Shown here: positions 1 to 64,000 of the stretch, one piece after another
Layout: each line of letters opens with the position of its first letter
Numbering within the stretch: position 1 is the first letter of the stretch
Source: Saccharomycopsis phalli
Lineage: Eukaryota > Ascomycota > Saccharomycetes > Ascoideales > Saccharomycopsidaceae
Length of the DNA: 64,000 bases
Assembly (NCBI GenBank): GCA_020342235.1
Contig: CP073216.1
Span: 806,001-870,000 of the forward strand
Reading direction: 5' to 3'
Program-made: the position numbers and the translations under genes
The notes under the pieces: generated by a model
Databases searched by the model: none
What the model saw: the letters and a program-made list of their open reading frames with translations, nothing else
Told to the model about the DNA's origin: nothing

Positions 1-3000
1 ACAAGGGACAGGTTTTTTTTCAGATGACTTTCGAGGTAGCTGTACTTGTTAATGTACTGGTACAAGGACTCACATGCACCTCTTAAGTCGCCGTGGTTCA
101 ATCTCCATGAGTACAAGATCTTAAAGTACTTCAATGCGCTGTCAAGTCGCTGGTTGATGACGGCTAGCGACAACGACGGCTTGAAATTGAAGTCGATGGA
201 GTTGCCGTTGTTGAACAAGATTCTGTCAATGCTCGTGGAGTCGCTGCTCGAAAAACTATATGTAGTGAGATATTTCAAGTCGTTTGACTGGCTGATACCG
301 TTGACAAACCCTCTGAGAGTCTTATATCGGGCCTGTAGGTCCTTGGGCTGGACTTTTGAGAGGGCCGAAAATGCCTCATCAAAGTCCTGTAACGACAACG
401 CAATGTCGAAAAACGTCATGTAGTGCTGCTCGTTGTAGTCACCTTTGAGACCCAACTTCACCAAGGCCAATGCGTCCGAATAATAACCTGCCTTGCTGAA
501 CTGGACTGCCAATAAGTGGTAGTAGTCGGCCAAGTTTGTGGTCTGAACAAGGTCCGAGATCTCACTGACCACGTTTAATTCAGAAGAAGTCGCCTTGTAG
601 CCAATTACTTCTTCGGAAATCGCGACAAATTGGCTTCGGGCCTTACCGGAAACTCCGGTGCAAAGATATGTGTATGCCTCGAGTAGCTTGTAAAAAGGCG
701 CGGTGGAGGTTTTTGAAAAGTGCGCAAAGAGCCGGTTTCTAACGGTGTCGCCGTCATTTCTTCGGAGAAGCTCATTGGCCACTGCATATACAAACTTGTC
801 GTCATTGATGAAATGGAACAACGACCCTGGGTTCCCGCCAAAATGGCCACGAGCCACGGTCTCCAACAAACAAGTATCTTTGGCATCTGACAAGGCAAAA
901 AACGCAAGCTGGATGCGTTTATATATTGAGATTGCGCCGTTCAAAATCACTAACATGGTCTCCTCGCTGAAGTTTAAGATAAATGTAATCAACAAGAGAT
1001 CGTAGTACACGTCATCGAAAATCACCAACAACTGCCGAAACACAGCCAAATCAAAATCCTTCTTCAACTGGCCCACTTCAGAATCACTCGCAGTCGCTAG
1101 ACCCACGCTCCGTGGGTACTCAATCAAGTACCCAATGGTCTTGAATGCCTCTGGAATATCGTTCAACTCCGACATCAACGTCTGCAAGGTGGTCTCGGAG
1201 ATCTTCCCAGCAAGACAATCGTCAAATATATCTCGCGAATACTTGACCACCGACCCAGAAACCGGCTCGGCTAGACGCGTCCGCACCGCAATCAAAATGT
1301 CGGTGGGGATGGAGTACTTAAAGGATGATATCACATGTATGAAGCGTAACATGTCGCTGTCGGAAGAGACTCCGCAACGCTTTTTGAAGTCGAATTCGGG
1401 GCTTCCTGGGGTAGAGAGAAGCGACACTTCCGTGGACTTGCTGCGGTTCAAGTACAACAACTCGATTGCCTCGTTGATTCGGAGCACAGAAAAACCGTAC
1501 TTCTTGCCGACAATCGCCTTGTTGCTGACGTAGCCTAACGACAAAGACTCGTTTTCCAACTTGGTAAACTCCTGGCAGAGCGACTCGAAGTTCCGCCACT
1601 GCTTGGCGATATCCTCCTGCGAGCTGACAATCTTCCCAAGTAGGACTGGAATCTTCTCCCGATACGGCAAGTCAATTGGGATTCCGCTGCCGCTGGCAAA
1701 GTACTTTTTCTCAAACAATGCCAACGCGGTCTCGATGCTGAGCTCAGAGTATGCCCCGCTATCCACGATTTTCTCCATGTAAAACTCCGAGTCGCCCTGC
1801 GAGTTGTCATACGGAAAATTGCTTGGATGGGTGTCGGCCAAGATTTGGGTGTTCAAATTGGACTTTGCCCACACCGACAGGCCGTCTTCGAAGATGGTCA
1901 ACAACTGGTACACCGAGGAAGTGCTGCTTTTGAGAAGCACAGCCACATTCATCCACGGCTTTTTCTCGTAGATATCCCGCAGCAAGAACGTGGACCCAAG
2001 CAATTTGAAGTCCTTCACCAACCAAATCGAGTTGCTGCCTGGGATCTGCGGCAAATACTCAAACTGTGGCCCGAGATCGTGGATCTCTACCGTGTCTTTC
2101 ACAGTCAACTTCCAGAGCTTAAACTGGCCCGTTCCCACCGGCAAATAACTCAAAAAAAAGTACTCCTCCAAGGCTGTCTTCACGTTCTTGCTCTGGTCGT
2201 GAAACAACGCACTCAATAAACACACAGGCCGTCCGTCGCCAATCAACTTGTCTCCAAGCTCAGCACTCTTGTCGCCAAGTTTCTGCTCAGCAACAAGACT
2301 CCCTGTGCTTATGGACCACACTTTCAACTTGCGATTCAACGACACTGTCACGAGGATTTCTTCGTTGATGACAAACGAGTCCAAATTCGTCTTGAGCGTA
2401 CACCCATGGGGCAAATTGTAGTTACTCTCGTCCTCATCATAATCAGCAGAGTACCTTAGCGGCAAAAATCTGCCAAACTTGCCAAAGGCCGAAGAGATGA
2501 ACGAGGTATCTGAAAATATAGACATGCTCAAGTCGCTGTTGAACACCTCTCTCTCTCCATATATTATTCCTCCATCCTTGAAAAATACCAACAACTTGCC
2601 GCTCGATATCGAGTGCACATACTGCGGCTCTCTGATCTCAAAGTTGTATGGCGTCGAAAAGTAACACCACGACTCAACCGAAGCTGCAGCACTGGTATAA
2701 AAGTCCTGGGTATAATCAAACGACAACGTCACCAAAATCCCACTCACTGTGATCAAATCCACCACCACCAGCTTTGTGTTCTCGTCCACAAGAAACCCGT
2801 AGCAATTGTCTCGAATCTCCTCTGGAAATTGCACCTGTATCCAACTTGTTGATTCATTGGTACTAAAGCTAACCGGGCGCAAAGTCAAAACACGGCGATC
2901 CTGACTCACCATCCATGAAATCGCCTCAAATGACCAATTGAGAACCTCCAAGATCCCTGAATCTCCACTCAAGTTGCGGTTGAAATATTTTTCTGGATCT

Positions 3001-3155
3001 TCACTCAACTGCTCATACTTGCAAAGACCATTAAACTCATCTCGCAATGGAGCCGAATTCGATGGAATATCCAAGGTCCGCACTTTGTGTTTGCCCCACC
3101 TTACATTGGTGGTCTCTCTCAACACATTGATAATTTCCCCAGAAGATTCACCCAT
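1..3155 (-). CDS. NUP120: Nucleoporin Nup120, 3' end outside the window
   Basis: Nup120 (Nup160 family) is a scaffold of the Y-shaped Nup84 complex of the nuclear pore, needed for pore assembly and mRNA export. The frame is open from the ATG at 3155-3153 to the window edge, about 1050 codons. The S. cerevisiae protein is about 1040 residues, so only a little is missing. The N-terminal half looks like a beta-propeller, with a blade-like SLNRKLKVWSISTG. The C-terminal part is helical and has the family-type stretch GDYNEQHYMTFFDIALSLQD followed by GDLRGACESLYQY. It is divergent from the snoRNA host gene. A CACGTG at 3199-3204 lies between them. Assignment is from family memory and is fairly secure; the C-terminus is not seen. 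Confidence 0.88.
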   Translation of the reverse strand, partial: MGESSGEIINVLRETTNVRWGKHKVRTLDIPSNSAPLRDEFNGLCKYEQLSEDPEKYFNRNLSGDSGILEVLNWSFEAISWMVSQDRRVLTLRPVSFSTNESTSWIQVQFPEEIRDNCYGFLVDENTKLVVVDLITVSGILVTLSFDYTQDFYTSAAASVESWCYFSTPYNFEIREPQYVHSISSGKLLVFFKDGGIIYGEREVFNSDLSMSIFSDTSFISSAFGKFGRFLPLRYSADYDEDESNYNLPHGCTLKTNLDSFVINEEILVTVSLNRKLKVWSISTGSLVAEQKLGDKSAELGDKLIGDGRPVCLLSALFHDQSKNVKTALEEYFFLSYLPVGTGQFKLWKLTVKDTVEIHDLGPQFEYLPQIPGSNSIWLVKDFKLLGSTFLLRDIYEKKPWMNVAVLLKSSTSSVYQLLTIFEDGLSVWAKSNLNTQILADTHPSNFPYDNSQGDSEFYMEKIVDSGAYSELSIETALALFEKKYFASGSGIPIDLPYREKIPVLLGKIVSSQEDIAKQWRNFESLCQEFTKLENESLSLGYVSNKAIVGKKYGFSVLRINEAIELLYLNRSKSTEVSLLSTPGSPEFDFKKRCGVSSDSDMLRFIHVISSFKYSIPTDILIAVRTRLAEPVSGSVVKYSRDIFDDCLAGKISETTLQTLMSELNDIPEAFKTIGYLIEYPRSVGLATASDSEVGQLKKDFDLAVFRQLLVIFDDVYYDLLLITFILNFSEETMLVILNGAISIYKRIQLAFFALSDAKDTCLLETVARGHFGGNPGSLFHFINDDKFVYAVANELLRRNDGDTVRNRLFAHFSKTSTAPFYKLLEAYTYLCTGVSGKARSQFVAISEEVIGYKATSSELNVVSEISDLVQTTNLADYYHLLAVQFSKAGYYSDALALVKLGLKGDYNEQHYMTFFDIALSLQDFDEAFSALSKVQPKDLQARYKTLRGFVNGISQSNDLKYLTTYSFSSSDSTSIDRILFNNGNSIDFNFKPSLSLAVINQRLDSALKYFKILYSWRLNHGDLRGACESLYQYINKYSYLESHLKKNLSL

Positions 3156-3198
3156 GGTTTCTTCTCTCGACTAGTTGCAAACAAACAAATTAACGGGT

Positions 3199-3204
3199 CA
3201 CGTG
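3199..3204. promoter_or_regulatory. CACGTG motif in the NUP120 / snoRNA-host divergent promoter
   Basis: A perfect E-box (GGTCACGTGC context) lies 44 bp upstream of the NUP120 ATG and about 80 bp before the first 5' splice site of the snoRNA host gene. In yeasts this is the classic Cbf1 site. Its use here is inferred. Confidence 0.45.
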
Positions 3205-3317
3205 CATGCGTGTTTATTTACCCGCCTTCCCAAAAATTTTCCTATAAAGTCGGCGATTTGGTGCTCAATATTATCAGTGCAAAGTGTATGTGCAATTGGT
3301 TTATATCTTCATTGGCT

Positions 3318-3395
3318 CATTGTGATGACCAAAAATGATTTTACAAACTAGAGTTTCTGAATTTTAATGATTAGAAACCATTGATTGCTGAATCT
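3318..3395 (+). ncRNA. SNR78: Box C/D snoRNA snR78 (25S U2421 2'-O-methylation guide)
   Basis: Box C GTGATGA lies at 3322-3328, box D' CTGA at 3357-3360 and box D CTGA at 3388-3391. The guide CAAACTAGAGT before D' pairs with 11 nt of 25S rRNA (ACUCUAGUUUG). The fifth nucleotide upstream of D' falls on the U that is yeast position 2421, by my count from remembered 25S sequence. It sits in intron 1 of the host. Confidence 0.88.
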
Positions 3396-3486
3396 ACCAA
3401 TGATGTATATGTCATTTGAAGCCGACTAACAATAGTGAAATGTTTGGCTCTTGTGCATGTTAAAGTAAGTACAATTTTTCATGGAT

Positions 3487-3576
3487 TGGTTTAGTGATGA
3501 AGAAAAATTTACGTTGGAATTACCGACTGAATCTTCTATGTCGACAAATATTTTTGGCACCTCTTCTGAATAACCA
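3487..3576 (+). ncRNA. SNR77: Box C/D snoRNA snR77, copy 1 (18S U578 guide)
   Basis: Box C GTGATGA is at 3494-3500, D' CTGA at 3527-3530 and D CTGA at 3566-3569. A terminal stem TGGTT/AACCA closes it (3487-3491 with 3572-3576). The guide GTTGGAATTACCG pairs over 13 positions, one of them G-U, with 18S CGGUAAUUCCAGC. The D'+5 rule selects U578. It lies in intron 2. A near-identical second copy follows in the next intron. Confidence 0.9.
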
Positions 3577-3659
3577 CTCAATTGTTTAATTGAATTAACT
3601 AACATTTAGTAAATGGTATGTTTCTTATTGGTATCTTGGTAGTGAATTGGATATCCCAT

Positions 3660-3745
3660 CTAGGTGATGAAGAAAATTTTACGTTGGAATTACCGACTGA
3701 ATTATCTGTGTCGACAAAAATTTTTGGCACCTCTTCTGATTTTCA
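3660..3745 (+). ncRNA. SNR77: Box C/D snoRNA snR77, copy 2 (18S U578 guide)
   Basis: Box C is at 3664-3670, D' at 3697-3700 and D at 3736-3739. The guide is the same GTTGGAATTACCG as in copy 1. From box C to box D the two copies differ at only a few positions, while the flanking intron sequence is unrelated apart from splice signals. The obvious TGGTT/AACCA terminal stem of copy 1 is not present here. Whether both copies are processed cannot be told from sequence. Confidence 0.88.
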
Positions 3746-3811
3746 TTGCAAGATATTGGCGTTTTTATATGGCTGTGCTAACATCTAGGTACGTGTGCTT
3801 ACTCAAGTAAT

Positions 3812-3898
3812 CTCATGTGATGATCAATAGCACTGGGCACTGAATTCAAATGAGTGACAAGTGTTTTGGGCCTCAGAAACCCTATTTTCCTGACCTTT
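3812..3898 (+). ncRNA. SNR76: Box C/D snoRNA snR76 (25S C2197 guide)
   Basis: Box C GTGATGA is at 3817-3823, D' CTGA at 3840-3843, a C'-like TGAGTGA at 3851 and D CTGA at 3890-3893. The guide AGCACTGGGCA pairs with 25S UGCCCAGUGCU. The D'+5 nucleotide selects the third C, which counts to C2197 when numbered back from U2421. Confidence 0.88.
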
Positions 3899-3992
3899 GG
3901 ATTACACCTTGGTACAAAGTCAGTATTAACTCATAGCAATTAGTGAGTAGTTTATGGTAAAGTACGTTTGCATTTTCTGCACGGATTCATAG

Positions 3993-4083
3993 ATTTAGTG
4001 ATGATTTATTTAGATGACGAGTCAGACGGGATTCCCGATGATGACACCATCTTTTAATAACCATTCATGCATTTCTGAACATT
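3993..4083 (+). ncRNA. SNR75: Box C/D snoRNA snR75 (25S G2288 guide)
   Basis: Box C GTGATGA is at 3998-4004, a degenerate D' CAGA at 4023-4026, C' GATGATGA near 4037 and D CTGA at 4075-4078. The guide TTAGATGACGAG pairs with 25S CUCGUCAUCUAA (12 nt). With CAGA taken as D', the +5 rule selects G2288. Confidence 0.85.
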
Positions 4084-4131
4084 TATGATCAGCAGCATTT
4101 GAACCAAAACTAACAGTAGATTTGGGATATT

Positions 4132-4207
4132 TCCAGAGATGAAATAAAAATTTTGACAAGCATATGTCTGATTTTTATGAAGATGCAAATTTTTATGTCT
4201 GATGGTG
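4132..4207 (+). ncRNA. SNR74: Box C/D snoRNA snR74 (18S A28 guide)
   Basis: The C box is AGATGAA (4137-4143), slightly off consensus. D' CTGA is at 4168-4171 and D CTGA at 4199-4202. The guide GACAAGCATATG pairs with 18S CAUAUGCUUGUC, and D'+5 selects A28. It is preceded by CTAACAG at 4110-4116, but no 5' splice site lies between that and the snoRNA. Confidence 0.85.
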
Positions 4208-4276
4208 TATATTTCTTGTTTTTTTTTTACAAGACTTGACTAACATTAAGGTAAGTTTTTGTTTGTAAAGGTGATT

Positions 4277-4374
4277 AGTATATGATGATTTTTCCAACTC
4301 ACGACGGTCAACTGTGTTTGATTATTCAAACTTTGATGATATTCGCCTGTGACAAGGCCCGGATCCTGAAACTA
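4277..4374 (+). ncRNA. SNR73: Box C/D snoRNA snR73 (25S C2959 guide)
   Basis: Box C ATGATGA is at 4282-4288, a D'-like CTGT at 4312-4315, C' TGATGA at 4334-4339 and D CTGA at 4366-4369. The guide CTCACGACGGTC pairs with 25S GACCGUCGUGAG near the A-loop. Using CTGT as D', the +5 position is C2959. Confidence 0.83.
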
Positions 4375-4434
4375 TTTGCTAAGATGTGTTTGAAGAAGAC
4401 TAACATATAGAGTATGTATTGGATTGTATGAATA

Positions 4435-4517
4435 TAGTTATGATGACAAGTAATACTTTTTCAGGACCACGATGACTGTACTAGTATTAATTCGATTTGC
4501 ATGTCAGTCTGAACGAC
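4435..4517 (+). ncRNA. SNR72: Box C/D snoRNA snR72 (25S A876 guide)
   Basis: Box C ATGATGA is at 4440-4446 and CTGA at 4509-4512. The guide CGATTTGCATGTCAG just upstream pairs over 15 positions (one G-U) with 25S CUGACGUGCAAAUCG. The +5 nucleotide selects the A that is position 876. It is the last snoRNA of the host, followed by the branch/3' splice site ACTAACAG at 4544-4551. Confidence 0.85.
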
Positions 4518-4796
4518 TATTGATGACGAATAATGGGGAGAGTACTAACAGATACAGAGTGAATATATACATACATATATGGCTGTAAGCAATACACTTG
4601 CACACCTATCCTAATAAAAACCAAATTGATCTTGCTATATATACGAAACTTTAATGGCATGTGTGGATTTGAATTTCTCGTAATTGATGTTTCTTTTCAT
4701 GTTGTTGTTTACATCATTAGCCCCATTTAATCACATGGCGGTGACTTTTCACGGGCTGGAATTTGCATTTTGCATGAATGAGTTCCGTGAAGGATT

Positions 4797-5159
4797 TCAT
4801 TCTTGAATCAGCAGGAGTCGAGGCTGTTGATTTGGATGGGATGTTTCTCCCGAGAGCCGTTCAAACTGCCACTCTAATTTTTTGAAGGACTCCATTTCTT
4901 GTGAGATCAATTGCAAGCCGGTTTCCTCGTCCTCGGAGGAGATTTGTGGTTTTGAGAAATATCTGTGCATGATATTTAAGATATTTATATACGAGGACAA
5001 ATACTTGATCTCCGAGTCTATCAACTGCCGTTGGTGGGACTCGAGATCGGGTCTCAAAGACAGGGTAAGCGATGCCAAGTAGAGCTGGATCAGGGCGACG
5101 GAGCTTGTGTCGCAGCGAGTCAACAGCAAGTTTGGATGGACCATGAATATCGATACCAT
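4797..5159 (-). CDS. Small conserved-looking protein of unknown function
   Basis: I do not recognise this 120-residue product. The start is the ATG at 5159; the in-frame extension upstream begins at TTG and is not credible. An ATG at 5144 is an alternative. The first two thirds look helical and leucine rich (for example SVALIQLYLASLTLSLRP), then comes an acidic stretch (SSEDEETG) and another amphipathic helix. No transmembrane segment is clear. It is divergent from UTP6, 162 bp between ATGs, so the two could share a promoter. Codon choice resembles the neighbours, which supports a real gene. It may be a small subunit of a coiled-coil complex; this is a guess. Confidence 0.6.
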   Translation of the reverse strand: MVSIFMVHPNLLLTRCDTSSVALIQLYLASLTLSLRPDLESHQRQLIDSEIKYLSSYINILNIMHRYFSKPQISSEDEETGLQLISQEMESFKKLEWQFERLSGETSHPNQQPRLLLIQE

Positions 5160-5321
5160 TTTATATAGCAGTAAAACAAACAAGGGAGAGTGGTGGATTT
5201 ATACTCTGGTGCTTGGCCTGGTGCAGCAATCAAAAGGCGGAGACGCATGTGTGCGCCGAGCCTTGCATTTCACGTGGTGAGAAGAGGACAAGAAAATTTT
5301 TTGGGCTGGAGGTGCGTGCAA

Positions 5322-6560
5322 ATGGCAGAGAAGGTACGGTATTTCCTTGAGCTGTTGGTCCCTGAATTGGAGGACTTGCAGCGGAAGCGGTTGTTTAGCA
5401 AGGAAGAGATCAGTCTGATGATGAAGAGGCGCACTGATTTTGAGCACCGGGTTCTGAGCCGTGGGTGCAAGTCGCTGGATTTTGTTCGGTACATTGAGTA
5501 CGAAAAGAATTTGGAGCGTTTGCGGGAGAAGCGGTACAATAGATACAAGCAGGTCGGGCTAGTGGAGGACAAGAAGAGTCTCAGCGATCATTCTGCCGTG
5601 AAGCGGATCTCGTTTATCTATGATCGGGCGGTGAATCGGTATCCCAACGACATGGCCATGTGGAGAAGCTACCTCTTGTATGGGAAGAAGAGTTGTTCCA
5701 ACAAGGTGGTGTACAGCATCTACACCCGTGTGTTGCAATTGCATCCGAATGATATTCGTCTCTGGATCAATGCCGCGAACTATGAGTTTGAGGAGCACTT
5801 CAACGTTCGCGGAGCGAGAATCTTGTTCCAGCGTGGGTTGAGGTTCAACGCGCAGTCGGTCGATCTCTGGCTCTCGTACACCGAGTTTGAGCTTTTATAC
5901 GTGACAAAATTGCTTGAACGGCGGCGGATTCTTGGTCTTTTGACCGAGAAGCAGCAGGCTGACGAGCAGCAGCTGGAGGAAACTTCCTCGGGGTTTGACG
6001 AGGACTTGCTTGCGCTCCCAAGCGAAATGGACGACGACACAAAGGAGCAATTGGCCCAGCTTCCTGAGGCCGCCATGAGCATGCTTGGAAACCCAGAGAC
6101 TAACCCTGCATTGCGGGGCGATACTGCCTTGACGATCTACGATGTGGCGATGAAGACGTTGCTCAAGTACCGGCAGAACGACGAGTTCCACAAGACGATT
6201 GCCCGGGACTCGTTGCTTGACTATTCCAAGCGTTTCTTGGCGGTGTTTGACCAATTTGAGTCCCTCAACCGTAGCCATTTGGCAGGCCATGTCGTGCTCC
6301 GGTTAGTGGCCCTGTACCCGCAGGACGCGGAGTGCATGCTCTTGGACGTCACGTTGCCGATCCGGTACGACACTCTTGACCACGGTTCGTTGGTGGATGA
6401 CTTGAAGTTGTCGATAAACAAGTTGCAGGCGCACAACAGCCAGTCGGGCAACACACGGTTGACGGGGATGTTTATTGACTATTTGACCAGCAGGTATATG
6501 AGCAGTGGAGACTCTCCTGCCAAGCAGATATTGCACGCGATTATCGAAAAGATCAGGTGA
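5322..6560 (+). CDS. UTP6: U3 snoRNP / SSU processome protein Utp6
   Basis: Utp6 belongs to the UTP-B module of the small-subunit processome, which binds U3 snoRNA and pre-18S rRNA in the nucleolus. The product is 412 residues; S. cerevisiae Utp6 is 440. The N-terminus (RYFLELLVPELEDL, then KRRTDFEHR and RYIEYEKN) matches the family closely and is followed by HAT repeats (WRSYLLYGKK, LWINAANYEFE). The start is placed at the ATG at 5322, 44 codons inside the longer frame, because homology begins there (MAEKVRYF). Three CTG codons (5352, 5454, 5475) sit where relatives have Q or N. A 10-bp GA-rich minisatellite begins just past the stop. Confidence 0.92.
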   Translation: MAEKVRYFLELLVPELEDLQRKRLFSKEEISLMMKRRTDFEHRVLSRGCKSLDFVRYIEYEKNLERLREKRYNRYKQVGLVEDKKSLSDHSAVKRISFIYDRAVNRYPNDMAMWRSYLLYGKKSCSNKVVYSIYTRVLQLHPNDIRLWINAANYEFEEHFNVRGARILFQRGLRFNAQSVDLWLSYTEFELLYVTKLLERRRILGLLTEKQQADEQQLEETSSGFDEDLLALPSEMDDDTKEQLAQLPEAAMSMLGNPETNPALRGDTALTIYDVAMKTLLKYRQNDEFHKTIARDSLLDYSKRFLAVFDQFESLNRSHLAGHVVLRLVALYPQDAECMLLDVTLPIRYDTLDHGSLVDDLKLSINKLQAHNSQSGNTRLTGMFIDYLTSRYMSSGDSPAKQILHAIIEKIR

Positions 6561-6565
6561 TGAGC

Positions 6566-6612
6566 CGGGTGGAGAGTGGAGTGGAGAGTGGAGAGTGGAG
6601 AGTGGTGGAGAT
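6566..6612 (+). repeat. Minisatellite, about 10-bp GAGAGTGGAG units
   Basis: About four imperfect units of GAGAGTGGAG lie immediately after the UTP6 stop codon, in the 3' UTR. Confidence 0.7.
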
Positions 6613-6844
6613 GCTAGGGAGAAACTATGTAAAAACCAAGTAAAAAACATGGGCTAACGATCGGCTGCGATCGGCCATGGCATATAACTAATAACGAGTC
6701 AATTGGCATTCTGTAACATTGGTGTGACTATAGGCTAGTCCGTAGTCTAGGATGGATTCAAGGCTTTATAATGTGATTGTCTATATTGATTTGGCTATAT
6801 ATGTCTATCGTATTATTTCATCTTAGTCATACACTCCCTCGTAA

Positions 6845-6982
6845 CACACCCCCATTTAATCTTGCTTTTTACTTGCTCACTCGCCTACCCATCTGATCTC
6901 GCTTACTCGCCCCCATTTAATCTCACTCTTTATTCGCTTACTCACCTACCCATCTAACCTCACTCTTTATTCGCTTACTCGC
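6845..6982. repeat. Imperfect tandem repeat overlapping a gene end
   Basis: Units of about 55-65 bp contain TTCGCTTACTCGC and CCTACCCATCT, repeated two to three times. The last unit supplies the stop codon and last codons of the minus-strand membrane protein gene. Confidence 0.6.
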
Positions 6983-7799
6983 TCTTTAAAGACTCCCCAT
7001 CATGCAAGCCAACATACTTCCTCTTGGCCAAATACTTATGCGTCACTATATACGTAACCACACTAGCCGACACCGCTACAAACACCGATAAAATAAAATA
7101 CAACCTCGTATGGCGATACGTCACCGACCGCGGAAGCGAATAATGCCCGTCAGAAAACGGAGCCCCATGCTTCTCACCCAGCCTCACAGGACTCACCCAC
7201 CCAATCCACCGCACAGAAAACCGAATCGGCAACCGGTCCCCGATAATCACCTTGGTGAGATTCGTGCCTGCGCTCCACGCCACCGCAGACAAAATTGTAT
7301 CCTTCTCGCGCGGCGTCTGCACAATCATATTCATGTTGGCATCCACATCAATGTGACTCTCAGCCACTCTGCCCCGGAAATTGAACGTCAACGGCACTGT
7401 GAGTCCCTCCTGGTGGTCTTCAATGGAAGCCGACGTCGAGATCGGAAGCCGGCACGAAAACGGCGAGTCCTCGTGGATATATAGCTGGAAAAGATGGAAA
7501 AGCTCGTCGGTTAGCACAATTGTGCACGTAAAGTCCTGGTTCTTCTTGTACTGGAACTTCAACGGCTTGTTGTGCTCAATGCACCGCGGGAACTTCCCAA
7601 ACAAGATGTTACTACTCTTGTCAAACTTGTGTTCGCCCGTATCGATACGCCGCTGGATACACAGTACCTCGAGATCCTGCCCAATGGCTAGATCTTGGAT
7701 CTCGGGGATTTTGTCCTGCTTGTCGACCAAATACCAGTCCTTACTGCTTGCTAGCGCACTTGTCACGCCGACGAAAATTGTAAGCACTTTGAATCTCAT
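6975..7799 (-). CDS. Type I single-pass membrane protein, possibly Psg1-like
   Basis: The 274-residue product has a cleavable-looking signal peptide (MRFKVLTIFVGVTSALAS) and a lumenal domain of about 200 residues. A single hydrophobic segment near residues 232-252 (YFILSVFVAVSASVVTYIV) and a short charged cytosolic tail follow. There are several cysteines in the lumenal part and one NLT glycosylation sequon. This layout fits an ER/Golgi protein. It resembles my memory of fungal Psg1 (YKL077W, which stabilises the plasma-membrane proton pump in the Golgi), but I cannot confirm that. It converges with UTP6. The ATG is followed at once by the signal peptide, so the start is secure. Confidence 0.75.
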   Translation of the reverse strand: MRFKVLTIFVGVTSALASSKDWYLVDKQDKIPEIQDLAIGQDLEVLCIQRRIDTGEHKFDKSSNILFGKFPRCIEHNKPLKFQYKKNQDFTCTIVLTDELFHLFQLYIHEDSPFSCRLPISTSASIEDHQEGLTVPLTFNFRGRVAESHIDVDANMNMIVQTPREKDTILSAVAWSAGTNLTKVIIGDRLPIRFSVRWIGWVSPVRLGEKHGAPFSDGHYSLPRSVTYRHTRLYFILSVFVAVSASVVTYIVTHKYLAKRKYVGLHDGESLKSE

Positions 7800-8227
7800 T
7801 GTTCACGTCAAGACAAATTGAGGCATTTATGAGTACCAGCCATGTTGATGCGGGCACATAACCTGTGGGCGGGGTTCCCAGGCTGGTGGATAGTGGCTGG
7901 TGGGCTGCGTGTATTTCAATAAAACTTATTCTTTACGTCATGGCATGTTCATTTGGTAGCGGGACTCGATGGTATTTATACTCATTCATATTCATGTGTA
8001 TACATGCATGGCTGTATGGCAGCACGATTCAGTGAGTATGGTTGCGTTAACCATCAATCTGTCACAAGTATAATGCCGTGTTTTTAGTTCCCTTGCAGGC
8101 TGCACGGTCAAAATATGTTCTTGGCTGCTGATTTGTATTGTTTAGTTGGGTCTGGCCAATGGTTTGGATGTCATTTTATGGGATTTCTGAATACGCAGCT
8201 GAAGCCCAATTGGTGAATGTACATGAG
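7800..8227. other. Spacer without a recognised gene
   Basis: This is 5' flank of the membrane protein gene. I see no gene, RNA or repeat here apart from scattered T-rich runs. Confidence 0.6.
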
Positions 8228-8470
8228 TGGAGTGGTATGGAAATATTACCTGGATTGAGTATCACTATTCGTATAACAATACTACTTGGATCAGTAGCAT
8301 TACTTGGACAATATTACCTGGATCAGTAGCATTACTTGGACAATATTACCTGGATTAGTAGCATTGGACAATATTACCTGTATTGAGTAGCACTGTTTGT
8401 ATGGCAATATTACTGGATTGCGTAGCATTGGACAATATTACTGGATTGCGTAGCATTGTACAATATTACA
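8228..8470 (+). repeat. Minisatellite, about 30-bp GGACAATATTACCTGGATYAGTAGCATT units
   Basis: Seven or eight degenerate units sharing CAATATTAC and GTAGCATT run up to the left edge of the adjacent repeat element. Confidence 0.8.
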
Positions 8471-8477
8471 TGCATTT

Positions 8478-8988
8478 TTTTTAATAATAATATTATTTAT
8501 TCAAGGCTATAGCTGTACTAAGCTCCCAGAGGAGGCTTGTAAATGTGTAAGGTAATTAACATTGGAATATTACATGTTGAAGTTTAGATTTACCGGAACG
8601 GTTAGCCATGATTAATTGGGATATATCTATAAACTTTTTAAATAATTGTTTTGTTTCTTTATATTGAATAAACGGATGGGTAGGATAGCTAAACGATAAT
8701 TGAGTGTATGGTATACGTCCGTCTGTTTACCAATGAACGGTTGGTATGATGGCTGATATGGTTTTTAGAAGATTGAAAAAAGGCCGTAACCGAGGCATTT
8801 AACTAGGATTTGTAGTAAGCATGGAATGTTGGAATAAGAGCAATGGAATCTGCAAGTATTTCAAGTCTTCAACAGCAATGCTGCCTCAGGATGTTCCTGA
8901 GTGAAAATATATCTGTCGAATAACCGTATTGCCGGAGACAATATATAGCTAAATACAAAAATAAATATTATTATTATTATTAAAGTAT
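8478..8988 (+). mobile_element. Copy A of an unclassified dispersed repeat element
   Basis: The right end (8862-8988) is clearly homologous to 63170-63283 in the same orientation and to about 61890-62030 inverted. It shares TTCCTGAGTGAAAAT and GGAGACAATATAT and ends in an (ATT)n run. The left edge (TTAATAATAATATTATTTA ... TAGCTGTAC) resembles the inverted right edge (TTAATAATAATAATA ... TAGCTATAT), so the copy may have inverted termini and be about 0.5 kb long. No intact gene lies inside. The family is unknown to me; the copy looks old. Confidence 0.55.
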
Positions 8989-9106
8989 TTCAAGGGAGAT
9001 TCTTGCCCAAGGCTTGAAGACGCTAGTTGAGATGGTTATATTGATGAAAAGTGTACTTGTGAGGTTAAGAGTTGATAAGATGTCACAATCAAGACTAGTA
9101 GTTTAA

Positions 9107-9215
9107 ATTTCCATCAAGTACAAGCCAACAGTATCAAATTTCCATCAAGTACAAGCCAATAGTATCAAATTTCCATCAAGTACAATCCAATGGTACTAAT
9201 TAAATTTCCATCAAC
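9107..9215 (+). repeat. 35-bp tandem repeat, about three units
   Basis: Units share TTTCCATCAAGTACAAGCCA followed by a variable CAGTATCAAA. They lie between the repeat element and the 3' end of ADA2. Confidence 0.8.
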
Positions 9216-9392
9216 CCCATCAACTCCTCTCAAACATTAAAACCAAGCTACACCTCAGCCAAACTACACGTTAAACCAATTTACACCTCCCATACAGAAT
9301 CCGGTACTACAACTTACACTATCCAACCACACACAGCTCTACACTCTTGTATAATACATATCCTCATCACATTGCAATCTCATCCACCAGCA

Positions 9393-10751
9393 TCAATTCT
9401 GGTTGACCCACTTTTGCTGAAGAAAAAACTCATAGATCCGCGTGGCCTTGTTCACGTCAATCTTGACCAAGTCCCGTGCCGTCTTCTTCTTCAACTGCCC
9501 GCCAGACCGAATGAGCTCCTGGAACAACGTCTCCTTTATTGCCAAGTACGGCTTCGGTCTGATCCGAAGCGACGAGCACAACGCCTGCTCCTCGGGCGAA
9601 AGCAAGTCGTAGTCCGGCGCATGGGAAATATCGAGAGGCACCAAGTTGTTTTTCTTGGTGATCTTGTTTGGTAGGCTGCTGGAGAACGTCGGCGACAGGT
9701 TCTGGGCCACAAGGTCGTTGAAATACTTGTCTGGAACCAGCGGAGCCGCCGCGGTGTAGGAGCCGGTCCGGTTATGCCGCGATCCGGAGCTGTTGGCCGC
9801 ACGTTGCAACTGGTTTGTACGCACCACTTTATCCTTCTCGTACTTGAGCCCGGCTTCAATGGTGGTCAACCCCGCATTCCGCCAGCTCTGGAGCCGTGCG
9901 ATGCGGTTCCGAAGACTAAACTCGGTGACAACGTCGTCGGTGAAGTCGGTGAAGTCGTCGGGGGTCATGATGCGGCTGAAGGCCTTGAGCCGGTTGTACA
10001 AGTCCTTCTCGTCCTTCAGACGACGTTTCCGCTTGTCGGACTCCATGTTCCGCTTGTAGTCAAGCAAGTTGTACCGGAGCATCAAACGCTTGCGCTCCGC
10101 ACGTGCCGAAAGCCGCGCGTCATAGATTTCAAGCACCGTCAACTTCAAATTAATGTCCTCCTCCTTGTCCTCTGGGTCAAATATCATATCCTTCACCGAC
10201 ACCTCGGCCTCATTCTCGTACTCCTGCTCAAACTCCAAGCGTCCGGGCATGTAACCGTAGATCTCGTGACAGAGCGGCACCGAAGCCGGCGGCTTGGGAA
10301 TCGGCGGCGGGAGCGGGGCGCTTAACCGCTCCTCCAAGCGCTTTTTCCGCTTCATGGCAAACTGTTCCGGGTTGATGTGCGAAAAGTCCTTGTTCATGTC
10401 CGGAATCGGGTAGTTGGGCGAGTTCAAGTAGTACTCAAAGTAGTGCTGCTTCACCTCGTCCTTCGATCGCCCGCCAATGTGCTTCGCAATATCTGACCAG
10501 TTGCCCAACCCGCAGGACTGCGCGCCTTCAATCAAAAGCGCCTCCTCATCTGCTCCCCACTCCTCTGAGAAAATCGGAAACACCAGCTGCTCCACTTTGT
10601 AGTCGTGGTACGGCTTGTGATCGCCGGTGGCAGCACCAGACGCAAAACACGGAACGCAAAGATCATACTCGTCGCACTCGGCACATGTGATGCGGATATT
10701 GTTGGAACAGTCTCTTCCGCAAACGTCACAATGGAACTGGTTGCTGCTCAT
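9393..10751 (-). CDS. ADA2: SAGA/ADA transcription adaptor Ada2
   Basis: Ada2 links the Gcn5 acetyltransferase to SAGA and stimulates nucleosomal histone acetylation. The 452-residue product begins with a ZZ zinc finger (FHCDVCGRDC, ITCAECDEYDLCVPC). A SANT domain follows (WGADEEALLIEGAQ, GLGNWSDIAKHIGG, EVKQHYFEYYL), then a basic coiled region. A C-terminal SWIRM domain closes it (LCSSLRIRPKPYLAIKETL ... ATRIYEFFLQQKW). The start is the ATG at 10751 just before the ZZ finger; the frame stays open upstream but that part is unlike Ada2. A CTG at 10586-10584 lies where relatives usually have a polar residue. TRA1, the other SAGA gene here, is 19 kb away. Confidence 0.95.
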   Translation of the reverse strand: MSSNQFHCDVCGRDCSNNIRITCAECDEYDLCVPCFASGAATGDHKPYHDYKVEQLVFPIFSEEWGADEEALLIEGAQSCGLGNWSDIAKHIGGRSKDEVKQHYFEYYLNSPNYPIPDMNKDFSHINPEQFAMKRKKRLEERLSAPLPPPIPKPPASVPLCHEIYGYMPGRLEFEQEYENEAEVSVKDMIFDPEDKEEDINLKLTVLEIYDARLSARAERKRLMLRYNLLDYKRNMESDKRKRRLKDEKDLYNRLKAFSRIMTPDDFTDFTDDVVTEFSLRNRIARLQSWRNAGLTTIEAGLKYEKDKVVRTNQLQRAANSSGSRHNRTGSYTAAAPLVPDKYFNDLVAQNLSPTFSSSLPNKITKKNNLVPLDISHAPDYDLLSPEEQALCSSLRIRPKPYLAIKETLFQELIRSGGQLKKKTARDLVKIDVNKATRIYEFFLQQKWVNQN

Positions 10752-10830
10752 GTGTCTGTTTACTGTGGTGTTGCAATGGTGAAAAACCAAGGTCACGTTT
10801 TCCCCAGCATGCATGGCACACTTGAAGGCA

Positions 10831-10893
10831 AATGGTAGATGATGGTAGATGATGTTAGATAATGGTAGATAATGGTAGATAATGGTAGAAAAA
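10831..10893. repeat. 10-bp tandem repeat (AATGGTAGAT) upstream of ADA2
   Basis: About six units of AATGGTAGAT or GATGGTAGAT lie 80-140 bp upstream of the ADA2 ATG. Confidence 0.8.
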
Positions 10894-11980
10894 TGGTTGA
10901 CAAGTGGTTGACATGCTAAGACAAATGCCAGTGCTAAAGACAATTGCCTAAGAGCAAAAGGTAGTGATAAAGAGCCCAAGGCTGAGTCTATAAACGTAGA
11001 AACATAAAGTAGAGGCATAAAATAGAATAAATCGGCGTATTAATATAAGCAGATGGTATTCTTGATCTTGTTTTTAGTGGTCTATGTAATCCATACTCAT
11101 CACATAATAGTATCCATTCCTGTGAAAACTGACGGAATACACCGTTTCCAAATGGAAACCTTTTTCACTTGATGGATTTTCTATTATTTCCTTTCATCTT
11201 GTTCTACTTCTCTTGTTCCAGTCATTTCATACGTTAAACATCATATTAGAACATGCCCAGAAATCTCTCCTTCTATCAATCAATTTAATAATCAAGTAAT
11301 AATCCTTGATTATCGTGTTATATAACATAAATAATCTCCTTTGTAATTATCATTATTCGGTTATAATCAGCTCTCTCATACTAGCCATATGATACAACAG
11401 AGCCATTCTCTATACCCCATGGCCTTGGCCATTACCACAGAATAAACTGGTTTCCTGAGTAACGTATTCAACATTACCAATATAATACGGGTGTGTCTAT
11501 TACCAGGCTCAGCGCCACCAAACAGCAAGAATCTCGGGATATTTATTAATCATTCACATCCAAAGCAGCAATAAAATACATAATTCGCATATAGGCTGTA
11601 TTAACATGTCTACTGTAAACTCGACTGATGATCTCTCATCAAAAGATAGTATAGCGTGTATTCAGGCTATCTTAAGTAATTTTATTTGCAAGTGTTTAAT
11701 TACAATGCTCTATTACCAGAGTTTTATGCACAATGCTCTATTCATTATAGTTTTATTTACAAAGTTCCACTCACCAGACCTCTATTCACCAGTATTCATT
11801 TACAAACAACCAACCCTAAAACTTATACCTTCGTCCTTCCAATACACCAATCTTACAACCAGAAAATAAACCGCATACCACAAATCAACACCGCCATTGC
11901 TCAACTACAGATGGTTATATGATTTATATTTGTACAACCTAGGCAATAATTAAAGGGTTAACTTATACATAACAGTAACC
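10894..11980. other. AT-rich intergenic tract between ADA2 and RPS17
   Basis: The tract holds the ADA2 promoter and the RPS17 3' flank. Short plus-strand open frames near 11606-11922 have low-complexity composition and no recognisable motif. I see no tRNA or snoRNA. Confidence 0.55.
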
Positions 11981-12688
11981 TTAGTTTCTCTTGGCGTATC
12001 TTCTTTGTGGGCCCCGTTGAGCAGACACAGAAATGATAGATAATGGCAACTTCAAGCCCAAAGACTTGACCAAGTCAGCAGTGTCAGCGTCAACATCCAA
12101 TTGGTCCTTAGTTCTAGACAAGTCCAAAGCAGAAACCTCTGGAACATATTGATCTTTTCTCTCTCTCTCCTCCTCTTGCAACTTGAAGGAAATACCTCTG
12201 ACTGGTCCCTTTTGGATTCTTCTCATCAAGTGAGTGGTGTAACCAGCAATCTTGTTTCTCAATCTCTTGGTTGGGATAGAGGCAACTTCGGCAGCCAAAC
12301 GCTTGTTGGTTTGGAAGTCCAAGGTCAACTTTGGATAGTACTTCTCAATGAGGACTTTGGAAGCTCTCTTAACAGTCTTAGTTCTAACACGACCCTAAAA
12401 AGTTAGTATGATCTTAAAGTGATGATTTATGCCCGGATATCAATGGATATTTAGTAATCTTGGTAAACTTTTCAAGACAATGGTGAATTCGGCCAAGCTC
12501 TTATTCACCAACATGCTGATATCTAATAGTGGCATAGACTTTGTCATCAGTAATTCAAACTCTCATTAACGATTCAAAATCACCACGACCATGCCGAAAA
12601 TCAATCATCGACATTTCACTCTTTAACGAATCATTTCTCCATGTGATATATTTGCACTTTGCACTTTGCAACTCTTTCTACATACCAT
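11981..12688 (-). CDS. RPS17: Ribosomal protein eS17 (two exons)
   Basis: This is a 40S subunit protein of 138 residues. Exon 1 is only the ATG (12688-12686). The intron is 12685-12395 (GTATGT ... CATACTAACTTTTTAG, 291 nt) and exon 2 is 12394-11981. The spliced N-terminus reads [16 protein letters not shown], as expected of eS17, followed by [15 protein letters not shown] and [15 protein letters not shown]. An intron directly after the start codon is typical of yeast ribosomal protein genes. The intron has no convincing snoRNA. The promoter carries two CACGTG motifs (12761-12766, 12800-12805). CTG codons are absent, as expected for a highly expressed gene. Confidence 0.97.
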
Positions 12689-12760
12689 CTTGGTTACTTA
12701 TTGATTACCACAAATAATTTCACTTTTCATTAACCATGCCGAAAACTTTGAAAATGGCGT

Positions 12761-12805
12761 CACGTGAAATACGTGACCCGTAAAAGACCTATACTAATAC
12801 ACGTG
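12761..12805. promoter_or_regulatory. Paired CACGTG motifs upstream of RPS17
   Basis: Two E-boxes (12761-12766 in GTCACGTGAA, 12800-12805 in ACACGTGATA) lie 73-117 bp upstream of the RPS17 ATG. A Cbf1-type regulator of ribosomal protein genes is the likely reader, by analogy with Candida. Confidence 0.55.
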
Positions 12806-13663
12806 ATATTCCATACGACTAACCCGGCCACGTCACGATTTGGGAGATGCATGACGCCATCGAGGAATTGTTTCAGTGCATCTGAGGCGTTTCAGTAAAG
12901 GCAATGTAGCTACCAAATGAGGGAAAATGAACCGTAAAGTGAGACTGTATATATATATTTTTTTTGCAAAAGGGCAAATTACCAATGGCAGAGATGATAT
13001 TTTGGGGCTCCAAGCGAGGACTCCCTGATTATGAAATAGGGTTTTAGATGGACATAAACCCTAATACTTCAAGGGGCAGCTAGTGCGAGTTGTGGCCCAA
13101 CAATGGTAAGCGAGCGATGGGCACGAACAAACAAAAAAAAAAAACCGGTGGAACCGCAGAAACCAGAATGAGGGAGCTGGGGCGGTTGGCTAGTGAATTG
13201 CAAGAGATCTATTTTTAAAACCGAGGCAGCCAAAGCGTGGTAAATGAAGCTACCAGGCCCAACGCCGTAGACGGGTAACTGAGCCCCGTCAGGCTGTTTC
13301 AGGATTACAGCCTGGCACATCCTTGCAGAGCAACACCCGTTACAAAATAAGGTTTGCGGGCGTAGACAGATTGTAATAAGGCGAATATATATACAGCGGA
13401 GCATTTTAATTTTTTCTTTCTTTCTTGTCTTGTAAAACAGTTTGCAGACTCGAGGAGATAACACGATAAAGCAAAACGGCACGGTATTACTGCAAAGCGT
13501 CAATTGTTTCTCGATACTTGTTGTTTGATCTAAATACCAAACACCATACTGAGCTGTGGGTCTACTAAATCCCTGGATCGTGGCTACTTTTTCTGCTATT
13601 TTCTGGTAAGTAGTGTGCTATAAAATAAACCCGGATTCTGGCTTATTTCATACCACACTCTGT
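12806..13663. other. Intergenic tract upstream of PSP1 with adjacent hairpins
   Basis: There is no credible gene. The stretch 13080-13380 is unusually GC rich for a spacer. It holds two abutting hairpins, GACGGG/CCCGTC (13270-13290) and CAGGCTGT/ACAGCCTG (13290-13314). A pyrimidine tract follows at 13409-13436. The minus-strand open frame across it is low complexity and not convincing. It could be a long PSP1 leader or an unannotated structured RNA. Confidence 0.4.
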
Positions 13664-15316
13664 ATGTACACCTACAACCGGAACGACAAAGCATTTGGCT
13701 CTCCTACCTCGCTCCACTCGGCGTCTTTCTCACGGACATCGACCCCTGTCAACGGATCAACCCCGCTGACCACCGCCAATAACACTCCAATCAACTTCAA
13801 GGACATGTCTTCTGGCCCGCTTCCCGGGATCAATGTCTCCGACGGCACCACGTCGCCGATTGATTTGGAGAAGTACGTTGGCAATTTGACCGACGAAAGC
13901 CCGGGTCATTTCCGGAGCTCGTCGTTCCACTTGGCCTCGAGTCTCTGGGACGATGCGAGTCCTCGTCGGAACTTGACCATCGACATTGGCACGGCAAACA
14001 TGACCAAGGTCCCTAATCCGATCCGCTCGGCGTTTGCCGGATCCCAGACGATAGAGCACCGCCGGAAGTTGAGTGGCGACTCGATCTGGGGCCAGAGCTA
14101 TTCGTCCATGGGCGAGTATTTTGGCCGAGGCATTGGAAACATGGGTGCCAATTTGGGTGCCAATTTGGGTGGCAACTTGGGCTCCAGCTTGAGTCCCTCC
14201 TATGGACAGAATCTTAGCGTAGGCAGCGGATTTGGCCTGGGATTGGGCTCCGGCAACGGATTCAGTCAGGGATTGAGCCCAGTAAATGGGTTGAATCCCG
14301 TCAATTCATTGAGTCCAAGCAGCGGATTCAACCAGGGCCTTGGCAGTTTGAACCAGGGCATTAGCTTCTTGAACTTGCACGACAAGCCACAAAAGGACTA
14401 CTTCAAGCCGGAGTTCCAGGACAAGCCGGAGTTCCAGTCCTTCCAGTCCGACTCCACTCCTCGGAGCAACAATTTCGACCTCTCGCAAGCACAAGTATCG
14501 GCATACTTTAGCAAATCAGCCGACTCGGGCATCCTGCAACTCTCCGTCGAAGATCTCCACAGTCTCAACTACGACAAGGTGTTTGCCACAAAGTCCGGCC
14601 AGCTCCCGCGGTTTGTCCAGGACGACCAGTCGGGCAAATTGGTGTTGGTGGCGTTCAAAAACGGCCGTCTCGACATTTTCTGTGCCTCTGACCTGGGCAA
14701 GTTGCGTGCCAACGACTTGGTGTTTGTGGAGGCAGACCGAGGAAAGGACTTGGGTATGGTTGTCGCCACGGACATTTCAACCGACGACGCTCGGCTCGTG
14801 AAGATGCTCCAGGCAGAAGAACAGGCCGACGCCCTCAAGTTTGCCCATGATGATAAGCTGACTCCGGCACAGCCACACGTTCCAAAGCTGGTGCTTCGTC
14901 CAGCGACAGCTGGCGACGTGGCCCAGCTCATCCACAAGCAAAACGACGAGTCTAAGGCGTTGCTGGTGATGCAGTCCAAGTTGGTCACCCATAAGGTGCC
15001 GATGAAGGTTCTTGGTGCGGAGTACCAGTGGGACCGACGGAAGCTCACGTTTTATTATGTTGCCAACAAGCGCATTGACTTCCGCGACTTGGTCAAGGAC
15101 ATTTTCCGCATCTACAAGACACGTATCTGGATGTGTGCTGTCTCTCCGCTCGACTCTGCCGTCAAGGATTCCATTGACGACAACAACTACAGCTATTCAG
15201 CCGTATCAGACGGTTTTTCGTTTCCCCAGAGTCTTCCTCAGAATCTCTCTCAGAGCCACTCCCAGTCCCAGCCGGGAATTCGATACAACGAGTTGGCCCC
15301 TGGCATCTGGAATTAA
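13664..15316 (+). CDS. PSP1: Psp1-family protein (PSP1 C-terminal domain)
   Basis: The product is 550 residues. The C-terminal third carries the PSP1 domain, with DARLVKMLQAEEQADALKFA, LGAEYQWDRRKLTFYYVANK and DFRDLVKDIFRIYKTRIWM. The same domain occurs in S. cerevisiae Psp1 and Ylr177w and in bacterial PSP1 proteins. Yeast Psp1 suppresses DNA polymerase alpha mutations in high copy; the biochemical role is unclear. The N-terminal half is Ser/Asn/Gly-rich and disordered, with a glycine-rich run of MGANLG and GLG repeats around residues 160-250. The ATG at 13664 is the first in frame; the open frame extends upstream only from a GTG. It is shorter than S. cerevisiae Psp1 (about 840). Confidence 0.88.
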   Translation: MYTYNRNDKAFGSPTSLHSASFSRTSTPVNGSTPLTTANNTPINFKDMSSGPLPGINVSDGTTSPIDLEKYVGNLTDESPGHFRSSSFHLASSLWDDASPRRNLTIDIGTANMTKVPNPIRSAFAGSQTIEHRRKLSGDSIWGQSYSSMGEYFGRGIGNMGANLGANLGGNLGSSLSPSYGQNLSVGSGFGLGLGSGNGFSQGLSPVNGLNPVNSLSPSSGFNQGLGSLNQGISFLNLHDKPQKDYFKPEFQDKPEFQSFQSDSTPRSNNFDLSQAQVSAYFSKSADSGILQLSVEDLHSLNYDKVFATKSGQLPRFVQDDQSGKLVLVAFKNGRLDIFCASDLGKLRANDLVFVEADRGKDLGMVVATDISTDDARLVKMLQAEEQADALKFAHDDKLTPAQPHVPKLVLRPATAGDVAQLIHKQNDESKALLVMQSKLVTHKVPMKVLGAEYQWDRRKLTFYYVANKRIDFRDLVKDIFRIYKTRIWMCAVSPLDSAVKDSIDDNNYSYSAVSDGFSFPQSLPQNLSQSHSQSQPGIRYNELAPGIWN

Positions 15317-16297
15317 TACAATATAGATACATTATGGATAATATATAGATTTACGAGTATAGAGTGATGTAGTTGATGTAGTGGTTCAATGGATTGTGGA
15401 TAATATAGATTACGAGTATAGAATAATGTAGCTCTGGTTCAATGGATTGTGGCTACCGTAAGTACATGTCACGTGTGTAATATAGAACGGCTTTGCCATG
15501 TTCCGAGTCTCTGAGAATCGTCACTCATTAGGATAATGTGGCTTTTTATGTATTCTGAGACGGGCACTGGTCTTTTTGTCTTTGTAGCTATGCGAGTCTT
15601 GGCAACAAATGAATGGGTTGATTGGGATAACGGTAGGATTACAGTAGAAAAGCATTTAGAAAAGTATTTACATAGAAAAGCATTTACGTAGAAAGGCATT
15701 TACAGAATAAAAGCCATTTGGCTTTTATACTGGCCATGTGATGGTCAATTCCAAAGAAACAACAGTATACATTGTTGTACATTGTCAGATTAAAAGCAAT
15801 GCCTTTGATAAATCACTAAAAATCTGCCATTTGGAATAAATCGCTACACCTCTCAATTCCCGGCACACGGGTCAGATATAAATTACAATTATGTTTAGAA
15901 TACTTAATACTTGACTCCATCACTTTATATACTTGATTCCATCACTTTATATACTTGATTCCATCACTTTATACACTTGATTCCATCACTTTATACACTT
16001 GATTCCATCACTTGTAATACCTAATTCATCACTTGTAATACCCATCTTATCCTCACCTAATCTTAATCATAACCTTATGCTTAACTTAATACCTAATCGT
16101 ACACTCAACATCCCGGCTTCCATACTCAACAATTGCAACATAAAATTCACACCTGAATACCACATACCCAAAACAAACCTCACAACCCAAGACCCTAAGC
16201 CATTTATTCAAGTACAATTCGACATGGCCGGGACCACAGGCCGCATCACGTGTGTGTGATGACCTGACCATTGCAATACTGCATCGTGTCTTGCATA
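15317..16297. other. PSP1-PPH3 spacer with minisatellite
   Basis: There is no gene. It contains CACGTG at 15470-15475 and 16247-16252 and the repeat listed separately. Confidence 0.55.
15907..16039 (+). repeat. 22-bp tandem repeat (ACTTGATTCCATCACTTTAT)
   Basis: Five to six units of ACTTGATTCCATCACTTTATAT with small changes, the last two shortened. Confidence 0.85.
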
Positions 16298-17256
16298 ATG
16301 GACATTGACAAGTGAGTAGCAGCGACAGAGTGCTGGAATACTAACTCAGGACGATTGAGCAGATCAGAAACTGCAGGAAGGTGCCCGAGCGCGATGTGGA
16401 GGAGATATGCTTGAAAGTGCAGGAATTGTTGATTGAAGAGTCCAACATCCAGGTAGTGTATCCGCCGGTGGTGATTTGTGGCGACATCCATGGACAGCTC
16501 CACGACTTGTTGGCGCTATTTGAACACAGCGGCACGTGTCCGCGAGAACAGTACTTGTTTCTTGGCGACTTTGTCGACCGAGGACTCTACTCGTTGGAAA
16601 CCTTGCTTCTTCTTCTAGCAATGAAACTCAGGTACCCAGACCGCATCACGTTGGTACGCGGCAACCACGAGTCGCGGCAGATCACCGCGGTGTACGGGTT
16701 TTACGACGAATGCGTCCGCAAATACGGCCTGGCAAACGTCTGGCGCTGCTGCTGCGAGTTGTTCGACTACTTGGCGTTGGGAGCCCTTGTCCGTGGTTCC
16801 GGCGGCGACGTGTTTTGTGTGCACGGCGGGCTTTCGCCGGACATTACCCGGATCGACGAGATCCGGTATCTCGACCGTAAGCAGGAGGTGCCTCGTGAGG
16901 GGGCAATGTGCGACTTGTTATGGAGCGATCCCGACGAGGTGCCTAGCTGGGGGATAAGTCCACGGGGCGCAGGGTACTTGTTTGGCGAAAACGAGGTTCG
17001 GCGGTTCTTGCACCAGAACCAGCTCGGGTTAGTGGCCCGGGCGCACCAGTTGGTGATGGAGGGGTATCAGGAGATGTTCAACGGGTCTTTGGTGACGGTG
17101 TGGTCGGCCCCAAATTATTGCTACCGGTGCGGCAATGTCGCTGCGGTTTTGCGGTTGGACGAGCAAATGAATCGTGAGTACAAGGTTTTTGGTGCGTCAA
17201 AGACCAGTGAGGAGTTGGGTCCGCCTCGGAGTCCTCCGCCGGAGTATTTTTTGTAG
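16298..17256 (+). CDS. PPH3: PP4-type protein phosphatase catalytic subunit Pph3 (two exons)
   Basis: Pph3 dephosphorylates the H2A DNA-damage mark and Rad53 in complex with Psy2. Exon 1 is 14 nt (16298-16311), the intron 38 nt (16312-16349, GTGAGT ... ATACTAACTCAG) and exon 2 16350-17256, giving 306 residues. The spliced N-terminus is [20 protein letters not shown]. Catalytic motifs are intact: GDIHGQ, GDFVDRG, RGNHESR, and later [17 protein letters not shown] and [12 protein letters not shown]. The tail ends in YFL, the methylated terminus of the PP2A/PP4/PP6 group. DRKQEVP and CDLLWSDP favour PP4 over PP6 or PP2A. A CTG at 16729 occupies a position that is Ser or Asn in relatives (KYGSxxVW). 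Confidence 0.93.
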
Positions 17257-17307
17257 CTGGATTTGGTGTCTTGTATGATTATTGTGGAATTAGAAGTGCA
17301 TGGTGGG

Positions 17308-17460
17308 TAAATACAATATGGTGGTTACATACAATATGGTGGTTACATACAATATGGTGGCTAAATATGGTGACTAAATATGGTGACTAAATATGGTGAC
17401 TAAATATGGTGGCTAAATATGGTGGCTAAATATGGTGGCTACATACAATAGGTTACAGTG
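17308..17460 (+). repeat. TATGGTGGCTAAA/TACA minisatellite after PPH3
   Basis: About nine units of 14-18 bp built on AATATGGTGRCTAAAT and AATATGGTGGTTACATAC start roughly 50 bp after the PPH3 stop. Confidence 0.85.
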
Positions 17461-18866
17461 GCTACGATATACTATGTGATTTACAGTGGCTCACGACCTC
17501 CATTGCACATGGCCAATGCTTCAACTAGGCATGACTACCATATTGAATACTCAATCAAAACCAGAAGATGGACTACTTACAGACTGATGAATTCAGTTCT
17601 TGGTCTTGTCATCAGCACGGCTTAATGATCCATTTTATGCATAAACTCAAGTGGTGAAAACAAATCACCGAGTCTCATTCTGAAACATAAAACTCTGGGT
17701 TGGCATGATTATAGGGGCAGAATCGCCGTTGGGCAACAAAATCAAAATAAATCATTCAACTTGCAGTGTGCGGTTCTCGTATCACTATCCAAGAATCTTG
17801 TTTATAGTATATATCTTGAATTAATTTCAAAGGGCGACAATAAAATGTACAGATTAAATCTGATTGAGTGATGAGAAAACCGAGTTAAAGTCATGACTAG
17901 TGTGGCTTATAGAGAGATGTAGTAGGACAATCGAGTCTTGTTTCTATACAGTATTTGTATACTAATATCCATGACATACGGATGTACATGGATGTATCAA
18001 ATAAGCAACATTTACATTTGTTTTCATCATTTCATTGATCATTTTGCATTTTCCGCAGTTGTAAATAGTATAGTTCATCCCATGTAGGTGATTATTTAGA
18101 AATTTTAAAATGACAACACAGCCAGTTTTTATAATACTTGTAATAAAAGAAATGTTTCAACAGCCTATGTTGTATAGTGTACGATTTGGTAAAATAGCTA
18201 TATATATATCCGCTTAACCACACTGGAAATGGAATCTCTCTCCAGGCAAGATTGACTCTTTGAATGGAGCCTCGAGGGTATCTATTACAATCACTGGCAG
18301 CAAACTCCATCCCAAGCTATGTAGAGATTATACTTTACTTTTGCCGCATAATCTCATTGATTTGGCTGTTGATCCAAGACAGTTGCTGTGTCGTTTCTCC
18401 ATACCCAGCTTCCAGGTAGTGTAGAGTATGATACGAGTGGTAATGTAGTTGAAAGGTATTGGCTTGATATTTTAAAAGTGTGACTATTTATACCTGAAAA
18501 CGGAGATATTCTATAAATGAAAGTGGCTCAAGAAGTGAAGTTTCTTTATTAGCATTGCATTGGCCTCACAAGGAGCAGTCTTATTTTCCAACGGTACAAT
18601 TTTGTTTCAAGAATAGTTATGAATATAGTTGTGATTCTCCAACTTGTTTGGTTGGCATATTACATGTCTACCCATTGACAGAATATTACAAATGTACAAT
18701 TGTCAGTTTAATTTCAATAGCCAGTCAATGGTTCAATTTCAATTACTCATTGCCCAATGCTATCGCATACTATTGCCCATACTGTCACATACTACCCACT
18801 TCAACTACATTATACACTTCCATATATTAACCCATCCTCTCCGTCCAATATATACAACTCACTCCA
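17461..18866. other. AT-rich spacer between PPH3 and PAA1
   Basis: Both flanking genes end here. I find no tRNA, no snoRNA with a convincing guide and no coding frame with recognisable content in 1.4 kb. It may hold an RNA I cannot recognise. Confidence 0.5.
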
Positions 18867-19466
18867 TTACAACCGGTCCTCCTCTGGAGTCAATGGGAGC
18901 TGCATGTCGTTCCACTCCTCGCCACCATGCTTACACTTACTAGTCCCCTTGTCGGCAAAACCCAACTTCTCGTAAAAAGGCACCAAAGAAGGCTTTGCAA
19001 GGATGCAGATCGCCGAGCCAACCTGCTGGTTGGAGAGCTTCTGGATGTAGTCATGCAAAATCAAGGAGGCGATCTTCTTGCCTCTGTAGTTTGGGTGCAC
19101 CACCACCGAGTGCATGCCAATATACTCGGAGGACTCGACGTGGGAAGGTTCCATTGAAGCCTCAGTGACGGTGTCGGAGGCGATTTTCGTGGACAAGACG
19201 TGGGAAATCAATTTTTCTTCGGTGATGGTGGACTTTTCGTCTGGCTTGGACTCACTGGAGTCGTCCTTGTCGCCTGCTGGCGAGGCAAAGGTGCGGATAA
19301 ACAACCCCGAGGTGAGTTCGGGGCACACGGACAAGCGGTAGCGGATGGTTTCCTCGGAGGCAGCTTCGGAGGACGGGAAGCAGAGGCTTTCCAATTCGAC
19401 GACCTGGGCAAGGTCGGATAAATTTAGCGGGCGGATGGCCAAGTGCAAAGGTAGCTGGTTGTCCAT
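18867..19466 (-). CDS. PAA1: GNAT polyamine/arylalkylamine N-acetyltransferase, Paa1-like
   Basis: The 199-residue product has a GNAT fold of the AANAT type. It starts with LAIRPLNLSDLAQVVELESLCFP. The acetyl-CoA-binding motif is in MHSVVVHPNYRGKKIASLIL and the late element in KPSLVPFYEKLGFADKGTS. S. cerevisiae Paa1 (191 residues) acetylates polyamines and arylalkylamines. An acidic Ser/Glu/Lys-rich insert sits around residues 65-90. It is divergent from LSM5 with only 60 bp between the two start codons, so they must share a promoter. Confidence 0.85.
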   Translation of the reverse strand: MDNQLPLHLAIRPLNLSDLAQVVELESLCFPSSEAASEETIRYRLSVCPELTSGLFIRTFASPAGDKDDSSESKPDEKSTITEEKLISHVLSTKIASDTVTEASMEPSHVESSEYIGMHSVVVHPNYRGKKIASLILHDYIQKLSNQQVGSAICILAKPSLVPFYEKLGFADKGTSKCKHGGEEWNDMQLPLTPEEDRL

Positions 19467-19526
19467 AGCAAGTAGTTTGTGCAGGGAAAAGCGTCGCGAA
19501 AAACTTGTACATCCTCACATCCCGAC

Positions 19527-19988
19527 ATGACAGAAACCGCCAACACCATGCTCCCGTTGGAGCTTATCGACAAGAGTATTGGCTCGAAGATATGGGTGAT
19601 TATGAGCAGCGAGAAGGAGTTTACAGGGACGTTGTCTGGGTTTGACGATTATGTGAATATGGTCTTGGAAGATGTGACTGAGTAGTGAGTAGATCGAGGA
19701 GGGAGGAGTGGCTGTTGCACTTGATTATTTATGGTTATTTATGGTTAATCATGGTTATCCAGCTTATCCAGCTTATCCAGCTTATCCAACTTATCCATGC
19801 TTTGTGTTTATGTCCATTGCCAACTTCAACTTCATTCTCCATATACTAACTTAGTGACCCCGACGGAACCACAACACACCGCCCTCGGATCTTATTGGGT
19901 GGAAACTACATCTCGATGGTACGTATAAATTCCCCCCCAGCACCACTAACCGCAGCTTATTCCCGGCGGAAAAGGCCCGCTTACATAG
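19527..19988 (+). CDS. LSM5: Sm-like protein Lsm5 (three exons)
   Basis: Lsm5 is a subunit of the Lsm1-7 decapping and Lsm2-8 U6 snRNA rings. Exons are 19527-19684, 19855-19918 and 19956-19988, giving 84 residues. Intron 1 is 170 nt (GTGAGT ... ATACTAACTTAG) and intron 2 only 37 nt (GTACGT ... CACTAACCGCAG). Sm1 is seen as [20 protein letters not shown] followed by [11 protein letters not shown]. Sm2 is reconstituted across intron 2 as GGNYISM + [10 protein letters not shown]. Both junctions are supported by the expected Lsm5 sequence. The neighbouring EMP65 gene starts 47 bp downstream on the same strand. Confidence 0.95.
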
Positions 19989-20035
19989 CCAAATGCCATT
20001 TTACATGTACTCCCTGTAGCATTTTTCACCACGCC

Positions 20036-22288
20036 ATGGCCTCAAAGGAACCACGTCTCCGGAAACGCGCCCGCACGGTCTCAGTGTCCCACAGCCCGGG
20101 CCCATTCAACATATACTCGCTCTTATACCGTGAATTGGGTCTCAGGTACCTTGCCCACGAGCCCAGCAAACCGGTGCAGTCGAGTCTTCTGGTGGGGCTG
20201 CTCACCCATTATGCGACGGTGCCGGCCCATTTGGAGAAGTTCATGTGCTTCGGGCTCCTCCACTGCCTCAACGGATTCCTTGCCGCATTCACCATTCTCC
20301 CATTGAAGCTTGTGGTGTGCGTGGTGCGGACGCTGCTGCTTCTCCGGCACCAGTTCGTGCCGGGCGCCCGGAGCAACGCGAGAAATCACTTCCACTATGT
20401 CTACGGGCCTGTGGTCAATGCGGTGTTACTCCTGGTCACCTTGTTTTGTATGCGCGACGTCGACATTTCGAAATTGTACCACGACATCCGCAGACAGTCC
20501 GCCATTAAGCTCTATGTGATGATCGGGGTGCTCGAGGTCATTGACAAACTCCTTGCCACGCTTGGCCAGGACGCCCTCAAGTATCTCTTGAACCTCCAGT
20601 TCGCCCAGGACCGCTACTTCCCGCCAAAGTTCGCCGCATGCTTCCTCCTCTGTCTCGGGTACTTGGCGGCCCATAGCACCTGTCTCGTATATCAGACAAT
20701 GTCCATGAACGTCGCGGTCAACTCCTACTCGAACGCCCTCTTCACCCTCCTTCTCTCGTCGCAGTTCTCCGAGATAAAGTCTAGTGTGTTCAAGAAGTTT
20801 GACCGCGAGGGCTTGTTCCAAAACTGCTGCGCAGACTTGACCGAACGCTTCCAGTTACTCGTCTACTTGTTCCTCATTGCCCTCCGCAACGTGGTCGAGC
20901 TCGACACAAACTCAGGCATCGTGCCAAAGTCATGGGCTTCCGTCTTCTCCCGCCAGTGGGTAGCAACGGTAGCTAATCCTACAGTCATTGTCATTGGCTC
21001 AGAGCTCCTCGTCGACTGGCTCAAGCACTCGTACATTACTAAATACAACAAGCTCCGGCCCCGCATCTACGAGCGATTCATCAACGTCCTCTCAAACGAC
21101 TTCCTCGAGTCTCTCGCAGACCATAGAGACATTGTCCATGCAAACCACGCGGCAATCAACTCAAACAGAAACATCTCCACCCGCACGGGCCTTCCACTTC
21201 TTGCGTTGAACGTCGTGGTCTTGAAAATCTCCGGACCTTCCATCCGTCATCTCTTGGCCTCCAACAGCACCCTAAATTCCGTGCTTCTTTATATTCTGCT
21301 CTTGGCCGCGTTGCTCATCAGCAAGCTGTTGTTGTCCTTGTCGCTTCTTGTGTGGTCCACCCGCCGCAGAAACCGGTTCTTGGCGTCTTTGAAGAAGTTT
21401 GACGAGCGGAAAGATGCGGAAAAGAGTGGTGAACAGAGTGCCGACAAAGGGCCAATTGGCAAGAGTTCTGTGGAGTTTGACAAGAGTGCGATTGACTTTA
21501 CTCAAAAGAGTTCGGTGGAGTTGGAAAAGAGTCCGACTAAGTTGGAAAAGAGTCCGACTAAGTTGGAAAAAAGTCCGCTTGAGTCGGAAAATAGTCCTCT
21601 TGAGTCGGAAAAGAGCCCGCTTGAATTTGACAAGAGTCCAATTGAGTCGGAAAAGAGCCCGCTTGAGTTTACAGTAAAGAGTCCGCTTGACTTTATTCAA
21701 AATAGCCCAATTGACTCTCCTCAAAAGAGTCCGTTTAACTTTCTTCAAAAATCATTTGGCTCTCAAAAACCAATTGGCTCTCAAAAACCAATCGACTCTC
21801 AAAAACCACTCGACTCTCAAATACCACTCAACTCTCAAATACCACTCAACTCTCAAATACCACTCAACTCTCAAATACCACTCAACCCCCCTCAAAGCCC
21901 ACTCACCTTCAACAGCCCTACAAAACTCCAAAAAAACCCAGAACCCCGCATCACTCCTCTGAAACTTCACTTGGACATCCCCTCCAACGAATCCAAACAT
22001 CCAACCCTGAAACCTCTCACAAAAAGCCGCTCCAGAGACACGCTTTTCAACGTCATCGACATATCCCTGGACTACGCCCCAGGCAATCTCTCCATAGTCG
22101 GAGTAGCAAACCTAGGAAAAGATGACATGCCCTTTCTCTACGACGACCCAGAATCCAAGTTATCCATTGACCAGAGTCGAATCAAGCGTGACACCCAGAC
22201 ATTGCTCACAAGACGAACAAAGCCCCTGAACGAGGGTGGGCTAGACAGAGTCACTCGATACAATATGGCCTCAAAGCAGATTTGGTAG
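20036..22288 (+). CDS. EMP65: TAPT1/Emp65-family ER membrane protein
   Basis: The product is 750 residues with several membrane segments. Family signatures are FDREGLFQNCCADLTERFQL, then LFLIALRNVVELD and GSELLVDWLKHSYITKYNKL. Emp65 with Slp1 forms an ER complex that protects soluble proteins from degradation; human TAPT1 is related. The start is the ATG at 20036; the longer frame upstream overlaps the last LSM5 exon and is not used. The C-terminal tail (about residues 478-618) is made of repeats: first EKSPxE/KLEKSP units of 7-8 residues, then SQKPI and SQIPLN units of 6. These repeats correspond to an 18- and 21-24-bp minisatellite in the DNA and are probably disordered. Confidence 0.88.
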   Translation: MASKEPRLRKRARTVSVSHSPGPFNIYSLLYRELGLRYLAHEPSKPVQSSLLVGLLTHYATVPAHLEKFMCFGLLHCLNGFLAAFTILPLKLVVCVVRTLLLLRHQFVPGARSNARNHFHYVYGPVVNAVLLLVTLFCMRDVDISKLYHDIRRQSAIKLYVMIGVLEVIDKLLATLGQDALKYLLNLQFAQDRYFPPKFAACFLLCLGYLAAHSTCLVYQTMSMNVAVNSYSNALFTLLLSSQFSEIKSSVFKKFDREGLFQNCCADLTERFQLLVYLFLIALRNVVELDTNSGIVPKSWASVFSRQWVATVANPTVIVIGSELLVDWLKHSYITKYNKLRPRIYERFINVLSNDFLESLADHRDIVHANHAAINSNRNISTRTGLPLLALNVVVLKISGPSIRHLLASNSTLNSVLLYILLLAALLISKLLLSLSLLVWSTRRRNRFLASLKKFDERKDAEKSGEQSADKGPIGKSSVEFDKSAIDFTQKSSVELEKSPTKLEKSPTKLEKSPLESENSPLESEKSPLEFDKSPIESEKSPLEFTVKSPLDFIQNSPIDSPQKSPFNFLQKSFGSQKPIGSQKPIDSQKPLDSQIPLNSQIPLNSQIPLNSQIPLNPPQSPLTFNSPTKLQKNPEPRITPLKLHLDIPSNESKHPTLKPLTKSRSRDTLFNVIDISLDYAPGNLSIVGVANLGKDDMPFLYDDPESKLSIDQSRIKRDTQTLLTRRTKPLNEGGLDRVTRYNMASKQIW

Positions 22289-22505
22289 TCCAATGTCGAT
22301 GCCGGCCATTGGTAATTGATCAACATTGTGATCCGCTAATGTGCTCGATAATACATCATATTGTAATAGCACCGGTCATCCGTACTTGGCTCAAATTGTC
22401 GACATGTTGTATAATCTGCTCAAATACAGTATTTTTAGCTTGTCACTGTACTGTAGTTTATAGAGTGTAACACTATCCATATCAATTCAAACACAGTTGA
22501 TATCT

Positions 22506-23117
22506 TCAACCACCTTCCAGTCCGTTTTGACCCCCAGTCTTTTTTAGCACCACTGGACTATACTTCACCTTTCGTTTGCTCTTCATCCCAGCAATCTCAC
22601 GAGCACCAATGCCCAAATACACGCTCCGTTTCGAATTCTTGACAATCCCATCGTTTATTTCCTGGCTAGTCGTATCCTTCTGCTCGTTCCACCCGAGCCC
22701 ACGCAAAAAAGCCTTGCCAAATTCTTCAACCGGCATTTCTTCGTAGCTTTGTTTCGTCGCTTCCTGGCCCTGGCTTACATTTTGCATGGCCTTTTTGGAA
22801 AAGACTGGGGCCTTGGTTTCTGACGTAGTTTCCTGGACAACCAATCCAAAAACGCGATCCGTGTCGGAATCATTGTCGTTTGCCATTTCCTGTTTGCCTG
22901 TAGTTCCACTTTTATTCACTTCTGCACTGTCATTTGCCTCGGGCTGATTATGCTTTGGTGGTACAATTACCAATGGCTTGGTGGTTTGGTGCGGATCATA
23001 ACTAGTCAAAGACTCGATTTTCTCACCTTCGTCTTCTTCATGATGACCAAGAATTGATTTAGGCCGCTTTGAAGAATTTTTTGTGACTTTGGATTTCAAT
23101 GATAATTTGAGTGGCAT
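22506..23117 (-). CDS. SPP2: Pre-mRNA splicing factor Spp2 (G-patch, GPKOW-like)
   Basis: Spp2 activates the DEAH helicase Prp2 through its G-patch before the first splicing step. The 203-residue product has the characteristic MPVEEFGKAFLRGLGW in the C-terminal third, followed by a basic tail (KSKRKVKYSPVVL). S. cerevisiae Spp2 is 185 residues. The N-terminal half is charged and disordered. The start at 23117 (MPLKLSLKSK) is preferred; the in-frame extension upstream is translated minisatellite. It converges with EMP65 and is divergent from PEX10. Confidence 0.85.
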   Translation of the reverse strand: MPLKLSLKSKVTKNSSKRPKSILGHHEEDEGEKIESLTSYDPHQTTKPLVIVPPKHNQPEANDSAEVNKSGTTGKQEMANDNDSDTDRVFGLVVQETTSETKAPVFSKKAMQNVSQGQEATKQSYEEMPVEEFGKAFLRGLGWNEQKDTTSQEINDGIVKNSKRSVYLGIGAREIAGMKSKRKVKYSPVVLKKTGGQNGLEGG

Positions 23118-23184
23118 GAGATGATTAAATGCAGTCAAAAAATGCAATAGACCATTGTACCAATTGGACGGCACTTGTGTATCA

Positions 23185-23385
23185 TAATATACCAAAAGTA
23201 CGGTTATATACCAATTGAGTGGAACATAAATATATACCAATAGTACGGTTATATACCAGTTTTATGGAACATAAAACATATACCAGATTTACGGGACATA
23301 AAATATATACCAATTTGATGGATATATACCAATCTGACGGTCGTGCACCAATCTGATGGATACACTCCAATTTGACGGTCGCATC
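23185..23385. repeat. Tandem repeat in the SPP2/PEX10 divergent promoter
   Basis: Units of about 30 bp share ATATACCAAT followed by TGACGGT, TGATGGA or TACGGTT. About seven degenerate units fill most of the 304-bp gap between the two start codons. Confidence 0.8.
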
Positions 23386-23421
23386 GGGTACTTTGTCTCA
23401 AAATCCAGTCCATAACCAATC

Positions 23422-24327
23422 ATGGAGAAACGTTTACCCTTTGCAGACTCGTCTGCAATCGTTAGAGCGCACCAGAAGGATTCGTATTTTGAAAACTACC
23501 TAGCACGTCTCCTCCAAGATGCGATAAAACCATTTGCCAAGCGAAATTTTGTCATGAGTCACCAGGACAAAATCATAATGGCAGCCAAGTTTCTTTACTT
23601 GTGCTTGACGACTCTCCGTAATTCACGCACTCTTGGAGAGGAGTACGTTGACATTGTATACTTGTCTCGGTCGGGCAAGTCGCTTCCTAGACTCTGGCGG
23701 AAACTAGGATTCGTGCTATCGTACACGGTGGTTCCATATTTTGTATCGAGACTCGTTAACCGAGTGAAGAAAGACGAGAAATGGAGTGCCTCGGGGATCC
23801 TTGGACGGCTCAATGACGTCATGGAGATGAACTTGGCGGTGTTTTATATCTACGGTGCGTACTACCTGGTGTCAAAGCGAGTGTTTGGGCTCCGGTATGG
23901 GTTTGGCCATAGTGTCAACTCGGACGCGACGCCAAACAAGCAGTTGATTGGCTACGAGGTATTGGGGGCGTTGATTTCGTTGAAGGTTGTCTCTGGTGTG
24001 TTGGGGTCTGTATCGGAATATTTGAACAACAAGTTGGTTGGAGTGTCTGAGGAGGAGCACTACAGTGAGCCTGGGACGATTTTCAACTTGCAGAGTGCAA
24101 CACAGAAGCATGGCGACGAGATTGACTTGGCTGATGCGCTGAAATTGCCCTTTTTGCAAGGTCCGGCCAGAGACTGTATGCTATGTTTGTCGCCGATGAC
24201 GAATCCTACTTCGTTGCCATGTGGGCATTTCAGCTGCTGGACGTGTATTATAAACTGGAGTAAAGATAACAATGCGTGTCCACTTTGCCGCAAGGATATC
24301 AATAATAAGTTTGTGTTGATGAAGTGA
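23422..24327 (+). CDS. PEX10: Peroxisomal RING E3 ligase Pex10
   Basis: Pex10 works with Pex2 and Pex12 in the peroxisomal membrane ligase that ubiquitinates the import receptor Pex5. The product is 301 residues. The N-terminal part has LPFADSSAIVRAHQKDSYFE and DEIIM-like helices. The middle holds membrane-associated helices (FYIYGAYYLVSKRVFGLRY). The C-terminal RING runs from CMLCLSPMTNPTSLPCGHFS through CWTC to CPLCRK. A CTG codon in YYxVSKR lies where other yeasts have a polar residue. Only 44 bp separate its stop from that of HEL2. Confidence 0.95.
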   Translation: MEKRLPFADSSAIVRAHQKDSYFENYLARLLQDAIKPFAKRNFVMSHQDKIIMAAKFLYLCLTTLRNSRTLGEEYVDIVYLSRSGKSLPRLWRKLGFVLSYTVVPYFVSRLVNRVKKDEKWSASGILGRLNDVMEMNLAVFYIYGAYYLVSKRVFGLRYGFGHSVNSDATPNKQLIGYEVLGALISLKVVSGVLGSVSEYLNNKLVGVSEEEHYSEPGTIFNLQSATQKHGDEIDLADALKLPFLQGPARDCMLCLSPMTNPTSLPCGHFSCWTCIINWSKDNNACPLCRKDINNKFVLMK

Positions 24328-24371
24328 GCAAGTTGACATGCGGAGCATCTTCCAATCCAGTCTTCAACTCA

Positions 24372-26294
24372 CTAAATGCCCATGTGAAACAAAACCTGCT
24401 TCTTCTTCTTGCCTTTCCCCTTGCTCTTGTCGCTGCTTTCCGGCTTTTCCTCACTGTTTTCCTCCTTCTTCGGGCCCCACTCTACCAGTGGCTCCTGGTG
24501 ATTGGTCACCTTCAATGCGGGATCGCCTTTGGGCCGCGCAATTGTGATGCGGACACCACTGCCAGAGGTGGTGCTCAGGGTCTTTTTCTTGCCGTTGGCT
24601 GTCGTGACCACCTTGGTATATTTGACGGTTTTGTTGAGCTTGACTGCGCGTTTTGTCTCAGTGGGCAACGCAGGGAACGCTTCAGTATTGAGACTTGCAC
24701 TAGAGTTTCCATTTCCATTGGAGTTTCCATTTGCACTGGTGCTCCCTTTTGAGCTTCCATTCTTCCACCCCCCACTAGGCCCGGCTCCATCCAGACTCTT
24801 CCCCTTCTTGCTTAGCGTCCGGAACCGGCTGGAATCCAAGTCCCCGCCCAACACTGGAAAATCGTCGGCACGGGCCTTGGACTTTTTCCCCCAGGTGCTC
24901 ACAGACGACGAGCTGCTGGAGTTGGACCCGCCTAGAATAGGAAATGCATCGAGACTTCTCTCCTTCTTTGTAGGTGCCGTAGTCCATAGTGGCCGAGTGG
25001 AAGCCACCCCCGAGCCAAGAGCCGGATACAGGCTGGAGCCTGAGGACTGGCCAAGAACCGGAAACAGCTGTTCGTGGTCCAACGCTCTGAAGCGGTCGCT
25101 GGCCAAATCCTTCAAGGTGCGTTGCTTGTGGGCGATGCTTTTCGGGGCCAAGTCGACCAATTCCTCAATGAGAAGCGCCAAGTCGCGCTTCGGGGTCTCC
25201 AGAAACAACTGCTCGTAGCCAAGCACCAAGTCGTGGGCAGAAATGCCCGAGGAGTGGAAAAACTGCTTGTTGAGCGCGGAAAACTGTTGGAACTTGTCGG
25301 GAGAAAACGCCAAGTAGTGCCGGGCACGTTCCTCGAACCGGAGCTTGCGTGTATCGTAAGTATCCTGATGCTCGGCCGGGTCGAACGTGGACAACTCCGA
25401 CCGATACCGACGGCTCAAGCCGCCGATCTGGAGCAGTTTGCTGCCGACAAGCTGCGGGTGCTCGGCGACCATGTGTGCGTGGAGCGACCACTCGTCGCTG
25501 AAGGCGACAAACTTCTTGTCCAAGCAAGAGCTGACGGTGCAGACAAAGTGGTCGTCGCAGAAATGCTGGTACAACGCCTTGTAGTTGCGGAAGTACTGCG
25601 GCTTGCTGAGATCGATCTGGTCGCACACGTGGCATCGTTCGTGCCGTTCGCGAAGATGCAGTGCCAACTCGTCGTCGGAGTAGAACAAGTCCTTGTCGCA
25701 GAATTGGCAGCGCGGATGGCCGGCAAACCCCTGCTGGTCGCCCGATTTCTGGTGCTTCCGGAGCTGCGGGTAGCTGTAGAGCTCCAACTCGCACACAAAC
25801 GCCTTCTTGTAGTCCGCACAGAGGAAGCAGTAGAACTTGTTGTGCTCGTCTTTACAATGTGCGGCCAAGTCGCGGAATCCCGGGAAATCCTGCTTGCAAA
25901 CTGGACACCGGTTGTCAAGCAACGCCATCGTCGCCTTCTGGGCCGCAGCCGACCCGAAATCAAGCTTGTATGTGTCGTTGGTCGCCACAATCGGCACCTC
26001 GCCAAACTTTTGGTCCACGGCCTCGGTAATCACCATATTCTGCTGCAATTCCGTCCGGCACACAATACACGAGTGCTTTTCAAATAATGCCCGTTGCCGC
26101 ATCCCACACTTGTGGCAGATGAGATGATTGCACTCGCTCAACGTGCCAAACACAATCTTCTCGGTACATATAATACACGTCCCCGACTCCTCGTCCTCGT
26201 CCGGTTGCCGGTCCTTCGCCCGTGGTTTCGTCCGCTGGCTTCTTCTAAATGGCCGAGGTTTCGCCTGGCCGCCATTTTTCTCAGTCTCGCTCAT
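24372..26294 (-). CDS. HEL2: Ribosome-collision E3 ubiquitin ligase Hel2 (ZNF598)
   Basis: Hel2 recognises collided ribosomes and ubiquitinates uS10, starting no-go decay and quality control. The product is 640 residues, the same size as S. cerevisiae Hel2 (639). An N-terminal RING spans CIICTEKIVFGTLSECNHLI to CIVC. C2H2-type fingers follow between about residues 125 and 285 (CPVCKQDFPG, CQFCDKDLFYSDDELALHLR, CHVCDQIDLS). The C-terminal part is Ser/Gly/Lys-rich with an SNSSSSSS run and ends in a lysine-rich tail. It is divergent from GEP4 with 59 bp between the ATGs. Confidence 0.95.
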   Translation of the reverse strand: MSETEKNGGQAKPRPFRRSQRTKPRAKDRQPDEDEESGTCIICTEKIVFGTLSECNHLICHKCGMRQRALFEKHSCIVCRTELQQNMVITEAVDQKFGEVPIVATNDTYKLDFGSAAAQKATMALLDNRCPVCKQDFPGFRDLAAHCKDEHNKFYCFLCADYKKAFVCELELYSYPQLRKHQKSGDQQGFAGHPRCQFCDKDLFYSDDELALHLRERHERCHVCDQIDLSKPQYFRNYKALYQHFCDDHFVCTVSSCLDKKFVAFSDEWSLHAHMVAEHPQLVGSKLLQIGGLSRRYRSELSTFDPAEHQDTYDTRKLRFEERARHYLAFSPDKFQQFSALNKQFFHSSGISAHDLVLGYEQLFLETPKRDLALLIEELVDLAPKSIAHKQRTLKDLASDRFRALDHEQLFPVLGQSSGSSLYPALGSGVASTRPLWTTAPTKKERSLDAFPILGGSNSSSSSSVSTWGKKSKARADDFPVLGGDLDSSRFRTLSKKGKSLDGAGPSGGWKNGSSKGSTSANGNSNGNGNSSASLNTEAFPALPTETKRAVKLNKTVKYTKVVTTANGKKKTLSTTSGSGVRITIARPKGDPALKVTNHQEPLVEWGPKKEENSEEKPESSDKSKGKGKKKKQVLFHMGI

Positions 26295-26353
26295 CCTCTA
26301 GTGCTGGTGCTAGACATATACAATTTTTTTTTCAAAATTGCGTGGCTCTGCAT

Positions 26354-26932
26354 ATGAACATCAGTGCTACTTTGAACGTGTGCCGCCTCTTGGTGAACCC
26401 ATCATTGTGCTTGCCCCATTCCAAGGTGGCAACCTTTGGCGAATTGAGCTTTCCATTGAATCCAGAGATCCGCGCCATTGTCTTGGACAAGGATAACTGC
26501 TTTGCTCAGAACCACGACGATAAGGTCTGGCCTGCGTACCGTGAAAACTGGAATATAATGAAAAAGACATATCCTCGGGCAGCTCTTCTCATCGTAAGCA
26601 ACTCCGCAGGCACAAACGACGACCCGGGACATTGCCAGGCGCTTGCCTTGGAACGAAACACAGGTATCCCGGTGCTACGGCACAGCACAAAGAAGCCGGG
26701 CTGCCATCGCGAGATTGTAGACCATTTCCGGGAAAACGGCGTGGTTCGTCTGAGCAGCGAGATTGCTGTGGTTGGCGACCGGTTGTTTACGGATGTATTG
26801 ATGGCTAATATGATGGGTGCTCGTGGGATCTGGATCAGCGAGGGTGTACAGCAGTCGGAGAGTGTGATTTGTAGATTTGAGAGGGCGGTGTATAGTTTTT
26901 TGAGGGGAGATGATGAGAAGAAAGGTAAATAG
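26354..26932 (+). CDS. GEP4: Mitochondrial phosphatidylglycerophosphatase Gep4
   Basis: Gep4 dephosphorylates phosphatidylglycerophosphate in the mitochondrial matrix during cardiolipin synthesis. The product is 192 residues, close to the yeast 185. HAD-type motifs: DKDNCFA in motif I (family LDKDNC), VSNSAGT in motif II and VGDRLFTD in the later acidic motif, followed by ANMMGARGIWI. The start at 26354 (MNISATLNVCRLL) gives the expected short N-terminus. The 3' end runs straight into a small minisatellite. Confidence 0.93.
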   Translation: MNISATLNVCRLLVNPSLCLPHSKVATFGELSFPLNPEIRAIVLDKDNCFAQNHDDKVWPAYRENWNIMKKTYPRAALLIVSNSAGTNDDPGHCQALALERNTGIPVLRHSTKKPGCHREIVDHFRENGVVRLSSEIAVVGDRLFTDVLMANMMGARGIWISEGVQQSESVICRFERAVYSFLRGDDEKKGK

Positions 26933-26990
26933 ATGACAAGGTTGGTAAATAGATGACAAGGTTGGTAAATAGGTGACAAGTTGGTAAATG
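26925..26990 (+). repeat. 21-bp tandem repeat at the GEP4 stop
   Basis: Three units of AGGTTGGTAAATAGATGACA overlap the final codons and stop of GEP4. Confidence 0.85.
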
Positions 26991-28027
26991 TAATATTGTC
27001 ACCAAGAGTGTTGAATAGAAATATCATTCTACACAATGTATTCATGCATTCTTGTAGCCATACACAGACCTTGTTTTACTGTCGTCATACCATAATCACT
27101 AAAATTGTCCAGCACTGTCCACTGATGGGAGATTTGCCCGTTTCGGAATTTCAAAGTGTAGCACAACTTAAAAGGAATCAATTGAGGATCATCATCTTTG
27201 GATAAACATTCAGCTTGATTCTATAATCAATTTGAAATGATTCTGGAGCCTGCCTGGATTCGGATATGGCCAACATGGGTCGTCGGCTTTAACCCAATAC
27301 AGTACGTAAACCAGTGGGGTTAGCTTAGTCGGGTTTCATAGCCCAGTTGAAGAGACCCGAGTCGATGGTATTGATAATTAATCGATTTGCTAAATATTGA
27401 GTTTGAAAACCACAAATCAAACCATTTTCAGCCAGATCATGACGAAGCAAGATACATCCTGTACCCACGTCAACTACCATGGATCAGCAACACCACTACA
27501 ATTGATGCTTTTATTCCCAGACAGCTACAAGCGAGTTGAAAAGGGTTTCATCCAGCCGTATGGTGGCAAAATTTTCAATTTGCCATTTTGCAAATCGTCA
27601 TTTTCCAGAGCCAGTACATACCTTTCTGACTATTACCATGACCAATAACCAAATCACTTGTATTCATATTCTTTTGCTGGTGCAAATATACCCACCAACC
27701 AAATTATTGAACCAACTAACGTACTTAGTGTAGTCTCTTCTCTGATGGGGAGTTCACACTAGTAGTAATAAATAAATAATAAGTAATAGTAGTAGTGAGT
27801 TCAATGAGATACGTGGTAGTGCCAAGCTATCTTACGGACGTAAACTATATATATTTTGAACTTGTTTTCTCGCTCTTAATGCCGTTTTTCTCTCTCTTCA
27901 CCAACCCACATTCCTTCTAACTAGCCCATATTCTATAGCCATCCACCAAGATATATCCTCAACATGTGCAGGTCACGTGACTTGTGCTATAAGCCCATCT
28001 AAAGCAAACCATCAGTTCCACATCGAA
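26991..28027. other. AT-rich spacer before the F-box gene
   Basis: No credible gene. An 83-codon frame at 27397-27648 has no recognisable content. A simple repeat (TAATAAATAAATAATAAGTAATAGTAGTAG) sits near 27766-27796 and a CACGTG at 27974-27979, 48 bp before the next ATG. Confidence 0.55.
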
Positions 28028-29518
28028 ATGAAACTACAAGACCTTCCCATTGAGGTTATAGAACGAATTTGCACCCTCCTCTTTGAGGAAACGTGCGTAG
28101 AATTGATTAGTGTGTTGGAAAATCATGTTTGGGCTACGGTTGCCAAATCTGTCTTGTATCTGTCGGTAGCCATTGTCCCTAAATATAATGAATATTATGG
28201 CTTCGAGAAAAATTTAAAAGTCGAAGATTATGAGCTACTACCCGGGGACATTCGAGGGTTTACTGCACATGAATTTGTTCAACATTTTAAGGTGTACGTT
28301 GATTTCCCCACCCTTTTTGCAAAGCAAATAGGGGAAGAAAGCCCAAGGAGAAATCTTACTGAACCTGAATTTCAAGGCTTTTTAGAAAAAATGAATAGCC
28401 TTCAGACATTAATTATGCCAAGAGGCAGCTCGTTTGGGGAACACAAGCAACGCTGCTCGATGATAATTGACATCCCGGTACTTCCTAAATTAAAGAAACT
28501 AGAAACCGGATGGTTGCCTTCTGTGCTTGTAAAATTTGAAAAAAGTCTGGTTTTAGAGACATTAACTCTTTTCAATTGCGACACGTTGAAAAATTCTTCA
28601 GAGATTTACAACATAGCCTTGCCTTCTTTGAAAAGTCTCAAGGCTAGATTTACTAGACTCGAGCAATTAGGTAAATTTGTCTGTCCAAACGTAACGTCAA
28701 TAAAATTCGACGACTCGCCGTCATCTGCTTTACATAAATTTCATCTACCAAAGCTAGAAGAAGCAGACGTCTACTATGCCAGTAAGGAATCAATGAGGGC
28801 TATTTCCAACGCTTGCAAAATCACTGTGCACAGTATTTATGAGCAACCAAGCTTTGATCCCGACTTTAGTGTCTTGGAAAATGTCCAGGAATTGTATGTC
28901 ATAGCCCTTCAGTCCGATGCAACGGTCAACTTGAGCAATTGTAAAAACCTAAATAAGCTACGCAAGCTCGACTTGAAAGGCACCGCAATCACAGGACTGT
29001 TTATACATGTTCCTCTTCTTGCAGAGTTGGACTTGCAAAAAAGCAAAGTTTGGAAAATGCCATGTCTCGAGGATCTGAATGTAAAATCCTTGAATCTATC
29101 GTGCAACAGAGTCGTGGAATGGCATGTGCCATTCCACGATTACTCAACTGTCAAGTTCTTAGATTTGGGTAGAAGCAGTTTAAAATCACTCTCATTAATC
29201 GGATTAGAAAATGTTGTGACTCTAGACTTGGGTCACACCAAACTAATCAGCATGCCCAGTTTCGAACATATGCATTCGTTAAAACAACTATTCTTCTGCA
29301 GCAACACAATAGAGTCAAGAGATAATTTTGATTCGTTTGTGTCCATTGAAATCATTGATCTTTTTGCTACAAGAGTGATGATCAAGATGGACTGGATACC
29401 AATGCTATGTAAAAAGTTTCCAGGATTGAAGTGCTTTGTCTCCAAAAGCAGTTTGCATAAACTGAATGGACCATTGATATCTCGGTTCCCTGACAATATC
29501 ATACCTTACCGGTATTAA
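28028..29518 (+). CDS. F-box protein with degenerate leucine-rich repeats
   Basis: The product is 496 residues from the ATG at 28028. The N-terminus MKLQDLPIEVIERICTLL is a typical F-box and suggests binding to Skp1 in an SCF ubiquitin ligase. The rest is a series of irregular leucine-rich repeats (LRKLDLKGTAITGLFIHVP, LLAELDLQKSKVW, VKSLNLSCNRVVEW, TVKFLDLGRSSLKSL). Such F-box/LRR proteins form expanded, fast-evolving families in several yeasts of the CTG clade. I cannot name an orthologue. Codon use is visibly more AT rich than in neighbouring housekeeping genes, which suggests low expression or a younger, lineage-specific gene. A 28-nt near-perfect palindrome lies inside (29112-29139). Confidence 0.8.
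   Translation: MKLQDLPIEVIERICTLLFEETCVELISVLENHVWATVAKSVLYLSVAIVPKYNEYYGFEKNLKVEDYELLPGDIRGFTAHEFVQHFKVYVDFPTLFAKQIGEESPRRNLTEPEFQGFLEKMNSLQTLIMPRGSSFGEHKQRCSMIIDIPVLPKLKKLETGWLPSVLVKFEKSLVLETLTLFNCDTLKNSSEIYNIALPSLKSLKARFTRLEQLGKFVCPNVTSIKFDDSPSSALHKFHLPKLEEADVYYASKESMRAISNACKITVHSIYEQPSFDPDFSVLENVQELYVIALQSDATVNLSNCKNLNKLRKLDLKGTAITGLFIHVPLLAELDLQKSKVWKMPCLEDLNVKSLNLSCNRVVEWHVPFHDYSTVKFLDLGRSSLKSLSLIGLENVVTLDLGHTKLISMPSFEHMHSLKQLFFCSNTIESRDNFDSFVSIEIIDLFATRVMIKMDWIPMLCKKFPGLKCFVSKSSLHKLNGPLISRFPDNIIPYRY
29112..29139. repeat. 13-bp inverted repeat with 2-nt spacer inside the F-box gene
   Basis: TCGTGGAATGGCA, spacer TG, then TGCCATTCCACGA form a perfect palindrome in coding sequence (peptide VVEWHVPFHD). 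Confidence 0.9.
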
Positions 29519-29770
29519 TACCAGGAATTAAGACCTATGATGTAGAAAATAGAATAGATTTACTAGCGTATTTAGTTGCTTCCACAGTATACAAGCACTT
29601 GGACAATCTAAATTATATCGTAAACAATATTTTACAATATGCCTGAACCTATCAACTAAATTTCACTCCAGACTACCCTCTGGATCGCAGGATTATACTA
29701 CATATGCTCATAACTTCACATGCCATAACAGAGACAACGTCTCGCTTATACTTTGAATAACTAATATACA

Positions 29771-32700
29771 TTATAAATATGCCCGCCAGAAGTAATCCAA
29801 CTGGGCCAAATTCTTTGGGTTAACCGCATGGGAGATCAACTCACCTGCATTTTGAGAAGCAATCGGCGTAGTAGCACCAATGGATCCAATTTTAGCCACC
29901 TTTGCACTCACCAAGTCAACATTGAGGCGCACAATTTCCCGAAGATAATTCCCTTGAGCACTGCTACGAAGATTCTGTGCAAACCATGACACCACTTCGT
30001 CTCTGACAAATAAGCTCAAGTAGTGCTCCAACTCGAACCCAGACTCGCTAACCAACTTGCACAAGATGAAAAAGTATACCGACAAGATTCCTTCCAATCC
30101 TGCATCCCCAATCAACTGCTGGATGTTTGGAGTGAGTCTGAAAGGAACAGCCTCCGAGTTATGAAACACCGGGATCTTTCGTTGCTGGTCGTTGTTTGTG
30201 ATATTTGTCGTCTTGTTTGGAAGCATCTCGGACGTCCATACAGTACCCGAGTCCACACTAATGTGTATTTTGTGTGGTTGTCGTGACGTGATACTCATCA
30301 TGTATGTCATGAAGATAAACGAAGCATACTGCGATGTAAACTGCTTGCGGAAAACCCAAAAGTCCTCATACGAGTCGTAGCGACGCAAAAAGTAGTCCCT
30401 TGCAATATCAGAAGGTGCATACAACGTCTGGATAGCAGTGAAAATCTCTGTGCGCACACTGATAATGTCTGGTTTTGGTAACCGTGGGTCAAATGCGCTT
30501 CTGAATTTCGTGGCAGAATAAAAGAACGGCTCCTCAATTGCCTGGTTGTGATCGTTGCAGTACTTTTCGTAAATCTCGTTCAATGTCACCTCGTCCTTGT
30601 TGCTGTTTAGAATCCGTATATGTGGAGATAAAGCCACAGCGATCGGCACGGTCAACTGTATATTTCTGGAGCGCGACAAAACCTTCTTGTCAAGCTCACA
30701 GTTCAAGAGCCTAAAAAGCTGGAAAATCCGCTCCTCACGTCTGGAATGCCGGTTCGCAGGGAATTGCACTGAAAATTCATGTAAACTTCCGTCACGACCT
30801 CTGATTTTCAACCGCTTAAAACACGACGAATACCCTCGGACAACTTCGACTGTTGGCAAGAACCGGTCGATTTTAATAAACCGTTCGTTGGAGTCGCGGT
30901 TCAAAAGATACTGTCCGGGGATTTCAATGTGCTCAAATCTCTGATTCTGGAACTCCACCAAATGAGGACAGAGGTTTTCAAGATTGATCTTATTAAACCG
31001 GCGATCCAACTTATTCTCTAGCCGTTTACGCCACTTTAAGAGCTTTGTGATATACTGCATAAAGTTTGGCTTATCGTGGATCAAATCCTTTTCAAACTCC
31101 AAGCGAATCATTCGAGGAAGTACTGTGCCCGCAAATCGCGCAATATTGGCTTCCATTTGTGGTGGAAGCTTGACGTCCTCCTTGGGATTGACTATTCGGT
31201 TGTACGACTGAATACCGTCATTGATCAATGCCAATACTAGTCTGTATGCGTCCTCATCGGCATTGGACTTGAATCGCTGTGTGATCTGGTCCACCATCAG
31301 CTCTAGAGATAGTGCCAACAACGGATATGACGTCTTGCAGATCAACATAATGTCTTCAAGGTAATCCCACGGTTGACTTCCGGTAGATTTCTCAGCACCA
31401 TTGGCCTTTTCAGTTGATTCTCCGTCCTTTTGTTCAGCTGGTTTGGCAGTTTTTGTGCCAGTGGTTTCGGTCTCGACAGTCTCAGTCTCCAACTTGTCGC
31501 TGCTGGTTTGGTCCGAGCTTTGAGCACCGTTCTTTCCCAGGCTGTCCAAGTCGGTCTTTTCTTGTTTGATTTCTGACTTGGCAGTATCATCATTGCTTTT
31601 CGGCACTTGGGTCCCATTTTCGGCACTTGGCTCACTCTTTTCGGCACTTGGCTCCTGTTTCTCATCATTCTGCCCATTCTTTTCATCACCTGCTGCATTA
31701 GCACCATCATCACTTTTTCCAGTCTTGCCATCCTTTTCATCCTTCATTTCTACATCATTCCTCTTATCCTTGGCCTTTTCATCTTTCATCTCAACATCCT
31801 TGTCCTTATCTCCAGCCTTCTTCCCCTTTTCCTTTTCGTTCTGCGACGCAATCTGCTTCTGGATCGCCATGAAATCCTCCTTGCTAGTTCGCAATGGGAA
31901 ATGCAACGCCTGTGGATAACTCTTGGCAATCAACGCAAGAATCAGCTTAACTAAACGGGCTTCCCGATGGGACAACGACGTCAAAAGCTGCGGGATATAT
32001 GTGATCCAGTACCATATAGGGACTTCGCCATGATACTTGTCAAACTCCGTTGCCAATGTGTTGTTCTCGTCATCCAAACTTATAAGCCAGAGGATGATTG
32101 CCAAATACTTTCGGGTCTTGCTCGATTTGAACAACCCTGCGGCATTCAAAAAACACGTCAACGCGTTCCCCGCATACTTGATGACCTGTGCCTGGTTCTG
32201 CTTGTTGATTTGCTTTGATGTCATCTTGAACAATCTGTAGTTGAACGAGCCCCATTCGGCCCATGCCTTTGCCAAGTTGCTATCCAGTTGAACCGCATTG
32301 GCAAACGACTGGTTGGCATCCTCCAAGGCCCCTAATTTGGCCTGGAACATTGCCTTGAGGGTGAAAAACCCGGCCTTTTGGGTATCGTCAAAGAAACTCA
32401 TGTTGGTGTTGCTGATAACCGAAAGACCAGTATGCCATTCGGACTGGTTTTCATAGTGGCACTTTGCCTGCTCGTCCAACTTGATGTACGCCTCAGGGAT
32501 CTCAATGTTTGGCAAGCTGTAGATCTTGTTCAACTGGCCGATACACACCTCGGGCAAATCGTGCTTCCGAGCAGCGTGTGCAAACCGATTGATCACGTAC
32601 GCAGTCTCATGGTACCCTCGCATGGCATATGAGTTACCAGTGGAAGAACCAATAAACGGTCGGTTTAACACGCTCAATAGATTGTATGCATGGGTCCGTT

Positions 32701-35700
32701 GGGCCGCCAAATCGTTCCAAAGGGTAATGTCATCCCACAAGTTCGGCATCCGCTCTCTCCATGTTTGAAGCACCCGGTTCAACTCCTGCGACTTCTGGTT
32801 GATATTTTGCCCGTTGGACGTCACAATCGAGTTGTAGATCTTGGATGCCTCGTTGAACTCGACATACTGCTGAAATACATGCAATAAAGAGGTATGGGCA
32901 AGGGTCGGCCGGGCTGGAAGCGATTGCCACATGGTCAAACTCAACTGAATACCTTCATCGCATAGTTTCAACAAGTCATTGTACGGTTTTTCTTGGTTGG
33001 CAAATCCCTGGAGCGCAAGAAATCCTTGGAAAATCTGCCGACGAGGGGTCGGACACTCGATTACTGTGCGGACCGACTGTTCCAACGGCTCCTTGTCCTC
33101 GTTCCAATTCGCGACTCGCCAGCCACATTCCAACAACAAGTCGGTGTAGTTTTCGTGCTTGGCTAGCTCGGTCAAAATGTCCCAATGCTGAAGCTTTTCC
33201 GCACACGCAATCCAGTTATCCTCCCAAAGAACGTATTCAGACTCGCTGTACGGCAAATAACCTGATCGGGCCTTGACCTGGGCCAATTCGTAATACTTGA
33301 GTGCCCGATCGTACATGCCAATTTGCTCGTACAGTAATGCACTACTGGTCAATGTATGGTTAGCCCTGCGTCTCCAATGACCATAAAACATGTCCTGCTC
33401 CTCCAACTTTGACAAGATCTCGCTGCACGCATTCTCAGACACCTCTCTGATCTCGGAGCTGGTGTCAGGACCAATGATCTTTTCGATGTTGCGCATTGCT
33501 GAATAGTAGCTATTGAACAGCGTACCAGCGTACTTGACAAGATGTGGAGGAATGTGTAAGGTGGTACACTGCTCGGCCGCTTCAAGTAACCCCTGTATGA
33601 CATTGTGCGGGTTATTGATCTGCCTCAAGTGGTATTCCTTGGAAAGAAGCATGCTGAAGCACTTGTTAAACTCCATTTTGTTGGTATCCTCAATGGCACC
33701 ATACGCAATCGGGAAGATCTGGGTCCATGTGCTGTTAATATTGTCTGCATCATTGCGCAAAACCTCCACTAGTGATCGGAGCACGTCGCCCGAGGTGATA
33801 CTGTTGACTTCTGCCAAGAAATCCTTTTCCTTTTGCACCAAGTCCGAAAAGTCTGCACTGAAATCAATCTCATTGCCCGTCTCTACTATCTCAGCAATGT
33901 ATTGGATAGGTGGTAAGGTGTATTGGCCCACCAATCGAACCCGATAATCATAATCAAAACACTCAAACAACAACTCGGAGCACTGCATCAACCATGGGTA
34001 GTCCGCCAAATACTCCCAGTTCTGTTCCTTGAAGATATAAAACAACCGTTTTTCCATGTCGTTTTCAATACTGCCACTGAGGATCTTCATGAACCGCTGG
34101 CGCAACCCAACGTCAACAAACCGCGTGCCAATCAAAAACGGCTGCTCCAATCGTTGAGTCAAGTCCGACAATCTGAGTGATGGATCCTCAAAGATCTTGA
34201 CGATGATCTTGTAAAAGTCCTTGGACAAACTCAACGGCAACTCTCGCCGGCTTTCAAAACCAATCATTTTGCCAAGGATCGCAGCCTTTTCTTTGGAGGT
34301 TGGGAAAAGCTGGCCCTTGGCAAAGATGAATTGATAGACAATAGCCAACACCTTGCAAAGAATATCATGGTCGTTGGTCTTTTCAATCAACTGCGCAAGC
34401 AAACTCAAGTAAATCCGCCGCTGCTCGCCCAAATTCGACACGCGCCGCGCAGCAAAACAGAGAATCTTATCCAATAGCTTTGTGGTCATCTTGGACTCGT
34501 CGTCGACCTTTCCCTGCTGCTGCTGGATCATTACGTGATCTCGGCACAACTTGCCAAACGTCTTGATGATGTTTGGAATCAAATTGTTGAGTTTCTCGGG
34601 ACGATACTCGCCCAACGTCCAGCACAAGCTTACGCCTGCAGCCACCGACGTTGTGTTGCCAAGGTCTTCTGAGATGACGTTGATCAACAACGACAAAAAG
34701 TCCTTGACTTCTTCGACCTCGAATTCTTGGTCGACGGACGATTCCTGCTTGATAGCGTTGAGAATGATCCGCAAGACTCGCTGTAAAACCTCTTGGATGT
34801 CATGGTTATCACTGGTTATACACTTTTCAAGCAACTTGTGTAGACTGGTCAAGTTTTCAAGCACCCACTCGTTGGACTTGTGCTCTAACGCGACTCCCAA
34901 GACATCCAATGCATTGAGACAAAAGATCAACACATTGGCACTACCAGCTCCCAAGTCTGTGTTGAGAAACTTATCAAAGAAACTCAACTTGACGCTGACC
35001 TCGGGCCAATATCCGGGGCTCAAGACATGGTACAAGACTGCCAATGCGCGACGACAGAGGTCGTTTTGTGGGACTCGCAGCGTGGAAATGCACACATATC
35101 GCACAAGGAAGGTGACAAAGGCCTCCTTTTGGCCAAAGGCAATGGAATAGCTGTTGGTCTTGTCGCCATGGGACGTTTTCTCCCAAAAGAGCACCAACTC
35201 AGCCAACTCAATGGCCAACGTCTGATTGTCGGACGACGAGTTTGGATGGATCGTCAACTTGCCCATGGTGGTGATGATGTTGGGCACAAAGTGGTCGCGC
35301 ACCTGGTAGAACGTCTGCTTGTGATGGACAATGAACTTGTACACGTTGAAGATGTTGTTGATGAGGAACCCGTTTTCGCTAATGACCCGACGAGGCCACT
35401 TCAACCAGGTGGTGTCGTTGCTGCCCATTCGCTTTGGCATCACCGGCGCAAGAAGATCGAGCGACTGGCTCACCAAGAAACGCGTGTCGGAGTTGCTGGC
35501 GCGCAAAAGCGCAAAAAACATCTGGGTCGTGATCTTGGTGGGGGTGTCGTACGCGGAAATGAAGTAGCAGCTGGTCAAATACGCCGCATGTTTGGTGATG
35601 ATGTCGTCCAACTTGATAAAGTTCCATGAGAACTTGATCACGTCCTTTCGCAAGTTCTCAATCACGGCCGGGGCGTACCTGATCAAGATGCACGTCATTT

Positions 35701-38700
35701 GCAACAACTGGAGCCGGAAAAAGTCCACCGACCCGGCACAATTCCCACCACTCGCCTGCCAGATCTTGGTATGTACCACGTTCAACCATTGTTGCGAGCA
35801 CAAGCGCGAAATATCGTGCTGCGCAAGATGCTCCTGCACAAGAATGGGGTTGAACAACTCCTCGAAGATGTACACTTTAAATTGAGCCGATGTCGACTCT
35901 TCCACAGCTAGAGTCACCAATTTCGTCAAATACAGCTGACGAAGCTCCACCGAGTCCGAGAATACAATCTGGTCGAGCACCGACGTGCGGAAACCGGCGG
36001 AAATCGCAATCTTGTGGGTCACCAACTGCTCCAACACCGCCAAAATCGTGCTGGCGTCGCCAGCCAAGTCGACCATCTTGCCAAACAACTCCTGGTACTT
36101 GTCCAAGGCAAACTGGAGCCGGAAATGGTACGCGGTGTTTGGCTGCATGTCGCGGACAAACTCGGTTTGCACGTCGAAAAGTCGTGCCATGGCCGGTTTC
36201 TGCAGCCGGAGCCACTCTGTGTCATCAATGGCATCGATGATTGCCACAATCGTCGCGTATTTCCCGACCTTGGCCGCGAAATCCGTCTCGGAAGTCAAAG
36301 ATTCAAGTAAGCGGTCCATGGAATCACGCACAGCGACTCGCAATTTGGGACACTCGCGCACAAAGTAGCTGAACAAGCTTCCCGAGCTGAGCTTGTCCAA
36401 GAAGTACGCAAACGACTCTGCGGGAAACCGGTTTAGAAACTTAGCCACCGGTACCCGGAACGGAGAGCCCTGGCACCGGCGCAAGTCTGCCTCCAAAGTG
36501 GAGAGCAACTGCATGATTTGCGGGATGAAAATGTGTGCCTTTGGCGGGAGGAGGTGGAAGATGTTGAGGATCGACGAGATGATCTGGATGGTGCTGTTGG
36601 AGTCAATGTCCTGGCCCGAAATGTAGTGGAGCGTTTGGGGGGTGGCCCACGCCTTGAGATGGTCAATCAACTTGTTGCCAATCTCCACCTTGAAATAGCT
36701 GATGAGGAGCACTAGCAACCGCGAAAGGGCCTCCAAATTCAACACTGTCAACTTCTTATGGTCCGATAAGTTCATCAACATTGGCCGGAGCCCGCTCTGG
36801 AGCAACTCCTTGGGGAGCTTCAAGTTCTGGGAAAGAGCCAGCTCCAAGCCCCGGTGCGCGGCATCGATGATTTTTGTGTCGGACGAACACAATGTCTTGA
36901 AGAAAATCGCAAGAATGCTCATTTTCGTGGTGCCTGGCAGAGAGGTTCCGTACTCCGGACTGGAAAACGCAAGCGACAACAAGTCAATACACCCGACTCG
37001 AAGCTCCGTCAAGAGCTGCCGGGTCTCATGATCAATTGCTTTGGCATTTCCTACAAGAAGCGTGTCGTCGGCATCTACAAGTGTCACAACTTCTCGCAAA
37101 AGCCGCTGCATCTCCTCGTTGAAGCAGTTGTCGGTATGCGGGATCTTCAACCAGAACTTGATTGCCTCAATATTCCCAATCTGCATCGTAAACGGCAATG
37201 CTCTCAACGGCTTGGAGAAAATCGGGTTCAAAAGCACAGTCTTGCACGGCGACATGAGCGACGCTACGGTCACGTGGCCAATCTCCGCCAAAATCCCAAG
37301 CGCCTCCTGGGCAGTGCTCCGAACCAACCGCATTGGGCTCGCCACATCGTAAACGAGGCTCGACATCAACGTCTCGGGGACCGGTCCCGGTTTTGTGGAC
37401 CGAATGAGCTCAAGCACGAGCTGCAGGGCCACGTGACTGCCCTGCACAGGCACGTTGGCAGGCAGGTCCTTCAACACATAAAAGAGGCCGCGCACGAGCT
37501 CGACCCGACTGTTTTCAAACCACAGCGGCGGGATGCCAATGTCGTTGATGAGAAACCGGAGGCCAATCACGCCCCCAAGCTTGGTGTAGTACAACTCGCT
37601 GTAGCAGCAGTGCAACAACGTCGCCACAAGCGACCGCAACACGTCAAACTGTAGGCACTTTTCCACGCTACCAAAGATGATTTTTGCAGTGTCAAACATT
37701 TGCCGGATGCTGGAAAGCGCCATGTCGCGCACAGGCGCCAACGGTGAGCTCAATGCATATGCAATTGCCTCGAGGAACACGTGCTCGTCGACGAAGACCT
37801 TGCCCTCGCCATCTTCGACCGAAAATGGCCGGGTGTGCTTGATTTTTTTGATGAGATGGCGCACCACAAAGAGCTGCATGAAATGCACCACGAGCTGGCG
37901 CATAAACTTTTTAGCAGTGTACCTGAGCTCCTCAATCGACCCTGCATAGTACACCGCGCCAACCAACTGCGCAAACAACTTTTCCTGGGCGGCTAGCTGC
38001 CGCAAGTCGCGCACGCTTTCCGCCGGAAGACGCAACGACTCCACCGTGTCGTCATCCACAATCAACTTCACTGCCTGCCCGAGCAACATTTCGTAGTTGC
38101 GCGGCATGCGGTTCTCGCCAAGCACCAACTTCAACACCGCCGCCAAGTACTTGAACGCGTTGATTTTGTAGTGCACCGCGGTTTTCAGCATCTGGGTGGT
38201 GTCCTCCAACACCGCCACCGCAAGCGGGATTCCAGACGACAAGGACATGTTGTGGAACCCTGCCTGGGTCTGGAACTGCGCGGTCACCGGCCACGCGTCC
38301 CCTCGGAGATCGGTGGCAGCACGTATATACTTCCGGCTGCGTCCGCCCAACTTGCCCAAAATCCGGACCGCGGTGTGGCTGTGCACGTAGTAGTATGGCA
38401 ACGGCCTCAAGTGTTTCCACAACCCAGCCATAATCTCCGGAAGATACGGCTCGACAATCGGATCAAAAAACTCGCAATTGAGATTGTCCACACACAACTC
38501 AAACGTCCGGAGACCTTGGCCCGCCAATTCCAGAGACCCGTTCAAGGCAAGAATCAACGGACGCATAATCTGGCCCAAGTACGGCACAAGGCGGCTCAAC
38601 CGCGCAGGTACCGTCAAGCAGAGCTCAATGTACATGTCGGTTTCCTGCGGGCTGCGCGACGCGAAAATCGCCAGATTTAGCCAGTCCAAAAGAAGCGGAA

Positions 38701-41023
38701 GAAGCGGAATCACGTCCTGATAGAGCGTCTCAAACCGCCCACCAGCAATGCTCTTGAACAACGTGCGGATCAAATAAAAGTAGATGCTCAGGTCCAGCGA
38801 CTTGGTCGAGAGCTCGAGCGACTCAAGAATAAAGTCCTTGAGGTGGATCGCCATCACCGGCTCGTTGCTCACGGGATACAAAGTCAACAGAAGAAGGCAC
38901 AACTTGACGAGTCGGAGGAAGATGTGCGACTGCATCGCGTCGGCCAGCCCCAACTGCGGTAGCTGGGCTTTTAAATGGCGCAAGACAATGCCCATGAAAT
39001 TCGAAGACGTGACTTCGTTGCCCAAAAAGAAGTGCGGCAAGTGGAGAAGCGACGTGTTGCGGTTCATTTCCACCACAAGAAACCCAACCTGGTTCTGCAT
39101 GATCTCGTTGAACGTCGACAAGTCGATCTTCACAAACATCGACGCCACGGTCTCCATGAGTTCTTTTTCATCCTTGCTGGCAGCAATTGGCAAGTTTGGC
39201 TGCCGAATATCAAACACCGTCGGCGCGCTTTCATCCTGCTTGTCTTTGAAGAATCGGAGCCCCAACACGGCCTCGCGAAAAAGCTGCTCCAACATCACCA
39301 CTTCTTCGTTGGTGAACATCCGCGCCGCGCCATTCCACGCCTGGCTGTTGTAGTCCTCGGAAGGAGGCTCCGGATTGGTTTGGCGGAGCATGAGCACCAC
39401 GTTTTTGAGGAAGTTCAACAACGTGCGGAACAAGTAACGCGTGTCTTTCAAGATGTCGCTGGTTGGCGCGGCATGGAGCTGGATCGGACGCGCCAGCTCG
39501 AGGTCCTTCCACACAAGACGCGTCTCTGGCGGCGGCTCGACCGCGTCGCGCATCTCCACGTCGGGCCCTTGCTCGATTTCGCGCTCGATGATGCGCTCAA
39601 TGGACAACTCCGCGTCGTCCTGGACCGTGATTTCCGGCTCCTTGTACGCGTCGGATTCCGGCGGCCGGCTATTGTGGGTGGTGTCGGTGGTGTCGGGGAG
39701 GCGTTCCGACACGTGTTTCTGGTGCTGGCGCAAGATGTACGCGAAATCGCGGTTCAACGACGCGAAACGGTCGGTGTATGCCCTGATGATGATGAAGCAT
39801 AGGCGACGCGCCTCGTGGTGCGGCAACTTGCTGATTCGCTCGAGGAGATTCAAGAGCAACTTTCCGCTCATGATTTGCACCGTCGACGCCAAGCCAGGGT
39901 CGCGTAGAATGCCAGCATACATTGTCACTGTCTTCCACACCTGGGGACCACTCAATTCGTTGCGGATATTGTGGAGAAAATCCGCGACTGTGCTATAAGC
40001 CAATGGGCGGAGGGTCTCGTAGGACGTGAGGCCGTCGCCTAGCAACAAACGCTCGTCAAACAACTCGTCAATCTTGGGGAGAAAGAGCGTCTTGTAGCTG
40101 GTGGAGAGGATGTGACGCGTCGCGTGGAGCAACTCTTTACGCGCCGCGGACTGCTCGCTGGGGCATTCGCGCAACAAACGCACAATGATTTCCGGAATGA
40201 GCGCGTGGTATGCGGCTAGGTACTTTGCCAGGTACCCTCTAATGAAGATGTACGCGAGAAATGACGCGGCCTTGACCTGGGCAAGAATAAAGTCGCCAAA
40301 GAGCGCGGGGAAACGCGTCGGAGTGCCTCCGGCATTGAGCTTGAGAAACTCAATGAGCTTGGGGATAAACGTCGGCAACACGGTGTTGACCAACTGCTTG
40401 TAGGAGGAGACAAGCGAGACCATGATGATGGGGCATTCGGATAAGGTTTTGAACGACTCCATCAGGGACTTGAGCTGTTTAGACAGGGTATCCTCCATGA
40501 GGCTGGGCGATCCTGCCGGGGAAGCTGCCAATTTTTCGCTGGAGGCACTAAAGAGGTCTGGTATTATTGATATGGTGCGGTCGTAAATCTGGTTGATGAT
40601 GTCAATGAACAGCTGGACGGTTTCTAGCAAGTCGAATTTGTACGACTTGTATAAATTGACAATGATCTTCATGCAAAGCACCCCATTTTCCTCGTTATCC
40701 ACCGTCAAAATCTTCTGCATCTGCTTCGTGGTGCCGAGGGCATATGGCTTGAACACGTCGTTGCACACTATCCGGTTGAGGATTTCAAGCACCGCGTTGC
40801 GGACCTTTTGCTCCACAGAGGCGCTCACAAAGCTAATGGGCACCTCATCGAGAAGTCTGCTTAACAACGGCATCAACTTTTCGAGAAACGTGGCGTACTC
40901 TTTTGGTCCAAGAAACACCTCAATCATATCACAAAGCTCGGTCAAGACATGATGTTTTGCCTTCAAGTCCGCAGCCTCGTTTAGCCGTCGGGAGAAGGTG
41001 TCAATCTGCTCGACATGGTTCAT
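29771..41023 (-). CDS. TRA1: SAGA/NuA4 activator-binding scaffold Tra1
   Basis: Tra1 is a PIKK-family pseudokinase that recruits SAGA and NuA4 to activators. The product is 3750 residues, matching S. cerevisiae Tra1 (3744), in one uninterrupted frame. HEAT repeats fill the first about 2500 residues. The FAT domain follows (for example LAKAWAEWGSFNYRLFKM), then the kinase-like domain (RFEHIEIPGQY, VEVVRGYSSCFKRLKIRGRD, TYMMSITSRQPHKIHIS). The tail NPKNLAQLDYFWRAYL is the FATC. Kinase catalytic motifs are absent, as in all Tra1/TRRAP. A charged low-complexity insert of about 160 residues (DNA about 31375-31850, DKDVEMKDEK-like repeats) splits FAT and kinase-like regions. A CTG at 31300-31298 (LALSLExMVDQI) falls at a Ser/Thr position of relatives. 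Confidence 0.97.
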   Translation of the reverse strand: MNHVEQIDTFSRRLNEAADLKAKHHVLTELCDMIEVFLGPKEYATFLEKLMPLLSRLLDEVPISFVSASVEQKVRNAVLEILNRIVCNDVFKPYALGTTKQMQKILTVDNEENGVLCMKIIVNLYKSYKFDLLETVQLFIDIINQIYDRTISIIPDLFSASSEKLAASPAGSPSLMEDTLSKQLKSLMESFKTLSECPIIMVSLVSSYKQLVNTVLPTFIPKLIEFLKLNAGGTPTRFPALFGDFILAQVKAASFLAYIFIRGYLAKYLAAYHALIPEIIVRLLRECPSEQSAARKELLHATRHILSTSYKTLFLPKIDELFDERLLLGDGLTSYETLRPLAYSTVADFLHNIRNELSGPQVWKTVTMYAGILRDPGLASTVQIMSGKLLLNLLERISKLPHHEARRLCFIIIRAYTDRFASLNRDFAYILRQHQKHVSERLPDTTDTTHNSRPPESDAYKEPEITVQDDAELSIERIIEREIEQGPDVEMRDAVEPPPETRLVWKDLELARPIQLHAAPTSDILKDTRYLFRTLLNFLKNVVLMLRQTNPEPPSEDYNSQAWNGAARMFTNEEVVMLEQLFREAVLGLRFFKDKQDESAPTVFDIRQPNLPIAASKDEKELMETVASMFVKIDLSTFNEIMQNQVGFLVVEMNRNTSLLHLPHFFLGNEVTSSNFMGIVLRHLKAQLPQLGLADAMQSHIFLRLVKLCLLLLTLYPVSNEPVMAIHLKDFILESLELSTKSLDLSIYFYLIRTLFKSIAGGRFETLYQDVIPLLPLLLDWLNLAIFASRSPQETDMYIELCLTVPARLSRLVPYLGQIMRPLILALNGSLELAGQGLRTFELCVDNLNCEFFDPIVEPYLPEIMAGLWKHLRPLPYYYVHSHTAVRILGKLGGRSRKYIRAATDLRGDAWPVTAQFQTQAGFHNMSLSSGIPLAVAVLEDTTQMLKTAVHYKINAFKYLAAVLKLVLGENRMPRNYEMLLGQAVKLIVDDDTVESLRLPAESVRDLRQLAAQEKLFAQLVGAVYYAGSIEELRYTAKKFMRQLVVHFMQLFVVRHLIKKIKHTRPFSVEDGEGKVFVDEHVFLEAIAYALSSPLAPVRDMALSSIRQMFDTAKIIFGSVEKCLQFDVLRSLVATLLHCCYSELYYTKLGGVIGLRFLINDIGIPPLWFENSRVELVRGLFYVLKDLPANVPVQGSHVALQLVLELIRSTKPGPVPETLMSSLVYDVASPMRLVRSTAQEALGILAEIGHVTVASLMSPCKTVLLNPIFSKPLRALPFTMQIGNIEAIKFWLKIPHTDNCFNEEMQRLLREVVTLVDADDTLLVGNAKAIDHETRQLLTELRVGCIDLLSLAFSSPEYGTSLPGTTKMSILAIFFKTLCSSDTKIIDAAHRGLELALSQNLKLPKELLQSGLRPMLMNLSDHKKLTVLNLEALSRLLVLLISYFKVEIGNKLIDHLKAWATPQTLHYISGQDIDSNSTIQIISSILNIFHLLPPKAHIFIPQIMQLLSTLEADLRRCQGSPFRVPVAKFLNRFPAESFAYFLDKLSSGSLFSYFVRECPKLRVAVRDSMDRLLESLTSETDFAAKVGKYATIVAIIDAIDDTEWLRLQKPAMARLFDVQTEFVRDMQPNTAYHFRLQFALDKYQELFGKMVDLAGDASTILAVLEQLVTHKIAISAGFRTSVLDQIVFSDSVELRQLYLTKLVTLAVEESTSAQFKVYIFEELFNPILVQEHLAQHDISRLCSQQWLNVVHTKIWQASGGNCAGSVDFFRLQLLQMTCILIRYAPAVIENLRKDVIKFSWNFIKLDDIITKHAAYLTSCYFISAYDTPTKITTQMFFALLRASNSDTRFLVSQSLDLLAPVMPKRMGSNDTTWLKWPRRVISENGFLINNIFNVYKFIVHHKQTFYQVRDHFVPNIITTMGKLTIHPNSSSDNQTLAIELAELVLFWEKTSHGDKTNSYSIAFGQKEAFVTFLVRYVCISTLRVPQNDLCRRALAVLYHVLSPGYWPEVSVKLSFFDKFLNTDLGAGSANVLIFCLNALDVLGVALEHKSNEWVLENLTSLHKLLEKCITSDNHDIQEVLQRVLRIILNAIKQESSVDQEFEVEEVKDFLSLLINVISEDLGNTTSVAAGVSLCWTLGEYRPEKLNNLIPNIIKTFGKLCRDHVMIQQQQGKVDDESKMTTKLLDKILCFAARRVSNLGEQRRIYLSLLAQLIEKTNDHDILCKVLAIVYQFIFAKGQLFPTSKEKAAILGKMIGFESRRELPLSLSKDFYKIIVKIFEDPSLRLSDLTQRLEQPFLIGTRFVDVGLRQRFMKILSGSIENDMEKRLFYIFKEQNWEYLADYPWLMQCSELLFECFDYDYRVRLVGQYTLPPIQYIAEIVETGNEIDFSADFSDLVQKEKDFLAEVNSITSGDVLRSLVEVLRNDADNINSTWTQIFPIAYGAIEDTNKMEFNKCFSMLLSKEYHLRQINNPHNVIQGLLEAAEQCTTLHIPPHLVKYAGTLFNSYYSAMRNIEKIIGPDTSSEIREVSENACSEILSKLEEQDMFYGHWRRRANHTLTSSALLYEQIGMYDRALKYYELAQVKARSGYLPYSESEYVLWEDNWIACAEKLQHWDILTELAKHENYTDLLLECGWRVANWNEDKEPLEQSVRTVIECPTPRRQIFQGFLALQGFANQEKPYNDLLKLCDEGIQLSLTMWQSLPARPTLAHTSLLHVFQQYVEFNEASKIYNSIVTSNGQNINQKSQELNRVLQTWRERMPNLWDDITLWNDLAAQRTHAYNLLSVLNRPFIGSSTGNSYAMRGYHETAYVINRFAHAARKHDLPEVCIGQLNKIYSLPNIEIPEAYIKLDEQAKCHYENQSEWHTGLSVISNTNMSFFDDTQKAGFFTLKAMFQAKLGALEDANQSFANAVQLDSNLAKAWAEWGSFNYRLFKMTSKQINKQNQAQVIKYAGNALTCFLNAAGLFKSSKTRKYLAIILWLISLDDENNTLATEFDKYHGEVPIWYWITYIPQLLTSLSHREARLVKLILALIAKSYPQALHFPLRTSKEDFMAIQKQIASQNEKEKGKKAGDKDKDVEMKDEKAKDKRNDVEMKDEKDGKTGKSDDGANAAGDEKNGQNDEKQEPSAEKSEPSAENGTQVPKSNDDTAKSEIKQEKTDLDSLGKNGAQSSDQTSSDKLETETVETETTGTKTAKPAEQKDGESTEKANGAEKSTGSQPWDYLEDIMLICKTSYPLLALSLELMVDQITQRFKSNADEDAYRLVLALINDGIQSYNRIVNPKEDVKLPPQMEANIARFAGTVLPRMIRLEFEKDLIHDKPNFMQYITKLLKWRKRLENKLDRRFNKINLENLCPHLVEFQNQRFEHIEIPGQYLLNRDSNERFIKIDRFLPTVEVVRGYSSCFKRLKIRGRDGSLHEFSVQFPANRHSRREERIFQLFRLLNCELDKKVLSRSRNIQLTVPIAVALSPHIRILNSNKDEVTLNEIYEKYCNDHNQAIEEPFFYSATKFRSAFDPRLPKPDIISVRTEIFTAIQTLYAPSDIARDYFLRRYDSYEDFWVFRKQFTSQYASFIFMTYMMSITSRQPHKIHISVDSGTVWTSEMLPNKTTNITNNDQQRKIPVFHNSEAVPFRLTPNIQQLIGDAGLEGILSVYFFILCKLVSESGFELEHYLSLFVRDEVVSWFAQNLRSSAQGNYLREIVRLNVDLVSAKVAKIGSIGATTPIASQNAGELISHAVNPKNLAQLDYFWRAYL

Positions 41024-41088
41024 TTTAAATTGTGGGCTTGGAGTCTGAAAAAATTCTGGGCATGCTCACGACCTGCAAAGTTGGTCGG

Positions 41089-41207
41089 CACGTGATTACG
41101 GCGTGACATATTTGTCAGGTGACAAATTAGCTGACGATCAGTCACGTGGTGTTGCATTTACATGTGATATCAAATTGACGTCGTGTTGATCACGTGCATA
41201 ACACGTG
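41089..41207. promoter_or_regulatory. Four CACGTG motifs in the TRA1/VPS26 divergent promoter
   Basis: CACGTG occurs at 41089-41094, 41143-41148, 41191-41196 and 41202-41207, all within the 223 bp between the two start codons. This is far above chance, and a bHLH factor such as Cbf1 is the likely binder. Confidence 0.6.
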
Positions 41208-41246
41208 TTACACAACCAAAAAACCGCCAGCGCTAAGTGCAGCTCC

Positions 41247-42128
41247 ATGTCACTCTTCTTCAAGGCGCCATTGGATATTGAAATACGGTTGGATGAGGAG
41301 GATCTGCGGAAGCATGTTGAGGTGAAGAACAAGGCCGGCCGTAAGGAGAAATTGCCGTTGTATTCCGACGGCGAATCGGTAAAAGGCCAAGTGACCATTC
41401 GTGTCAAGGATGGGCGGCGGGTCGACCACTTGGGGATCAAAATCCAGATGATCGGCACAATTGAGACCACCACCGATGGATTTAACGCAGACAACTTTCT
41501 CTATCTTGTGCAGGAGCTTTCTGCCCCAGCCGAATTGAACCATCCAGAGACCTATTCATTTGAGTTCAAAAACGTCGAGAAGCAATATGAGAGTTACCGC
41601 GGCACCAATGTGAAGTTGCGCTACTTCCTCAAGTGCATTGTGTTGCGGAAATCCGCAGACGTCATTCGCGAAAAGGAAGTGTGGGTCTACTGCAAACTGT
41701 TGCCGTTGGACGCCCCCAATACTGTGAAGATGGATGTGGGGATCGAGGAGTGTCTCCATATTGAGTTTGAGTACTCCAAGTCACGATACTCGTTGAAGGA
41801 TGTGATTGTGGGGCGGATTTACTTTCTTCTTGTGCGGCTCAAGATCAAGCACATGGAACTTTCATTGATTCGCCGCGAGACTGTGGGGTCGGGGTCGAAT
41901 CAGGTAAGCGATTCGGAAACGTTGGTGCGGTTTGAGATTATGGATGGTGCGCCTGTGCGGGGAGAAACGATTCCTATTCGGTTGTTTTTGGGCGGGTTTG
42001 ACTTGACGCCTACGTTTCGAGATGTGAATAAGAAGTTTTCGACGCGGACGTTTTTGAGTTTGGTGTTAATTGATGAAGGGGCGCGGCGATATTTCAAGCA
42101 GAGTGAGATAATCTTGAGTCGGGATTAG
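41247..42128 (+). CDS. VPS26: Retromer subunit Vps26 (Pep8)
   Basis: Vps26 is the arrestin-fold subunit of retromer, which recycles Vps10 from endosomes to the Golgi. The product is 293 residues, shorter than S. cerevisiae Pep8 (379) and nearer to other Vps26 proteins. Matching segments are SLFFKAPLDIEIRL, the YSDGESVKGQV strand, DHLGIKIQMIGTIE, the LRYFLKC segment and LSLIRRETVG, ending with IPIRLFLGGFDLTPT. The start is the ATG at 41247; the upstream frame is promoter sequence. A CTG codon at 41304 aligns with Thr in the human protein (AETRK). Confidence 0.94.
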   Translation: MSLFFKAPLDIEIRLDEEDLRKHVEVKNKAGRKEKLPLYSDGESVKGQVTIRVKDGRRVDHLGIKIQMIGTIETTTDGFNADNFLYLVQELSAPAELNHPETYSFEFKNVEKQYESYRGTNVKLRYFLKCIVLRKSADVIREKEVWVYCKLLPLDAPNTVKMDVGIEECLHIEFEYSKSRYSLKDVIVGRIYFLLVRLKIKHMELSLIRRETVGSGSNQVSDSETLVRFEIMDGAPVRGETIPIRLFLGGFDLTPTFRDVNKKFSTRTFLSLVLIDEGARRYFKQSEIILSRD

Positions 42129-42745
42129 AAGGGAGGGAGGAGTGGAGGAGATGAGAAGGAAGAGAGAAGGAAGAGACAGAAGGCAAGAGTAATGATTATA
42201 TCATGCTGAAAATGTGTGAATTACCATGTGCATTATAGATAAAGGCAGATTAGAAGTCGAAAATCAAGAGTCTTGGGAGTATCATGAATTGGTTGAAATA
42301 TCGCAAATTGGTTGAAATATCATGAGCTCGGTTGAATATCACAAATTGGTTGAAATATCATGAGCTCGGTTGAATATCACAAATTGGTTATAGTGGACCA
42401 CACTAGTATGCTCATACTAGTCACACTAGTATTCCAGGTAATACACTAGTTTTATATTGTTTACATGTTATTGGTTAATATACTAGTATTCTAGTTGTAT
42501 GCCAGTCTATTTAGCAGTGTAGCGTATTGCAGTAACATTCCCCTAGTATATTTGCCTAGTTGTACTATTATTTCCCACCCATTATCCATATTTAATCATT
42601 TCTTGTAATTGGCACTACTTTTCCATCAAGATGGCACTTTTTTCCTCTTTTACTCGTTTTCTCTTTTTCTCATTTAGTATTTCTCGTTCTTCTCTTTTCT
42701 CGTTCTCTTTTTCATATCTCATTTTGCATTGTTTCTCCCCATCCC
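42129..42745. other. VPS26-CHM7 spacer
   Basis: No gene. It has a tandem repeat (listed separately), a run of ACTAGT-containing segments at 42400-42490 and a long pyrimidine tract (42640-42735) just before CHM7, likely promoter or leader. Confidence 0.55.
42283..42395 (+). repeat. Tandem repeat with AATTGGTTGAAATATCA units
   Basis: About five units of roughly 20 bp alternate AAATTGGTTGAAATATCATG and AGCTCGGTTGAATATCAC, forming a 40-bp higher-order unit. Confidence 0.85.
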
Positions 42746-44311
42746 ATGGAACAAACGATCCTCGGCAATAAACTCTTCAAACCTTCTCGCTTGAGATCGC
42801 TCTTCTCAAACTTCGACCGCCTAGCAGAATCTAATCCCGACGGATATGAAGCAAACATCGAGGCCTGGAAACTTGCGCTCGATGACGTGATCGAAGCACA
42901 AACTCACGTCTACTTGGACACATCGACGCTTCTAGAAGACTGTTCAGTGACCAGCGAGGCAGATGGCGTCAGTGTGGTGCTCAGACCTCTTTCTTTGGAT
43001 ACGGTTTTGGACGAAATCATCAACGATGAGACCTCATTGAAGCTCATACCCGAGCAGGTGTTTCAGGAGCGCACGACCTCGATATATGACCATGGGTTGA
43101 TGAGTAATCTCAGTATAAAGAGCGGGTTTCTCTGGGCGATTTCCAAGACAGGCATCTACAATACCAAGTTTAGTCTTGCGAGCGATCCGCAAAAGCGAGG
43201 CAACTTTCTCGTCAAGACGCGGCTAGTGAGTGTCCGGAAGCTCGAGGAGTATAAACAGCGGGTTGTGGGGCTTGTCAGGGAAAGCAACCGCAAGAAAAGC
43301 CAGGACTTGGCCAAGAATTTGTTCACAAAAGAGTCGTTGCACGACTTGTTGGCCGACAAGTTGCATCTTAACGACACGGACTACGACCTTGTGTTGAAAT
43401 ATCTACAAAGAGACTCGCGCGACATTGTCGTGGGGCAAGACGTCATCAAGTTTAAAGAGTCTCCTTCAGACACAATCAGCGCCTCAGATATCGCGATTGC
43501 ACAACTAAACACGGCAATTACAAACGCAGCTGAAAAATCAGAGACTTTGACGGCGAAAATCGCGTCGTACAATGCGAAAATCACGCAGTTGCTCCAGGAA
43601 AAGTCCACAAACAGAGACTACCTCAAGTTGCTACTTCGCATCCGCAAGTCGTTTGAAAAGTCGTTGGTCAGTGTTGCTGGTAACATGAGCAATCTTGAGG
43701 AGTTGCTCGCGAACATCTTGACACAGCAGGACAATCTAGAGGTGTTTGGTGTATTGGGTGAGTCCAAGGATATTTTGAAGGACTTGAACCGGCAATTGGA
43801 TAGCAGTAAGGTTGTGGAGTTGATGGATGATATCAAGGAGGATGTTGAGAAGATTTCGGAGGTTGGCGAGACTCTTTCAGGGTTGAGTGGGGTGGATGAT
43901 GGGCAGATTGATGAGGAGTTGGAGGAGTTGGAACGGGAGGAGAGGGAGAAGGAGAAAGAGAGGGAGAAGGAGAAGGAGAAGGAGAGGGAGAAAGAAAAGG
44001 AGAAGGAGAAGGAGAGGGAGAGGGAGAAAGAAAAGGAGAAGGAGAGGGAGAGGGAGAGGGAGAAGGAGAAGGAGAAGGAGAGGGAGAAAGAAAAGGAGAA
44101 AGAAAGGGAAAAGGAAAAAGAAAAGGAGAATGAAAGAGAGAATGAAAATGAAAATGAAAAGAAAACCATCCCAGCTGGATTTAACTCAACCAAAAATTCA
44201 TCCTCCGTCAATAATGATGAGGAAGACGAATTGCTATTGAGACTACAAAGATTAAAAGTACCTAGTACAATCAAGAAAAACCCCAAAGAAGAGCAGCCAG
44301 TACACGCCTAA
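42746..44311 (+). CDS. CHM7: ESCRT-III-like Chm7 (CHMP7) with a long charged helix
   Basis: Chm7 assembles with the inner nuclear membrane protein Heh1 to seal the nuclear envelope and survey nuclear pores. The product is 521 residues; S. cerevisiae Chm7 is 450. The N-terminal half is winged-helix-like. The central Snf7-type core spans about residues 240-385 ([40 protein letters not shown]). Residues about 389-473 are almost only E, K and R with i/i+4 opposite charges, the hallmark of a stable single alpha-helix. The C-terminal [17 protein letters not shown] fits a MIT-interacting motif. The DNA of the charged segment (43912-44166) is a purine-only minisatellite of GAGAAGGAGAGG type. Confidence 0.85.
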
Positions 44312-45424
44312 ATGGATACAGAATTACAGAGTAACCTGGAGTGACTCTGTCTTCAACTTTTGGAAATCTACATAATTTATACAACCTTCTTAATAACATA
44401 CTGTAATAAAAAGGGTCACATTTCTTTCTGAAGCTAAACTAATCTGTTAGTCTTTTACATGCTTCTTGACTACGTGTAATTTCCACTTCTTACGGCAATT
44501 GTGCTTCATTCTGAAATCACCAATTTGAAGATAACAACCAATCCCAATAGGTCTTGGTTCTTTTATGAAGGTTATTTCATTTTCAAGTATAAATAGTACG
44601 ACTTTTCTCTGAATTGTCAAGCGAATATATTTTGGCTATTTTACCAACTCGTATTCTAGTTATCATATTACACATACCAAATGGTAAGCAACCAAACCAT
44701 AAGCCAATAAAGTTTACTGATTTTCCCATACAATCTTGGACATTTAATAATACTATATATTTAAACCTATAGCTATACTTTGCCATCTGACCAAGGACAG
44801 TGCTGCTATGTAGTGGTCAAAAGAAGACTCTACGACAGAGATAAAGGTTCGACTAGAGCTGGTGAATATGTCGATTAATGGGCATTGAAGGGATAGTGAG
44901 ATTTCATAGGTCGTAGGTGACTTGAGCCACCCCAGGGTACTAGTATGATAGCTCTCCTAACGTGCTGTAGCAAAAAGGGAAACTACTAGTCCAGCACAAC
45001 GAGTAGAATCCTATAAGAGTTTTAAGCTTTGCCTCATCTGAAAAAAAGACGCGGGTTTTATTAGCAGTGGTAATTTCGTGTGTCTGTTCTTGGGCTTGAA
45101 AGGCCAATAGTGCTGAGCAGGAAAGTCGTGGTTTGGACATTTATTTACTTTGGTACTATATTCATTTCTTTTATATGTTATTCATTCTATATGACATTCT
45201 CTTTGACAATTATCTCAGATTTTTCTTTGAAATGTACCCTGTATTGTCTTTACATTTGGCACTATCCATGTCCAATTGTCCTACATTTATTATATATTAT
45301 GATATATTTGTATATAAATTTATATTATATTATATCATATCATATCTTACATCTTTATATAAATTTATACCTTCATTTTACTATACCTTTTTGCTCTTAC
45401 TTCATGTCTCCACTCCTCCATCCA
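44312..45424. other. CHM7-CNXE spacer
   Basis: Both genes end here. Small open frames (45080-45478 plus, 44940-45140 minus) look like chance: the former is AT-rich low complexity. The part 44790-45135 is more GC rich than the rest and contains short complementary stretches (GTGCTG/CAGCAC near 44958-44996), so a small RNA gene is possible but not shown. About 45285-45375 is a nearly pure AT run. Confidence 0.45.
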
Positions 45425-47380
45425 CTACTCAGCCAACGAATCAATCAACAACGCATCGACAATACTCCCCGCTTCTAGATACTCCCCATTCTTCGAGCTA
45501 GGCAAACACAACAACCCATTGGCCTGTTTCATGCTGTCCACTCGGCTGCTTCTTTGGAACCCAGTACTGGCACACTGCAAGACCCGAGTTTCCGAGTCCT
45601 GGAAGATCCGAACACGATGATACTCTGGGCGAGGATCCAACTTTGTCTTCTGCTGAAGACAGACCTTGACTTTTGGAAAGCTTTTGTGGGTTCCCGAGGC
45701 CTGGAACAACGACGGAAGAACAAACAAGTGCAACGTCACAAGGGCAGAGGCTGGGTTTCCTGGGAGTGCAAAAATAATCTTGCGACGGTGCTTTACCTGA
45801 ACAGAGGCAAACGTCGTGGGTTTTCCCGGCTTCATGGCCACCCGGCCAAAATGAATGGTTCCGTTGAGGCTGCGTTCAATGATGGACTTTAGCAAGTCCA
45901 ACTCGCCCATGGAAACCCCGCCTGTGGTTATTAGAAAGTCCAAGTCGGAGTCGACAAATTGCTCCTGGAGGATTTTCTCAAGGGTGTGTGGACTGTCCTT
46001 TGCAATGCCCAAGTCACGAACCTCGAATCCACGTGCTTGCAAAGCCGCTTTTAAAGACGGCCGGTTCGAGTCAAAAACCTGGCCATGTGTGACACTGGAG
46101 CACTTGGATATATCCACAAGCTCGTCCCCTGTGGAAAGAAGCCCGATTTTCGGCTTGCAAAACACCTTGACGGTGCTGACTCCAATACTGGCAAGCACAC
46201 CGATTTCGCCGCCTACTGGGGTGATTTGCTGGCCTCTTTTGACGACAAGAGTGCCCTTTTCCATATCAGAGCCGACTTCCCGGATATTGTCACCGGGCTC
46301 TACGTCTTTAGCCATGATTTCCACGGTTTTTTCCTCGCTGTTGTCGTCAGTAGTCTCCAAAAGTCGTGTGTCCTCCACCATGACTATAGCATTGCTTCCT
46401 GGAGGAACAGGTGCCCCTGTGGTGATTCTGGCAACGGATCCGCGTGGCAACGGTGCGGCGGGATCTTTTCCGGACGCATGTGACACCGAGACGACCGGCA
46501 TGGACGCAGGGCAGTCGGAAGCATGCACAGCATAGCCGTCAACGATACTGGCTCGGAAATTCGGCACATCCATTGGCGAAAAGACGTCTTCGGCGACAAT
46601 GTGGGACGTGAGAAGCGAGATGGGGGTGTCCTGGGTTTGTGGAGGAGGTGTGTGTTGTTGGATTAGCAGGAGAGCTTGCGGGACCAGGATCATGGGGTAT
46701 GGTGAGTGTCTATTTCTGAGAGTGACGGGAACGTTGGTGTCGTTTGAAATGTGGTGTTTATGAGTGATTTTGTGGTGATGGCCATGGCAGGATTTTTTAT
46801 TGGTGTGTTTTTTGGGGTGACTTTGATTTAGTTGACCTTGATTTAGTTGTCCCTCATTCAGCCTTCCCTCCTTCAGCCTTCCCTCCTTCAGCCTTCCCTC
46901 ATGAAAAACCCTCGACGATTCAACACACAACTGCTCAATCGCATGTGGAAGAACACCCATCACCCCCTCCAAATTCTCCACCGCAGCTTTTGGTGATCCT
47001 GGCAACGTCAATATCAAACAGCTGCCAACAATTCCAGCAACAGGCCGGCTCAAAACCCCATACGGCGTAATCCCATTGGCCCGATTCAACATCCCAAACA
47101 CCAATCCTGGTGCCTTCTTCTCAATCACGTCTTCCACCGCTTCTGGAGTCACGTCGCGCGAACTGAATCCCGTTCCTCCACAAGTCAAGATAAGCCCAAC
47201 CTCATCCGTCCAGGAGTACAATTTCCGGATAATCGCCTGTTTATCGTCGGGACAAATTCCCAGGTGGGAAATATGGAACCCATTGTCCAAGCATTGTGTG
47301 ATTGCAGCAGTGGTGAGGTCGCTAGATTGGTGTTTGTGTGCCGTATCAGACACTATCAATATGCCTACTTTGATCATCAA
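45425..47380 (-). CDS. cnxE: Gephyrin-like molybdenum insertase (MogA-MoeA fusion)
   Basis: This two-domain enzyme adenylylates molybdopterin and then inserts molybdate, the last steps of molybdenum cofactor synthesis. The product is 651 residues. The N-terminal MogA/G domain (about 1-165) has VGILIVSDTA, LTCGGTGFSSRDVTPEAV and LPGSPKAAVENLEG. The C-terminal MoeA/E domain (about 230-651) has NFRASIVDGYAVHA, ITTGAPVPPGSNAIV, GLLSTGDELV, TTGGVSMGELDLL and LPGNPASALVTLHLF. The order G-E is that of gephyrin, opposite to plant Cnx1. The linker has GRLKEG repeats from a 15-bp minisatellite (about 46850-46905) and a His-rich patch (HGHHHKITHKHH). S. cerevisiae and most yeasts lack the gene; it persists mainly in nitrate users. 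No other cofactor gene or molybdoenzyme is in the window. Confidence 0.95.
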   Translation of the reverse strand: MMIKVGILIVSDTAHKHQSSDLTTAAITQCLDNGFHISHLGICPDDKQAIIRKLYSWTDEVGLILTCGGTGFSSRDVTPEAVEDVIEKKAPGLVFGMLNRANGITPYGVLSRPVAGIVGSCLILTLPGSPKAAVENLEGVMGVLPHAIEQLCVESSRVFHEGRLKEGRLKEGRLNEGQLNQGQLNQSHPKKHTNKKSCHGHHHKITHKHHISNDTNVPVTLRNRHSPYPMILVPQALLLIQQHTPPPQTQDTPISLLTSHIVAEDVFSPMDVPNFRASIVDGYAVHASDCPASMPVVSVSHASGKDPAAPLPRGSVARITTGAPVPPGSNAIVMVEDTRLLETTDDNSEEKTVEIMAKDVEPGDNIREVGSDMEKGTLVVKRGQQITPVGGEIGVLASIGVSTVKVFCKPKIGLLSTGDELVDISKCSSVTHGQVFDSNRPSLKAALQARGFEVRDLGIAKDSPHTLEKILQEQFVDSDLDFLITTGGVSMGELDLLKSIIERSLNGTIHFGRVAMKPGKPTTFASVQVKHRRKIIFALPGNPASALVTLHLFVLPSLFQASGTHKSFPKVKVCLQQKTKLDPRPEYHRVRIFQDSETRVLQCASTGFQRSSRVDSMKQANGLLCLPSSKNGEYLEAGSIVDALLIDSLAE

Positions 47381-48114
47381 GTTTCACCCTCGAAATATTT
47401 CACATATGTACCCACATGCTGGTGCTGTATGCCACATCCATTTTTATTAAACGGTATTTTCAACTTGTAGGAAATGCTGTAGATTATTACTGTGATTGAG
47501 TTGTATGTATAAGTTGAGAGAAGTTGGTTGACGAGCTGAATGAAGTGATGTGGTAATGGATGATTGGTGGAATTATCAAGAAAAATTATCAATTGGATAA
47601 TTGATGAATTTATTATCAATGGTACATTTAGTAAAATTTTCTCCATTTATTTTTGAAATTCACCAACTCTGTACTAAAAAATTAAACCAATTTACGTATT
47701 CAATCATCAATTCTACATATTCAATAATCTATTCTACATATTCAATCATCAATTCTATTGTTAATACTATTCAAACTAATTATATTCAGAACATGGTTTT
47801 AATCATTCTAGTTCATGATTAGCATGAAATATATTTCATTCATCAATATATAATATGCTCAGCGCACTTACCCTAAACGTTAGTCCCTCCCTAAAAAAAA
47901 CAACAAATATTATCATCAGAATTTTCAGTGTGTATGGTCAATCAACACATTATGATTCAGCCTGGGGCGACAACGTAGGTCATCATAATAATATTCCAAT
48001 TCGCTTTACTTACTGTATAACTTGAAGTGATAAACATTTTCACATCCAATCGCGCTTTTATGTTGAGGTTACCCGGCCACAAGCATAATCCCGCGCCAAT
48101 CTCATCTCTTCAAC
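47381..48114. other. AT-rich CNXE/RAD30 divergent spacer
   Basis: No gene. A short repeat (ATTCTACATATTCAATCATCA, about three units) lies at 47690-47760. It presumably holds both promoters. Confidence 0.55.
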
Positions 48115-50676
48115 ATGTCGATAGACTTGCAGGACAAATCCAATGACAAAATCTTGGTTTCCCAGCCTCTTGTCTCAAAATACACCTTTGCAGATTTCAG
48201 GGCTCTCCGTGACCCTCAAAAATCCTGCTTTTCTCCATTAGCAGTCGTCGGCCATGTTGACGCAAACGCCTTTTTTGCCCAAGTAGATCAAGTGAAACAT
48301 GGTTTTTCCAGACAAGACCCAGTGATTTGTGTCCAATGGTCCAGTATAATAGCAGTCTCCTACGCTGCTCGGAAGTACGGCATCAACCGGTTGGATTCAG
48401 TGAAATCTGCCATTGCAAAATGCCCGCATTTGGTGCCGCTTCACACCTCGGTATTCCGCAAGGGCGAGAACTTCTGGCGCAATGTCAACAGCTGCAATCC
48501 GAGCGATTTTCCGAGCCCAGCAAGCCACAAAGTCTCTTTGGATCCGTACCGGCGCGAGTCGCGCAAGATCCGTCGGATTTTTCACAAGAATTGTCGGGTG
48601 GTACAAAAGGTGAGTGTCGACGAGTGTATGATGAATCTTGGGCCGGAGGTCTATGAAAAGGCACTTGAATTGTTTCCGCAGCTTGATCTGGAGGATGGTA
48701 GTAAACGGATGCCGCCTATTCCCGGTGAGATGCCGGATTTTTTTCATCAGTGCCGGGGGACTTTTATTCGGAGTGATCTGGAGCTGGTAGGGGATGAAGG
48801 TGAGGAATTTGTATCAAAGGATATGGAATTGGCGCAAAAGGAAACGGAACAAAATGATGTGGAACAAAATGATGTGGAACAAAATGATATGCCAAAAGAT
48901 ACGCCAAAACATATGCCAAAAGATATGCCAAAACATACGCCAAAACATACGCCAAAACATACGCCAAAACATACAGAACAAAAACATACAGAACCAGATA
49001 ACAAAACCCCAAGCCCTCAACCTCAGACAATAGCCGTGCCTGAAAACTTGACCCACCCAGAAATAATAGTACAAGACTGGGATGACATTTTCATCATCAT
49101 TGGCTCCATAATCATCTGGAATATTCGCCGGGAAATCGAGTCCATGTTGGGATACACCACTTCTGGAGGAGTTGCTAGATGCAAGACATTGGCCAAGTTG
49201 GCTTCTGGGTACGTCAAACCAGACGGACAAACCATCATACGAAACGGCAGCATTGCCAACTATCTAAAGGAATTTGATTTCACCGATTTCTGGGGGTTTG
49301 GTGGCAAGGTCGGCGAGACTATAACCCAGAGCTTGAACTTGCCATTCCGAAAAGAAGAGCGCATTGCACACATTAGAGACTCGTTCACGCTAAAGGAACT
49401 TGAAAAACGGCTCTCAGACAGTTTGTTGGCCCAAAAAGTATATCTGATTGTCAGAGGAGAGTACTTTGAACCTTTTTCGGAAAACGAGGACCAGAGCATG
49501 TCCTCGGCAAAAAGATTCAAAGAAGACTCGGTGACTACAAAGGAAGAATGCCAAGAGTGGTTGCCAGTTTTTATAGGCGATTTGGCCCGTCGTGTCAAGG
49601 AATGGAACGAGGAAGAGTACTTGGACCAGGGCCGTGAGACAATACGATCTCCAAGAACAATGTCGTTCCAGTATACTTCATGGCATGGGAAAGTGACCCG
49701 GTCAAGGCAAACTTCATTACCGTTGGTTCTGTTTGATCAGTTGGAGGCCCATATGTTGGCTGTTTCGCAGCGGCTTCTTGAGGATGTGATAAAAGGGAGT
49801 GAATATGAACGGTTAGAAGTGTTTCCCATGAGTATGATGAGTATTACCGTGACAAAATTCGAGCTGGTTAGCGGAATTGGGTTTATTGACTCTTTTTTCA
49901 AAGGGAAGGATGGAGGAGCTAAGCCGGGAAGGAAAGTAGAGAATAAAGAAAGTCACTGGGAGACTATTTCCAAAGACGAGACTGAAAATGAGCTGATGGG
50001 AACTCGGCATGTGTTGAATTATGAGTCTCGAAAGCCAAAGGAGATGGTAAGGAATGACATTCATTCTATGTTAAAGACCCGGATTGTCACACAGCATGCT
50101 ATACGAAAGGAAATTGGAATAATAAATTTGGAAGAAGAAATTGAAGAAGTTAAGGAGGAGGAAATTGAAGAAGTCAAGGAAAAAATTGAAGTAGTCAAGG
50201 AAGAAATTGAAGTAGTCAAGGAAGAAATTGAAGTAGTCAAGGAAGGAATTGAAGTCAAGGAAAGTGATCTTAAAGTCAAGGAAAAAGATCTCAAAGTCAA
50301 AAAGGGCATCAAAAAGAACCAGACAGAACTAACCAAGGCAATAGTCGATGAGGAAATCTTAGAAACCGCCAAGGAAATTATCGACCTATCATCCAATCTG
50401 CCAGCTGAGCTCAGCGAAATCGGCCCACCAACACATTTCTTTTGCAAGGAATGCCAGAGAACAATTGAAAACCCCAAAGGGTTACTACAGTTTGAAACAG
50501 AACACAAGGACCGACATTTCGCCATAAAGTATTCCTCCATGCTCAATGGTGAAAGCTTGACACAAACCATGATTAATAATCCAATGAAACACGATACGAA
50601 ACGAAAAAAGACGCTGGGTCCTCAGACTGGCAAACGAATCAAGACTTCACGACAATCGACGCTACCGTTTGCATGA
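48115..50676 (+). CDS. RAD30: Translesion DNA polymerase eta (Rad30)
   Basis: Pol eta bypasses UV photoproducts. The product is 853 residues; S. cerevisiae Rad30 has 632. Y-family motifs: GHVDANAFFAQVDQVKHGF (first metal site), AARKYGINR, KVSVDECMMNLG (the catalytic D-E pair, usually SIDE) and TSGGVARCKTLAKLASGYVK. A C-terminal UBZ-like finger is FFCKECQRTIENPKG with two histidines following (HKDRHF). The end, RQSTLPFA, is a PIP box for PCNA. Two low-complexity inserts enlarge it. One is a QNDVE/PKHTPKHTP tract after the catalytic motif (DNA about 48840-48990). The other is an EEIEVVKE coiled repeat before the UBZ (about 50130-50290). Both look like in-frame minisatellite expansions. Confidence 0.93.
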   Translation: MSIDLQDKSNDKILVSQPLVSKYTFADFRALRDPQKSCFSPLAVVGHVDANAFFAQVDQVKHGFSRQDPVICVQWSSIIAVSYAARKYGINRLDSVKSAIAKCPHLVPLHTSVFRKGENFWRNVNSCNPSDFPSPASHKVSLDPYRRESRKIRRIFHKNCRVVQKVSVDECMMNLGPEVYEKALELFPQLDLEDGSKRMPPIPGEMPDFFHQCRGTFIRSDLELVGDEGEEFVSKDMELAQKETEQNDVEQNDVEQNDMPKDTPKHMPKDMPKHTPKHTPKHTPKHTEQKHTEPDNKTPSPQPQTIAVPENLTHPEIIVQDWDDIFIIIGSIIIWNIRREIESMLGYTTSGGVARCKTLAKLASGYVKPDGQTIIRNGSIANYLKEFDFTDFWGFGGKVGETITQSLNLPFRKEERIAHIRDSFTLKELEKRLSDSLLAQKVYLIVRGEYFEPFSENEDQSMSSAKRFKEDSVTTKEECQEWLPVFIGDLARRVKEWNEEEYLDQGRETIRSPRTMSFQYTSWHGKVTRSRQTSLPLVLFDQLEAHMLAVSQRLLEDVIKGSEYERLEVFPMSMMSITVTKFELVSGIGFIDSFFKGKDGGAKPGRKVENKESHWETISKDETENELMGTRHVLNYESRKPKEMVRNDIHSMLKTRIVTQHAIRKEIGIINLEEEIEEVKEEEIEEVKEKIEVVKEEIEVVKEEIEVVKEGIEVKESDLKVKEKDLKVKKGIKKNQTELTKAIVDEEILETAKEIIDLSSNLPAELSEIGPPTHFFCKECQRTIENPKGLLQFETEHKDRHFAIKYSSMLNGESLTQTMINNPMKHDTKRKKTLGPQTGKRIKTSRQSTLPFA

Positions 50677-50736
50677 CCCACCATGTTGGTACATTGCATC
50701 TTTTATTTTTCGGCAATCATACTGGTTGGAAAAGTG

Positions 50737-51113
50737 ATGATTAATGCAAATTTATTGAGATCAACAAGGCCATTTTCCCGGCTAATTCGGCACTACAGTG
50801 TTGATCCAAAGTCAGTTGCACCAATGAACTCGTATGAATCCAAAATATTTGATATCTTGAACGAGTCATTGGACCCTCAAGCGTTGACGGTGAATGATGT
50901 GTCAGGTAAGCAGCACACCAATCTTTTCGGAGAAGTAATTTCGAAATGTGTTAACAATTAGGCGGGTGTGGATCGATGTTTGCAATAAACATTGTTAGTA
51001 AGCAGTTTGGCGGACTTTCAATGATTAAGCAGCACCGAATGGTGAATTCTGTCTTGGCAGAAGAAATCAAAAAATGGCATGGGCTACAATTGGTGACAAA
51101 GGCCGCCAAATAG
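50737..51113 (+). CDS. BOL3: Mitochondrial BolA-family protein Bol3 (two exons)
   Basis: Bol3 helps deliver 4Fe-4S clusters to mitochondrial enzymes together with Nfu1. Exon 1 is 50737-50905, the intron 50906-50961 (56 nt, GTAAGC ... GTTAACAATTAG) and exon 2 50962-51113, giving 106 residues. The N-terminus ([21 protein letters not shown]) is a matrix-targeting presequence. The junction restores [20 protein letters not shown], the invariant BolA loop, followed by [20 protein letters not shown]. An upstream in-frame ATG at 50683 is possible but would bury the presequence. RAD30 ends 60 bp upstream on the same strand. Confidence 0.93.
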
Positions 51114-51418
51114 ACTGTGGAATAAAATGGTTAAATATACGGTAAGGAAAGTAGAAAGGGAATAGAGGATGATTGAGAATAAAATGCAAACATTGCTACA
51201 GAAAAGATGGAATATTAATGACAAAAATGGGCAACGATATGACTGATTACATGAAATTGCAAGACCTTCAATGGCACAATTGATGTGTATCATTTTGGAA
51301 TAATCTCAATGACGTGGATTTGATTGTCTTTGACGGTATCGCAGGTTGATTTGTCTGTCATTTTGTCATCTTTATTCTTTTTTTTTATCCTGTCATATTA
51401 TATTGTTCTTGTTATTCT

Positions 51419-51558
51419 CATCCATCTCCATCCATCTCCATCTCCATCTCCATCTCCATCTCCATCTCCATCTCCATCCATCTCCATCTCCATCTCCATC
51501 CATCTCCATCTCCATCCATCTCCATCTCCATCCATCTCCATTTCCATCCATCTACACT
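51419..51558 (+). repeat. CATCTC/CATC simple repeat
   Basis: About 140 bp of CCATCTCCATCT with interspersed CCATCCATCT sits between the convergent BOL3 and complex I subunit genes. Confidence 0.95.
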
Positions 51559-51571
51559 TTACATGTCATGC

Positions 51572-51855
51572 TTATACTCTTGGTACATACTCTTCATAAA
51601 CCACCTTTGTTCTTCTCTGAGAAGCAAAGTCGTATTTTCCATAGGTAGCATACCCAAGATATCCCAATGCCAACGGTACAATACCCATGAATATTATATT
51701 AGTTCGAGCAGCCTTCTTTGTGAACCGGAAGTGGTCACCCAAGTTTTCTCTCATATACGAGAACGCCTCAAACCCCTTGTCGGTTCGTAACGCTGACGTT
51801 AGTCATGAATTCCAAATAATCCCTACTTACGAGAAGGTCCATGTCCGTGTGCCAT
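51572..51855 (-). CDS. Small complex I accessory subunit, NDUFB4/B15-like (two exons)
   Basis: Exon 1 is 51855-51831, the intron 51830-51793 (38 nt, GTAAGT ... GACTAACGTCAG) and exon 2 51792-51572, giving 81 residues. The product starts MAHGHGPS, has an amphipathic part (FEAFSYMRENLGDHFRFTKK), one membrane segment (IIFMGIVPLALGYLGYAT) and a charged intermembrane-space tail. Size, layout and motif fit the fungal B15-type (NB5M) subunit of NADH:ubiquinone oxidoreductase, though I identify it from memory only. The upstream region has three CACGTG motifs, as expected for a respiratory gene under a Cbf1-like factor. S. cerevisiae has no complex I and hence no orthologue. Confidence 0.65.
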
Positions 51856-51907
51856 TTTATGTTGAATGATGATTATTCTGCAAAGTCGCAATTGGCCAAT
51901 CTGAAGT

Positions 51908-52086
51908 CACGTGTCTTACCCGGAATATTTCAAAATACTACCCGGTCGTAAGTTCGAATCACACGTGATATATCAAAAAAAAAGCTTAAACGACGTTACG
52001 CAGTCATCTGGAGAAACTCCGATTTACCCGTGCATATCTTACCTGCCTACCCTTCCACTGAAATTACCGAGACTGTTTGTCACGTG
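51908..52086. promoter_or_regulatory. Three CACGTG motifs upstream of the complex I subunit gene
   Basis: CACGTG occurs at 51908-51913, 51962-51967 and 52081-52086, 53-231 bp upstream of the ATG at 51855. Two TACCCGG direct repeats (near 51917 and 51940) lie between the first two. Confidence 0.5.
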
Positions 52087-52239
52087 TACATTCCTGCTTA
52101 CTCTGCATCATCGCGCATCATCATACGGCTACATGGAACACGGCTAATGTATATATAATCACAACACAGAAAAAACAATATATTCAAACACAGCACAGGA
52201 AAGCAGCGGGAATCTTACCATTAATCGTCGTACCAAAGA

Positions 52240-54141
52240 CTATTTTTTCCTGCTTTCGTTTTCTAATGAGAGCTTGTAGATTTTATCGAACGTCATGTCC
52301 CGGAAGACGTTGCAATTCTCATAAGGACCGTAGGGAGACTGGACAAACAAGAGATGTAGTTTATGCACAGCACTACAAAACTGCTTCTCTTCCAAAAGCC
52401 TTGTAAGGTTGTGGGGATCCATCTCCAGGTAGGCAAAGTTTTCTTGGTCAAAGTAGCCTGGGTTTTCCGACTGGGCAGTGTTGAGAAGTGAGCTCACCGA
52501 GAAGGAGTGTCTTCTTTCGGGCTGGGAGGAAGCATCGTTTTTATTATTCAAGAGCGAGGAGATTGAAACGGAAGTGGTTCTTGTAGGAGTAGAAGGGGTC
52601 TCTTCCTTTTTGGGAGCTACCACCGGCGACCGTTCTGCCTTTTCTCGGCGTAGAAGCTCTCTGTAGATGAAATCGTGCTTGAGCAGGGCCTGGATGAGGC
52701 TCTCTGGTTTCAAGCTGTAGCTGAATTTGGTGTTTGACAAGATCTCTTGCGAGATTACCGATTCTATGTGGCCGCCAAACGAGTTTTGAATGACCTCGTC
52801 GTGGTTGATGCTACTGAGCAACGAGTCGAATATCAGGTCAGGATCCAGATCCGGCCTTCCGTCTGCGGGAATGTCAGAGGTGAAATTACTTGCAAACTTT
52901 GAGAGTTCGTCACTAGGTATGCATGGCCACAGGTCCAGAAGTATGATGATGATGTCACTGACTGCAGGCGACAAGGATTTGAGTATGATTTTAGGAAAGT
53001 CAAGGGAGAGAGATTCGAGGCCTAGCTGGCGGATGGTAGAGATGCTCCTGACGGTGTCTACCAAGTTCTGTGCGACTTTAACTCTGAAGAGTTTCTGCAA
53101 ATATTCGACGGGCAGCATTAATTGCCCGCGGTGCTTTTGGTATACATCATCCAGGAGAATCGCAAGGGTAATATTATCGGGGACAGCGGTATCAGGGACG
53201 TTGTGGTAGTGCGACTCGTCGCAAATGACCACGAAGTTTGTGTCGCTGCCGTGGTAATCTGCGAGTTCTTTTGCAAAACCCTGGAGATAGGACTCAAAGT
53301 GGGTCTGTGAAGTCCAACCTGACGAATTGTAGTAGTAGTTTGAGGTGTTCCTGACAACCAGCAATTTCTTTGCGGTCCTGTGATGATTAATAAACGCGAT
53401 TTTGCACTTGTGTGAGCCGTGGAAGTTGTGGCACAACACCACGGTGATGCGATTGTCCAAGATGCCGTCTTCGAGGTCGTCCAAGTAGTCGTGGGCCATG
53501 TAGAGGTGCTCGTTTTTTTCGTCGAGCAAATTACAGACGAGAGATGCCTCTGTGAGGTTGTAGATGTGCCTGGAGTCGGTGTCGTTGAAGAGTGTCTGAA
53601 GGTGGGCCAAGTCGCGCACGTAGAGCTGCTTAGTGGCGGACTTGACGTATGAGTTGATTTCGTTTTTTTTGCTGGGCAATTTGTAGAGGCGTTTTATCTT
53701 GTCGATGATGTTGTCGATGGAGTCTTCCTCATCGCTGCAGTGGAACTCCTCGCAAAACTGCTGGAACTTTTTGACGACCAAATCGATGGAGACGGGGACG
53801 TCGAACAGAAGGGCAATGTCGATGTACTTGACCAAGGCCTCGAAGATCTCTTCGCCGCGGAAGTTGAGTACACGATAGCTGTTTTTAATTCTCTCTGAGA
53901 CCTCTGCGTTGGCGATCATTCCGGCGTATTGCTTTGCCAACTTTAGTATGATGGGGTTTTTCTTCCAGCGGTAGATGTTACGGCGATACTGTATGGTGAA
54001 GTTCAATTCTTTCTTGGCCCAGGCGATGATCTCTAGATCTTTTTTCCCTTTCAATTTCTCAGCAACCACTTTCGCCTTCATGTCGTAGCTGCCAATCTTG
54101 ACAGACTGGGGCTTGGCACTGCTTGCTTTGTTGGAGATCAT
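52240..54141 (-). CDS. Transposase-derived (CENP-B/pogo-type) DNA-binding protein, PDC2-like
   Basis: The product is 633 residues from the ATG at 54141. Order: a psq/CENP-B-like helix-turn-helix (about 15-60, LKGKKDLEIIAWAKKELNFT ... NIYRWKK). A second Tc5/CENP-B type helix-turn-helix follows (about 85-150, GEEIFEALVKYIDIALL), then a DDE_1-type fold (RITVVLCHNFHGSHKCKIAF, WTSQTHFESYLQGFAKELAD, NFVVICDESHYHN). In S. cerevisiae the same architecture occurs in Pdc2, an activator of pyruvate decarboxylase and thiamine genes. The region matching Pdc2 TLDEAFL reads NLTEASL, so the first acidic residue is lost; the second Asp (ICDESHYH) remains and the third is not evident. It is therefore a host regulator, not an active transposase. 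It could instead be another CENP-B-like paralogue. Confidence 0.75.
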   Translation of the reverse strand: MISNKASSAKPQSVKIGSYDMKAKVVAEKLKGKKDLEIIAWAKKELNFTIQYRRNIYRWKKNPIILKLAKQYAGMIANAEVSERIKNSYRVLNFRGEEIFEALVKYIDIALLFDVPVSIDLVVKKFQQFCEEFHCSDEEDSIDNIIDKIKRLYKLPSKKNEINSYVKSATKQLYVRDLAHLQTLFNDTDSRHIYNLTEASLVCNLLDEKNEHLYMAHDYLDDLEDGILDNRITVVLCHNFHGSHKCKIAFINHHRTAKKLLVVRNTSNYYYNSSGWTSQTHFESYLQGFAKELADYHGSDTNFVVICDESHYHNVPDTAVPDNITLAILLDDVYQKHRGQLMLPVEYLQKLFRVKVAQNLVDTVRSISTIRQLGLESLSLDFPKIILKSLSPAVSDIIIILLDLWPCIPSDELSKFASNFTSDIPADGRPDLDPDLIFDSLLSSINHDEVIQNSFGGHIESVISQEILSNTKFSYSLKPESLIQALLKHDFIYRELLRREKAERSPVVAPKKEETPSTPTRTTSVSISSLLNNKNDASSQPERRHSFSVSSLLNTAQSENPGYFDQENFAYLEMDPHNLTRLLEEKQFCSAVHKLHLLFVQSPYGPYENCNVFRDMTFDKIYKLSLENESRKK

Positions 54142-54503
54142 GGTGATTAAATTACAAGAATATAAGGAAATTCCATTATTTTCACTGACAAAACTGCAGA
54201 AGTATAAAAAATCGCGCTGTGAAAGTCGACGTAAACAGTCCCTTGGGTACGCAAGGTCTGCTACCTGGGTGAGACTAACCCTAAAAAGGTGGGTAAACAA
54301 TGCAGAAACGGCCCTACAGAGATCTGCACAATAACAGATTACAAGTAATGACGGAAACAAATCAGTTTCACCCTGCGAAAATGCCACCTCGTTAAGTCTA
54401 CCCTCGGGTATTCACCTCAGCGCAAATCCTCAAAATTGCCAGGCCAGCTGCATTACCGTCACTGCATGGTTGTGCTTAGTTCGAGACACTCTCAAAACTC
54501 CGG

Positions 54504-54706
54504 GTTTTGCTTTACCTAGAGTCTGTTTTGCTTTACCTAGAGTCTGTTTTGCTTTACCTAGAGTCTGTTTTGCTTTCCCTAGAGTCTGTTTTGCTTTCCC
54601 TAGAGTCTGTTTTACTTTTCCTAGAGTCTGTTTTACTTTCCCTAGAGTCTGTTTTACTTTCCCTAGAGTCTGTTTTACTTTCCCTAGAGTCTGTTTTGCT
54701 TTCCCT
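54504..54706 (-). repeat. 21-bp minisatellite spanning the MTW1 stop codon
   Basis: Nine full units and one partial of GTTTTRCTTTMCCTAGAGTCT (plus-strand view). On the minus strand most units encode ESKTDSR in frame. The leftmost three units have A instead of C and so carry an in-frame TAA; the first one met, at 54556-54554, is the gene's stop. Two units lie beyond it. Confidence 0.95.
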
Positions 54707-55468
54707 CTGATTCTCTACTTTCTCTTCTCCGCTCCTCTCACTTGTCTCATCAGCCTGTGGCGGCGTACCCATCCTCCTCAACCTACTGCGCACCGGCAGC
54801 ACCCCATACATTTGGAGAAGCTTGTGAGCCATTGTATCTACGTAGACGTCGCGTTCGCTAGGGGACATTTGGGCACCCGCCATCCGCTGGAACTTGCGGT
54901 CCAACTCCCGGGTCTTTTCGTACACCTGCTGCGACTCGCGACTGACAAAGTATAAGCTTTCGTCCGCGGCGGAACCGGCGAGAAACGCGACTCCATCCCG
55001 GTACCGCCGGAGCGAGCCGAGTAACTTTTTCGCCTGGCGCATGGCTTGTAGTAGTCGGGTGCGGAGCGCAAGTTGGAACTCGACGTCGCGCTCGAGCCGG
55101 GCAATGGCGCGGTTTGCGTCGCGTAGTCGGTCTCCGAGCTGCGGCACAAGCACCATGTCGTGATAATGTTCCAAGCGGATCCAGCCGTCGGCTACCAAGT
55201 CGGTGGGGATGGAGAGGATGTTGCGCAAAGTGTACAACTCAAAGAGATCAAAGTTCTTGTCGACGGCACTCTCGAGGAGGGTCTCTAGCCTGGCGGTGCC
55301 GACGAGGATCTCGTTTTCGTCGTTGGACTTGCCGGCAAGATACTTTTCCAATGCTGCGGTGCACTTGTACATGATTTCGTTGACGCCATTGATGATGTCG
55401 TCGACCAATGAGATCGGCGTGAACTCAAGGTGCTCTGTGAGAAGCTTGATGGTGTTGGTGTCGCTCAT
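54554..55468 (-). CDS. MTW1: Kinetochore MIND/Mis12 complex subunit Mtw1
   Basis: Mtw1 (Mis12) bridges the inner kinetochore to Ndc80. The product is 304 residues; S. cerevisiae Mtw1 is 289. The N-terminus LLTEHLEFTPISLVDDIING with VNEIMYKCTAALEKYL is the Mis12 signature. A long coiled-coil middle follows (LRDANRAIARLERDVEFQLALR). The start is the ATG at 55468; the open frame continues far upstream over ARE2 in antisense and is not real. The C-terminal tail consists of about seven ESKTDSR repeats from a 21-bp minisatellite and ends where a repeat variant supplies TAA, so tail length probably varies between strains. Confidence 0.92.
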   Translation of the reverse strand: MSDTNTIKLLTEHLEFTPISLVDDIINGVNEIMYKCTAALEKYLAGKSNDENEILVGTARLETLLESAVDKNFDLFELYTLRNILSIPTDLVADGWIRLEHYHDMVLVPQLGDRLRDANRAIARLERDVEFQLALRTRLLQAMRQAKKLLGSLRRYRDGVAFLAGSAADESLYFVSRESQQVYEKTRELDRKFQRMAGAQMSPSERDVYVDTMAHKLLQMYGVLPVRSRLRRMGTPPQADETSERSGEEKVENQRESKTDSRESKTDSRESKTDSRESKTDSRKSKTDSRESKTDSRESKTDSR

Positions 55469-55569
55469 GGTGACTGGAGGGTGTTTACTTTTTGAAAATA
55501 TACATCCGGGTGACGCGTCGGCCATGCAGCAGCCCGCATGGGGCGGCATGTTGCCTGTTAGAGTAGGAA

Positions 55570-57408
55570 TTAAAACACTAAATACAATGAACACACCAAC
55601 GCTGCGCCGGTGGCTATCCCGAACCAGAAGACGATATTTCCCAATGTGGCCAAGTCCCGCAACACCCTGGTGCGTGATAACGCCACAAGCGGGAGCTGGT
55701 ACATCTGGATGAAGAACAAGTAGAACCGCACCTTGCCAAAGATGACGTACATGACAAGCTCGTGGAACGCGGCCGACAACATAAACGTGACGAGCGTCGC
55801 CTGGTGCTTGCTGAGACGCAACGCGCTGATCAGACTGTGGTACACGTGACGGAGAAGAAACTTGTGCACCGGCAAGTTCCAGAACCGCGCAAACTCGTCC
55901 CACGTGACACAGTTCCACCACGGGCCGTAAAAGTTGCGGTCAGAGAAGCACGTGAGCTCGGCAATGGCGTTGAGAATGAGTTCCCAGATGAGAAAAAACA
56001 CCAAGATGTAGAGGAAGAAGAAGAACGGGATCATGTCGAGAAGGAGAAACGGATACTCCACAACCTTGTCGTACATTGGCCAGTCCCGCATCTGGAGCGC
56101 TTTCATCGCCAACGGATATACCCCGTATTGTGAAATGGCAATCATCACGCAAATCACGCCAAAGATGCCAAGTACCTTGCTGAAAAGGTACCCTTTGCGG
56201 ATCCTCTGCGAATGCGGATACTCAATCTGGTACACCAACGTAGGGTACATTGTGAACCAGAAAAAGTTGCCCACAGTCACGTTCCGTGGGAACTTGGCAC
56301 TCAGCTCCTGCGCACTCACGTCCAACTCAAACCGACAGAACGTCACACTCGCATTCAATTCCTCCGCCTCATGCTCCGGCAAGTCGTACTTCTTGAGCAA
56401 CGCTTCGCTGTGCGCTAGCTCCTCCTGAATCCGCCACAAGTACCCGTTGTAGAACCCATACGAGTGCATCTTCATGAGCAACACTAGCCCGTGGAGCACC
56501 AAATACACCTTCCCGATCCACGGGTATGCTCTCCATTGAAGCCACCATACCACTCCCACCAAGAAAACCGCTTCGTATCCGCTTTGCACGTACCAGCCGA
56601 TCCTCCACAGAAGGTATCCTCTCCGGATCATCCCATGGAGCAACATCACCCCGTAGATGCTGCCATAGAGCACAAGATCACACATGGCTATCCAAACAAT
56701 GTCCTCCAACAAAAGCTGGACCACCCGTGATTGAACCACGCCCCGGATCCCACTCTCTCGGATCCTGGTCACTGCCACTCCAATAATGTAGATTGCGACT
56801 CCGAGCCAAAAAGGCGTGTACCAGCCCCAGAACTCGGAGTTTTTCGCCCGCTCAGAGTCCATGATACTAGCAGTATCGCTGTACTTGACGTCGGCGAAAT
56901 TCGACCGGGGGATCCCGTCCTTGTACCGAAACGCATTTAGTCTTGTCGTAATGTGGAGTGGTCCCACGGATACTCGGGACTTTTGAGAGACGTCCAACTC
57001 ATCGACGACGTGTTGGAGTTTTTCTTGTAATTCGCCAAGGGCTTCGTCGAGGGTTTCTGCGTTTCCATTGGCATTTCCAGCATTGGCATTTCCAACCTTT
57101 CCATTTCCAGCATTGGCATTTCCAGCATTGGCATTTCCAGCATTGGCATTTCCAACATTGGCATTTCCAACATTGCCAATTGCTTTTCCAGCATTTCGAC
57201 TCGTCTCTCCATTTGCCTTTCCATTCTTCTCTCCATTCTTCTCTCCATCCCCCATTCTACCCTCCTTTCCTTTCATATCCACCCCTTCCACACACCCAAT
57301 TATCCCCTCAATCTCCACTCCAACACCAGTCCCCCGCCCCTGACTATCCGAATCGTCGGTATACTCGTCATCCGAATTGGCTATAAACGACCTTCGCTGC
57401 GTGTCCAT
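55570..57408 (-). CDS. ARE2: Acyl-CoA:sterol O-acyltransferase Are1/Are2
   Basis: This MBOAT enzyme esterifies sterols in the ER for storage in lipid droplets. The product is 612 residues; S. cerevisiae Are2 is 642. Many hydrophobic segments begin near residue 195. The active-site histidine lies in SAAFHELVMYVIFGK (about residue 549). The acyl-CoA motif reads FYGPWWN (493-499) where the textbook motif is FYxDWWN; Pro replaces Asp at 496. The following context (VTWDEFARFWNLPVHKFLLR) is otherwise well conserved, and I recall the Pro variant in Candida, so the enzyme is probably active. The N-terminus is acidic, then has GNANAGNANAG repeats from a 15- to 18-bp minisatellite (about 57060-57200). 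It is divergent from BUD23. Confidence 0.92.
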   Translation of the reverse strand: MDTQRRSFIANSDDEYTDDSDSQGRGTGVGVEIEGIIGCVEGVDMKGKEGRMGDGEKNGEKNGKANGETSRNAGKAIGNVGNANVGNANAGNANAGNANAGNGKVGNANAGNANGNAETLDEALGELQEKLQHVVDELDVSQKSRVSVGPLHITTRLNAFRYKDGIPRSNFADVKYSDTASIMDSERAKNSEFWGWYTPFWLGVAIYIIGVAVTRIRESGIRGVVQSRVVQLLLEDIVWIAMCDLVLYGSIYGVMLLHGMIRRGYLLWRIGWYVQSGYEAVFLVGVVWWLQWRAYPWIGKVYLVLHGLVLLMKMHSYGFYNGYLWRIQEELAHSEALLKKYDLPEHEAEELNASVTFCRFELDVSAQELSAKFPRNVTVGNFFWFTMYPTLVYQIEYPHSQRIRKGYLFSKVLGIFGVICVMIAISQYGVYPLAMKALQMRDWPMYDKVVEYPFLLLDMIPFFFFLYILVFFLIWELILNAIAELTCFSDRNFYGPWWNCVTWDEFARFWNLPVHKFLLRHVYHSLISALRLSKHQATLVTFMLSAAFHELVMYVIFGKVRFYLFFIQMYQLPLVALSRTRVLRDLATLGNIVFWFGIATGAALVCSLYLVF

Positions 57409-57506
57409 ATCTCTCCCATCACTCCAAAAACACGCAATCTAGGCGATGCCAGGTTGCGTGCCCGGGCGCAATGACAGGTAAAAAAAATTTCCCACTGCAA
57501 TCCATA

Positions 57507-58310
57507 ATGTCCCGTCCAGAAGAACTAGCTCCGCCAGAAGTCTTTTACAGCGAGGATGAGTCCAAAAAATACACAGAATCCACCCGTGTGCAGTATATCC
57601 AGGCAAAGATGACGTTCCGCGCCCTCGAGCTTCTTGGCTTGACCGCCCTGGACCATTTTCTTCTCGACATTGGCTGCGGATCAGGCCTCTCGGGCGAAAT
57701 CCTCACAGAAGAGGGCTACCAATGGGTCGGAATGGATATCTCCGCCAACATGTTGGCAAATGCCCTCAATCGGGACGTCGAGGGTGACCTTTTTCTCGCA
57801 GACATTGGCCTGGGCGTACCTTTTCGTCCAGGCACCTTTGATGCCGCCATCTCCATCTCCGCGATCCAATGGCTCTGTAACGCAGACTCCTCGGCCGCAG
57901 ACCCCAAAATGCGTCTCAAACGGTTCTTTTCCACGTTGTACGCTAGTCTCAAGCGTGGAGGGAAGTTCGTGGCCCAGTTCTACCCTCTGAACGACGAGCA
58001 ATTGGCCCAGATCACCGGAGCTGCTAAAGTCGCAGGGTTTGGCGGCGGGGTGGTTGTCGACAATCCTGACAGCAAGAAAAACATGAAGTATTATCTTGTG
58101 TTGACTGCCGGCCAGTCGGAAAACGGAGTCAATCTACAGGGCACAGTGGCCGAAGAGAGAGAAGGCAAGAAGCTCAGCAAAAAGGAGCGCAAGCTCTTGG
58201 AGTCGAAGCGCGAGTATATCATGCGCAAGAAGGAGCTTAATCGGAGACGCGGGAAGCATGTTGCCAAAGATTCCAAGTTTACAGGGCGTCGTAGAAAACC
58301 AAGATTCTAA
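57507..58310 (+). CDS. BUD23: 18S rRNA (guanine-N7) methyltransferase Bud23
   Basis: Bud23 with Trm112 makes m7G1575 in 18S rRNA and supports small-subunit export. The product is 267 residues (yeast 275). The SAM-binding motif is LLDIGCGSGLSGEIL. Later motifs are GMDISANML, GTFDAAISISAIQWLCNAD and AKVAGFGGGVVVDNPDSKKN. The C-terminus is lysine/arginine-rich (KKERKLLESKREYIMRKKEL), as in the family. The start is the ATG at 57507; a longer frame from 57471 is less likely. CTG codons at 57810 and 57987 occupy positions that are polar in relatives (GQGxPFR, FYPKND). Confidence 0.95.
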   Translation: MSRPEELAPPEVFYSEDESKKYTESTRVQYIQAKMTFRALELLGLTALDHFLLDIGCGSGLSGEILTEEGYQWVGMDISANMLANALNRDVEGDLFLADIGLGVPFRPGTFDAAISISAIQWLCNADSSAADPKMRLKRFFSTLYASLKRGGKFVAQFYPLNDEQLAQITGAAKVAGFGGGVVVDNPDSKKNMKYYLVLTAGQSENGVNLQGTVAEEREGKKLSKKERKLLESKREYIMRKKELNRRRGKHVAKDSKFTGRRRKPRF

Positions 58311-58401
58311 CCTCCGTGATTAGAATGATTAATAAAATCGATTAAGCAGGCCGATAACCATCAAGGCTAACAAGATTAGCTACACACTCGGCTGTATAGG
58401 T

Positions 58402-58480
58402 ATCTACTGAATACGAGCCTACTGAATACGAGTCTACAAAGTACAGGTCTACTAAATACGAGTCTACCAAATGTGGCTTT
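58402..58480 (+). repeat. 16-bp tandem repeat (TACTGAATACGAGTC)
   Basis: Five degenerate units of TCTACTGAATACGAGC / TCTACTAAATACGAG follow the BUD23 3' flank. Confidence 0.8.
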
Positions 58481-61400
58481 AAACATTGCACAGGTCCATG
58501 TATGCGCCTTCACCCGTTGGCCTGTGGATAGACATTTAATTTAAGTTTATTTTGCTCCTTTGTAACCGCATTATCAAAATAGTGTGGAATGGCCCATTCT
58601 GCATCTTCCCAAGGCGACCTTTGACGTTTGCTATTTTAACTTTAACCTACGCCTATACTAGTTGCAGATGAAATGCATTCGAGGCTTTTAATGTCATGGC
58701 CATTCTAGAACCGCCCGTGTCTCCTATGCCACGAATATCCTTTGTTCTCATGTCACGAGTCGCCTTTGCCTGCCATGTCAAGTGTAGTATTGGCAAAAGC
58801 TCCTCCGATTCCCAACAATTTGTCTGCACACTTTGATTAACATATCCTATTTAAGTTATCCTATTAAGTCGCCATATTCAGTCGTCTTATTTACGTCGTC
58901 TTATTTACGTACGTCCTTTGATTTAAAACTTCCTTGGATCATGATTACACAAGCCTGGACAGCCTTACAATATCAATGGCCTTGCTAAATAATCAAAGAC
59001 CTTGCTACAGAGAAATCTCACCTTCAGAGTCGTTCCAATTATAACAATGCTCACATGAAATCTGTACCTTCTAACCAATTTCAACAGACACAACGCACAA
59101 GATTACGCCTGAATTCCATAATCGCGTAAAATTTCCCAAGAATAACATTCAATACAGCAACAAAAGACATACCTTATTCCATTGACTACAAATTCCAACA
59201 ACCTAATTGATTCCAAAGACAAATCCCCCCACAACAACAACGCTCTTCTTGGCCGTCTCCAGGCATCGAGGCCGCAACATCAATCCTTTTTCCCGCCATA
59301 CCTAAGTCCCAACCTGTATTTCCCGCTCCACCTTAGTTCCAGCCTGTATATCCATGCTACCATTATTATCATGTCTTGACAAGGGAAATCACACTGCCAT
59401 GATACTGAAACACTGACAGTAACTTGATACAATCATGCATAGGTGAGTTTGTTTGAAACTTGCCTTGGATAGACCATTTACCAGAAAAGCTTGAATTCAC
59501 ATGCAGTGGTCTAACCAGAAATGTGACTCAACTTCGAACTAAGGTACTAAATCGTCGGTTGATCCGCAAAACCAGTGGATTGTGTCAGGTTCTTAGACAC
59601 TCATAGCAAAATTAACCGAGTTATTTTCCCATGAAGAACTTCCAAAAGTAGAAAAGAAACAAACATCTCTTTTTAAAGAACAGCTCCTTTGGGATTCAGA
59701 TTATCATGTACTCGTTTACACTTTCTCCCTCACAGGGCTAACCCATTATAACTTTAAATGTGACATGACATATACCGGCCCGTCACCCAGGGAGGGTGCC
59801 ACTAGTACAAATTAAATATTATCCTATATATCCAGATCTTCGAGGCAAAATCGATCAATCTCTATAGTAGATCCGCCAACGCAGACTCAATACACTTAGA
59901 TTTCCCAATTTATTAGACGCACAGGCACATAGGGAAGGAGCGAAAAATTTTACATACACCCCTGTAGTTCTAGCGTAATAAGAATAATAATGTTTCGTTG
60001 CAGTCCACAGCCATATTACGCTTCAATGCGAAAGTAAAACTTCCTGTTAATACCATGGTAGCATGCAAAAATGTAGGAGAGCTACTCAATAGCAGTCGTC
60101 TAGAGAAGGATCGTGTTTAAAGTTATTGGGGTAGCAACAATCCTTTGACGGACTAGCTTTTATTGGAGACTAGCCGTTTTAGGTTATTACTCAGGTCGCT
60201 ATTCTCACGATATCTGTAGCAGCTAATAGCCTTGCTTGTTCACTGGTACTTCTCCAATTTGATTATTACTATTACAAGACTATTCAGAACTGTGTGGAGT
60301 GACCAGGCCGACTTTCTTGTCTATTTAGTATGATGATGCTTATGGTTGAATATAACCACTCGCAAAGCTATTCTTGAATGTGCTTGTTGTACCCAGCGTA
60401 GTTTGCCAAGTATGACATCTACATGACTTTATACTGTGATAACCAACTATTTAATGACATATCATTTAGCATCTTTCTGGGGAGATTTTCAGGCAATGGG
60501 TATGAGACGGCGGGTTTTTAATACTGTCATTTTGAATAAGATTTATTGGGGAGTCATAGCTTAGCTGTACTAGTACGGCCCATGGCCAGTTTGTGTGCAC
60601 TCGGTATTCATACTAGTTTCTAAAATCGAAAACAATATTAGATTTTTACTCTTTACTTTAGGCAATATGTATTTGTCTCTATTCCCAAGGTTGTATATTT
60701 TAAAACCTCGACTGGTTTAGTTGTACTTGGGGGCCTCCGACCTAAAGCTGAAGAGGCCACGGAAATTCTAACTCAGTCAACTTCTCGAGCGATGTTTATC
60801 CAGAATGTGAATGAAATAGTCTTGGTAAACAAACCAGCTTGATGTTCATGAGCGAATGTTGACAAAATAGTATGTTCCAGTTGGCTTGTGACTTTCATAA
60901 ACCACAACTTGGTTACCAACTAATCATAGATTCACTTAACAGTTGATTCTCCTTTGAAAGAGTTATCGAGGCAGATAATGACTTTTCAAGTGATGTCTTT
61001 AGACTTTATCTTGGTACTAAATGACACGCAAACTGGTCATATTTCAAGTTCCTGGCAAAATGAAAGGATATCCTGGGCCTGTTTAGAATCGGTCCCCGGG
61101 TCCACATTGGATTAATAAGAGAATATCCACTAGTGGCTGATATATTGAGGAGTTTCAGATATTTTTCACTCCTTTTTATCATCTCTTGTGATACAAGAAC
61201 TGTTTTACAACTGGGTGTTTGGCGAAATTTTTCAATGTGTCTAACATGGTCTGCAATTGAGCTGATAAAAAAGGCAAATACCTTAAATTACCATGGGGTA
61301 TCTATGTGATATGTATTGGATTGATAATGGCTAGCATCAGTGTTGACATCAAGCGAAGCATGAGAAGCAAGAAGACTTTTTATCTGGTTGTTGTGTTAAT

Positions 61401-61617
61401 TACTGTGATTTGGAAACCGCAAGTCTAGAACGACAAAAAATTCAGAATATACTCATCTATTTAATGTGGACAGGAATAACTGATGGTTTACTAAAACAAC
61501 TTCTGAACACCCCATGTGATGCTTACACCAAACCATTTGCCTTATTGAAAGCAGATGATGGCATAAACGTCTACATGCTATTATCTTTGAAATATTTAAT
61601 AAAAAAGACCCATTGAG

Positions 61618-61725
61618 TCGCCTCCAAAACTAGCAAAGAGACGTTTTCAGTTTAAATGCAGGGTGGTGTTGCCTCCGATATCAGCAAAGAGGCGCTTCTA
61701 GTTGAAATGCAGGGCCCAGATTGCC
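61618..61725 (+). repeat. Degenerate direct repeat of about 45-60 bp, two units
   Basis: GCCTCCAAAACTAGCAAAGA ... TTTAAATGCAGGG and GCCTCCGATATCAGCAAAGA ... TTGAAATGCAGGG. A third trace may follow (GTCAAATATTAGCAAAC). Confidence 0.7.
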
Positions 61726-61889
61726 GTCTAGTCAAATATTAGCAAACATATTTCCCGCAATGTTCTATCAGATGAAGTCTTGTTACTATTTTCTGATGCT
61801 AACTATTTGTCTCAGTCGCCATGAGCCAGAAGGAACTTTACAAATTCATTGGGCGTATTGGTGCTAGACATTTCTGTTTTATTTCCACG

Positions 61890-62500
61890 TCTTTAATAAT
61901 AATAATATTTATCATTAAAATAATCTCTTTTTTCTTGTGGACTTAGCTGTATATTGTCTTCATAAACACGGTTATTGGACAAATGTATTTTCACTCAGGA
62001 AAATCCTGAAGCAGCAACGGTGTTGAAAGAAACCCTTTATCAATACTTTTGTAACATATCTAAGATTAAATGCTTCAATGAGTGCTGTTTTTCTGTTGAT
62101 GTGTGGGTGCTAGATGTTAGTGTAAGAAACTTGAACACCTTTGCCCAGGTAAGTTTACTGAGTCACATAGTTTGCTGTAAGAATCGTAGTCAATCACATT
62201 CTGGTAAAACTCCATGAGCTTGTGGCTTAATTTATAACCAACAAAGACTATTTCAAATACACTTTGGTTTTCATTTATAGACTCTAGCATGTCATCTATC
62301 CTAAGAAGAATTTGGGTTCCTAGCTCAGGATTGCCTGAGGCTGTCAGGATCATTGCTATGAGCTTGGTTTTGCTCTTATAAGCAGCCCTGTGTTCATTTA
62401 TCGTGATTTTTGATATGTTATGGGAAGTAATAACCGTGGGAGATGACGGTTTCCTACCACTCTTTGCATGTTTGCTTTCAAACTATTTCCCAAAGTATGT
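61890..62500 (-). mobile_element. Copy B of the unclassified repeat family (inverted)
   Basis: The left edge (TTAATAATAATAATATTTA, then TAGCTGTATATTGTCTTC and TTTTCACTCAGGAAAATCCT) is the reverse complement of the ends of copies A and C, at roughly 70 percent similarity by eye. On the minus strand a partial open frame, 62353-62117, encodes a basic-to-mixed protein piece with no motif I know (for example GTQILLRIDDMLESINENQS). The right boundary is a guess. It is broken and old. Confidence 0.5.
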
Positions 62501-62789
62501 AAATGCGGGAATGTTGTAGCGTCTTTATCGGAGGAGAGTCCTCTTTGAGTTGCTCTTGTTCTAGTTTAGTCTTTTGCTAAGTAGTTTTGTGATGGCATCA
62601 AGAGTTCAAATGTCTGAAACCTGCGGTGTTGTCACTTTTAGCATATTCTGAATGATGGAACATTTGATCATTTTTGATATTCATTCGAGTTGTGCTGGCT
62701 GCAATAAACTGGCACAAAGCGAGTTCTTCTTATCAGTGTGTCATGAGCCATCATATTGCCTTGGTTATTTTTAGTGGGTTGAGTGTAAT

Positions 62790-63285
62790 TTGAGGTGGTA
62801 TGCCAATCTGGATGTAAATGATTGGGGTAAAGATTGGTATGAGAATTCCCAATGCCAGTCGCAAAACTTAGTTGAGGATGATACTCACTTGACTCGACTA
62901 GGTTTCTGTAATGCTGTTACAGAAAATTTCAATTCCATACGATATAAGCGGGACTACGCACGTTTTCCATGGCTTCAAAAAGAGCTACAAACTAATGTAT
63001 TTGACAAACTACAAGTAATTACCAGGGATGAGATAAAGTTATGGATCAATTTATTAACGATTTTCCATAAAATTACCATAGTTTACATTGATTGTGATAT
63101 ATTGGTGGACTTGGAACCTGGTTTGCTGCACAGCATCCCGACAGATTTACATGAGCTAATACAGGGTTTATTTCAACAGCATTGCTGCCTGGGAACATTC
63201 CTGAGTGAAAATAAGCCTGTCAAATCACTATATTTCCGGAGACAATATATGGTTAATTCCAACCATAAATAATATTATTCAGGAC
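62790..63285 (+). mobile_element. Copy C of the unclassified repeat family with a 160-codon frame
   Basis: The right end (63170-63283, TTCCTGAGTGAAAATAAGCC ... GGAGACAATATATGG, ending in an AATAATATTATT run) matches copies A and B. A frame of 160 codons (62790-63272) ends within this shared end. Its product (LTRLGFCNAVTENFNSI, FHKITIVYIDCDILVDL) has no recognisable domain. The M shown for its start is not necessarily an authentic start. Copies B and C face away from each other, so 61890-63285 could be one unit with inverted ends or two insertions. Confidence 0.5.
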
Positions 63286-63320
63286 ACTAAACTCAAATTA
63301 CCAGATCACGCCAGTTGCAT

Positions 63321-63326
63321 CACGTG
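63321..63326. promoter_or_regulatory. CACGTG motif upstream of IMG1
   Basis: ATCACGTGAT, a perfect 10-bp palindrome, is 51 bp upstream of the IMG1 ATG. Confidence 0.5.
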
Positions 63327-63376
63327 ATATATTATGAGCCAAGCAAGATGTGAAAAATTCATCAACCTTGAGTGAC

Positions 63377-63901
63377 ATGTTCAACCGGAGTATAATACGG
63401 CTAGGAAACCCGGCCAACTTGATATTACGGCGGGGATTTATAGTGCCTACCAAGGGCCGCAAGGTTATTCCTGTATATGAACCGGTGGCTGGTGCACATA
63501 GTGGCCGGAAGCTCATGGAAAAGCTTGAAGAGTCAATCTACGACAAGTACGATCCACAAGGGTGGAGACGGAAGTTGATTGCACGAGACAACAAGGACGG
63601 ATTGCGGAGCGGGGATATAATACGGGTGAATTACAAGAACGACCCAAACAATGCGCTTGCGTTTGTAGGGTACATTTTGGCGATTGACCGAAATGGGCCA
63701 GACAGCACGATTTTGCTCCGGAACAAGATCACAAAGGTCGGAGTTGAGATGCGGATCTCGCTTTTCAATCCGATTATTGAGCGGATTGATGTGATTAGAA
63801 AGCCACACAAGTACAATGGCCGGTTGAGACATTATTATATCCGGGACACTAAGTTAGATGTTGGAGATTTGGAGGCGCTGCTTAAGAAGAGACGTAAGTA
63901 G
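63377..63901 (+). CDS. IMG1: Mitochondrial ribosomal protein bL19m (Img1)
   Basis: Img1 is a large-subunit protein of the mitochondrial ribosome. The product is 174 residues (yeast 169). The N-terminus (MFNRSIIRLGNPANLILRRG) is a mitochondrial presequence. The bL19 core follows: LRSGDIIRVNYKNDPNNALA, a barrel strand FVGYILAIDRNGPDSTILLR and IERIDVIRKPHKYNGRLRHY. It ends KKRRK. The ATG at 63377 is the first in frame; upstream only a GTG extends it. Confidence 0.93.
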   Translation: MFNRSIIRLGNPANLILRRGFIVPTKGRKVIPVYEPVAGAHSGRKLMEKLEESIYDKYDPQGWRRKLIARDNKDGLRSGDIIRVNYKNDPNNALAFVGYILAIDRNGPDSTILLRNKITKVGVEMRISLFNPIIERIDVIRKPHKYNGRLRHYYIRDTKLDVGDLEALLKKRRK

Positions 63902-64000
63902 GAGTTGCTGTAAATAAATGATAAGGGAGATGTAGTAGGGTGAATGGAGTGGTTAGATTACAGGAGTGATGAAGGGTGCAAATGAAATGAAGTAAAAAAA

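What the first reader, a model, noticed from the sequence alone, without database searches (positions are those of the whole stretch)
3787..4412. Zero-length exons: 3' and 5' splice sites fused back to back
At 3787-3794 the sequence is CTAACATCTAG followed at once by GTACGT. At 4249-4256 CTAACATTAAG is followed at once by GTAAGT. At 4409-4417 CATATAG, one A, then GTATGT. The first two look like recursive (ratchet) splice points: after the upstream intron is removed a 5' splice site is regenerated with no exon in between. In a noncoding host whose only cargo is intronic snoRNAs, exons can shrink to nothing. Recursive splicing is known from long animal introns; I know of no yeast case with 0-nt exons.
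Basis: partly seen in the sequence, partly recalled or inferred. Interest (0 to 1): 0.85.

Follow-up and report, generated by a model that had tools for sequence, protein, structure and literature searches.

The report
Yeast snoRNA host with vanished exons
A non-coding yeast gene that seems to serve only to deliver small guide RNAs from its introns has lost nearly all of its exons, at one or two places apparently down to no letters at all, a pattern already described in other yeasts and found here in a further branch of the yeast tree.

Summary
The letters are as described: CTAACATCTAG|GTACGT (3778-3794), CTAACATTAAG|GTAAGT (4240-4256), CTAACATATAG|A|GTATGT (4400-4417). They lie in the conserved fungal C/D snoRNA cluster I (snR78, two snR77 copies, 76, 75, 74, 73, 72), built of GTANGT-snoRNA-CTAAC-AG units also found elsewhere in this genome. 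Predicted internal exons are 29, 6, 0, 25, 0 and 1 nt. No shuffle of 20,000 gave two fused sites, though the bare motif is not enriched genome-wide. Other hosts here are as compact: 1 nt between snR67 and a weak snR53 match, 3 and 3 nt in cluster III. The 3788/3789 junction is well supported; 4250/4251 is uncertain (AAG acceptor; snR74 may be exonic). The claim that no yeast case is known is wrong: zero-length exons and recursive splicing are reported for snoRNA clusters II and III of Candida and Debaryomyces (PMC5033589), and 61 exon losses in fungal snoRNA clusters (PMC3596301). New member of a known kind, in a Saccharomycopsis-like yeast. Without RNA data, use and order of the sites are inferred.

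The parts
3286..3435 (+). Intron 1, GTATGT...CTAACAATAG, carries snR78 (3318-3393)
   Evidence: Rfam RF01176 67.9 bits, above gathering; splice motifs
3436..3464 (+). Predicted exon of 29 nt
   Evidence: between 3' and 5' splice motifs
3465..3609 (+). Intron 2, GTAAGT...CTAACATTTAG, carries snR77 copy a (3488-3577)
   Evidence: Rfam RF01178 35.4 bits, E 1.6e-4, below gathering 52
3610..3615 (+). Predicted exon of 6 nt (TAAATG)
3616..3788 (+). Intron 3, GTATGT...CTAACATCTAG, carries snR77 copy b (3662-3735)
   Evidence: Rfam RF01178 34.0 bits, E 3.7e-4, below gathering; 71 of 76 bases from box C to box D equal copy a
3778..3794 (+). Zero-length exon 1: CTAACATCTAG|GTACGT, junction 3788/3789
   Evidence: snoRNA units on both sides
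3789..3936 (+). Intron 4, GTACGT...ATTAACTCATAG, carries snR76 (3812-3900)
   Evidence: Rfam RF01209 53.8 bits (gathering 55), E 1.1e-10
3937..3961 (+). Predicted exon of 25 nt
3962..4119 (+). Intron 5, GTACGT...CTAACAGTAG, carries snR75 (3996-4080); alternatively the intron runs on to 4250 with snR74 too
   Evidence: Rfam RF01185 74.9 bits; unit of 158 nt
4131..4206 (+). snR74 (SNORD27 model), either exonic (exon 4120-4250) or second snoRNA of intron 3962-4250
   Evidence: Rfam RF00086 43.4 bits (gathering 52), E 6.7e-6; snR74 and U27 share a row of the table passage seen
4240..4256 (+). Possible zero-length exon 2: CTAACATTAAG|GTAAGT, junction 4250/4251
   Evidence: AAG acceptor, also read at two other snoRNA-type introns of this genome
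4251..4410 (+). Intron 6, GTAAGT...CTAACATATAG, carries snR73 (4278-4371)
   Evidence: Rfam RF01207 67.9 bits
4411..4411 (+). Predicted 1-nt exon (A)
   Evidence: CTAACATATAG|A|GTATGT
4412..4557 (+). Intron 7, GTATGT...TACTAACAGATACAG, carries the presumed snR72 (4434-4520)
   Evidence: Rfam RF00343 snoZ122 32.2 bits (gathering 38), E 0.025; called snR72 by its place in the cluster
47755..48013 (-). Second compact snoRNA host in the window: GTAAGT (48013) - snR67 (47990-47914) - CTAACGTTTAG - 1-nt exon G - GTAAGT (47871) - snR53-like (47847-47784) - TTAACAATAG
   Evidence: snR67 53.1 bits (gathering 55), snR53 28.4 bits (gathering 70, E 0.14, weak)

Best explanation
This is the snR78-snR72 C/D snoRNA host transcript (fungal cluster I) of a yeast related to Saccharomycopsis. 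Because only the introns carry cargo, the exons are free to erode. Each intron is a compact unit: 5' splice site, 22-46 nt to the snoRNA, one snoRNA, 22-36 nt to the branch point, and a 3' splice site ending 5-8 nt after CTAAC or TTAAC. At 3788/3789 the exon between the snR77b and snR76 introns is gone altogether, and at 4411 one base is left. The two abutting introns are most likely removed one after the other, because the upstream branch point lies within about 10 nt of the next 5' splice site, so two spliceosomes could hardly sit there at once (inferred). If the upstream intron goes first, TAAATG joins GTACGT and a 5' splice site is regenerated (recursive splicing). If the downstream one goes first, CTAACATCTAG stays intact. 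Both orders are possible on paper, so neither is forced. Each lariat is then debranched and trimmed to one snoRNA (established pathway, recalled, not tested here). Shown: anatomy, similar units elsewhere, local significance. Inferred: use of the sites, order, and zero length in the RNA.
For: Rfam places the snoRNAs in cluster I order (order in PMC3596301). Seven GTANGT and seven CTAAC..AG against shuffle means of 1.3 and 0.3; two fused sites in 0 of 20,000 shuffles. No ATG-started ORF of 60 aa or more lies between 3156 and 4796. A search for GTANGT-box C-box D gave 41 hits (17 backwards); of the 30 with loci, 11 outside this window complete the unit with a branch point and AG, 133-163 nt long; Rfam names a snoRNA in 6 of the 11 (snR64, snR60, snR54 and snR51 above their cut-offs; snR47 and snR39 just below). 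Comparable tiny exons occur in the same genome: 1 nt between snR67 and a weak snR53 match, 3 and 3 nt in cluster III with snR41 and snR51. Published splicing data show the same kind of thing in other yeasts (PMC5033589; PMC3596301).
Against: No RNA data. The bare motif is not enriched genome-wide (5 hits; 17 backwards). No related locus could be fetched to test conservation of the fused sites (searches gave 0 matches in collections not meant to hold fungi). The second site has an AAG acceptor, and no GTANGT lies between the snR75 acceptor (4119) and snR74. Cluster II of this genome shows no GTANGT or CTAAC between about 1101 and 1750 of L048, so intronic hosting is not general here. In C. parapsilosis cluster II the zero-exon (recursive) route is not the main one.
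Confidence: 0.75

Rival explanations
1. Second site only: snR74 is exonic. Intron 5 ends at 4119 (CTAACAGTAG), exon 4120-4250 (131 nt) carries snR74, and AAG|GTAAGT at 4250/4251 is just the 5' splice site of the snR73 intron. CTAACATTAAG is then a relic of a lost snR74 intron, or chance.
For: 3962-4119 is a complete unit of normal length (158 nt); no GTANGT lies between 4119 and snR74; AAG is the acceptor in only 3 of 24 listed snoRNA-type introns, this one included; in C. parapsilosis cluster I the acceptors contain TAG or CAG, the transcript carries both exonic and intronic snoRNAs, and five cluster I snoRNAs are intronic in Candida (PMC5033589).
Against: CTAAC at the usual spacing directly before a 5' splice site, with a run of 10 T upstream, much as the run of 8 T before the snR67 branch point. 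AAG acceptors are also read before a 3-nt exon in cluster III and in an intron with a weak snR58 match.
Confidence: 0.45
2. Skipping: each fused pair is passed over and one long intron with two or more snoRNAs (3616-3936; 3962-4410) is removed in one step.
For: Exon-skipped products of cluster I are reported in C. parapsilosis (as minor) and N. crassa (PMC5033589; PMC2780460 passages); that one donor may use several acceptors is left open for abutting introns (PMC3596301).
Against: Unused inner branch point, acceptor and donor should have decayed; instead they match the consensus at 3788/3789, and the introns on both sides (173 and 148 nt) are close to the length of the other units.
Confidence: 0.2
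3. Chance juxtaposition: the 3' splice sites are real but the GTANGT behind them are not used; the true donors lie a few bases downstream, leaving short exons.
For: Other GT donors follow (3793 GTGTGC, 3795 GTGCTT, 3807 GTAATC; 4265 GTAAAG and others). One other genome hit of the fused motif (L002) looks, by eye, like an ordinary acceptor of a coding gene whose exon merely begins GTACGT.
Against: None of these alternatives matches GTANGT, which stands at all seven intron starts of the cluster (the units elsewhere were sought by GTANGT and so do not count as independent support).
Confidence: 0.07
4. Nested splicing at the snR75-snR74 boundary: GTAGAT (4116-4121), overlapping the acceptor CTAACAGTAG, is the snR74 donor (exon of negative size).
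For: Nested exons of negative size are reported for cluster II in the C. parapsilosis group (PMC5033589); 4116-4250 would be 135 nt with one snoRNA, within the usual unit length.
Against: GTAGAT lacks the G at the fifth place found at the seven GTANGT of this cluster; only a sequence reading, no test.
Confidence: 0.08

Closest known systems
Zero-size and 1-nt exons with recursive or nested splicing in snoRNA clusters II and III of the C. parapsilosis group and D. hansenii (PMC5033589, section 7 read; PMC3596301, section 8 read)
   Same: Polycistronic C/D snoRNA host, intronic snoRNAs, internal exon of 0 or 1 nt, upstream splicing regenerates a donor.
   Different: Here the zero exon is in cluster I and in a Saccharomycopsis-like lineage; a second snR77 copy is present; no RNA data here.
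Exon compaction and loss in C. albicans snoRNA hosts (Mitrovich et al. 2010; not held, known here through citing papers)
   Same: Exons of non-coding hosts shrink while intronic snoRNAs stay.
   Different: Different species; details not checked in the paper itself.
Zero-nucleotide recursive splice sites (ratchet points) of long Drosophila and human introns (PMC5126111, passages)
   Same: Acceptor abuts donor with no exon between; donor regenerated after the first step.
   Different: There they subdivide long introns; here both halves are short cargo introns and the site looks like the remnant of a lost exon.
Stwintrons of fungi (PMC7138796, passages; PMC6616335, search listing only)
   Same: Complex introns removed by consecutive reactions.
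   Different: In a stwintron one intron interrupts a splice element of the other; here the two introns abut without overlap.

Membership tests
Fungal snoRNA cluster I host (snR78-77-76-75-74-73-72) | These C/D snoRNAs in this order on one strand | tested here: met
Fungal snoRNA cluster I host (snR78-77-76-75-74-73-72) | snoRNAs inside spliceosomal introns of a non-coding transcript | tested here: met
   by motif only: 7 GTANGT and 7 CTAAC..AG in step with the snoRNAs; no ATG-started ORF of 60 aa or more between 3156 and 4796. snR74 uncertain; no RNA
Zero-length-exon (recursive) splice site | Acceptor AG directly followed by a consensus donor with a branch point at normal distance | tested here: met
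   3778-3794 fully; 4240-4256 with an AAG acceptor
Zero-length-exon (recursive) splice site | Splicing intermediates or lariats that use both sites | not testable with these tools
   no RNA reads for this genome
Zero-length-exon (recursive) splice site | Conserved between related species | tested here: inconclusive
   no fungal genome collection; pattern scans of viral and prokaryote contigs gave 0
Stwintron | One intron lies inside a splice element of another | tested here: not met
   at 3788/3789 acceptor and donor abut without overlap

The most novel reading that the evidence does not exclude
Cluster I of this lineage has two true zero-nt exons and one 1-nt exon in a single seven-intron transcript, so that most of the host is intron joined to intron and maturation of snR77b, 76, 75/74, 73 and 72 depends on ordered, recursive splicing of short introns. 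It would be a natural test of how little exon the spliceosome needs.
Probability: 0.4. Interest if true: 0.45.

Novelty: new member of a known kind. Interest (0 to 1): 0.3.

Why it matters
It suggests that exon erosion in snoRNA hosts reaches zero in cluster I of a Saccharomycopsis-like yeast, outside the Candida and Debaryomyces examples read here, and that three different hosts of one genome have predicted exons of 0-3 nt. Such genes are convenient natural substrates for asking whether the spliceosome needs any exon between two introns, and in which order abutting introns are removed.

Tried and rejected
Rejected: that the motif alone is significant genome-wide. The fused motif has 5 hits against 17 backwards, the 1-nt version 10 against 19. 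Of the 3 other fused hits none has an Rfam snoRNA at E <= 0.5 (one weak microRNA-family match). Of the 10 one-nt hits, two are in the window's two hosts; the other 8 loci gave no snoRNA at E <= 0.01 (one tRNA).

Search for intronic C/D units by downstream branch point (30 hits, 37 backwards); 20 of the 30 loci were scanned and gave snR60, snR47 (just below its cut-off), snR38 and snR64, plus tRNAs. The unit pattern with the donor gave 41 hits against 17 backwards; 11 of the 41 got no locus, and those matches were not followed, though some overlap loci held from other calls.

AAG acceptors: GTANGT-N30-60-ACTAAC-N2-6-AAG gave 9 hits (36 backwards) and the TAG version 26 (49 backwards). Neither exceeds its control, and the controls have another composition, so this only says that AAG is the rarer of the two.

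Family searches of the whole genome for RF00472 (snR55), RF01180 (which proved to be snoR110; accession recalled wrongly) and RF00221 (SNORD43) gave nothing. snR55 was later seen weakly in L048 (33.4 bits, gathering 50), so absence from such a search means little. The middle snoRNA of cluster III, presumably snR70, was not matched by Rfam at E <= 1.

Relatives: no fungal genome collection is offered; scans with a snR75 stretch gave 0 in viral contigs and 0 in genome contigs. Mitrovich 2010 and Lopez and Seraphin 2000 are not held.

Full report
Observation. The three strings are in the sequence, a few bases from the stated starts: CTAACATCTAG 3778-3788 then GTACGT 3789-3794; CTAACATTAAG 4240-4250 then GTAAGT 4251-4256; CTAACATATAG 4400-4410, A4411, GTATGT 4412-4417. 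In 20,000 dinucleotide shuffles of 3151-4700 none had two zero-gap sites and four had one. The bare motif is not enriched over the whole 14.15 Mb genome: 5 hits, 2 of them here, against 17 for the pattern read backwards. What makes it non-random is that both hits fall within 479 bases, in step with a series of snoRNA introns.

What it is. Rfam finds snR78, snR75 and snR73 above their cut-offs and snR76, two snR77, SNORD27 (the snR74 equivalent, by the table passage of PMC2780460) and snoZ122 (at the place of snR72) below them. Order and strand are those of fungal snoRNA cluster I as given in PMC3596301. The cluster lies between the start of a minus-strand ORF (3155 down to the window's edge) and a 120-aa minus-strand ORF at 4797-5159, followed by a UTP6-like gene; no ATG-started ORF of 60 aa or more lies between 3156 and 4796. 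Seven GTANGT and seven CTAAC..AG stand in step with the snoRNAs; one further acceptor has TTAAC instead (3926-3936). Predicted introns are 150, 145, 173, 148, 158 (or 289), 160 and 146 nt, and internal exons 29, 6, 0, 25, 0 and 1 nt if the second fused site is used.

Context in the genome. The same unit was sought genome-wide: 41 hits against 17 backwards. Of the 30 loci given, 11 outside the window complete the unit with a branch point and AG, 133-163 nt long. Rfam names a snoRNA in six of these: snR64, snR60 and snR47 (60.5 bits, gathering 61), snR54, snR51 and snR39 (39.0 bits, gathering 40). Two more have weak matches (snR58 E 0.16, snR69 E 0.4), and three have no snoRNA match at the unit at E <= 1. 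snR38 has a similar but shorter unit. The snR54 and snR39 introns lie, by eye, in coding genes. Two further polycistronic hosts are as compact as cluster I. On the minus strand of this window snR67 and a weak snR53 match are separated by a single G. In L058, cluster III with snR41 and snR51 has predicted exons AAA and AAT. Cluster II (L048: snR61 and a weak snR55) has no GTANGT and no CTAAC between about 1101 and 1750 and looks exonic.

The second site. Its acceptor is AAG. Among 24 snoRNA-type introns that I listed, 17 end in TAG, 4 in CAG and 3 in AAG, the others being the second cluster III intron and an intron with a weak snR58 match. So AAG is unusual but not unique; in C. parapsilosis cluster I the acceptors contain TAG or CAG (PMC5033589). 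The other weakness is upstream: snR75 has a complete intron ending at 4119, and no GTANGT precedes snR74. Either snR74 is exonic and GTAAGT at 4251 ends a 131-nt exon, or snR75 and snR74 share the intron 3962-4250. In Candida five cluster I snoRNAs are intronic and others exonic (PMC5033589), which makes an exonic snR74 plausible. I put the second site at about even odds and the first at about 0.85.

Mechanism. At 3788/3789 neither order destroys a site: upstream first gives TAAATG|GTACGT, downstream first leaves CTAACATCTAG|CAATTAG. Because branch point, acceptor and next donor lie within 17 nt, I infer that both introns cannot be engaged at once, so they are removed in turn. Whether that is recursive in the strict sense needs RNA. 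In Luo et al. 42 spliced products of the abutting cluster III introns in Euascomycetes showed removal only from the 5' side, with one donor using several acceptors left open (PMC3596301, section 8).

Prior knowledge. PMC5033589 (section 7 read in full) reports for cluster II classical, nested (negative exon) and recursive (no exon) splicing, with RNA-seq showing the nested route to be the main one; a single-base exon in cluster III; and, after Luo et al., a zero exon between snR41 and snR70 in D. hansenii. PMC3596301 (section 8 read, other passages seen) reports at least 61 exon losses in clusters I-III over three ascomycete groups and credits its reference 15 (by context Mitrovich et al. 2010) with small or absent exons in the Candida clade and Y. 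lipolytica. Whether a zero exon in cluster I is among them stands in figures and supplements that I could not see. Searches listed no paper that I recognised as dealing with snoRNA hosts of this lineage; the Saccharomycopsis schoenii genome paper (PMC13148404, passages) does not contain the word snoRNA. The novelty claim of the finding therefore falls, and what remains is a new lineage and perhaps a new cluster.

Organism. The UTP6-like protein is nearest, among named proteins, to Saccharomycopsis crataegensis (58% identity over 91%), order Ascoideales. The species is not identified.

Two calls were added (66, 67). They corrected the description of the neighbouring ORFs and gave counts for the snR77 copies and for cluster II.

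Noticed in passing
window 3494-3569 and 3664-3739: Two snR77 copies in neighbouring introns, 71 of 76 bases equal from box C to box D, while the intron flanks have diverged: a duplication inside cluster I, with the zero-length exon behind the second copy.
   Followed up: partly
window 48013-47755, minus strand: A second compact snoRNA host (snR67, then a weak snR53 match) with a predicted 1-nt exon in the same window.
   Followed up: partly
L058 1138-1661: Cluster III (snR41, a middle C/D-like RNA, snR51) with two predicted 3-nt exons, one after an AAG acceptor.
   Followed up: partly
L048 1219-1579: Cluster II (snR61 and weak snR55) has no GTANGT or CTAAC around it, so it seems de-intronised here although intronic in Candida.
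   Followed up: partly
L002 1501-1517, minus strand: An acceptor CTAACTTTTAG of what looks by eye like a HUS1-like coding gene (name recalled, not tested), whose exon happens to begin GTACGT.
   Followed up: no
window 52240-54141, minus strand: ORF of 633 aa with a DDE_1 domain (E 5.5e-6), perhaps a domesticated transposase such as PDC2 (name recalled).
   Followed up: no
window 8230-8470: Imperfect tandem repeats of the type ACAATATTACCTGGATTAGTAGCATT in a stretch without a listed ORF of 150 aa or more (read).
   Followed up: no
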